Shown one piece after another: positions 1-29,264 of a stretch of DNA of 29,264 nt. The stretch lies in IMG/VR virus record IMGVR_UViG_3300030380_002079, positions 1-29,264 of that record. One strand, given 5' to 3'. Position numbers and translations under genes: made by a program. This stretch comes from a virus. A model generated the notes under the pieces. It was given only the letters and a program-made list of their open reading frames with translations. It was not told the DNA's origin and made no database searches. Each line of letters begins with the position of its first letter. Position 1 is the stretch's first letter.

Positions 1-1
1 C

Positions 2-388
2 AATACAGAAAATTACGTAGTTTATGTTTTTGCAGAAAAAAAAGGTTATTCAAAGTTTGGTTCTTATAAAGGTAATGGCAATGCAGATGGAACATTTGTT
101 TACACAGGATTTAAACCTGCTTGGGTTATGGTAAAAAATACAGCCGCTACTTCTAATTGGGAAATACATGATGCTACAAGAGGAAGTATAAACACAATTG
201 ATAATCCATTGTTTGCAGACGCAAGTAATACTGAATTTTCTAGTAGAAATGTTGATTTTTTATCAAATGGTTTTAAACAAAGAAACAATAATACAAATAC
301 TAATGGTAGTGGACATACAATAATCTATCTAGCATTTGCAGAAAATCCATTTGTAAGTAGTAAAGGAGTGCCAACTACTGCAAGATGA
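2..388 (+). CDS. Tail fibre/tail protein C-terminal part, DUF7483-like (5' truncated)
   Basis: The reading frame is open from the first bases, so the gene begins outside the window; only the C-terminal 128 residues are seen. The text (VYVFAEKKGYSKFGSYKGNG, then a TGFKPAWVMVKN stretch, and a closing YLAFAENPFVSS) has the pattern I associate with the DUF7483 domain, a beta-rich domain at the end of marine phage fibre or other receptor-contacting tail proteins. It is Gly/Asn/Thr-rich and has no membrane segment. It overlaps the next gene by 4 bases (ATGA). Because the right end of the window also stops in fibre-type genes, this is probably the last gene of the tail-fibre module. Virion location is inferred; the family call rests on recall of the motif. 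Confidence 0.7.
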   Translation, partial: NTENYVVYVFAEKKGYSKFGSYKGNGNADGTFVYTGFKPAWVMVKNTAATSNWEIHDATRGSINTIDNPLFADASNTEFSSRNVDFLSNGFKQRNNNTNTNGSGHTIIYLAFAENPFVSSKGVPTTAR

Positions 389-948
389 GAAATGATTGGC
401 ATATTTACACTATTACAGCTTTACTTATTTCTTTCTTAATATTTATTCCTAAATCATATTCAGCAGATACAAATACAGTATCAAGTGGAACTGTAACTAT
501 TGACAAAACCCCACCTTCAGCAATATCACCGAGTGTTAATGCACAATCAGATTTATGTGTAGTACCTGTGAGTGGTGCAGTTCAATCTACTGTTATTGGT
601 ATTAGTGCAGGGAGTGTCTATGACTCAGAGTTCTGTCAGAATATTAGACTAAGTAAAGCATTGGCCGCTCTTGGCTTAAAGGTAGCTTCTGTTTCTATCT
701 TGGCTCAAAATGATGCAAGAGTTTTTGATGCTCTTTGGTTAGCAGGTACTTACCCACCAATTAATTCTAAGATTGGTATTGAAGCAAAAGAAGAATGGCT
801 CAAAGAAGAAAACCAACATCTAATACCACAGGACTCTAAAATATTTCCTAAAAATACAGTCAAGCAAGTAAATAAAACCAAAGAAGGAGAATGGGATGCC
901 ATTAAAGATTTTGGTCTTATTGCTCTTAGTATGCTTCTCATACTCTAA
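385..948 (+). CDS. Secreted hypothetical protein with C-terminal hydrophobic tail
   Basis: A 187-residue protein that I do not recognise by function. Residues 1-26 form a signal peptide: MRNDWH, a hydrophobic core, then a likely cleavage after SYSA. The mature part has few charges, contains a pair of well-spaced cysteines (DLCVVP and EFCQNI), an Ala/Leu-rich helix (SKALAALGLKV), a Lys/Glu-rich linker and ends in a hydrophobic segment (FGLIALSMLLIL) that may anchor it in a membrane. ATG at 385 overlaps the stop of the fibre gene by 4 bases. Its last 53 bases overlap the signal-peptide region of the next gene in another frame. The position between fibres and lysis genes suggests an envelope or virion-associated role, but no function can be assigned. 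Confidence 0.7.
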   Translation: MRNDWHIYTITALLISFLIFIPKSYSADTNTVSSGTVTIDKTPPSAISPSVNAQSDLCVVPVSGAVQSTVIGISAGSVYDSEFCQNIRLSKALAALGLKVASVSILAQNDARVFDALWLAGTYPPINSKIGIEAKEEWLKEENQHLIPQDSKIFPKNTVKQVNKTKEGEWDAIKDFGLIALSMLLIL

Positions 949-2134
949 AGCAGAAGAAATAGATACAGGTAATATTCTAGATCCTGCTGATGAATGGACA
1001 CTAGAGGATAAAGCATCAACCACACAATGTAGTTATTCTGGAACTTTAGAAGATGGTGAAGTTTGCACAGGTAGTTCTAGTATTAGTGGTAGTTATAATG
1101 AAAATGATGGTGGAAAGATTGTCAGCGATCAATACTCACTTATAAATCAAGGTTTAACCATAGATGAAATACAACAAGGATTTGACTATACATATGGCTC
1201 AACAATAGAAAGTCATGTATCTAATACTAATGTTTTATCTTGTGCAAATACCAATGGAGATTGCAAAGATTATTTTACGATTACTCTAAATTTATCAGAT
1301 CAAAACGGAACTATATTTAAAACTCATGAACACACAGTAGAAATGGATTATCAAGGTCAACAAACTTATGAATATTTAGCAACACTAGATTCAAACTTTT
1401 ATGAAGATGTTTCTTTTCAAATGGATATCTGGTCAGTAGATGCAGGATTTACAAATGGTTATTATGGTGGGATTATAAGTAATCCCTTTCTTTCCATTCA
1501 ATATCAAACAGTAGAAATGATAACTGATATAATTACAGATATTGTAAATGACATTGTTTTTGAAGAAATAGATTTTGAAGAAGTATCTTTTGAAGTAGTT
1601 ATTGAAGATTTTTTCCAAGATGATTTAACATTTGAATTTGATTTTGCACCTGTTGAACAAGCACCTATTGAGATAGAGATGGTGGAAGTAGAAGAAATAC
1701 AATTGGAAATACAAGCAGAATTTGAAGAACAATTACTTGATGAAATGCCAGAGATAGAAGAACAAATAGAAGAAACTCCAGAAGAAATCACAGAAGAAGT
1801 GCAAGAAGAAATAGTAGAAGAAGCACCAGAGGAAGTAGAAGAAGAACAAGAAGAAATTGCACCTTCTGAAATAAAACAAAAGATCGCTAATAAATTAATG
1901 GCTAGTCAAAAAGATAAAATGAGTTCAGAAGCACAAACAACAACATTAGCTTTAATGGTAATATTAGCAGATATAAGTTTTGATAGTTATTTGGATAAAC
2001 AAATTATTGATGGTGAATTTTACAAAGATGTTGGTCTGCAAGATCAAAATGTGATAATAGATTATCAAGCAGGTATATTAGGGTATATGGATTATGGTAA
2101 AATTAATAGAATGGTAGATAGTCAATGGAAGTAG
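896..2134 (+). CDS. Secreted, extremely Glu-rich protein
   Basis: A 412-residue protein with a signal peptide (MPLKILVLLLLVCFSYSKAE, cleavage near residue 19-20). Residues about 25-200 are Ser/Thr/Asn-rich with paired cysteines and look like a beta-sandwich exported domain. Residues about 205-325 are extraordinarily acidic, with runs such as EEVQEEIVEEAPEEVEEE encoded by gaa-gaa repeats. Residues 325-412 form a mixed helical domain containing a hydrophobic TTTLALMVILADISF stretch. The start lies inside the previous gene, and the end overlaps the next gene by 10 bases. I know no enzymatic family for it. The acidic tract could bind calcium or polycations at the cell surface; that is speculation. 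Coding status is well supported by length and the signal peptide. Confidence 0.75.
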   Translation: MPLKILVLLLLVCFSYSKAEEIDTGNILDPADEWTLEDKASTTQCSYSGTLEDGEVCTGSSSISGSYNENDGGKIVSDQYSLINQGLTIDEIQQGFDYTYGSTIESHVSNTNVLSCANTNGDCKDYFTITLNLSDQNGTIFKTHEHTVEMDYQGQQTYEYLATLDSNFYEDVSFQMDIWSVDAGFTNGYYGGIISNPFLSIQYQTVEMITDIITDIVNDIVFEEIDFEEVSFEVVIEDFFQDDLTFEFDFAPVEQAPIEIEMVEVEEIQLEIQAEFEEQLLDEMPEIEEQIEETPEEITEEVQEEIVEEAPEEVEEEQEEIAPSEIKQKIANKLMASQKDKMSSEAQTTTLALMVILADISFDSYLDKQIIDGEFYKDVGLQDQNVIIDYQAGILGYMDYGKINRMVDSQWK

Positions 2135-2571
2135 AATATCAAGGAATGAAATTTAAAGGTGGTAAAGTATTTATCATTATATCATTAATTGGTGCAATTA
2201 TTGGTGGTGGATGGACAGTTTATAAATTTTATGATGACTATTTAGACATGAAAGCTAAAATTTTAACCTATACTGCACCCGACCTTTCTAGTTATGACGA
2301 GAGATTAGCAATTTTAAAAACAGAAATAGACACAATACTTGATGAAGTGGGCCTAATTTCAGAAATAACCATTGATATAAAAAATGATTTAAAAACGCAA
2401 ATTCGTCAAATGGAGCAAGATATTCGCCACATAACGCAAATAGTTAATGATGTTGAAGATCGTCAAAAAGAAGATGCAAGAGAGATATTTGATGAATTAA
2501 AAGTAATAGAGCAAGAATTAGAATTGAATATTAAAAAAGCATTGTCAAATCCTTTGGCAGGAGTACAGTAA
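2125..2571 (+). CDS. Single-pass membrane protein with coiled coil
   Basis: 148 residues. After a short cytoplasmic start (MEVEYQGMKFKGGK), residues 15-33 form a transmembrane segment (VFIIISLIGAIIGGGWTVY). The rest is largely heptad-patterned and charged (LKTEIDTILDEVGLIS, IKNDLKTQIRQMEQDIRHI, DELKVIEQELEL), a probable coiled coil exposed outside the inner membrane. The ATG is within the end of the preceding gene, indicating translational coupling. Membrane anchor plus long coiled coil near lysozyme and holin would fit a spanin-like or envelope-tethering protein, but the length and layout are not diagnostic. Function unassigned. Confidence 0.65.
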   Translation: MEVEYQGMKFKGGKVFIIISLIGAIIGGGWTVYKFYDDYLDMKAKILTYTAPDLSSYDERLAILKTEIDTILDEVGLISEITIDIKNDLKTQIRQMEQDIRHITQIVNDVEDRQKEDAREIFDELKVIEQELELNIKKALSNPLAGVQ

Positions 2572-2574
2572 AAC

Positions 2575-2868
2575 ATGGCTACTGAAAAGGAACTAAAAAA
2601 AGAATTAAATAATATCAAGAAAGAAGTAAGAGAATTGCGAATCCATAATAAATTTTTATTAGACAGATTAGATTTGGCACATGAAAAAAATGCAGAATTA
2701 AGAAAACAAATAATGACAATGAGTATTGACGATGTTTTAGCACATCAAAAAGAATTTATTGCATACCAAGAAAAATTTGCAAAAGATAGAGAATTAGTTG
2801 AAGCGTTTGACAAACAGTCACAAGTAAAGTTAAATGCGACGGGTATTAACAATGGCAACGCAATCTGA
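2575..2868 (+). CDS. Small soluble coiled-coil protein
   Basis: 97 residues, highly charged, with no signal or membrane segment. Residues 1-45 are a strong coiled-coil pattern (KELKKELNNIKKEVRELRI, FLLDRLDLAHEKNAELRKQI), followed by a short helical part and a polar Asn-rich end. It starts 4 bases after the upstream stop and overlaps the start of the next small gene. It may pair with its coiled-coil neighbours at 2125 and 2852; I infer this only from adjacency and similar composition. No known family is recognised. Confidence 0.6.
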   Translation: MATEKELKKELNNIKKEVRELRIHNKFLLDRLDLAHEKNAELRKQIMTMSIDDVLAHQKEFIAYQEKFAKDRELVEAFDKQSQVKLNATGINNGNAI

Positions 2869-3046
2869 AAAAATAAACAAACTTGACAAAGAAGTTGCGA
2901 TTATAAAAAAAGATATTGATATTATAAAATCAAACCATTTGGTGCATTTAGACCAAAAATTAAGATCAGTAGAAAAGGTATTATGGACTGTTGGTATTTT
3001 AGTATTTTCAAATCTTTTAATACTTCTTAGAGATATCTTGTTGTGA
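2852..3046 (+). CDS. Small coiled-coil/TM protein
   Basis: 64 residues from the ATG at 2852 (MATQSEKINKLDKEVAII). An upstream in-frame ATG at 2834 would add six residues; I prefer 2852 because of the canonical MAT start. The N-terminal 40 residues are a charged coiled coil (KEVAIIKKDIDIIKSNH, LDQKLRSVEKV) and the C-terminus is a single membrane helix (VLWTVGILVFSNLLILLRDILL). This layout, with a cytoplasmic coil and C-terminal anchor, is common among small phage proteins near lysis genes (XhlA-like haemolysin proteins have a similar design). It overlaps both neighbours in staggered frames. XhlA likeness is a structural analogy only. Confidence 0.6.
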   Translation: MATQSEKINKLDKEVAIIKKDIDIIKSNHLVHLDQKLRSVEKVLWTVGILVFSNLLILLRDILL

Positions 3047-3234
3047 ATTTACATACCATATTCCTTTTAGGGTATATGTGTATTGCAGGTGATTGTATCT
3101 CAATTAATGAAAAATATAAATCCCTTGAAGATTGCAAATCAAACGCAAACTATTTAAAGTTAATGTTAGATAAACAAAATATTCGCAAATATATACTTTT
3201 TTGTGTGGATGCTAATGAATATAAAAACACCTAA
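3043..3234 (+). CDS. Small cysteine-containing protein, possibly secreted
   Basis: 63 residues beginning at GTG 3043, which overlaps the previous stop (GTGA). The N-terminus is hydrophobic (MNLHTIFLLGYMCIAGDC) and may be a signal or membrane-insertion sequence. Four cysteines follow (residues 13, 18, 31, 54), a pattern suited to disulfides outside the cytoplasm. The gene overlaps the start of the phosphoesterase gene. No family recognised; a function cannot be proposed from sequence. Confidence 0.5.
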   Translation: MNLHTIFLLGYMCIAGDCISINEKYKSLEDCKSNANYLKLMLDKQNIRKYILFCVDANEYKNT

Positions 3235-3928
3235 AAAAATTTTAGTTATTGGTGATACGCATTTTCCTTATTCGCACCCTGATTGCATATCATTCCTTTC
3301 TAAGCTAAATCAATATTATAAACCCGATACTGTCGTGCATATTGGCGATGAGGCTGACTATCACAGCCAAAACTTTCATGGTGTTGACCCCGACCTACCC
3401 AGTGCCTTTGATGAATTAGAAGTGACTAAATCTTGGATTAAAAGACTAGAAAAAATATTTCCTAAAATGACATTATTAGAAAGCAATCATGGCAGCTTAG
3501 TTTTGCGTCGAGCAATAGCGAGTAAGATGTCTAGAAATTTTATAAAACCCTATAATGATATTTTAGATGTTAATAAAAATTGGGTATGGAAAGATAAGCA
3601 CATTATAAAAACAGATAAGAATAAAATTTGTTTCGCACATCAATTTTCTAAAGATATTGCAAAGGCCGTAAAAGAAACTTCAATGTGTTGTGTGCAGGGT
3701 CATTTTCATACGGTGAGTGAGGTAAAATTTGTTGCGAATGATTACTCTTTGAATTGGGGTATTTCTACAGGATGTTTAATTAATAAAGATAGTTTAAGCA
3801 TGGCATATATGAAAGTGAATGTTTCAAAGCCAATATTAAGTAGTGCCGTCATAACAGACGGAATTCCATTTATAACACCTATGGTTTTAAAGAAAAATGG
3901 TAGTTGGGATAGAAATGTTTATTTATGA
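3215..3928 (+). CDS. Calcineurin-like metallophosphoesterase
   Basis: 237 residues from ATG 3215 (MNIKTPKKILVIGDTHFPYS). It shows the metal-binding motifs of the calcineurin-like phosphoesterase family in order: GDTH at residues 13-16, HIGDE at 42-46, NHGS at 91-94, an AH at 141-142, and GHFH at 162-165. These residues ligate a two-metal centre that hydrolyses phosphomonoesters or diesters. Two more upstream in-frame start codons (GTG 3203, ATG 3209) exist, but 3215 gives the usual short lead into the first beta strand. The stop overlaps the next gene by 4 bases. Phage relatives often sit near structural or lysis genes; the substrate is unknown. It could act on nucleotides, nucleic acid ends or a regulatory phosphoprotein. 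Confidence 0.85.
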   Translation: MNIKTPKKILVIGDTHFPYSHPDCISFLSKLNQYYKPDTVVHIGDEADYHSQNFHGVDPDLPSAFDELEVTKSWIKRLEKIFPKMTLLESNHGSLVLRRAIASKMSRNFIKPYNDILDVNKNWVWKDKHIIKTDKNKICFAHQFSKDIAKAVKETSMCCVQGHFHTVSEVKFVANDYSLNWGISTGCLINKDSLSMAYMKVNVSKPILSSAVITDGIPFITPMVLKKNGSWDRNVYL

Positions 3929-4125
3929 GTAAAAATGACAAAATAAATCCTAAATATTATAAAAGAAATATTGAAGTTGCTGACTTTATTGAAGAATATG
4001 AAATGAATTATTTTGAGGGAAATTGCATAAAATATATTTGTAGGTATAAAGAAAAGAATGGACTTGAAGATTTGTTAAAGGCAAAATGGTATCTTGAAAG
4101 GTTGATAAAAAAATATGGACATTAG
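3925..4125 (+). CDS. DUF3310 (SaV-like) protein
   Basis: 66 residues. The sequence reads INPKYYKRNIEVADFIEEY, then FEGNCIKYICRYKEKNGLED, LLKAKWYLERLI. This is the compact DUF3310 pattern (HP.HY..g.ie.id.ie....l....gn..KYi.R...Kg..edL.KA.wYl..l) found in many phages and related to T7 gp1.7-type nucleotide kinases. The biochemical role of short members is not firmly known; a part in nucleotide metabolism is a family-level guess. It overlaps the phosphoesterase stop by 4 bases and the lysozyme start by 11 bases, so it is translated in the lysis-module chain. Confidence 0.8.
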   Translation: MSKNDKINPKYYKRNIEVADFIEEYEMNYFEGNCIKYICRYKEKNGLEDLLKAKWYLERLIKKYGH

Positions 4126-4561
4126 TAGATTAAGAGAATCAGTGATTGCTCACGAAGGAATTAGATACAAAGCATACGAAGACCCAATTCTTGGTGCTTC
4201 TGCTATGACCACAGGTGTTGGTCATTTAATAAGATTACCCCAAGAAGAATATTTACTTGAAAAAGAACTTACCATGAACGAAGTAATGGAATTATTAAAT
4301 GATGATATTGAAGTTGCTTTAAAAGACGCAAAAAAATTTATAGACGAAGATACTATCCCAGAAGAGGCATTTGAAATTGTTGTTGAGATGAGCTTTCAAT
4401 TAGGGTATCCACGATTATCAGGTTTTAGAAAGTTCCAAGCTGCACTTAAAGATAATAATTTTACACAAGCAAAATCTGAAATGCTTGACAGTAAGTGGGC
4501 ACGGCAAGTTCCTGCTAGAGCAAAAAATTTGGCTGATAAAATGGGTGAGATAAATGCTTAG
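4115..4561 (+). CDS. Endolysin, T4 lysozyme-type (GH24) muramidase
   Basis: 148 residues, close to the T4 lysozyme length (164). The catalytic triad is visible: Glu14 in HEG, Asp23 in YED, and Thr32 before TGVGH, matching T4 Glu11, Asp20 and Thr26 in order and spacing. The C-terminal WARQVPARAKNLADKMGE matches the conserved W..QTPNRA segment. There is no signal peptide, so it would be released by the adjacent holin at 4554, and it would cut the beta-1,4 bond between N-acetylmuramic acid and N-acetylglucosamine. Its stop overlaps the holin start by 8 bases, a typical endolysin-holin pair. Confidence 0.92.
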   Translation: MDISRLRESVIAHEGIRYKAYEDPILGASAMTTGVGHLIRLPQEEYLLEKELTMNEVMELLNDDIEVALKDAKKFIDEDTIPEEAFEIVVEMSFQLGYPRLSGFRKFQAALKDNNFTQAKSEMLDSKWARQVPARAKNLADKMGEINA

Positions 4562-4967
4562 TAAATTATTAAGTGGTGGATTAGTAGATAGTGTTGGAAA
4601 GATCGTAGATGAACTTCATACATCAGATGAAGAAAAAGCTGCAGCAAAAATAAAACTTAAAGAATTAGATAACGCATTAAATAAAGCACAAACAGATATA
4701 AACCTTGCAGACGCAAAATCTACTGCAACAGGTCTTGGTGGTTTACTGCAAAGAATTTGGCGACCTTTGATTGGTTTCAGTTGTGCCTTAGCAATTTTTT
4801 GGGAATTTGTATTAAAGCAATTTATAATGTTTTTTCTTGCTGTATTTGAAATAGAAACTATGCCCTTGCCAACTCTTGACTTGGGTGTTTTAATGCCGCT
4901 CGTCATGTCACTTTTAGGCATGGCCACGCTACGTACATACGAGAAGCAGAAGGGAATTAGCAAATGA
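4554..4967 (+). CDS. Phage holin, 3-TM superfamily
   Basis: 137 residues. An N-terminal amphipathic and charged region (residues 1-60, DEEKAAAKIKLKELDNALNK) is followed by a LGGLLQRIWRPLIGFSCALA segment with the WRP motif typical of the 3TM holin superfamily, then hydrophobic helices at about 73-90, 92-103 and 112-128 (LMPLVMSLLGMATL) and a short basic tail. Holins of this type form lesions in the inner membrane and release endolysin at a set time. It directly follows and overlaps the lysozyme gene, and its own stop overlaps the next small membrane gene (ATGA at 4964). Confidence 0.85.
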   Translation: MLSKLLSGGLVDSVGKIVDELHTSDEEKAAAKIKLKELDNALNKAQTDINLADAKSTATGLGGLLQRIWRPLIGFSCALAIFWEFVLKQFIMFFLAVFEIETMPLPTLDLGVLMPLVMSLLGMATLRTYEKQKGISK

Positions 4968-5083
4968 AAATAATAGACACAGTAAAGGATTGGTTTGAGG
5001 GTTTTACAAAACTTAAATCATGGGTAAGAGTATTAATGGTTATGGCTCTTGTGGTTGTATTACATCATTGGGTATTACATTAA
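4964..5083 (+). CDS. 39-residue membrane peptide after holin
   Basis: A tiny gene whose ATG overlaps the holin stop (ATGA). The product starts MKIIDTVKDWFEGFTKLKSW, an amphipathic helix, and continues as a single membrane helix (VRVLMVMALVVVLHHWVLH). The overlap, the lack of a gap to either neighbour and the membrane topology support it as a real gene. It may modulate holin timing (antiholin or second holin) or act at the envelope; this is inferred only from position and topology. Confidence 0.6.
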   Translation: MKIIDTVKDWFEGFTKLKSWVRVLMVMALVVVLHHWVLH

Positions 5084-5227
5084 GTGATAACAACTACCTC
5101 TTCACTTTCGGTTTTAATAAAACCTAGAATAATTGGAAGCAAAGGTAGGACATTTAAAAAATTAACTTTTGGTAAATATAAAAGAAAAATGCCAAAGTTA
5201 AAAATTAGAGCCAAGAGGATATTTTAA
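5084..5227 (+). CDS. 47-residue basic protein
   Basis: GTG at 5084 abuts the previous stop with no gap. The product is short and very basic in its second half (SKGRTFKKLTFGKYKRKMPK, LKIRAKRIF), with no Cys or acidic cluster. Its last codons form the left arm of the terminator at 5211-5244. It could be a nucleic-acid or membrane-surface binding peptide. No family recognised; the tight abutment is the main evidence. Confidence 0.45.
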   Translation: MITTTSSLSVLIKPRIIGSKGRTFKKLTFGKYKRKMPKLKIRAKRIF

Positions 5228-5244
5228 TACCCTCTTGGTTTTTT
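5211..5244 (+). terminator. Rho-independent terminator ending the rightward late/lysis operon
   Basis: A perfect 8-bp stem CCAAGAGG (5211-5218) and CCTCTTGG (5231-5238) with a 12-base loop is followed directly by a run of six T (5239-5244). The stem overlaps the end of the 47-residue gene. All upstream genes read rightward into it, so it closes the structural-lysis transcript. The reverse orientation lacks a T tract, so it is probably one-directional. Confidence 0.9.
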
Positions 5245-5278
5245 GCGGATATACAACGTTAATACATGATTGAATATA

Positions 5279-5593
5279 ATGAAAAAAAACAAATTCACAA
5301 TCATTTATGCAGAATTTTTAGACCATTCATCATTATCTAATTTATGGCAATCTTACGAGGAATTTGAAAAAGATTGTAAAATTGAACCATGTTGGGCCGT
5401 TGGGTTTTTAGAAAAAGAAGATCAAGTTGCATATTATTTATCTACAATGAAATCTAACACTGAATTAGGTAGTGGCCACATCATCTTAAAATCTGCGTGT
5501 ACCTATGTGAAAAAAATAGGCCAAAAATCCATTTTCAGAGGCATAGAGCATATAAAAGACAATTTATTAGTAGAAGACCCATTAAATTTTTAA
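5279..5593 (+). CDS. Hypothetical protein, isolated gene
   Basis: 104 residues from ATG 5279 (MKKNKFTIIYAEFLDH); a TTG nine bases upstream is also in frame. It is a mixed alpha/beta soluble protein with two early cysteines (FEKDCKIEPCW) and the segment GSGHIILKSACTYVKKIG. It lies just after a strong terminator, so it needs its own promoter or read-through, and its stop codon shares bases with the stop of the leftward nuclease gene, giving exactly convergent ends. I do not recognise a family. Isolation and convergent position could make it an independently timed gene. Confidence 0.55.
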   Translation: MKKNKFTIIYAEFLDHSSLSNLWQSYEEFEKDCKIEPCWAVGFLEKEDQVAYYLSTMKSNTELGSGHIILKSACTYVKKIGQKSIFRGIEHIKDNLLVEDPLNF

Positions 5594-6360
5594 ATACCCC
5601 ATATTTGTCGCCTAGCAGGGATATTTTGTGCATTCCATTCCCAACTATCAAGATTGGGCTGATACAATAAAGCAACATCTTCTGGGGTGTTGCATTTTTG
5701 CAACATTGAGGCCATTCCTTTTAATTTGTTATGAAATTCAATTTCAATATCATTATTGAATTCTAATTCCTCAAAGTGATGTTTGGTTGGGGTCACGACA
5801 AATAAATTACAATGAACTGGTTTTTTATACTTTTTTTCTAATGCTTTTTTATAAACCCATTGTTGCAATTTATCGGAATGATTTATTACCATTCTACCTT
5901 TAGTTTTTAGATCAAAAATAAACATTCCTTCTTCACCTAAATCCCACACAAAATCAGAATATCCTATAAAATTAATTCCATTTATTTCTACAGACAGTTC
6001 CTCTTGGTAAGAATGCAACGGTTGATTTGCAAATCTTTTAAATAAGGCCCTACAGTTTTCATAATACTTTGGAATAAGTTTTAAATATTTTTCAACTTGA
6101 TCTTGATCGTGATAATTTGCAAGTTCCCTTTGAAAGTCTTTAAGTGCGTATTTTGTGTTTTGTTCACTATCATTTCCTTCTAATAAATCATATAATAACT
6201 CCTCAACAATAATACCGGTAAACATAGCAGGATTTGTTCCTATATGTATTTTAAAGATTTTATTAATAATAAATTGACAAGGAAAATTATGAAAAGAATT
6301 TAACTTACTGTATGACATTGGCATCAAGTCAAATTTCTCAAATACAGATTTATCTAACAT
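5590..6360 (-). CDS. PD-(D/E)XK nuclease (RecB/Cas4-like exonuclease)
   Basis: 256 residues. The order MSYSKLNSFHNFPCQF near residue 15, an acidic GIIVEELLYD helix at 49-58, GYSDFVWD with Asp136, FIFDLKTK with Asp150 and Lys152, and a downstream QQWVYKKALE helix (QxxxY) is the RecB/Cas4-type PD-(D/E)XK nuclease arrangement. Such phage enzymes resect double-stranded ends for an annealing protein, and the ERF annealase sits four genes upstream in the same operon. It is the last gene of the leftward operon; its start abuts the stop of the preceding gene. The four-Cys cluster of true Cas4 proteins is absent, so an exonuclease of the phage recombination type is preferred. Confidence 0.82.
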   Translation of the reverse strand: MLDKSVFEKFDLMPMSYSKLNSFHNFPCQFIINKIFKIHIGTNPAMFTGIIVEELLYDLLEGNDSEQNTKYALKDFQRELANYHDQDQVEKYLKLIPKYYENCRALFKRFANQPLHSYQEELSVEINGINFIGYSDFVWDLGEEGMFIFDLKTKGRMVINHSDKLQQWVYKKALEKKYKKPVHCNLFVVTPTKHHFEELEFNNDIEIEFHNKLKGMASMLQKCNTPEDVALLYQPNLDSWEWNAQNIPARRQIWGI

Positions 6361-6557
6361 TATGATTTACCAAGTGTATATTCAGCAAATGTTTTACCAT
6401 TTCTACTTACATGGTCAGTTTCAATTTTATAACCTTTCTCTCTAAGTTCTAAAATTCTTGCTGATAATCTAAAACAACCATAAAGACTAAGTGCATCTAA
6501 AGGTGTTATTTTTTTATGTTTTTTAAGATGTTGAAGTATTAGTTTTCTTTGTGTCAT
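6360..6557 (-). CDS. Small winged-helix DNA-binding protein
   Basis: 65 residues from the ATG at 6557 (MTQRKLILQHLKKHKKITPL). The pattern helix, ITPLDALSLYGCFRLSARIL as helix-turn-helix, then RELREKGYKIET and a beta wing with GKTFAEYTL, is a classic helix-turn-helix/winged-helix domain found in phages. A longer in-frame reading exists upstream, but it would run through the HNH gene; the short start is preferred. It overlaps the HNH gene's end by 35 bases. It may be a transcriptional regulator of the early or late switch, or accompany the nucleases. No other repressor-like gene is visible in the window. Confidence 0.75.
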   Translation of the reverse strand: MTQRKLILQHLKKHKKITPLDALSLYGCFRLSARILELREKGYKIETDHVSRNGKTFAEYTLGKS

Positions 6558-6873
6558 GTATGTGCTCCTGTTGATATTCATTATAAAGTTCTTGTGCGTA
6601 ATGCAAAGGGTCAATACCAATTCTTTCCCAAAATTTTCTTTCACCAAATTTAAATGTTAATTCTTGATGATGAGCATAACAAATAGGAATACCTGTGCTA
6701 TCATCACGAATCATTGCACCAATTCTATGAATACCTTGCAAGTGGTGAAATTGGATTTGATGAAAATTTAATTGGCCCTCTAAATTACAAACATAGCAAG
6801 GGCAGCTATTCACCACCCATTGCATAAATTTTTTATCTTTAATGATCTTTCTTTTCTTAGAAGATGTCGTCAT
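6523..6873 (-). CDS. HNH-type nuclease, DUF968/Ref-like
   Basis: 116 residues from ATG 6873 (MTTSSKKRKIIKDKKFMQWV). It has a zinc-type CPCYVC (Cys26, Cys29), HH at 43-44, GIPICYAHH (Cys65, His68-His69), and a distinctive ending, KFGERKFWERIGIDPLHYA. That ending matches the DUF968/Ref-type HNH nucleases (phage P1 Ref is a RecA-dependent nuclease). In this operon, with ERF, SSB-like and PD-(D/E)XK proteins, a role in recombination or processing of host or phage DNA is expected. Start chosen to give minimal overlap (17 bases) with the upstream gene. Confidence 0.8.
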   Translation of the reverse strand: MTTSSKKRKIIKDKKFMQWVVNSCPCYVCNLEGQLNFHQIQFHHLQGIHRIGAMIRDDSTGIPICYAHHQELTFKFGERKFWERIGIDPLHYAQELYNEYQQEHIHDTKKTNTSTS

Positions 6874-7111
6874 TTGGTAGTTCTTTTTTTTCCTCTGTAA
6901 TATTAGAAACATCAAAATTATTTTCTTCTATCTTTAAAGAAACCATATTTACGGGTACTCCGTCATTTGTTTCTGTTTTTTTCCATAAAGCACCACTATA
7001 TACTTGTCCTGCTTTTAAAGTTATATCTTCGTTAACAGTTATTTTATTATTTTTATATAATGGTTGATTGCCTGTGGCTTCTTCTTGTTTAAATAGATTA
7101 AAATAAAACAT
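6857..7111 (-). CDS. Small SSB-like protein with acidic tip
   Basis: 84 residues. The body is predicted as short beta strands (MFYFNLFK, KITVNEDITLKAGQVYSGAL, VNMVSLKIEE), and the protein ends ELPNDDIF, an acidic tip with terminal Phe similar to the DDDIPF tail of single-stranded DNA-binding proteins, which recruits partner proteins. It is immediately downstream of the ERF annealase (TAATG overlap), the usual place for a phage SSB. The fold is too short for a canonical 110-residue OB fold, so the assignment is tentative; a DUF736-type protein is an alternative. Confidence 0.5.
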   Translation of the reverse strand: MFYFNLFKQEEATGNQPLYKNNKITVNEDITLKAGQVYSGALWKKTETNDGVPVNMVSLKIEENNFDVSNITEEKKELPNDDIF

Positions 7112-7551
7112 TAAATATCGTCCTCTGTCTTTCCTAGTTGTTTATTATTTATAACAGGAGGATTTGAAAATTCACTATCTTCATCTTCTCCTACCTCCAT
7201 CATAAATAATTTCATTAATAAATATTTGTAGGCGTATGTTGTTGCTTTACCGCAACCTTTGTCAGATTGGTCAACCCCGTACCCCACATAATCTCCAACA
7301 GTTATTGAATCGTTAGTGTCGCAATCTATAATTTTTGCATTAACTTTAATAACTGTTAGATTTCCTTCTTTTGTATGTTCACTAACATTAGGTATTATCA
7401 ATATATTTTCTTTTAATAATTGATCTTTGATGACATCGTGAACTGCATTCCATGATGTTATTTTATATGGAACACCTTTTGCCTTTTCTTGCTTAATTGA
7501 TTGAACATTATGCGTTATGTTCATTAGTTTCTTGTAAAGTGAAATAGACAT
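7111..7551 (-). CDS. erf: ERF-family single-strand annealing protein
   Basis: 146 residues. The signature VGDYVGYGVDQSDKGCGKAT followed by TYAYKYLLMKLFMMEVGEDE is that of the ERF superfamily (P22 Erf type), in which this segment lies near the end of the core domain. These proteins form rings on single-stranded DNA and anneal complementary strands, allowing phage DNA recombination and circularisation without RecA. The ATG at 7551 follows a strong AGGAGGT ribosome site. Neighbours are an SSB-like protein and exonuclease-type genes, completing a phage recombination set. The C-terminus is short compared with P22 Erf, so only the core is kept. Confidence 0.9.
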   Translation of the reverse strand: MSISLYKKLMNITHNVQSIKQEKAKGVPYKITSWNAVHDVIKDQLLKENILIIPNVSEHTKEGNLTVIKVNAKIIDCDTNDSITVGDYVGYGVDQSDKGCGKATTYAYKYLLMKLFMMEVGEDEDSEFSNPPVINNKQLGKTEDDI

Positions 7552-7564
7552 TTTTACCTCCTGT

Positions 7565-7855
7565 TTATTTCAATATTGAATGTCCTCTTTGATGCAAACA
7601 TTCTTTTAATAATGGTTTGTAATTATACTCAGCTTTATCGGGAAGCCAAAGCAATTGCGGTCTAATATACCAATTATATGTTCCTTTTGCGAACTCAATA
7701 ACTGTATTAGTGTTTTCTTTAGCAATTGCCTTACAAGTATAAAGATCGTCATTATATCGGTAAGCCACTTCTTGGCCATTATTTCCCCTATGATCTACCA
7801 CGGGATTGTAAACGCATGACGTAGTCAGTAAGATAATTAAGAATAATTTTTTCAT
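7565..7855 (-). CDS. Putative lipoprotein
   Basis: 96 residues. The start MKKLFLIILLTTSC is a lipoprotein-type signal with a likely lipidated Cys14 (the -3 residue is Thr rather than Leu, so it is slightly off consensus). The mature domain is tyrosine-rich with cysteines at YTCKAIA and LKECLHQRG; the YxxDLxxCxxIA ... LxECLxxRGHxIL layout recurs in small marine phage lipoproteins, from memory. A GGAAAGGG ribosome site precedes the ATG. An early-expressed outer-envelope lipoprotein could serve superinfection exclusion. That role is inference. Confidence 0.65.
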   Translation of the reverse strand: MKKLFLIILLTTSCVYNPVVDHRGNNGQEVAYRYNDDLYTCKAIAKENTNTVIEFAKGTYNWYIRPQLLWLPDKAEYNYKPLLKECLHQRGHSILK

Positions 7856-7958
7856 CTATTTTGACCCTTTCCTGTTTGCATAATGGATATTCTTGTTCGC
7901 CAAAATTTACATATAATCTGTAAATTAATGGTAAGAATGGTTTTAAATTATCTGGCAT
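7788..7958 (-). CDS. 56-residue hypothetical protein
   Basis: Chosen start is ATG 7958 (MPDNLKPFLPLIYRLYVNFG), preceded by GGGAG at a 7-base distance; a longer upstream reading in the same frame would lie over the previous gene and is rejected. The C-terminal part (ERVKIDEKIILNYLTDYVMR) overlaps the signal peptide of the lipoprotein gene by 68 bases in another frame. No family recognised. The ribosome site, the 11-base overlap with the upstream gene and otherwise empty 90 bases support it as coding. Confidence 0.5.
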   Translation of the reverse strand: MPDNLKPFLPLIYRLYVNFGEQEYPLCKQERVKIDEKIILNYLTDYVMRLQSRGRS

Positions 7959-8139
7959 AAATGAACTCCCTAAATTTATCTGCATCAAAGTTTGCGTTAG
8001 TTTCTTTAAGATATTCAATAAATGTTGTAATGACTTGTGCCTTTGGATTTGGCATTTCATCAAAATTCATTGAATCAATCTCAATTAATATTCGAGCAAG
8101 ATACTCAAAATGTCTTTTTTCAAATTTTGGCGTTTTCAT
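7948..8139 (-). CDS. 63-residue helical hypothetical protein
   Basis: Starts MKTPKFEKRHFEYLARILIE and continues with a helical, acidic-then-basic sequence (FDADKFREFIYAR). There is a strong GGAGGA site before the ATG, and the ATG overlaps the previous stop (TAATG). The MKTPKF..RHFE.LA opening recurs, from memory, in small early genes of marine phages. No function known. It may be one of the host take-over proteins that such early micro-gene chains usually encode. Confidence 0.6.
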   Translation of the reverse strand: MKTPKFEKRHFEYLARILIEIDSMNFDEMPNPKAQVITTFIEYLKETNANFDADKFREFIYAR

Positions 8140-8354
8140 TATTCCTCCGACTTATCTATGGAAACCATAACTTTTATATTTCCTCTAAATTGATAGTGGT
8201 CGTTTAAATCATCTAATAATCTACACAATGATTTAGAATTCATACCGTCTACCATTTTTAAAGCTGAAACAATTTTTGTGTCATCTGATTGTTTCTTTTT
8301 TTTGTCGTCCCAATAAGTGTCGATAACTTCTATTTTTAATTCATCAATGTACAT
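8139..8354 (-). CDS. 71-residue acidic hypothetical protein
   Basis: The sequence is MYIDELKIEVIDTYWDDKKK, a helical middle with GMNSKSLCRLLDDLNDHYQF, then a terminal strand NIKVMVSIDKSEE. It is likely a compact alpha/beta fold with no membrane segment. An AGGAG site lies 5-6 bases before the ATG. It is coupled with its neighbours on both sides by short overlaps (11 bases upstream, TAATG downstream). I cannot assign a family. Confidence 0.6.
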   Translation of the reverse strand: MYIDELKIEVIDTYWDDKKKKQSDDTKIVSALKMVDGMNSKSLCRLLDDLNDHYQFRGNIKVMVSIDKSEE

Positions 8355-8472
8355 TTTTAACTCCTGTCTTTTTAACTATTGCATTAAATATTTTTTTCTT
8401 AAGTTCTTCCTGCTTCTTTTTAGGAAATCCATAAAAAACAACTTGTATTTTTTCCTTTTTGGGTTGTGTCAT
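8344..8472 (-). CDS. 42-residue Lys-rich peptide
   Basis: ATG 8472 overlaps the stop of the preceding 33-residue gene (TAATG), and its own stop overlaps the start of the 71-residue gene. Product begins MTQPKKEKIQVVFYGFPKKK and continues as a basic helix (QEELKKKIFNAIVKKTGVKN). The strand-then-helix arrangement may be a minimal alpha/beta peptide. The evidence for coding is the unbroken chain of overlapping start and stop codons. Confidence 0.5.
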   Translation of the reverse strand: MTQPKKEKIQVVFYGFPKKKQEELKKKIFNAIVKKTGVKNVH

Positions 8473-8573
8473 TATTTTTTCCCTTTCTTATTTTTTCTTT
8501 TCTTTGCTAATCTTTTAGTTTTAGCTACGTTATTATCTTTTTGGTTTTTTGAACCTTTAAGAACTGCACTCAT
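8472..8573 (-). CDS. 33-residue basic peptide
   Basis: ATG 8573 follows a near-perfect ribosome site (AGGAGGT, 6 bases away) and overlaps the stop of the zinc-finger gene (TAATG). The product begins MSAVLKGSKNQKDNNVAKTK and ends in a solid Lys/Arg tail (RLAKKRKNKKGKK). A peptide this basic could bind nucleic acids. Its exceptional ribosome site suggests high expression despite the small size. Confidence 0.55.
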   Translation of the reverse strand: MSAVLKGSKNQKDNNVAKTKRLAKKRKNKKGKK

Positions 8574-8857
8574 TATAATACCTCCTGTATTAATTGACTG
8601 TATTGATCGTCTGTTATTATTTTAGTTAATCTACCATGTAAGTAATATGCGTGATAAATTACTTCTTTGTTATTCTCAATCTTAGTGAAATGTTTAACTG
8701 TATCAAACAAAGGCAAGACTGAAAATTTTGTTCCGTCATTTGCAAAGGCACCATGACCTTCGCAATCTTGACATTCTTCAAAGGGTTTTTCCCATTTATC
8801 TTCCATGGGAACAATTCCTGTTCCCTCACAAGATTTGCAATTTATAAATTCTTTCAT
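8573..8857 (-). CDS. DnaJ-type zinc-finger protein
   Basis: 94 residues. Two CxxCxGxG motifs are visible: CKSCEGTG (Cys7, Cys10) and CQDCEGHG (Cys29, Cys32), the half-set of the DnaJ central zinc domain that binds one zinc ion. No J domain is present. The rest (residues 40-94) is a mixed domain with YHAYYLHGRLTKIIT. Stand-alone DnaJ-zinc-finger proteins are common in phages and may bind unfolded protein or host factors. The ribosome site AAGGAGG lies inside the end of the upstream 28-residue gene, and the ATG overlaps that gene's stop (ATGA). Confidence 0.75.
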   Translation of the reverse strand: MKEFINCKSCEGTGIVPMEDKWEKPFEECQDCEGHGAFANDGTKFSVLPLFDTVKHFTKIENNKEVIYHAYYLHGRLTKIITDDQYSQLIQEVL

Positions 8858-8940
8858 TTTTTAAATACCTCCTTAATGAAATAAAGTGAAAAGCCGATCA
8901 TAGCGATATGAACGGCCGTAGTTAAAATTAAATTAAACAT
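8854..8940 (-). CDS. 28-residue membrane micro-protein
   Basis: ATG 8940 comes one base after the stop of the 60-residue gene, and its stop overlaps the ATG of the zinc-finger gene (ATGA). The product is almost entirely one membrane helix: MFNLILTTAVHIAMIGFSLY followed by FIKEVFKK. Lysines at the C-terminal end suggest that end stays in the cytoplasm. It fills an otherwise empty 84-base gap, which supports it as coding. It may be an early inner-membrane effector; function unknown. Confidence 0.5.
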   Translation of the reverse strand: MFNLILTTAVHIAMIGFSLYFIKEVFKK

Positions 8941-8941
8941 G

Positions 8942-9124
8942 CTATCTTTGACTGGCGTTCTCAAAGATTTCAACTTGATCTTCTGAAAGATCAACTCCCC
9001 ACTTATCTTTAAATTCATCAATCACAAATTGTTTGGCTTCGTTTTCATCTTCGAAGTCAATACCGTCAATTTTAGGATCACATTTTCTGTCTTCGACCCG
9101 ATTAATATATGCACTATATTTCAT
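8942..9124 (-). CDS. 60-residue acidic hypothetical protein
   Basis: Start ATG 9124 (MKYSAYINRVEDRKCDPKID) has a GGAGGT site 7 bases upstream; a much longer in-frame reading from further upstream lies over the ArdC-like gene and is rejected. The product is acidic (DFEDENEAKQFVIDEFKDKW, then LSEDQVEIFE). The DFEDENEAKQFVIDEF helix suggests a small compact alpha/beta fold. No family assigned. It is the second gene of the leftward operon. Confidence 0.6.
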   Translation of the reverse strand: MKYSAYINRVEDRKCDPKIDGIDFEDENEAKQFVIDEFKDKWGVDLSEDQVEIFENASQR

Positions 9125-9149
9125 TATAATTACCTCCGAAGAAGTCCGC

Positions 9150-9422
9150 TTATGCGGACTCCTTTTCAAATTCAATTTGTGATACATGAAAGACCGCAAC
9201 CTTTCGAGCCGAATTAAATTGATTGATAGTTTCCCCGTTAACCACATAGTTATCAAATATTGGGGTATTGATTTTAGCAACCGCCTTAGAGCCTTTCTTA
9301 ATAAAGCCACCAAGTTTCTTGGCTTGATTGAAAGTCATAAAACCGCCCTTCAATCCAGTCTTTGCAAGAATTTGTATGTTCATTCCTGCATACTCTTTTT
9401 TTGTATATTCATTGTAAAACAT
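9150..9422 (-). CDS. ArdC N-terminal-like (antirestriction/ssDNA-binding) protein
   Basis: 90 residues from ATG 9422 (MFYNEYTKKEYAGMNIQILA). The core Y.KKEYAGMNIQIL ... GGFMTFNQAKKLGGFIKKGS, then KAVAKINTPIF, matches the ArdC N-terminal domain (DUF1738), which binds single-stranded DNA and protects incoming DNA from restriction in plasmid ArdC. The metalloprotease-like C-terminal domain of full ArdC is absent. An AAAGGAAA site is 5 bases from this ATG; further upstream in-frame starts (ATG 9446, TTG 9557) would add Lys-rich residues. It is the first gene of the leftward early operon, as expected for an immediate defence function. Domain call is good; antirestriction activity is inferred. Confidence 0.7.
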   Translation of the reverse strand: MFYNEYTKKEYAGMNIQILAKTGLKGGFMTFNQAKKLGGFIKKGSKAVAKINTPIFDNYVVNGETINQFNSARKVAVFHVSQIEFEKESA

Positions 9423-9452
9423 TGTATTTCCTTTCGTTGTTTCCATGATGTA

Positions 9453-9480
9453 AATGTACCCTTTTACACCAAAATGACAA
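9453..9480 (-). promoter_or_regulatory. Candidate leftward early promoter
   Basis: On the minus strand TTGTCA (9480-9475, five of six to the -35 consensus) and TACATT (9458-9453, four of six to the -10) are separated by 16 bases. Transcription would start near 9446, leaving a short leader containing the AAAGGAAA site of the ArdC-like gene. AT-rich DNA gives many chance matches, so this is a weak call. Confidence 0.3.
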
Positions 9481-9592
9481 ACTTTTCTTAACAATTTCTT
9501 AATCTTTTTTAATATTGTTTTTTCTTTATTTTCAATGCTTTTTGGTGTATTTATCAAAATATATAGACACTAAGGTGCATATATCCTCCTGT

Positions 9593-9629
9593 GTGGCCTA
9601 GATTTGATCGATTTAGGCCACTTTTTTTT
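9593..9629 (+). terminator. Rightward intrinsic terminator in the divergent control region
   Basis: GTGGCCTA (9593-9600) pairs perfectly with TAGGCCAC (9614-9621), 13-base loop, followed by eight T (9622-9629). GC-rich arms stand out from the surrounding AT-rich DNA. It points toward the DUF1376 gene at 9680, so it would stop transcripts entering that operon from the left; it may act as an attenuator or end a short non-coding RNA made from 9423-9592. In the other direction no T run follows. Confidence 0.75.
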
Positions 9630-9651
9630 ATTTATTTTTTTTAATATTAAT

Positions 9652-9666
9652 TTAGTTATCAACTAA
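9652..9666. promoter_or_regulatory. Operator-like palindrome before replication operon
   Basis: TTAGTT (9652-9657), a 3-base centre ATC, then AACTAA (9661-9666) form a perfect dyad just before the CAGGAG ribosome site of the 9680 gene. A perfect 10-base palindrome TTAATATTAA (9641-9650) lies next to it. Such paired dyads between a terminator and a first gene are a plausible repressor or activator site, possibly for the winged-helix protein encoded at 6360-6557. AT-rich composition raises the chance of coincidence. Confidence 0.35.
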
Positions 9667-9679
9667 CAGGAGAACGAAT

Positions 9680-10447
9680 ATGTCAAGAATGCCAAAAATG
9701 AACTTATGGATTGACGCCTTCAATTCAGATACAAGTTTTCTAACTAATGAAGAATTAGGAATTTATTTCAGATTAATTTTTTTTGCATGGTCAAGAGGTG
9801 GTTGGCTTTGTGATGATTTAGATTTTATTTACACATTAACATCAAATGCTGATGAAAAAAAAGTAGATAAGATATTAAAATTATATTGGACGAGAGACGG
9901 TAGCTGCTATGAGAAAGGGTGGTATCAAAAAAGGTTGAAAGAAGAATACGAAAGAGCAGTTGCTATAACTGAAAAAAATAGAGAGAATGCAAACAGTCGC
10001 TATGCGAACGCATTGCCACCGCATAACGAACGCATTGCCTCTATATCTAAATCTACATCTACATCTATATCTAAAAAGAATATAAATACATATTTTCAAA
10101 TATTTTGGGATATGATTTGTTATAAGATTAGCAAAGGACAAGCGAGAAGAAATTTTGAAAAACTTAGTAAAGAATGGCAAGAAAAAGCAGATGAACTAGC
10201 AAGAATGTATAATAAATATTATTTTAATCTTGGTGATAAAAAATTTGCAAAACACCCAAGCACATGGTTATCATCAGAGGGTTGGGAAGATGAAACACCC
10301 ACAGAAAGTGGATTTGATAAGGAAGAACATGAAAAGTATAGATTTAAACAAAATTGTGAAATGTATAAAAAGGGTATTAGACTTCAAACATGGAGCAGAC
10401 AAGACATGGAAAAATTTGAGCAGGAACTTGCAAATGAATCTAATTAA
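9680..10447 (+). CDS. DUF1376-containing replication initiation-type protein
   Basis: 255 residues. Residues 1-100 match DUF1376 (MPKMNLWIDAFNSDTSFLTN, ELGIYFRLIFFAW, GWLCDD, YEKGWYQKRLKEEY), a domain found at the N-terminus of phage replication initiator-like proteins. Residues about 105-135 are a Ser/Thr-rich linker; residues 135-255 are a helical basic domain (QARRNFEKLSKEW, KHPSTWLSSEGWED) of the type found at the end of such initiators. A good AGGAG site precedes ATG 9680. The linker-coding DNA carries origin-like repeats (see 10005-10110), paralleling lambda O, whose gene contains the origin. First gene of the rightward replication/modification operon. Confidence 0.75.
   Translation: MSRMPKMNLWIDAFNSDTSFLTNEELGIYFRLIFFAWSRGGWLCDDLDFIYTLTSNADEKKVDKILKLYWTRDGSCYEKGWYQKRLKEEYERAVAITEKNRENANSRYANALPPHNERIASISKSTSTSISKKNINTYFQIFWDMICYKISKGQARRNFEKLSKEWQEKADELARMYNKYYFNLGDKKFAKHPSTWLSSEGWEDETPTESGFDKEEHEKYRFKQNCEMYKKGIRLQTWSRQDMEKFEQELANESN
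10005..10110. other. Candidate replication origin inside the DUF1376 gene
   Basis: Two perfect 13-bp direct repeats, CGAACGCATTGCC, lie at 10005-10017 and 10027-10039, i.e. 22 bp apart (about two helical turns). The spacing is not a multiple of three, so the two copies are translated in different frames. They are followed by five copies of ATCT exactly 6 bp apart (10045-10072) and then a very AT-rich stretch to about 10110. Iterons, short repeats and an adjacent AT-rich region within the linker of an initiator gene are the layout of lambdoid origins. Function is inferred. Confidence 0.55.
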
Positions 10448-10461
10448 ACTATGTTTTATTA

Positions 10462-10638
10462 ATGGAAGAAGAACTAAGGCAGCACTTTTTTGTTTTACAA
10501 GAAAAGGACGGTAGCCACTCTGCCTATATAAGATTTGCGGGATTTGAAAACAAAGAACAGGCCCAATATTTAATTGATACTATTATTGCAGAATTAGGAA
10601 TGATAAAAACAGAAACGCAAAAAATAACTTATCATTAA
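10462..10638 (+). CDS. 58-residue hypothetical protein
   Basis: From ATG 10462, MEEELRQHFFVLQEKDGSHS, then a beta/helix/beta text (AYIRFAGFENKEQAQYLIDT, IIAELGM) to a stop that overlaps the ParB-type gene's start (TAATG). It has balanced charge and an alpha/beta character, and codon use resembles its neighbours. It fills the space between the replication protein and ParB genes. No clear ribosome site precedes the ATG, so translation may be coupled to the upstream gene. No family recognised. Confidence 0.6.
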   Translation: MEEELRQHFFVLQEKDGSHSAYIRFAGFENKEQAQYLIDTIIAELGMIKTETQKITYH

Positions 10639-11282
10639 TGCAAATATATCAAAAAAAATTATCGGACATCACTCCATATAATAGAAACCCAAGAAAAAAA
10701 TATGACATTCTTAAAGTTGCTAAATCAATTGAGCAATTTGGTTTTCAACAACCAATAGTAGTAGATAGATCTGGAACAATAATTGTTGGTCATGGAAGAT
10801 TTGAAGCATCAAAACATTTAAAGTTAGAAACTGTTCCTGTTTTAATTGCGGACTTACCACCCGAAAAAGCGAAGGCATACAGAATAGCGGACAATAAAAC
10901 AAATGAGTATTCCGATTGGGATTTCCCCCTTTTAAATAAAGAATTTGGTGACTTATTAGATATAAATTTTGATTTAGAATTAACTGGCTTCGATAATGAA
11001 GAATTAGAAAAAATTATAACCACTCATAAAAACAATGAAGATGTTGAATTTCCAAATATTGAAAATATAGAAAATAGAGAATGGACTGACATGACATTTA
11101 CATTGCATAATGACCAAGCTGATTTTATCAAAGATGTGATTAAAAATTATAAATCATCAAATAATATTGATCACGAACAGAACACAAACTCTAATGGAAA
11201 TGCAATATATTATATTTGTCTAGAAATAGACAAAGTTTTAAAACTTAATGAAAAATTAAATGAGCAAACTAGACAAGAATAA
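10638..11282 (+). CDS. ParB/Srx-fold nuclease-like protein
   Basis: 214 residues. Residues 5-90 are a ParB N-terminal (ParB/Srx) domain: DITPYNRNPRKKYDILKVAK, SIEQFGFQQPIVVDRSG, IIVGHGRFEASKHL, VPVLIADL, and KAYRIADNKTNE. Residues 90-125 (WDFPLLNKEFGDL, GFDNEELEKII) are the region that usually follows in phage ParB-methyltransferase fusions. The rest is a unique domain (WTDMTFTLHNDQADFI...). In many phages this domain precedes a DNA methyltransferase; here it precedes a Mom-like gene, overlapping it by 23 bases. It is more likely a DNA modification or nicking accessory than a partition protein, as no ParA is present. Confidence 0.82.
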   Translation: MQIYQKKLSDITPYNRNPRKKYDILKVAKSIEQFGFQQPIVVDRSGTIIVGHGRFEASKHLKLETVPVLIADLPPEKAKAYRIADNKTNEYSDWDFPLLNKEFGDLLDINFDLELTGFDNEELEKIITTHKNNEDVEFPNIENIENREWTDMTFTLHNDQADFIKDVIKNYKSSNNIDHEQNTNSNGNAIYYICLEIDKVLKLNEKLNEQTRQE

Positions 11283-11967
11283 ACTTGTTGTAAAACTTAT
11301 AGCGAAACCCCTCGCAGATTCTATTGTTAAAAAATTTCACTATTCTGGTAGGGTAGTTCAAAATTCAAAATTGAACTTTGGTGTTTATTATGACGGGGAA
11401 TTAGAGGGTGCGATTCAATTCGGTTCACCATTAGATAAGAAAAAAGTTATTGGTTATGTAAAGAATAGTGGGTGGAACTCATTCTTTGAAATAAATAGAA
11501 TGGCCTTCTCGGATAAACTGCCAAAAAATAGTGAAAGTAGATCATTGTCTATTTGTTTTAAATTAATAAAAAAACATTATCCGTTTGTAAATTGGATATT
11601 GACGTTTGCTGATGCCACATCATGCGGTGACGGCACAATCTATCGTGCCTGCGGTTTTCATTTAGTTGGGGTTAATCCAAATAAAACAATTTATGAAATG
11701 CCAAACGGGGAGCTTATAAGTAATATATCGTTAAGAATGAATGTTGAATTCCAAAAAAAATGGTTTGGAAGAACATATATTGGTGAAGAGGCCTCAAGAA
11801 AAGCAAAAGAGATTGGTGCAAAATTAAAGCATGGTTATCAAATTAGGTATATTAAGTTTTTAGATAATGCAGCAAGAATGAACTTGACATTGCCAATATT
11901 AGATTATGATGAGATTACCAAACAAAATGCAGGAATGTATAAAGGAAATGCGGTTGCTAGAGCATAG
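11260..11967 (+). CDS. Mom-like DNA hypermodification protein (GNAT fold)
   Basis: 235 residues. Core elements match the phage Mu Mom family: KFHYSGRV near residue 25, LNFGVYYDGELEGAIQFGSP, FEINRMAFSDKLPKNSESRS, then NWILTFADATSCGDGTIYRA and CGFHLVGVNP. This is a GNAT-like fold. Mu Mom converts adenines to N6-carbamoylmethyl-adenine, which protects phage DNA from many restriction enzymes. The extended C-terminus (from about 165) is not part of the core. It is co-translated with the ParB-type gene. Homology is by motif recognition, and the exact modification here is unknown. Its last 18 bases overlap a tRNA-like structure. Confidence 0.75.
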   Translation: MSKLDKNKLVVKLIAKPLADSIVKKFHYSGRVVQNSKLNFGVYYDGELEGAIQFGSPLDKKKVIGYVKNSGWNSFFEINRMAFSDKLPKNSESRSLSICFKLIKKHYPFVNWILTFADATSCGDGTIYRACGFHLVGVNPNKTIYEMPNGELISNISLRMNVEFQKKWFGRTYIGEEASRKAKEIGAKLKHGYQIRYIKFLDNAARMNLTLPILDYDEITKQNAGMYKGNAVARA

Positions 11968-12017
11968 TCGAATACTTCGTATTTGAAAGGCGGTGCAACT
12001 CCGACCCAACCGCTCCA
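11950..12017 (+). ncRNA. tRNA-like structure overlapping the mom-like gene end
   Basis: GCGGTTG (11950-11956) pairs perfectly over 7 bp with CAACCGC (12007-12013), which is followed by T and CCA (12015-12017), the form of a tRNA-Gly/Cys acceptor end. A CGAAT/ATTTG arm with a 7-base loop containing TTC (11969-11985; it also zips to an 8-bp hairpin) and a 5-bp T-like arm with one mismatch and loop TGCAACT (11989-12005) lie between. No complete D arm is seen, and position 33 would be C. It is probably a tRNA remnant or a structured RNA, not a normal tRNA. Confidence 0.4.
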
Positions 12018-12026
12018 ATTTCTTAG

Positions 12027-12056
12027 TTGATTTTTACTAAAAAAAAATAATATAAA
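12027..12056 (+). promoter_or_regulatory. Candidate promoter for the packaging/structural operon
   Basis: TTGATT (12027-12032) and TATAAA (12051-12056, five of six to -10 consensus) are separated by 18 bp. This precedes a small hairpin (ACCCA/TGGGT, 12063-12077) and a strong AGAGGTGAT ribosome site (12081-12089) before TerS. It is the largest gap in the rightward gene block (12018-12092), so a promoter here is sensible. Sequence support is moderate. Confidence 0.4.
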
Positions 12057-12092
12057 TAATAAACCCACACTCTGGGTATAAGAGGTGATATT

Positions 12093-12410
12093 ATGAATAA
12101 AAAAAATGTTGGAAGACCACGTAAAGAAGTTAATCAAGATCAATTGTCAAAACTAGCATCAATGTTATGTACTATGGAAGAAATGGCGTCATTTTTTGAC
12201 TGCTCTGTAGATACATTAGAGCGTAATTTTGCGGATACTATAAAAAAGGGAAAAGATAAGGGCAAAATGTCATTAAGAAGACTACAGTGGGATAAAGCAC
12301 AAACAGGAAATACCACAATGTTGATTTGGCTTGGTAAACAAATTTTAGGCCAAAGAGATAAAATTGAAACGTCAGAAAATAACGAACCGTTGCCTTGGGC
12401 TTATGATTAA
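12093..12410 (+). CDS. Terminase small subunit-like protein
   Basis: 105 residues. Helix-turn-helix type segments (MEEMASFFDCSVDTLERNF) followed by KKGKDKGKMSLRRLQWDKAQ, then TGNTTMLIWLGKQILGQRDK. This opening, GRPRK, DNA-binding domain and WLGKQ.LGQ.D motif is typical of small phage DNA-packaging proteins (TerS). TerS binds the packaging site and directs the large subunit. It ends TAATG with the large-subunit start, an almost universal TerS-TerL arrangement. A strong AGAGGTGAT ribosome site precedes the ATG. Confidence 0.85.
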   Translation: MNKKNVGRPRKEVNQDQLSKLASMLCTMEEMASFFDCSVDTLERNFADTIKKGKDKGKMSLRRLQWDKAQTGNTTMLIWLGKQILGQRDKIETSENNEPLPWAYD

Positions 12411-13624
12411 TGGGTTTAACCAAACCCCAACAAACAGTTATAGATAGCAAATCGAGATTTCGTGTATTAATTAGTGGACGTAGATTTGGTAAAACATTTT
12501 TAGCAATTAATGAACTTGCTCGATTTGCTCGCTATCCAAAGAAAAAGGTTTGGTATGTTGCTCCGTCTTATCGTATGGCCAAAAATATTGTTTGGAATGA
12601 TTTAATAGATCGGTTGTATAAACATAAATGGGTATCAAAAGTGAATCATGCTGACTTAACAGTGTATTTAAAAAATAATTCCACTATAAGTTTGCGAGGT
12701 GCAGACAATGAACAATCACTTAGAGGTGTAGGATTAGATTTTTTAGTATTAGATGAATTTGCAGACATTAAAGATTCCGCTTGGACAGAAGTTCTTAGGC
12801 CCACACTGTCAGATAGAAATGGTCATTGTTTATTTACAGGAACTCCAAGAGGTTATGGCAATTGGTCTTATGGTTTATTTTTAAAAGCAGAAACAGATGA
12901 CGAGTGGGATAGCTTCCAATATACAACACTAGAGGGTGGTCAAGTATCTGCACAAGAAATAGAACAAGCAAAACAAGATTTAGATGAAAGAACTTTTAAA
13001 CAAGAATATCAAGCAAGTTTTGTAAATTATGCGGGAATTATTTATTACAATTTTGATCGTAATAAAAATATTATTAATCATAAACCCGCCCTTAAACAAA
13101 TTCATATCGGCATGGACTTTAATATTGACCCTATGTGTTGTGTCGTTTCTGAAATTCAAAATGATGTTGTTTATATATTTGATGAAATTCAAATATTTTC
13201 TAGTAATACACAAGAACTTGTTGAGGAAATTAAATCAAGATATTTAGGGTATAATGTATATATTTACCCAGACCCCGCATCAAAACAAAGAAAAACGTCT
13301 GCGGGTGGAATGACTGATTTATCAATACTAAAAAATGCAGGATTTAATATTAGAGTTAGAAATAACCACCCATTAATTAGAGACAGGATTAATTCAGTGA
13401 ATGCTAAATTAAAAAATGCAAAAGATGTCAATACCCTTTTTATAGACATCAGTTGTAAAAATGTTATAAAAAGTTTAGAAAGGCAAATTTACAAAGAGGG
13501 TACAGTGATTCCCGACAAAGAAAGTGGTTATGACCACATGAATGACGCAATAGGCTACATGATAGAATATTTATACCCATTACGTAGAAACTTTAAACCT
13601 AACAAACCCATGAGGTGGTCTTAA
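12410..13624 (+). CDS. terL: Terminase large subunit
   Basis: 404 residues. Walker A motif SGRRFGKT at residues 22-29; Walker B FLVLDE with Asp115-Glu116; coupling LFTGTPRG at about 144-151; then the C-terminal RNase H-type nuclease: HIGMDFNIDPM (Asp near 237), YIYPDPAS, and the last acidic residue in DHMNDAIGYM. These are the ATPase and nuclease halves of the packaging motor, which cuts concatemers and pumps DNA into the prohead through the portal. All key residues are present. Start is fixed by the overlap with TerS. Confidence 0.95.
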   Translation: MGLTKPQQTVIDSKSRFRVLISGRRFGKTFLAINELARFARYPKKKVWYVAPSYRMAKNIVWNDLIDRLYKHKWVSKVNHADLTVYLKNNSTISLRGADNEQSLRGVGLDFLVLDEFADIKDSAWTEVLRPTLSDRNGHCLFTGTPRGYGNWSYGLFLKAETDDEWDSFQYTTLEGGQVSAQEIEQAKQDLDERTFKQEYQASFVNYAGIIYYNFDRNKNIINHKPALKQIHIGMDFNIDPMCCVVSEIQNDVVYIFDEIQIFSSNTQELVEEIKSRYLGYNVYIYPDPASKQRKTSAGGMTDLSILKNAGFNIRVRNNHPLIRDRINSVNAKLKNAKDVNTLFIDISCKNVIKSLERQIYKEGTVIPDKESGYDHMNDAIGYMIEYLYPLRRNFKPNKPMRWS

Positions 13625-15054
13625 TGGCATTATACACTAGAGAATTTTTAACTGACAGACATAAACATTATGAGGAAAAATTCAAAGATTGGCATTTTCA
13701 TTTGATGTCTTATTTGGGTGGCCAAGATTATCAAAACGGTTTTCAATTAAATAGATATATTTTAGAATCAGACGAGGAATATATAAAAAGGGCAGAAAAC
13801 ACCCCAATAGACAATCACTGCAAAAATGTTGTTCAAATTTATTCTTCATTTTTATTCAGAGTGCCACCGACAAGAAATTACGGTTCATTAACAGGCGACC
13901 CTCAATTAGAATCATTTTTAAATGACGCTGATTTAGACGGAAGGTCATTTGATAATGTTATTCGTGAGATGCAAATGAACGCAGCAATCTATGGCACATG
14001 TTGGGCCATATTAGATAAACCTGCCGTTGCTTCTGAATCTAGAGCTGCTGAAATTCAATTAGATATTAGACCATACATATCTCTATATACTCCAGAAAAT
14101 GTTTTAAATTGGAATTTTGAAAGAGCCATGAATGGTAAATATACTTTAACCTCTTTAACACTATTAGAAGATTTATACGAAGATGTGGCAACAATTAGAG
14201 TTTGGACAATGGAAGATATAACAACATATATAATCAAAGATTTTAATAATGGTTATTCAACATCAAAGCCAATTTTAAAAGATGAAATGGTAAATGAACT
14301 TGGAAAAATTCCTGCAGTGATATTATATAATCAAAAATCCCAAAGACGAGGAATTGGAATATCTGATCTTAATGATGTCGCTGAATTACAAAAAGCAATT
14401 TATAATGATTATTCAGAAATTGAACAATTAATTAGATTATCTAATCATCCAAGTTTAGTTAAAACACCAAATGTTGAAGCAAGTGCAGGTGCGGGCTCTG
14501 TAATAGAAATGCCTGAAGATTTAGACTCAAATTTAAAACCCTATCTTATTCAACCAAGTTCTCAATCGCTTGACGCAATAATGAACAATATAAACATGAA
14601 AGTAGAATCTATAAATAGATTAACCCACATGGGAGCAGTTCGAGCAACTGAAAGTAGGATACAATCGGGTATTGCTTTGCAAACTGAATTTCAACTTCTT
14701 AATGCAAGGCTTTCAGAAAAAGCAGATTATTTAGAAAATGCAGAAGAACAAATATGGAACTTATTCGCTGAATGGCAATCAAAAGAATTTGACGGTGAAA
14801 TAATTTACCCAGATAGTTTTAATCTTAGAGATTATGCTACTGATTTACAGTTTTTACAAATGGCAAAAGCAAGTGGTGTTAATTCAGAAACATTTATAAA
14901 AGAAATTGATAAACAAATAGCAAGAGCAGTCGTTGATGATGATGAAAAAATTTTTGAAATAGATAATGAAATTAATTTAAAAAGCGAAAGAATTGGTGCT
15001 TTTCCACAACAAGAAATAGAGGGTGAAGAAGTTGAAGAAACGCAAAGTTCCTAA
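13624..15054 (+). CDS. Portal protein
   Basis: 476 residues from ATG 13624, which overlaps the terminase stop (TAATG); an in-frame upstream start at 13615 lies within terL. Features: N-terminal HYEEKFKDWHFHLMSYLGGQ, membrane-like AIYGTCWAILD strand, a LNDVAELQKAIYNDYSEIEQ long helix, and a SRIQSGIALQTEFQLLNARL helix near residue 350, typical of portal clip/stem regions (SPP1 gp6 and DUF4055 like). The C-terminus is acidic (EGEEVEETQSS). Twelve copies form the ring through which DNA enters. The next gene begins inside its 3' end in a different frame. Confidence 0.85.
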   Translation: MALYTREFLTDRHKHYEEKFKDWHFHLMSYLGGQDYQNGFQLNRYILESDEEYIKRAENTPIDNHCKNVVQIYSSFLFRVPPTRNYGSLTGDPQLESFLNDADLDGRSFDNVIREMQMNAAIYGTCWAILDKPAVASESRAAEIQLDIRPYISLYTPENVLNWNFERAMNGKYTLTSLTLLEDLYEDVATIRVWTMEDITTYIIKDFNNGYSTSKPILKDEMVNELGKIPAVILYNQKSQRRGIGISDLNDVAELQKAIYNDYSEIEQLIRLSNHPSLVKTPNVEASAGAGSVIEMPEDLDSNLKPYLIQPSSQSLDAIMNNINMKVESINRLTHMGAVRATESRIQSGIALQTEFQLLNARLSEKADYLENAEEQIWNLFAEWQSKEFDGEIIYPDSFNLRDYATDLQFLQMAKASGVNSETFIKEIDKQIARAVVDDDEKIFEIDNEINLKSERIGAFPQQEIEGEEVEETQSS

Positions 15055-15208
15055 AGACAAAAAATCTGGAGTTCCTAAAAAATATTTGACTGGATTAAAA
15101 GGGTCAAAAAGAAGCCGTCGTGCATCATTGATTAAGAGAGTTGCTGCTTTATATAAAGCAGGTAAAAGAATTCCTAAATCATTACTTAGAGCAAGGACTA
15201 AAGCATAA
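15023..15208 (+). CDS. 61-residue Lys/Arg-rich head-region protein 1
   Basis: GTG 15023 or TTG 15032 starts a frame overlapping the portal gene's acidic tail. Product (VKKLKKRKVPKDKKSGVPKK, then YLTGLKGSKRSRRASLIKRV and AALYKAGKRIPKSLL) is over one third Lys/Arg. A SGVPKKYL.G....R..... IK... motif recurs in small marine phage proteins, as I recall. It ends TAATG into the next gene. It may bind packaged DNA or act during head assembly; location between portal and capsid genes is the basis. Function unknown. Confidence 0.6.
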   Translation: MKKLKKRKVPKDKKSGVPKKYLTGLKGSKRSRRASLIKRVAALYKAGKRIPKSLLRARTKA

Positions 15209-15447
15209 TGGTAGCAAGAAAACCGCTTTCTGCTTCGGTTGTGGCAACATTAAAAAGAAAAGCTAAAGCATCAAAAAGATATACATACGGAACTTTGGCC
15301 AAAGTTTACAGAAGAGGCCAAGGTGCATTTCTAGGTGCGGGAAGTAGGCGTGTTCCAATGGCTGCGTGGTCAATGGGTAGAGTTAATTCTTTCTTACGAG
15401 GTAGTCGTAAACACGACTTAGATTTACGAAAAAAGAAAAAGAAATAA
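15208..15447 (+). CDS. 79-residue basic head-region protein 2, possible frameshift leader
   Basis: MVARKPLSASVVATLKRKAK, then KRYTYGTLAKVYRRGQGAFL and AAWSMGRVNSFLRGSRKHDL, ending in KKKKK. The YTYGTLAKVYRRG.GA ... W...RVNSFL pattern fits a small DUF5824-like phage family (recalled). The gene ends with the codons AAA AAG AAA AAG AAA TAA, and cgA AAA AAG at 15429-15435 is in exactly the register of a -1 slippery heptamer. Without slippage the 79-residue form is made; with slippage a 153-residue fusion results (see next entry). DNA-binding or head-assembly role inferred. Confidence 0.6.
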   Translation: MVARKPLSASVVATLKRKAKASKRYTYGTLAKVYRRGQGAFLGAGSRRVPMAAWSMGRVNSFLRGSRKHDLDLRKKKKK

Positions 15448-15668
15448 AAGGACGAACAGTTTCTTCAAGTGTCTTTTGTAATTGGACGCATGAACAACAC
15501 AATAAATATTCAATTTGTTTTTGTGGCAAATTTGCAACATTCGGTTTTAATTATAGATTTGGTATGTTAGAACTATTATGTTCAGATCATTATTACGAAA
15601 GGATAGGTAATGGCACTAACAAAGAAACAAAAAAAACTACCAATGGCCCTACAAAAAGCCATTCTTAA
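15429..15668 (+). CDS. Cys/His-rich -1 frame extension of the 15208 gene
   Basis: The -1 frame is open from 15411 to the stop at 15666-15668, with no ATG, GTG or TTG before an internal ATG at 15564. After A AAA AAG (15429-15435) a ribosome shifting back by one would read EKEIKGRTVSSSVFCNWTHE and on through SICFCGKF to LLCSDHYYERIG. Cysteines at 15477, 15516, 15522 and 15579 and a CSDH motif (C-x2-H) suggest a zinc ribbon. The fusion (15208-15668) would be 153 residues. A sequencing error or separate non-ATG gene are alternatives. Confidence 0.5.
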   Translation, partial: KKEKEIKGRTVSSSVFCNWTHEQHNKYSICFCGKFATFGFNYRFGMLELLCSDHYYERIGNGTNKETKKTTNGPTKSHS

Positions 15669-15696
15669 AAAACAAAAGAAAAAGAAGGGAAAGTAA
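15610..15696 (+). CDS. 28-residue basic peptide
   Basis: Product MALTKKQKKLPMALQKAILK, then KQKKKKGK. It overlaps the end of the preceding -1-frame extension and comes one base before the next small gene. LPMALQKAI is an amphipathic helix flanked by Lys blocks. Small size makes the call uncertain, but it fits an unbroken run of Lys-rich genes here, and its start follows GAAAGGATAGGTA, a moderate ribosome site. Confidence 0.4.
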   Translation: MALTKKQKKLPMALQKAILKKQKKKKGK

Positions 15697-15697
15697 T

Positions 15698-15781
15698 ATG
15701 CCTTATGGAAAAGGGTCTTATGGCTCAAAAACAGGACGACCACCAAAAAAAATGAAAAAGAAAAAGAAGAAAAAAAAATAA
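15698..15781 (+). CDS. 27-residue MPYGKGSYG-type peptide
   Basis: MPYGKGSYGSKTGRPPKKMK followed by seven lysines. The MPYGKG.YGSK.GRP opening is one I recall as recurrent among very small marine phage proteins encoded near capsid genes. The stop overlaps the next gene's ATG (TAATG at 15779-15783). The Gly/Tyr-rich head and poly-Lys tail suggest a DNA-interacting virion or assembly peptide; function unproven. Confidence 0.5.
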   Translation: MPYGKGSYGSKTGRPPKKMKKKKKKKK

Positions 15782-15963
15782 TGGTTAAAGTAGCATCAAT
15801 TAAAAACATCATAAAAGATTTGTCGCCAAGACAACAAAAGACTATGAAATCTCATGCTAGACATCATACATTGAAACACATGAGGTCAATGGCTAGTGCA
15901 ATGAAAAAAGGTGCTACTTTTAATTCTGCACATAATAAAGCAATGAGATCAGTAGGTAAATAA
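15781..15963 (+). CDS. 60-residue basic helical protein
   Basis: MVKVASIKNIIKDLSPRQQK, then TMKSHARHHTLKHMRSMASA and MKKGATFNSAHNKAMRSVGK. It has many Lys, Arg, His and Met, no acidic cluster, and a likely helix-rich fold (LSPRQQKTMKSHA..H....HM..M...MK.G..F..AH..AM). It is joined to both neighbours by one-base stop/start overlaps. This LSPRQQ pattern recurs in phage genes beside portal genes, by recollection. No function known. Confidence 0.6.
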   Translation: MVKVASIKNIIKDLSPRQQKTMKSHARHHTLKHMRSMASAMKKGATFNSAHNKAMRSVGK

Positions 15964-16241
15964 TGGCCAAATATAAAGGTCGTTCAGTCAATTTAAACAA
16001 ACCTTTTAGAACACCAAATCAAAGAAAAAAGTTTGGTGTCTATGTAAAAAGCAAATCAACTGGAAATGTCAAATTAGTTAGATTTGGCGACCCTAATATG
16101 AAAATTAAAAAGAATATACCCGCAAGACAAAGATCATTTTTGGCAAGAATGGGAGGGGTTCTAAAACAAGTCAAAGGACAAAAAACATTATCACCCGCTT
16201 ATTGGTCAATTAGAGCTTGGAAAAAAAATTTCCCTTTATAA
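15963..16241 (+). CDS. 92-residue basic protein of the FGDPNM family
   Basis: Residues 9-47 carry LNKPFRTPNQRKKFGVYVKS and VRFGDPNMKIKKN, and residues 53-88 carry RQRSFLARMGGV and SPAYWSIRAW. This LNKPFRTP ... FGDPNM.I ... R.SF.AR ... YWS...W pattern is a domain often found alone or fused to prohead proteases in marine phages; usual members have cysteines (RHxC, YWSC) that are lost here. Its place between portal and MuF genes agrees with a head-assembly role. No protease gene is visible in this window. Confidence 0.65.
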   Translation: MAKYKGRSVNLNKPFRTPNQRKKFGVYVKSKSTGNVKLVRFGDPNMKIKKNIPARQRSFLARMGGVLKQVKGQKTLSPAYWSIRAWKKNFPL

Positions 16242-16244
16242 TGA

Positions 16245-17171
16245 ATGTCGAAACAGGCCACAATAAATAGATTAATTGACACCCATGAAGAAAGAATAAT
16301 TGGTGTATTAAAGACACTTGAAGATAGAATTAGATCGGAATTAACTTCATTGACAGAGGGTGGAGCAAGTTTCAACACTAAATTTGCAATTGAATACAGA
16401 CCTAAAATAAAAGCATTGATTGAAAGTACTTTTTTAAAAGAGGCTGATTCTATTATTCGAGAATATGACGAAATTGTAAAAGAATATCAAAAAGTAGTAA
16501 AAAAATTACCAATAGACCCTAAATTCAAATCATTACAAAAAGCTGATTTAGAAGTTGTTTCTCAATTAAAATTTTTATCATTTACAGGATTTAATGATAT
16601 TGCCAACAGATTTTTAGACACCATTGCAAACGAAGTATATCAATCCGCATTAATTGGTCGTGCATTTAATGATATGGTCAAAAATATAGCAGGCCAAATA
16701 AATGGTGTTTATCAACGAAGTAATGAAAATGCTATAAATAGACTAGTTGCATTTATTGAAAAAAATAGATATTCCGATAATAAATCAACGCTTCAAAGGG
16801 TAGCCTTAGCGAAAAGCACACTTGCTAGTAAATATGGAAGCGACATTCTTGGTGAAAATATGCGTAAATATGCAAGTTTATATGCTCACGACAGTTTAAT
16901 GAAATTTGACGGCCAATTTGTAAAATACAAAGCAGACCAAGCGGGCATTAAACAATTTAAATATGCAGGAACACGAATAGACACAACAAGAAATTTTTGT
17001 GCAAGAACTATGGGTAGAATTTTTACAGAGCAACAAGCAAAAAATTTATGGCAAAATCAGAGGTGGAAGGGAAAGTCTGGTAATGACCCTTTTGTCGATA
17101 GAGGTGGTTATAGATGTAGGCATAGTTTCACTATCTATAATCCTGAATGGGAAAACATACTTGAAGAATAG
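16245..17171 (+). CDS. MuF/SPP1 gp7-like minor head protein
   Basis: 308 residues. The N-terminal 230 residues are helical. The C-terminal domain carries FKYAGTRIDTTRNFCARTMG, a spacer, then NDPFVDRGGYRCRHSFTIYN, the conserved MuF (phage Mu gpF / SPP1 gp7) pattern including its Cys and His positions. Such proteins sit inside the prohead near the portal and are needed for DNA injection or head morphogenesis. ATG 16245 lies 3 bases after the upstream stop. Order portal, small proteins, MuF, scaffold, capsid is normal for siphoviruses. Confidence 0.85.
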   Translation: MSKQATINRLIDTHEERIIGVLKTLEDRIRSELTSLTEGGASFNTKFAIEYRPKIKALIESTFLKEADSIIREYDEIVKEYQKVVKKLPIDPKFKSLQKADLEVVSQLKFLSFTGFNDIANRFLDTIANEVYQSALIGRAFNDMVKNIAGQINGVYQRSNENAINRLVAFIEKNRYSDNKSTLQRVALAKSTLASKYGSDILGENMRKYASLYAHDSLMKFDGQFVKYKADQAGIKQFKYAGTRIDTTRNFCARTMGRIFTEQQAKNLWQNQRWKGKSGNDPFVDRGGYRCRHSFTIYNPEWENILEE

Positions 17172-17186
17172 GTTTTTTTTATATAT

Positions 17187-17210
17187 TCCTTAATAAATAA
17201 CAATTAAGGA
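17187..17210 (+). promoter_or_regulatory. Hairpin covering the scaffold gene's ribosome site
   Basis: TCCTTAAT (17187-17194) pairs perfectly with ATTAAGGA (17203-17210), 8-base loop. The right arm contains most of the AAGGAG ribosome-binding site of the scaffold gene (ATG 17221), so folding would hide it. It may tune scaffold/capsid translation. No T run follows, so it is not a good terminator. AT-rich arms give only moderate stability. Confidence 0.4.
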
Positions 17211-17220
17211 GTTATCAAAT

Positions 17221-17934
17221 ATGTCTGACGAGAATAAAACGGAACAAGTTGAAGAAATCAAAACAGAAACAGTAGAACAACCTATTGAACAATCAACAGA
17301 ACAATCACAACCAAAGCAGGTTGATATAGATAAGGTTGTAAAAGATAGATTGTATAGACAAGAACAAAAAATTTTAAATGAATTAGGTGTTGGGTCATTA
17401 GATGATGTTAAGCAAGCCATAGAGGAAAGAAGAAAAGCCGACGAAGAAAAACAAATTGAACGTGGTAAGTTTGATGATGTTATGAAAAAAAAGACGCAAG
17501 AATATAACGACAAACTTGCAAAATTAGAATCTGAATTAAAGAATGAAAGAGTTGATAAACAATTAATCAATTCTGCTTCTATGCACAAAGCAATAAATCC
17601 AGAGCAAATAAAAGATTTATTAAAATCTAATATAAGTCTAAATAAAGATGGTAAAGTAGAAGTACTTGATAATTCTGGAACACCTCGATATAACAAAGAT
17701 GGAGATTTATTGACTGTTGATGAAGCAGTTCAAGAGTTTTTAACACAGAACGCACATTTCCAAGCAGCAACTCCTTCTGGGAGCGGAAGTGTGTCTAATG
17801 TGGGTAAGTCAGACACGAATAAGACTTTAAATATTTCGGAACTAGACATGAACAATCCTGCCGACAGAAAACTCTATGCTGAACATAGAAAGCAAAGAGA
17901 TAGCGTCAGTACGATTGTTAATTTAAATAAATAA
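17221..17934 (+). CDS. Head scaffolding protein
   Basis: 237 residues, highly charged and helical. An acidic, Gln-rich N-terminus (MSDENKTEQVEEIKTETVEQ) is followed by a long coiled coil at about 35-120 (DKVVKDRLYRQEQKILNELG, KADEEKQIERGKFDDVMKKK) and a mixed C-terminal part. An acidic helical protein immediately before the major capsid gene is typical of HK97-fold phage scaffolds, which guide prohead assembly and are then removed. The ribosome site AAGGAG is strong. Confidence 0.82.
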   Translation: MSDENKTEQVEEIKTETVEQPIEQSTEQSQPKQVDIDKVVKDRLYRQEQKILNELGVGSLDDVKQAIEERRKADEEKQIERGKFDDVMKKKTQEYNDKLAKLESELKNERVDKQLINSASMHKAINPEQIKDLLKSNISLNKDGKVEVLDNSGTPRYNKDGDLLTVDEAVQEFLTQNAHFQAATPSGSGSVSNVGKSDTNKTLNISELDMNNPADRKLYAEHRKQRDSVSTIVNLNK

Positions 17935-17956
17935 TATCTATGAAAGGATATAACTA

Positions 17957-18799
17957 ATGGCAGATGAAACAACCTCCAGTACGGTTTCCGAACTGTACAC
18001 AGAGATCGTAGCAGAAGCACAATTTGTTATTCAAGAGAAATCTATAATGAAAAACCTTGTGAAGAACTACGCAATCGCAGGTGGTGGTAAGTCAGTTGAA
18101 GTTCCTATTTATGCAGCAGTCGCAGCCGCAGCAGTAAATGAAGCAACAGATTTATCTAACACCGCAATCAACCCAAGTTCTGTGACTATAACAGCTTCAG
18201 AAGTTGGTGTAATGACAACATTAACCGATCTAGCAAGAAACTCTGCACCAAGAAATGTTGCAGCAGACATTGGTAGATTATTTGGTGAAGCAATAGCAAA
18301 AAAAATGGATCAAGATTTAATTGCTCTATTTGACGGCTTTAGCACTGCAGCAGGTACAGATAGTGCAGCACTTTCCCCTGCAACTGTATTCAATGCAGCT
18401 TCAACTTTAAGAGCAGCAGGTTTACCTGTAAATGAAACATATCTTGTTTTACACCCTAAGGTAGCATTTGACCTTAAATCTGGTCTTACAAATACCTTCG
18501 CAGGTTTAGATACAGAACTATCAAATGAAGCATTAAGAAATGGCTTTATTGGTCAGATTGCAGGTATCAAAATCTTTGAAACAGGCAATATGTCAAACAC
18601 AGGCACTGCAGGTGACTATAAAGGTGGAATGTTCCACAAAGATGCACTTGCTCTTGCTATGATGCAAGACATTAAAATTGAAACTCAAAGAGACGCTTCT
18701 TTACGTGCTGACGAAATTGTGGCCACCGCAGTATACGGTGTTGGTGAGCTACATGATTCATACGGTATTGAAGTTATCGCTGACTCATCAATCCAATAA
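17957..18799 (+). CDS. Major capsid protein, HK97 fold
   Basis: 280 residues. It begins with a helical N-terminus (TVSELYTEIVAEAQFVIQEK, SIMKNLV) leading to SVEVPIYAAVAAAAVNEATD (E-loop/P-domain type strand), the spine helix GEAIAKKMDQDLIALFDGF, then NETYLVLHPKVAFDLKSGLT and a C-terminal ALAMMQDIKIETQRDASLRA, DEIVATAVYGVGEL. These are the usual HK97-type coat landmarks seen in many marine phages. A strong AAAGGAT site precedes ATG 17957. The Ala-rich codon use (GCA-heavy) differs from neighbouring genes, which fits a highly expressed product. Confidence 0.9.
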   Translation: MADETTSSTVSELYTEIVAEAQFVIQEKSIMKNLVKNYAIAGGGKSVEVPIYAAVAAAAVNEATDLSNTAINPSSVTITASEVGVMTTLTDLARNSAPRNVAADIGRLFGEAIAKKMDQDLIALFDGFSTAAGTDSAALSPATVFNAASTLRAAGLPVNETYLVLHPKVAFDLKSGLTNTFAGLDTELSNEALRNGFIGQIAGIKIFETGNMSNTGTAGDYKGGMFHKDALALAMMQDIKIETQRDASLRADEIVATAVYGVGELHDSYGIEVIADSSIQ

Positions 18800-18811
18800 T
18801 ATAACTTTATG

Positions 18812-18831
18812 GGTGGGGATTATTCCCCACC
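18812..18831 (+). promoter_or_regulatory. GC-rich hairpin after the capsid gene
   Basis: GGTGGGGA (18812-18819), loop TTAT, TCCCCACC (18824-18831): a perfect 8-bp stem, seven of eight pairs G-C, in a very AT-rich genome. It lies 12 bases after the capsid stop, with no T tract. It may stabilise the capsid mRNA 3' end, mark a processing site or dampen downstream transcription. Confidence 0.6.
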
Positions 18832-18849
18832 TAATTGGAAAGGATAAAA

Positions 18850-19002
18850 ATGAAACTTACAAACGGAAAAAAAATTATTGAAAGACCATTAACAGATTAT
18901 GAAAAAAATAAAAACATCTGGGAGTTAAGGGGTTGGAAACCAGTTGAAGATAAACCTAAACTTGATAAAGTAGATAAACCAAAGAAAAAGAAAGATAAAT
19001 AA
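18850..19002 (+). CDS. 50-residue protein with Lys-rich tail, after capsid
   Basis: MKLTNGKKIIERPLTDYEKN, then KNIWELRGWKPVEDKPKLDK and a KPKKKKDK tail. An AAGGATA site precedes ATG 18850, and the stop overlaps the connector gene's ATG (TAATG). The middle motif WELRGWKPVE resembles FLAKGYKSEVE in the 20484 gene, which also ends in Lys. It may be a small linker or connector peptide. No named family. Confidence 0.6.
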   Translation: MKLTNGKKIIERPLTDYEKNKNIWELRGWKPVEDKPKLDKVDKPKKKKDK

Positions 19003-19478
19003 TGGCAACATCAGAATTTTCAGTAGCATTATCAGAAGTTCAAAAATATCAACCAGACATAGCAGAATTTGGTATTACAAATTTTGATACACAACTTCAA
19101 TTTGGTGAAGATGATGTTATTAGACAAATTCGTGAGGAATGGTGGGAGAGATATAGGCACACAGTTCGATATAAAGATATCACAAAAGTCACAACTTTAG
19201 AATTAGACTCCTCAAAATTAACTAATGCACAATGGCTTAGATGCGTTGTTTATAAATCATTATCAGAATATATATACCCAATGTTAACCAAATGGAAAGA
19301 CCCACAAGGTGGGGACGGACAAGACGCATTTCAAATACAAATTGATTTTTATAGAAAGAAATATGCAGAGGAATTTCAGGCAGTCCTTCGTGACGGTGTT
19401 GAATACGACGAAGATAGTAGCGGAACAATTCAAGCAAGTGAAAAAGAGCCAATTCATAATTTAAGGTTAGTTCGATAA
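19002..19478 (+). CDS. Head-tail connector/adaptor protein
   Basis: 158 residues. Helical text with aromatic patches: SEFSVALSEVQKYQPDIAEF, IRQIREEWWERYRHTVRYKD, WLRCVVYKSLSEYIYPMLTK, FYRKKYAEEFQAVLRDGVEY. This four-helix-like profile and location after the capsid agree with an HK97 gp6-like head-completion protein that docks on the portal. Sequence similarity is weak, so position is the main support. Confidence 0.6.
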   Translation: MATSEFSVALSEVQKYQPDIAEFGITNFDTQLQFGEDDVIRQIREEWWERYRHTVRYKDITKVTTLELDSSKLTNAQWLRCVVYKSLSEYIYPMLTKWKDPQGGDGQDAFQIQIDFYRKKYAEEFQAVLRDGVEYDEDSSGTIQASEKEPIHNLRLVR

Positions 19479-19534
19479 TGTGTGAATGTTGCGAAGATTA
19501 TAATTGTATATGTAAAGGAAAAAAGAATGTGTGA
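19478..19534 (+). CDS. 18-residue cysteine microprotein 1
   Basis: MCECCEDYNCICKGKKNV, with five cysteines. The ATG overlaps the connector gene's stop (TAATG), and the stop lies within the start of the next microprotein (ATGTGTGA). Its layout MCxxC...CIC[KR] matches the next microprotein. Too short for a family call; a metal or disulfide knot is possible. Supported by the overlap chain. Confidence 0.45.
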   Translation: MCECCEDYNCICKGKKNV

Positions 19535-19565
19535 TTTTTGTAGTGGCGAATGTATTTGTAGGTAA
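19527..19565 (+). CDS. 12-residue cysteine microprotein 2
   Basis: MCDFCSGECICR, with four cysteines, preceded by AAGGAA six bases upstream of the ATG. It overlaps microprotein 1 by 8 bases, and its stop overlaps the next structural gene's ATG (TAATG at 19563-19567). MCxxC and CIC[KR] are shared with microprotein 1, so a short duplication is likely. A real product, or a translation-coupling device, are both possible. Confidence 0.45.
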   Translation: MCDFCSGECICR

Positions 19566-20044
19566 TGTTATCAGTTAAAGATAATAGTCGTTCTTTTAAA
19601 CAAGCCTTAAAAAACAAATCTAGTAGAGTTCAATCAGCAATTCAAAAAGCGTTAGCAGACGCTTCAGCATTTCAAGTTGATGCAATTAGAGAAAGAACTG
19701 AACAAAAAGGGAAAGATGTTCAAGGTAGATCATTTAAGCCATATTCAAAAAGTTATATTCAAGCTAGAAGAAAAAGATCAAATGACAGGTCTAATAGAGA
19801 TCAAACACCAAAAAGTTTTGTAGATTTAAATTTTACAGGAAAAATGTTTAGTTCATTGACATTTACCACAAGACCAAGCAGAGGTATATTATTTTTTAGA
19901 ACTGCACAACAATCTAAAAAAGCATTCATTCATAATACAGGAGTAGGTCGAATGCCAAAAAGAGAGTTTTTTGGTGTATCATTGTTGGAGCAAAAAAAAA
20001 TTAATGCAATTATTGGTAAAAGTATTAAAAAGGCTTTAGCATGA
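19565..20044 (+). CDS. Tail completion/virion morphogenesis protein (HK97 gp10-like)
   Basis: 159 residues, basic. Helical N-terminus (SFKQALKNKSSRVQSAIQKA), then RERTEQKGKDVQGRSFKPYS, a long basic loop (KSYIQARRKRSNDRSNRDQT), FTGKMFSSLTF, and the end HNTGVGRMPKREFFGVSLLE. The G..f.PYS..Y, L.fTG.M..s and HN.G...PkR.FfG features are those of phage virion morphogenesis/tail-completion proteins that join head and tail. It overlaps the tail terminator gene by 4 bases. Confidence 0.75.
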   Translation: MLSVKDNSRSFKQALKNKSSRVQSAIQKALADASAFQVDAIRERTEQKGKDVQGRSFKPYSKSYIQARRKRSNDRSNRDQTPKSFVDLNFTGKMFSSLTFTTRPSRGILFFRTAQQSKKAFIHNTGVGRMPKREFFGVSLLEQKKINAIIGKSIKKALA

Positions 20045-20484
20045 GTTTTAGAGAGAATATTGCCAATAATATTATAACTGTTCTTGACGCAGTCACATCA
20101 CCTATTGAGTTCAAAAAAATTACTAGAGAGCCATTCAAAGTTGAAGAATTATCAGACAAACAATTTCCCGCATTATATATTACTACATCTGATGAAAGCA
20201 GAGAAGATTTTGCACTTGGTGATTTTTCAGCAGGAAAAAGATCAGGTACTTTAGATTTTGTAATTATTGGATATGTAAAAGGAGCAGAAACTAACCTAGA
20301 TACAAAAAGAAACCAATTAATTGAAGTTGTAGAGGAAACCCTTGATACTGATAGAACAAGAGGTGGCAATGCTAAAGAAACAAAATTGATTGAGGCCAAT
20401 TCAGATGAAGGTACTCTTTTTCCTTTAGGTGCGGTGCGAATTGTGGTAAGGGTATTTTATGAATTTACAAGGGGTACTTCATAA
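20041..20484 (+). CDS. Tail terminator protein
   Basis: 147 residues. Features: MSFRENIANNIITVLDAVTS, a FPALYITTSDE strand, then TLDFVIIGYVKGAETNLDTK and QLIEVVEETLDTDR, with a closing GAVRIVVRVFYEFTRGT strand. A helix, beta strands, helix and final beta of this length match lambda U-like tail terminators that cap the tail tube. Its location between the gp10-like protein and tail tube agrees. The start overlaps the previous stop by 4 bases. Confidence 0.75.
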   Translation: MSFRENIANNIITVLDAVTSPIEFKKITREPFKVEELSDKQFPALYITTSDESREDFALGDFSAGKRSGTLDFVIIGYVKGAETNLDTKRNQLIEVVEETLDTDRTRGGNAKETKLIEANSDEGTLFPLGAVRIVVRVFYEFTRGTS

Positions 20485-20657
20485 TGGCTAAACGAATAAA
20501 AGTATTTATGCCAAATGGAAACGAAAGTATAGAAATTTGGGATAATCAACTTGATAATTTTCTTGCTAAAGGTTATAAATCTGAAGTAGAAAAGAAACCA
20601 ACAACAATCAAACCGAAAGTTGTTGAAATTAAAAAAGAAGAAAAAAAGGAGCAATAA
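20484..20657 (+). CDS. 57-residue protein with Lys/Glu tail before tail tube
   Basis: MAKRIKVFMPNGNESIEIWD, then NQLDNFLAKGYKSEVEKKPT and a KKEEKKEQ tail. The ATG overlaps the terminator gene's stop (TAATG). The N-terminal half could be a small beta-alpha unit. The FLAKGYK.E..KKP motif resembles the 18850 gene (WELRGWKPVEDKP). Its last bases contain the GGAG ribosome site of the tail tube gene. No family name known. Confidence 0.6.
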   Translation: MAKRIKVFMPNGNESIEIWDNQLDNFLAKGYKSEVEKKPTTIKPKVVEIKKEEKKEQ

Positions 20658-20660
20658 AAT

Positions 20661-21050
20661 ATGGCAACACATGTAGGAACAGCAGGTGTAGTTAAGGTTG
20701 GAGCAAATGCAGTTGCAGAAGTGACCGCATTCAACATAGACCAAACAACTGACACTGTAGAAGATACAAGCCTTACAGATACATCTAAATCGTATAAAGT
20801 TCTTAGAAATGACGCAACAGCAACTATTGAATGTCATTTTGACGAAACTGACACCACTGGACAGGGTGCATTAACACAAGGTGCTAGTGTGACTCTTAAT
20901 CTATTCCCAGAAGGAGCGGATTCAGGTGATACTTTTTTTACAGGCACAGCAATCGTAACAAGTATTGGACAAGCAGTTTCACTAGACGGAGTTATTTCAA
21001 GAACAATTAATGTTCAATTCTCTGGTGGCGTAAGTATAACAACAGTCTAA
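20661..21050 (+). CDS. Major tail tube protein
   Basis: 129 residues: beta-rich, no Cys except one, Thr/Gly/Ala-rich. GTAGVVKVGANAVAEVTAFN, then DQTTDTVEDTSLTDTSKSYK, FFTGTAIVTSIGQAVSLDGV, and ISRTINVQFSGGV match common siphoviral tail tube proteins in which ring hexamers stack along the tape measure. A GGAGCAATAAAAT spacing gives a usable ribosome site. Position immediately before the frameshifted chaperone is usual. Confidence 0.85.
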   Translation: MATHVGTAGVVKVGANAVAEVTAFNIDQTTDTVEDTSLTDTSKSYKVLRNDATATIECHFDETDTTGQGALTQGASVTLNLFPEGADSGDTFFTGTAIVTSIGQAVSLDGVISRTINVQFSGGVSITTV

Positions 21051-21053
21051 TAA

Positions 21054-21392
21054 ATGCCAAAAAAAGATTATCTGCAAGGTGCAGTCAATCACTTCAAACA
21101 TCAAGAAATTAAAGTTATTGAAGTTGAAGAATGGGGTTTAGTAGGCGAAGACGCTATATATGTTAAACCTTTTACTCTGTTAGAAAAATCAGAATTATTT
21201 AAAGATAATAACGATCTAATGGTTTTGATCGATATTATAGTAAAAAAAGCTGAAACTAAAGACGGTGAAAGAATGTTTGATCTTGAAAGTAAAGTCAAGA
21301 TGAAGAAATTTGTTGACCCAGATATTGTTGGAAGAATAGCAACAGAAATTATGGGGTCATCACAAACAAACACAGACCTAAAAAAAAAATAA
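21054..21392 (+). CDS. Tail assembly chaperone G-like protein
   Basis: 112 residues, acidic/basic mixed: MPKKDYLQGAVNHFKHQEIK, VEEWGLVGEDAIYVKPFTLL, EKSELFKDNNDLMVLIDIIV and RIATEIMGSSQTNTDLKKK. It ends with ctA AAA AAA AAA TAA, a run of ten A, where a fraction of ribosomes is expected to slip -1 and continue as a G-T fusion (21054-21568, 171 residues). G and GT chaperones load tail tube protein on the tape measure and are absent from the virion. The location between tail tube and tape measure is diagnostic. Confidence 0.85.
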   Translation: MPKKDYLQGAVNHFKHQEIKVIEVEEWGLVGEDAIYVKPFTLLEKSELFKDNNDLMVLIDIIVKKAETKDGERMFDLESKVKMKKFVDPDIVGRIATEIMGSSQTNTDLKKK

Positions 21393-21568
21393 CAAACGAC
21401 CATAATCTTCGGTTTCATTTCTACTTGGCCGAAAAATTACATAAAACGATAGGTGAAATAATGTCAATTCCTGTTGAAGAATTTGAATTATGGAACGCAT
21501 ATTATTCTGTAAAGCATGATGAAGAACAAAATGCTTTAAATAAACAGAAAATGAGTTTAAAAAGGTAA
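21389..21568 (+). CDS. Tail assembly chaperone T extension (via -1 frameshift)
   Basis: In the -1 frame, directly after the A10 run (21380-21389), the sequence is open to 21568: ITNDHNLRFHFYLAEKLHKT, IGEIMSIPVEEFELWNAYYS, VKHDEEQNALNKQKM. The LHKT.GE...IP..EF..W.AYY motif is the common T domain of tail chaperones. It has no start at its beginning (first ATG at 21461). The slip is a canonical poly-A -1 site, as in many siphoviruses. Ends 2 bases before the tape measure gene. Confidence 0.8.
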   Translation: MTNDHNLRFHFYLAEKLHKTIGEIMSIPVEEFELWNAYYSVKHDEEQNALNKQKMSLKR

Positions 21569-21570
21569 TA

Positions 21571-23796
21571 ATGTCTATTCAAAAATATTTAGTTGAAATT
21601 ATTGGAAAAGATAAGACTGGCAAAGCATTTAAACAAGTTCAAAATAATACTGATAAGGCCAAAGAATCAGTAATAAATTTAAAAAACGCAATTATTGCTC
21701 TTGGAACTGGTGCAGCAATAAGATCAATAATTAATACCACTGCAAAATTTCAAGATTTAAGAACTGCATTAACATCAGTCACAGGAAGTGCAGAGGGTGG
21801 TGCGGAAGCGTTTGCCTTCATATCAAAGTTTGCCACTCAAACTCAATTTGGTGTAGATGAGTTAACAGAAACATTTATCAAATTAAAAGCTGCAGGTATT
21901 GACCCAACACAAAAACTTTTAACTACCTTTACTGATACTGCTGCGGTCACGACAGACCAACTTGGGTCACTTCAAGCAATAACAGATTTATTTGCAAGGT
22001 CTATATCTGGTGGTCTTGGATTAGAAGATTTAAACAGATTGGCAGACCGAGGTGTTCCTGTTTTCAGAATATTAGAAGAACAATTAGGTTTAACTAGATT
22101 AGAAGTTTCTAAATTCGGACAAACTACTGAAGGAGCTGCAAAAGTAAGAGACGCACTTGTTCGAGGATTAAATCAATCATTTGGTGGTGCTACGGCTGAA
22201 AGGGTAAAAAACCTATCAACCCAAATGTCAAACTTAGGTATTGCGTTTACAAATGCACAAGATGTTCTCGGTCAAGGTTTTTCTGTAGAATTAGGTAATG
22301 CTTTAGACGGAATAACAAATTTTACTGTAGAAAATGAAGAACTTATAAGATCAATAGGTGAAGGACTAGGAGCTGCGTTAGGTGCAACAACTAAAGGTTT
22401 TAAAAATTTATTTGATAATGCAGAACTTTTAAGAAATATATTTACAGCATTAATTGCAATTAAACTTGCAACAGTTCTTTCAACAATAACAGTTTCAACA
22501 AAAACATTAACAACGGCTTTTGCAATTTTAAATTCAACTATGGCAAAAAATCCATTTTTAATTATAGGTGGAGTTGCTGTCACTGCAATAGCGTTATTCG
22601 GTAAAAAATTACAAGATTTAACAAATACCACTGACCTTGCTAGACAAATTCAAGAAAAATATACTGATGAGTTAGAAGCCACAACAAAAGCAACACAAGA
22701 CGCAAAAGAAGCAACAAGAGAATTTAACGAATCAACTATTAAATCATTAAATTTATCAACAGAAATTGTAGATAAAAATAGAGAAATAAATATTTTACGA
22801 GAAGCAAATTTAGAAATAGAACAAAAAATTAATCGATTAACAAAGGGGAAAGCTAATTTAAGTGGTCAAGCATTACAAGATTTAAAAGATGAAATAAAAA
22901 CTAACGAATTATTAATTGAAATTTTAGAAGAAGATATAGACCTATTAATAGAAAAGTCTAGAGCAGTTCAAGATGATACAAATTCAACTATAAAAAATAC
23001 TAAAGCCATTAAAGATAATATTCATGCCCAACGTGATCTTGGTAAGGAAATACTTGACGCAAGAAAAGCATTTGAAGATAAAGGTATGGCAACAATTAGA
23101 GAGTTTGACCCCGGTAGAGCAGAAATAGAAGCGGAGGCAAACAAACAAGCAACATTATTAAAACTTAGAAATGACGGGTTTATATCAGAAGAAAAATTTA
23201 GAAATTTATCTGAAATTTCACAAAGTGAATCAAATCAAAGATTATTTGAATTATTTAAACAAGGGAAACTAGATGAACTTGATTTTGCAAGAATGTCAGA
23301 GCAAACAAAAAGATCAATCCTTATTTCATCTGGTCGTGATGTTTTATCACAATTAGCACAAACTAACAAAAAAGCATTTCAAATTCACAAAGCTTTTGCC
23401 ATTGGTGAGGCAATTATATCTACACATCAAGGTGTTTCAAAAGGTTTGGCTAAAGGTTTTCCACTTGGTTATATTGAGGCAGCAATAACATTAGCAAAAG
23501 GTTTGGCGACTGTTTCAGCAATTAGAGCACAATCATTTCAAGGTAGAGCGTTGGGTGGTAATGTATCACAAGGCAAACCCTATATGGTCGGTGAACAAGG
23601 TGCTGAGTTATTTGTACCAAGTGAAACAGGAACTATTGTTGCCAATAAAGATTTAGGTCGTTCAACAAATGTTAATATAACAATTATGGCAAACGATACA
23701 GAAGGGTTTGATGATTTATTATTAAAAAGAAGATCAACTATTGTTAATGTGATTAATGACGCATTAAACACACAAGGAAAAGAGGCGTTAGTATGA
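21571..23796 (+). CDS. Tape measure protein
   Basis: 741 residues. N-terminal helix-rich part IIGKDKTGKAFKQVQNNTDK and AKFQDLRTALTSVTGSAEGG, the TMP core AFISKFATQTQFGVDELTET, LQAITDLFARSISGGLGLED, then two hydrophobic segments near residues 285-320 and 325-345, long coiled coils at 385-480, and a C-terminal GGNVSQGKPYMVGEQGAELF that is typical of tape measures. By the usual 0.15 nm per residue it predicts a tail of about 110 nm. Overlaps the next gene by 4 bases. No peptidase domain seen. Confidence 0.92.
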   Translation: MSIQKYLVEIIGKDKTGKAFKQVQNNTDKAKESVINLKNAIIALGTGAAIRSIINTTAKFQDLRTALTSVTGSAEGGAEAFAFISKFATQTQFGVDELTETFIKLKAAGIDPTQKLLTTFTDTAAVTTDQLGSLQAITDLFARSISGGLGLEDLNRLADRGVPVFRILEEQLGLTRLEVSKFGQTTEGAAKVRDALVRGLNQSFGGATAERVKNLSTQMSNLGIAFTNAQDVLGQGFSVELGNALDGITNFTVENEELIRSIGEGLGAALGATTKGFKNLFDNAELLRNIFTALIAIKLATVLSTITVSTKTLTTAFAILNSTMAKNPFLIIGGVAVTAIALFGKKLQDLTNTTDLARQIQEKYTDELEATTKATQDAKEATREFNESTIKSLNLSTEIVDKNREINILREANLEIEQKINRLTKGKANLSGQALQDLKDEIKTNELLIEILEEDIDLLIEKSRAVQDDTNSTIKNTKAIKDNIHAQRDLGKEILDARKAFEDKGMATIREFDPGRAEIEAEANKQATLLKLRNDGFISEEKFRNLSEISQSESNQRLFELFKQGKLDELDFARMSEQTKRSILISSGRDVLSQLAQTNKKAFQIHKAFAIGEAIISTHQGVSKGLAKGFPLGYIEAAITLAKGLATVSAIRAQSFQGRALGGNVSQGKPYMVGEQGAELFVPSETGTIVANKDLGRSTNVNITIMANDTEGFDDLLLKRRSTIVNVINDALNTQGKEALV

Positions 23797-24392
23797 GTGG
23801 AACTTACCCAACATCACCAAAATTTAAAACACTAGGTTTTCGTTCTGAACAAAAAACATTAACATCAACAACTGATAGTGGTAAAATGTTTAGTGTTCAA
23901 ATTGACGGCCAACGGTGGAAATTTTCCGCTTCATATCCTCCTATGGGTAGAACAACCTTTGCACCTGTATATGCTTTTATTATCAAACAAAGATCACAAA
24001 AAGAAACTTTCACAATAATTCCACCTGTTATATCAAGTGCAAGAGGCAATGAAACCGCAAATGTTTTAGTTAATGGTGCACATACTGCAGGTGATACAAC
24101 TATTACGATAGACGGACATCAAAACAATTCAGCAGGTGCATTTAAAGCAGGTGACCTAATTAAATTTGCTAGTCATAGTAAAGTTTACATGATTGTAGAA
24201 GATGTTACCCCTTCTGGTAATGCTTCAACAATTACAATAGAGCCACCATTAAGAAATGCTTTAGCAGATGATGAAGCAATAACTTATGACAATGTGCCAT
24301 TTACAGTTAGACTAACAAATGATGTTCAACAATTTAATACTGATGATTTAGACAAATATAATTTTGAAGTAGATTTTTGTGAGAGTTTATAA
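23793..24392 (+). CDS. Minor tail/distal tail-like protein
   Basis: 199 residues, beta-rich. SPKFKTLGFRSEQKTLTSTT is followed by MFSVQIDGQRWKFSASYPPM, FAPVYAFIIKQRSQKETFTI, a middle insert with AHTAGDTTITIDGHQNNSAG, then DNVPFTVRLTNDVQQFNTDD and FEVDFCESL. It follows the tape measure, where GTA gp12-type/distal tail (Dit) proteins are encoded. The repeated GD.I/TI.G motif suggests a small inserted beta domain. The Dit role is from position. Confidence 0.65.
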   Translation: MSGTYPTSPKFKTLGFRSEQKTLTSTTDSGKMFSVQIDGQRWKFSASYPPMGRTTFAPVYAFIIKQRSQKETFTIIPPVISSARGNETANVLVNGAHTAGDTTITIDGHQNNSAGAFKAGDLIKFASHSKVYMIVEDVTPSGNASTITIEPPLRNALADDEAITYDNVPFTVRLTNDVQQFNTDDLDKYNFEVDFCESL

Positions 24393-24937
24393 TGGCGAGA
24401 GGTTTATCAAATTCTTTAAAAACTGAACTAGCAAATCAAAATATAAAACCTATTTTATTGGTTGAAATTCTTTTTCCGACACCAGTAAGAATTACAAATC
24501 ATTATAAAGATATAACACATAATTCAAATACATATAATGCCAGTGGTCATTTATTGTCTATTTCAAGTAAAGCAGAAAGTGCAGAATTGAATGTATCTAA
24601 TTTCACAATAAATCTATCTGCTGTTGATATTACGTTTACATCAATAGTTTTAAATAATGTTGTTTCAAATGATATTGTCACTGTTGATATTGGTTTATTA
24701 AATAGCTCTGATGCTTTGATTGATACATACAATTACGATAAGGGATTTATTGAAAGTTTTAGAATTAATACAGATAGGGCAGAACTATCATTGATTTGTA
24801 CGTCGCATTTTTCTGATTTTAGTAGAATAGCAGGCCGTAAAACTAATGAAGGCAGCCAACAAAGGTTTTTTGCCTCTGATCGAGGGTTTGAATTTGCAGG
24901 TGCTACAGTTCAAGATATTAAATGGGGAAGGGCTTGA
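24392..24937 (+). CDS. DUF2163 / BR0599-like tail protein
   Basis: 181 residues. ARGLSNSLKTELANQNIKPI, then ILFPTPVRITNHYKDITHNS, VDIGLLNSSDALIDTYNYDK, and GRKTNEGSQQRFFASDRGFE with FAGATVQDIKWG. The G.kT...SQQrFF..Drg.E.a....DIkWG ending is characteristic of DUF2163/phage BR0599-type baseplate or hub proteins used by gene-transfer agents and alphaproteobacterial siphophages (GTA gp13 type). The adjacent gene is normally an NlpC/P60 peptidase but here it is HlyC-like. The ATG overlaps the upstream stop by one base (TAATG). Confidence 0.85.
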   Translation: MARGLSNSLKTELANQNIKPILLVEILFPTPVRITNHYKDITHNSNTYNASGHLLSISSKAESAELNVSNFTINLSAVDITFTSIVLNNVVSNDIVTVDIGLLNSSDALIDTYNYDKGFIESFRINTDRAELSLICTSHFSDFSRIAGRKTNEGSQQRFFASDRGFEFAGATVQDIKWGRA

Positions 24938-25323
24938 TTGAAGAAATTATTGCCTTTTATAAAAGATTTAAAATATATGAAGAATATTCAAACGATATAA
25001 TTTACGAACATATAAAACCAAGCATTAAATTAAATCAATTCAAAATATTTTACGATTCAGATATTTACGGGTTTATAAATTGGGCCTACTTAAATGATGT
25101 CCAAAAAAATAAATTTATCTATCACGCTATTATAGATCAAGGCAATTGGAATTGTGGTAATAATCTATGTTTTGCAAATTTTGTTTCTAGTAAAAATATA
25201 AGAGATATGATTAATTGGTGTAAAGAATATTTTGGCAATGAGCTGAAATATGATAATGCTGTTTGGATAAAGGCATTTAGAAACAACAAGATTATGAGGG
25301 TTAGAAATAAATGGCAGAAATAG
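24922..25323 (+). CDS. HlyC-like (toxin-activating lysine acyltransferase) fold protein in the tail operon
   Basis: 133 residues. HIKPSIKLNQFKIFYDSD, GFINWAYLND and GNWNCGNNLCFANFVSSKN align with HlyC/ApxC patterns (LPAI..NQ, Y.SWA.LS.E, W.SG...WF.DWIAPFGD). The HlyC catalytic His (H23) position falls at Tyr19 and Asp92 maps to Asn86, so both key residues seem substituted. HlyC acylates RTX toxins. Here it sits between DUF2163 and the J-like gene, where NlpC/P60 is usual. A GGGGAAGGG motif and in-frame TTG (24934) offer an alternative start. Non-catalytic or altered function is inferred. Confidence 0.65.
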   Translation: MGKGLIEEIIAFYKRFKIYEEYSNDIIYEHIKPSIKLNQFKIFYDSDIYGFINWAYLNDVQKNKFIYHAIIDQGNWNCGNNLCFANFVSSKNIRDMINWCKEYFGNELKYDNAVWIKAFRNNKIMRVRNKWQK

Positions 25324-28106
25324 TCAAAGGCATACAACAAATAACACAAAAAGTTGTATCTTGGTTTATAGATATTCCAGAAATTCCAGATACCCCTGAA
25401 GTTGAAGAAATAAGAGGTACTCTTCTAAACAAGAGTTCTAATAATGCTCAGATTCCTGTTGTTTATGGTGAAAGGCTACTTGGTGGCACCCGTGTATTTC
25501 TACAAACTAGCGGTACAGATAACACATACCTTTATGGTGCGTTGGTTCTTTGCGAGGGTGAGATAAATGCAATAACACAATTCCAAATTAATGATAGTGC
25601 CGTCACATTTTCTGGTAGTTTTGCTCATGGCACAGAAATAACTTCAAACGATTCAAAGTATGGAACAACAATAAAAATTCAACCATTTTTAGGTAAAGAC
25701 GATCAAATTGCTTCAAGCACATTAAGTGTATTATCAAATTGGGGAAGCAATCATAAATTATCAGGGGTTTGTTATATTGCGTTTAGAATTCAATGGGACG
25801 CAGATAAATATACAGGAATTCCAAATATAAAAGTTAAAGTTCAAGGTAAAAAAATATCAACATTTGATAATTCTAGTAATGAAACGACAAATCAATACTC
25901 AACAAATCCTGCATTTGTATTGTTAGATTTTTTAAGAAATGAAAGATATGGAAAAGGAATTGCATTAACAGAACTTGATATACCAAGTTTTTATACTGCC
26001 TCAACTATTGCTGATTCTACAGTCACATATTTTACAGGAACAACAGGTAAATTATTTGAATGTCATGCAGTCTTAAACACCAATAAAAAAATTATAGATA
26101 ATATAAAAAGTTTGTTAAGAGGTATGCGTGGATTAATGCCTTATGTCCAAGGTGTATATAAATTAATTATAGAAACAACAGGAAGCGCTGCAATATCATT
26201 AAATGAAGATAATATTATTGGTGGTATAGTTTTAGAAAGTGAAAGAAAAGATCAAAAATATAATCGTGTTTTAGTGAACTTTGTAAATCCCGACAAGAAT
26301 TATCAAGCAGACACTATTGTTTACGATACAGGTCATTCAACATTTAAAACAGAAGACGGTGGTTTTTTACAAGAGGGTAATATTACTTTAGATACAATTA
26401 TATCACCATATCAAGCCCACGAATTTGGTAAAATTATATTAGAAAGAAGTAGAAATAATTTAAAACTTGGATTAACAACAAATTATGAAACATTAGATTT
26501 GGCAATTGGTGATATTGTTAATGTATCATCAACTATTTTAGGAATGACTAATAAAGCATTCAGAGTTGGTGGAATGACATTAAATGCTAATTTCACTGCA
26601 TCCTTATCATTACAAGAACATCAGGAATCATGGTACTCCTTTTCAACCATTGATGAAGTAGCAACAATATCTGACACAAATTTTCCAGACCCATTTACCG
26701 TACAACCTCCATCTTCTATTACATTAACAGATGAACTGGTGGAATATTCTGAAGGTGTTGTTTTAACAAGATTAAATATCGCAGTTGGTGCTAGTCCAGA
26801 CCAATTTGTATCTCAATATCAAGTTGAGGTAAAGTTAAGCACAGAAAGTGACTTTAAAATATTAGCTGTTGGTTCTACTTTAAATTATGAAATGCTTAAT
26901 GTTATTGATGGAAGCACATACAATGTCAGAGTAAAAGCTATCAATTCAATAGGTGTTAATTCTTCATACGCAAGTGCTGATAGATTAATAATTGGTGCAA
27001 CACTACCACCTTCTGATGTTAAAAACTTCAGTGTTAATATGCTTGGTAATTCTCAAATGCAATTAAATTGGGATGCTAATACTGATCTTGATGTATCTTT
27101 TTATGAGATAAGATACCAAAATGTTTCTTCAAACGCACAGTGGAATAAATCAGTGAATTGGCTTCAAGTTCCTAGAACATCTGGAACATCAATTACAACT
27201 AATACAAGGAGTGGTGCTTTTTGTATAAAAGCCGTAGATAAACTTGGGAACGAAAGTAATAATGAAACAATTATATTTTCAAATATTGCACAAATAACAG
27301 AAAATTTTAAAGATATTCAAACACTTACAGAAGATATAACAGCAGGAACATTTGATAGTGATGTAGCATTGACAGATAGTAGTGGCACTAATTCTATTGT
27401 TTTAGATACTAAAAATGATTTTGATGATTTGACAGGAAACTTTGATAGTGCATCTGGTAATTTTGATTTAGGTGGTGCTGATGATAATATTGACGATGAG
27501 GGTTTTTATACTCTCAATCAATCTTTATCTTTATCGGCTATTTATGATGTTTCTTTCATCAAAAGTATTACAATAGACCAAATAGAAGACCCATACGATC
27601 AATTTGATAATGGTAGAGGTGTTGCTTTATTTGATGACGCTCCTGCTCCATTTGACGGTAATGACCCTACTAATGCCACTGCACAATTACAGATTGCTTC
27701 ATCAACCACATCATTAGATGATGCTACTGAATTTCAACCAATGAATACATCAACAACCTTTAAAGGAAGATATTTTAAATTTAAATTAAGACTTGCTAAT
27801 AAGAACAATAAAACTAGAGCATTTGTATCTGGTATTTCTATTGATGTAAAAATGCAGAAAAGAACCGAAACAGGAGAAGATCAAGCGAGCGGAACTACTA
27901 CAAAGACAATAACATTTACAAATCCATTCTTTGCATTACCGAGCATTGGTATAGCCGCTCAGAATATGGCAACAGGAGATTTTTATTCTATAAGTAATAA
28001 GTCAATAAGTGGATTTGATATTGTATTTCAGAACTCAAGTGGTACAAATATAAATCGAACTTTTGATTTTGTCGCTATTGGACATGGGTTGAAAAGTTCA
28101 TCATAA
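25311..28106 (+). CDS. Tail tip / host-specificity protein (J-like, GTA gp15-like)
   Basis: 931 residues. The N-terminal part (IPEIPDTPEVEEIRGTLLNK, NNAQIPVVYGERLLGGTRVF, LYGALVLCEGEINAITQFQI) is the conserved hub domain of J-like tail tip proteins. Residues about 195-460 follow with AFVLLDFLRNERYGKGIALT and RSRNNLKLGLTTNYETLDLA. Fibronectin-III-like segments lie near 468-565 and 565-660, and a variable C-terminal part from 660 onward. It binds the host surface receptor and forms the tail tip. It overlaps the HlyC-like gene by 13 bases. Ser/Thr/Asn-rich C-terminal region is the likely host-range determinant. Confidence 0.88.
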   Translation: MAEIVKGIQQITQKVVSWFIDIPEIPDTPEVEEIRGTLLNKSSNNAQIPVVYGERLLGGTRVFLQTSGTDNTYLYGALVLCEGEINAITQFQINDSAVTFSGSFAHGTEITSNDSKYGTTIKIQPFLGKDDQIASSTLSVLSNWGSNHKLSGVCYIAFRIQWDADKYTGIPNIKVKVQGKKISTFDNSSNETTNQYSTNPAFVLLDFLRNERYGKGIALTELDIPSFYTASTIADSTVTYFTGTTGKLFECHAVLNTNKKIIDNIKSLLRGMRGLMPYVQGVYKLIIETTGSAAISLNEDNIIGGIVLESERKDQKYNRVLVNFVNPDKNYQADTIVYDTGHSTFKTEDGGFLQEGNITLDTIISPYQAHEFGKIILERSRNNLKLGLTTNYETLDLAIGDIVNVSSTILGMTNKAFRVGGMTLNANFTASLSLQEHQESWYSFSTIDEVATISDTNFPDPFTVQPPSSITLTDELVEYSEGVVLTRLNIAVGASPDQFVSQYQVEVKLSTESDFKILAVGSTLNYEMLNVIDGSTYNVRVKAINSIGVNSSYASADRLIIGATLPPSDVKNFSVNMLGNSQMQLNWDANTDLDVSFYEIRYQNVSSNAQWNKSVNWLQVPRTSGTSITTNTRSGAFCIKAVDKLGNESNNETIIFSNIAQITENFKDIQTLTEDITAGTFDSDVALTDSSGTNSIVLDTKNDFDDLTGNFDSASGNFDLGGADDNIDDEGFYTLNQSLSLSAIYDVSFIKSITIDQIEDPYDQFDNGRGVALFDDAPAPFDGNDPTNATAQLQIASSTTSLDDATEFQPMNTSTTFKGRYFKFKLRLANKNNKTRAFVSGISIDVKMQKRTETGEDQASGTTTKTITFTNPFFALPSIGIAAQNMATGDFYSISNKSISGFDIVFQNSSGTNINRTFDFVAIGHGLKSSS

Positions 28107-28124
28107 TGAGGTAAATAATTAAAT

Positions 28125-28985
28125 ATGAGTCAAGTATCAGATGTTTCCATAGCTAACCAAGGTTTTTCAGCTTTTAGAACAGAATTAAATAATATTTTAG
28201 GTGCATTAAATTCAATGCATTCTGGAACATCAAGACCGTCCTCAGCAACCACAGGTACAATATGGTTAGATACAACCAATTCTGGTTCTAATTCATTAGA
28301 GATAAAATTTTTTGATGGCTCAGATGATATTACCTTTGCAACAGTCAATACTTCAGCAAATACAATAAACTTTACAGATAGCACAGTAGCTTTTGATATT
28401 GTTAATGATACATCACCTCAATTAGGTGCAGATTTAGATACTAATTCATTCAATATTAAAATTGATGATGCACATGGTTTATTTGATGAAAACAACAATG
28501 AACAATTAATATTACAAACTACCGCAAGTGCTGTTAATTTTGCAGAACTAACTAATGCCGCAACAGGAAATGATGTTGGATTAGCTGTTGATGGTGGTGA
28601 TACTAATGTTGGTTTATCATTGTCTACAAAAGGCTCTGGTAAATTTAAATTTAATGATGCCGCTTATTTCCCAGAAGTAGAATTAACAGACGCATCTACT
28701 ATTGCATGGGATACACAAGCCGCACCTGTTGCGAAAGTGACATTAACAGACAATAGAACTCTTGGTGCAGGAACAAACGCAGTTGCAGGTCAATTTGTAA
28801 GTTTATTAGTTATACAAGATGGTACAGGATCAAGAACATTATCATTTAATGCAGTTTACGAATTTACAGAAGATACAGCACCTACATTAACAACCACAGC
28901 CGCTAAAGGCGATTTATTTGTCTTTAGATATAATGGTGCTAAATTTTTAGAAGTAGGAAGGAACTTAAATTTAACTTTATCATAA
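28125..28985 (+). CDS. Tail fibre-type protein
   Basis: 286 residues. N-terminal virion-attachment-like helix (NQGFSAFRTELNNILGALNS), then GTIWLDTTNSGSNSLEIKFF, and repeated beta units (QLGADLDTNSFNIKIDDAHG, SLSTKGSGKFKFNDAAYFPE), and a C-terminal TGSRTLSFNAVYEFTEDTAP, GDLFVFRYNGAKFLEV. It matches the style of repetitive fibre proteins of marine phages whose C-terminal knob is often exchanged. Weak ribosome site; starts 19 bases after the J gene. A baseplate or side-fibre identity is equally possible. Confidence 0.8.
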   Translation: MSQVSDVSIANQGFSAFRTELNNILGALNSMHSGTSRPSSATTGTIWLDTTNSGSNSLEIKFFDGSDDITFATVNTSANTINFTDSTVAFDIVNDTSPQLGADLDTNSFNIKIDDAHGLFDENNNEQLILQTTASAVNFAELTNAATGNDVGLAVDGGDTNVGLSLSTKGSGKFKFNDAAYFPEVELTDASTIAWDTQAAPVAKVTLTDNRTLGAGTNAVAGQFVSLLVIQDGTGSRTLSFNAVYEFTEDTAPTLTTTAAKGDLFVFRYNGAKFLEVGRNLNLTLS

Positions 28986-28986
28986 T

Positions 28987-29264
28987 ATGTTTGCACAAGT
29001 AATAGATGGATCAGTAGTTTCACATCCCAAAGGAAACAAAGGAATTATAATTGATGATGTTCAATACCCATCAACTATTTATACATTATGGACAGAAGCT
29101 GAAAGAAATGCGATTGGCATTTATACAGTAGAGATTGATAATACTAATCTTAAAGATGAAACATATTACATAAACACAAACCAAACTATTGCTTATGATA
29201 GTAGTGCTGACAAAGTTACAGCTAGTTATGGAACTGCAACCGCTAAAAGACTTAATGATGAAAA
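28987..29264 (+). CDS. Tail-fibre region protein, 3' truncated
   Basis: 92 full codons up to the window end, with no stop. The text MFAQVIDGSVVSHPKGNKGI, then YTLWTEAERNAIGIYTVEID and YYINTNQTIAYDSSADKVTA, is the style I associate with small DUF4376-type or tail-accessory proteins beside fibres. ATG 28987 is one base after the previous stop. The gene probably continues on the other side of the genome break, toward the fibre end seen at position 1. Confidence 0.7.
   Translation, partial: MFAQVIDGSVVSHPKGNKGIIIDDVQYPSTIYTLWTEAERNAIGIYTVEIDNTNLKDETYYINTNQTIAYDSSADKVTASYGTATAKRLNDE

Follow-up and report, generated by a model that had tools for sequence, protein, structure and literature searches.

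The locus described here raises a simple question: how could a conserved Cys/His-rich reading frame be translated if it overlaps the end of a Lys-rich gene in another frame and has no start codon of its own? A sequence-only reading of the DNA had proposed that a programmed -1 frameshift near the end of the Lys-rich gene joins the two. We examined this proposal by seeking relatives of the locus among metagenomic viral contigs, phage isolates and cellular genomes and comparing those found.

The junction and its genomic setting

The window, that is the whole stretch of DNA analysed here, is a 29-kb viral contig (29,264 nucleotides) whose head-gene region is related to that of the pelagiphages HTVC111P, HTVC026P, HTVC202P and HTVC112P. 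The source virus is an ocean phage, kin to the phages of SAR11 (Pelagibacter). A series of tiny Lys/Arg-rich genes separates the portal gene (13615-15054) from the following large gene of the head region, which begins at 16245, and the second of the series, counted from the portal, is the carrier gene at whose end the junction lies (Table 1). The carrier protein is strongly basic and has head genes for neighbours; it is assigned to phrog_28338, a family of unknown function. Homologues of the carrier gene were found at other genome positions in HTVC026P, HTVC111P and HTVC202P. In isolated pelagiphages the Lys-rich pair (HTVC026P gp60-gp61, locus L259) lies near the lysis genes and not beside the portal, and in HTVC026P the gene after the second Lys-rich gene starts with an ordinary ATG. 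Since the pair of the isolates lies near the lysis genes and that of the window by the portal, the gene pair itself changes genome location. Two more tiny Lys-rich open reading frames follow the Cys domain on its 3' side (15610-15780), namely MALTKKQKKLPMALQKAILKKQKKKKGK and one beginning MPYGKGSYGSKTGRPPKK. The first of them overlaps the last codons of the extension, so that the tail of the extension is double-coded and poorly conserved.

The geometry proposed for the junction held up on inspection. The codon positions place A_AAA_AAG (15429-15435) in the correct register for a -1 shift, the -1 frame is open from 15411 to its stop at 15666-15668 with no ATG, GTG or TTG until an ATG at 15564, and the recomputed length of the spliced -1 product was the expected 153 amino acids. 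As a signal, the heptamer is present and in register; it is not diagnostic by itself, being common in Lys-rich 3' ends that lack the domain. AAAAAAG occurs 19 times on the plus strand of the window. We dismissed the heptamer as a diagnostic feature because carrier relatives without the domain often have such sites.

Table 1. Positions of the features at the junction and around it, in window coordinates.
Feature	Position	Strand	Basis or remark
Small Lys/Arg-rich gene 5' of the carrier	15023..15208	+	61 aa, phrog_38321-like
Carrier gene, Lys-rich 79-aa protein, zero frame, C-terminal end ..RKHDLDLRKKKKK and stop	15208..15447	+	phrog_28338 (function unknown)
5' hairpin AGTCGT-AAAC-ACGACT	15403..15418	+	stem in 23/23 distinct window-type sequences, 0/39 carrier relatives without the domain
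TAA in the -1 frame, upstream limit for the shift	15408..15410	+	
Open -1 frame with Cys/His domain, no ATG/GTG/TTG before 15564	15411..15668	+	last sense position 15665, stop 15666-15668
10-nt spacer, hairpin to slippery heptamer	15419..15428	+	
Slippery heptamer A_AAA_AAG, in register, proposed -1 site	15429..15435	+	CGA 15427-29, AAA 15430-32, AAG 15433-35
G_AAA_AAG, a further but weaker slippery site of this Lys run; version retained in most relatives	15435..15441	+	sequence
Zero-frame stop TAA; carrier relatives without the domain usually have TAATGG here (overlapping ordinary ATG)	15445..15447	+	
Predicted folded zinc-finger-like domain	15447..15608	+	pLDDT about 85-92 over most of its length; CxC 15516/15522, CxxH 15579/15588
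Tiny Lys-rich gene (28 aa), overlaps the end of the -1 frame in another frame	15610..15696	+	sequence

Selection on the -1 frame

About 90 related loci with the Cys domain were identified in IMG/VR, where a search with a single sequence returned 22 relatives and searches with profiles returned 90 and 107, the best 80 of each being kept. Every copy of the domain comes from a metagenomic viral contig, the sequences are related to one another, and the counts given below are not independent for this group of loci. For one locus (L103) the sequence just 5' of the domain resembles an Illumina adapter (ACACTCTTTCCCTACACGACGCTCTTCCGATCT), and its 5' part was left out. The bacterial and archaeal genomes of GTDB contained no relative of the domain, and no homologue was found in phage records, including those of the isolates HTVC111P, 026P, 202P and 112P.

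Across 61 distinct sequences, compared over the stretch CxCG..ERI, pN/pS was 0.22 in the Cys frame, while the two remaining frames gave 0.99 and 0.96. Over the 22 codons just 3' of the upstream stop it was 0.15 at the window-type loci. This pattern of substitutions indicates that the -1 frame is a real coding sequence that evolves as protein. Since selection acts right from the upstream stop, coding begins at or before that stop, where no start codon exists. One might suppose that the -1 frame is untranslated in the window phage and that the domain is a decaying remnant. We consider this extremely unlikely in view of the strong purifying selection, which extends to comparisons of the window with near relatives (6 synonymous and 2 non-synonymous changes relative to locus L030), and of the fact that no copy of the domain has an internal stop codon.

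Both comparative checks that the sequence-only reading had proposed spoke for its model. In the relatives among the IMG/VR loci the -1 frame has stayed open and conserved, and no locus has the domain as a gene of its own that begins at the junction with an ordinary start codon. The recurrence of the junction in dozens of contigs excludes an assembly error at the A-run. The expectation that homologues would share the same heptamer stood only in part, since a slippery Lys run is present in all window-type loci but A_AAA_AAG is one version of it only.

The Cys/His domain that had been read from the translation also stood with a correction: the pattern C-x-C ... C-x2-H is invariant, but the C and H of the motif CNWTHE, which had been counted as part of it, vary. 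The ligand codons are TGT 15516, TGT 15522, TGT 15579 and CAT 15588, and the residues invariant in 60 aligned members, numbered from 15447, are C24, C26, G27, G33, G39, E42, L44, C45, H48 and R52. This ligand pattern suggests that the domain binds zinc. AlphaFold2 returned a confident compact model (mean pLDDT 84.9) that begins with the residues directly past the stop and extends to about residue 54, a small mixed beta/alpha fold ending with two strands and a helix that bears the last two ligands. Searches of the PDB with the domain, by fold and by sequence, gave no match; Pfam and NCBIfam gave no significant match, and PHROGs gave weak matches only, the best with an E value of 0.0023 in one member.

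Three kinds of 3' end precede the domain

We sorted the loci by the 3' end that precedes the domain, which gave 39 loci in group A (the window included), 22 in group B and 28 in group C. In group A, a Lys-rich gene ending in RKHDLDLRKKKK(K) and a stop is followed by the Cys frame in -1, and the Cys frame contains no ATG, GTG or TTG before the domain in any of the 39 loci (26 distinct junctions). Only 11-13 codons separate the last in-frame stop from the zero-frame stop, and entry into the Cys frame must therefore fall within KHDLDLRKKKK(K) and its stop. The Lys run is the sole obviously -1-prone sequence in that stretch, and in most group A relatives it reads CGC AAA AAG AAA AAG TAA, that is C_AAA_AAG followed by G_AAA_AAG. 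Judged from these comparisons, what lies beyond chance at the junction is not the heptamer but a -1 frame that is protein-conserved and start-less in 39 of 39 window-type loci. The Arg codon in front of the Lys run (15427-15429 in the window) is always CGA or CGC in the domain-bearing loci of group A; CGC accounts for 1 of 170 Arg codons in 12 window genes, in which AGA is preferred. This codon choice may matter for the shift, or it may reflect mere ancestry.

The same A-rich run could in principle restore the frame through transcriptional slippage, by the gain or loss of an A. Transcriptional slippage normally requires longer A runs than are found at most of these loci: the window has an A6 run and two relatives (L009 and L031) have A8, but most window-type relatives have only A5 runs broken by G. 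We regard this route as very unlikely.

Group B comprises loci in which a related gene ending in ..FDKDIVKRAAKRKSRK and a stop precedes a Cys frame in +1, with GCC AAA AGG A at the junction in most. In group C the Cys frame is also in +1, the preceding gene is mostly a 240-aa beta-sandwich gene (phrog_8198), and the junctions read GCC TAA, TCC TAA, GGG TAA or GAY TAA. In one contig of this group (L088) yet another gene stands before the domain. Distant cyanophage relatives of the phrog_8198 carrier are annotated as virion or tail-fibre proteins. At two loci (L019, 2286-3011; L252, 2780-3499) the phrog_8198 gene lies between portal and head genes, a place from which it is absent in the window. 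Counting these +1 arrangements behind other 3' ends, the loci show at least three types of junction, of which the -1 event is one. Different shift sites would be needed in the +1 relatives, and among these GGG TAA and GAC TAA fall outside the classical kind. We rejected the idea that the shift generally takes place at the stop codon itself, because KGKVV is conserved upstream of the stop in group B.

Carrier genes without the domain served as a control. In these, the next gene usually starts at an ATG that overlaps the carrier stop (TAATGG or TAATGA), whereas with the domain the sequence is TAAAAGG, TAAAGGC or TAAAGT and a start codon is never present. The other carrier displays the same contrast, with GAT TAATGG in the absence of the domain and GAC TAAAGT in its presence, and the sharpest pair is ttccttgaagattacgat-TAATGG (L085, followed by an ordinary gene) versus ttccttgaagattacgac-TAAAGT (L251, followed by the Cys domain).

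These comparisons bear on the alternative that the domain is a separate small protein, initiated at a non-standard start and coupled to upstream translation. The start would be ACG 15426 or ATA 15444 in the window, and a TTG, ATG or GTG inside the upstream gene in the +1 relatives. A start that is independent of frame would account for both the -1 and the +1 placements, and aligned window-type junctions do show an ACG directly before the Lys run, which might serve as a start of very low efficiency. With two exceptions (L050 and L076), the +1 loci contain some ATG, GTG or TTG of the Cys frame within the upstream gene. These triplets, however, arise as by-products of the upstream protein's sequence (ATG from GAT GTC; TTG from TTT GAY or CTT GAA), they vary in position, and some are present where no Cys domain follows. 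Locus L082 has lost the usual TTG and has an in-frame TAA ahead of the domain, yet retains the AAA AGG junction. A standard start is missing from L050 and L076 just as it is from all window-type loci, while the ordinary genes in the neighbourhood begin at clear overlapping ATGs. Separate initiation of the domain is, in our judgement, unlikely.

RNA features around the Lys run

A hairpin with the consensus AGTCG(N)AA(A/G)C(A)CGA(C/T)T precedes the Lys run, and all 23 distinct sequences of group A can form its outer five pairs, against 0 of 39 relatives without the domain. Among the 58 12-codon windows of the gene in group A, synonymous variation reaches its minimum over the final 12 carrier codons (GSRKHDLDLRKK), at 0.149 versus 0.327 elsewhere in the gene. 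Relatives without the domain show no dip in this block (0.447 versus 0.442), and a codon-permutation test on the difference between the groups gave p 0.005; because the block was picked after inspection of the data and the sequences are akin, this dip is to be read as moderate evidence. The hairpin, a junction-specific RNA element of group A, lies within this block.

On the 3' side, no conserved stem-loop was detected. RNAalifold predicted 0 pairs on 23 loci, which led us to dismiss a conserved 3' hairpin or pseudoknot-like stimulator, and most single folds 3' of the junction were close to the means of shuffled sequences. Shine-Dalgarno duplexes that stimulate -1 shifts work at 9-14 nt, and A_AAA_AAG is strongly shift-prone in E. 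coli (PMC5009743). The window has no Shine-Dalgarno-like sequence 9-14 nt upstream of the heptamer; the spacer reads TAGATTTACG and the hairpin arm ACGACT stands before it. Upstream hairpins have been described as functional mimics of Shine-Dalgarno duplexes in 70S ribosomes, but the published effect of hairpins immediately beside the shift site is to attenuate -1 and stimulate +1 shifting (PMC6321510). Since published adjacent hairpins attenuate -1 shifting, the sign of the effect of the window hairpin is uncertain.

A hairpin behind the ribosome and a stop beside the take-off codon are also features of bypassing in T4 gene 60 (PMC5009743), and this suggests a ribosomal hop as another way past the stop. 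Peptidyl-tRNA-Lys on the last Lys codon would land 5 nt downstream on an AAA or AAG of the Cys frame (T-AAA-AGG), aided by the 5' hairpin. A Lys codon occupies the landing place in all aligned window-type loci except L071, which has AGA and thus lacks the landing Lys. The same Lys is, however, retained in many +1 loci and is accounted for by the protein. Group C has no matched landing codon, and a -1 slip in the Lys run is simpler. We consider such a hop quite unlikely; it and a non-standard start are both less economical than the -1 slip.

Movement of the domain between carriers

In the tree of the domain, the three contexts require at least six changes, and the well-supported branches alone require at least three for group A and at least four for group C. 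The body of the window carrier gene groups with 36 sequences that lack the domain (support 100/98), a placement to be read with the long branch of the window in the carrier tree and with a single clade of all group A sequences that is not rejected (p-AU 0.27). Compared with its domain-bearing relative L030, the body of the window carrier is 67-88% identical block by block and the last 12 codons are 97% identical. The junction thus seems, from these identities, to travel together with the domain. The trees and junctions indicate that the domain is a mobile module, which stands in the same start-less form behind other genes in many related viruses.

A wider reading, which we offer tentatively and which may well prove wrong, is that the module is a start-less zinc-finger cassette with its own recoding element. 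The unit of exchange would comprise the 5' hairpin, the slippery Lys run, the stop and the domain, the hairpin would act as a Shine-Dalgarno-like or bypass-like stimulator, and the shift would be -1 or +1 depending on where the cassette lands.

Proposed mechanism and comparison with known systems

Conserved start-less coding in the -1 frame, a confined entry window, a slippery Lys run and a junction-specific hairpin were all computed from the loci. What we infer beyond this is the slip, a minor fusion product, zinc binding, a role for the hairpin, and a place and function in the virion. A programmed -1 frameshift in the Lys run probably yields a minor form of the Lys-rich protein that ends in the Cys/His domain. 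Since the domain lies in another frame and has no start of its own, it would probably be made only when a ribosome slips. Most ribosomes would read the Lys-rich gene and terminate at TAA 15445, and a fraction would slip back one base on A_AAA_AAG or on the adjacent G_AAA_AAG to produce the 153-aa protein, which would end in a small zinc-binding domain. The hairpin 10 nt upstream would probably assist, in the manner of the internal Shine-Dalgarno duplex in dnaX. Domain and junction would form a mobile cassette that requires a +1 shift when placed behind other 3' ends. A role in head assembly or DNA contact is suggested by the strongly basic carrier and its position among head genes, and the likely use would be to equip a DNA- or capsid-associated protein of the head region with a metal-binding domain present in a few copies.

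Some phage structural proteins acquire Ig-like domains through -1 or +1 frameshifting, and the direction of the shift varies because recombination lands the domain in different frames (PMC5009743). The sequence-only reading knew of no described counterpart to the window junction, but these Ig-like domains are one in kind, and the closest known. Like the frameshift-added extensions of T3/T7 gene 10, Lactobacillus phage A2 and Listeria phages PSA, A118 and A500, the window arrangement would place a separate C-terminal domain on a fraction of a structural-region protein, with the shift near its end. It also shares with Ig-like extensions a shift direction that differs among relatives and a mobile module on different carriers. 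Unlike them, the window domain has a small zinc-finger-like fold (CxC...CxxH), its carrier is a tiny Lys-rich phrog_28338 protein, and in the window type a 5' hairpin, but no 3' stimulator, is conserved. Given its small mixed beta/alpha fold and the lack of a PDB match, the domain is not a member of the Ig-like subset.

With the dnaX and IS3-type signals the window shares an in-register A_AAA_AAG and a 5' element 10 nt upstream, within the 9-14 nt range of Shine-Dalgarno duplexes; unlike those signals, its 5' element is a hairpin and not a Shine-Dalgarno sequence, it has no 3' stem-loop, and its heptamer varies among relatives. The T4 gene 60 bypass likewise has a hairpin behind the ribosome and a stop beside the last codon of the first frame, but the window junction has neither a 50-nt gap nor consistent matched take-off and landing codons. 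At the Lambda G/GT chaperone, as in the proposal for the window, ribosomes shift by -1 on an A/G-rich run close to the 3' end of a small phage gene and thereby extend the C-terminus. The junction was rejected as a Lambda G/GT tail chaperone, being another gene in the wrong place, and the window has its own candidate at 21054-21570. There, a gene at 21054-21392 ends in an A10 run (CCTAAAAAAAAAATAA) and the neighbouring frame runs on to about 21570 (..PKKKITNDHNLRFHFYLAEKLHKTIGEIMSIPVEEFELW..).

A limited literature search found no description of the domain or of such frameshifting in pelagiphages. If the proposed mechanism is true, frameshift-added domains extend from the Ig-like to a zinc-finger-like fold, and do so in phages of a type whose hosts are the most abundant ocean bacteria. 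A natural stimulator in the form of a 5' hairpin placed at Shine-Dalgarno distance would, to our knowledge, be novel. Standard gene callers that demand a start codon would overlook such a domain. The loci would also amount to a natural experiment in which a single module stands downstream of different 3' ends and in either of two frames, with close relatives that lack it. Because the module occurs in varied contexts alongside domain-less relatives, the sequence needs of phage frameshifting would become readable by comparison, and testable.
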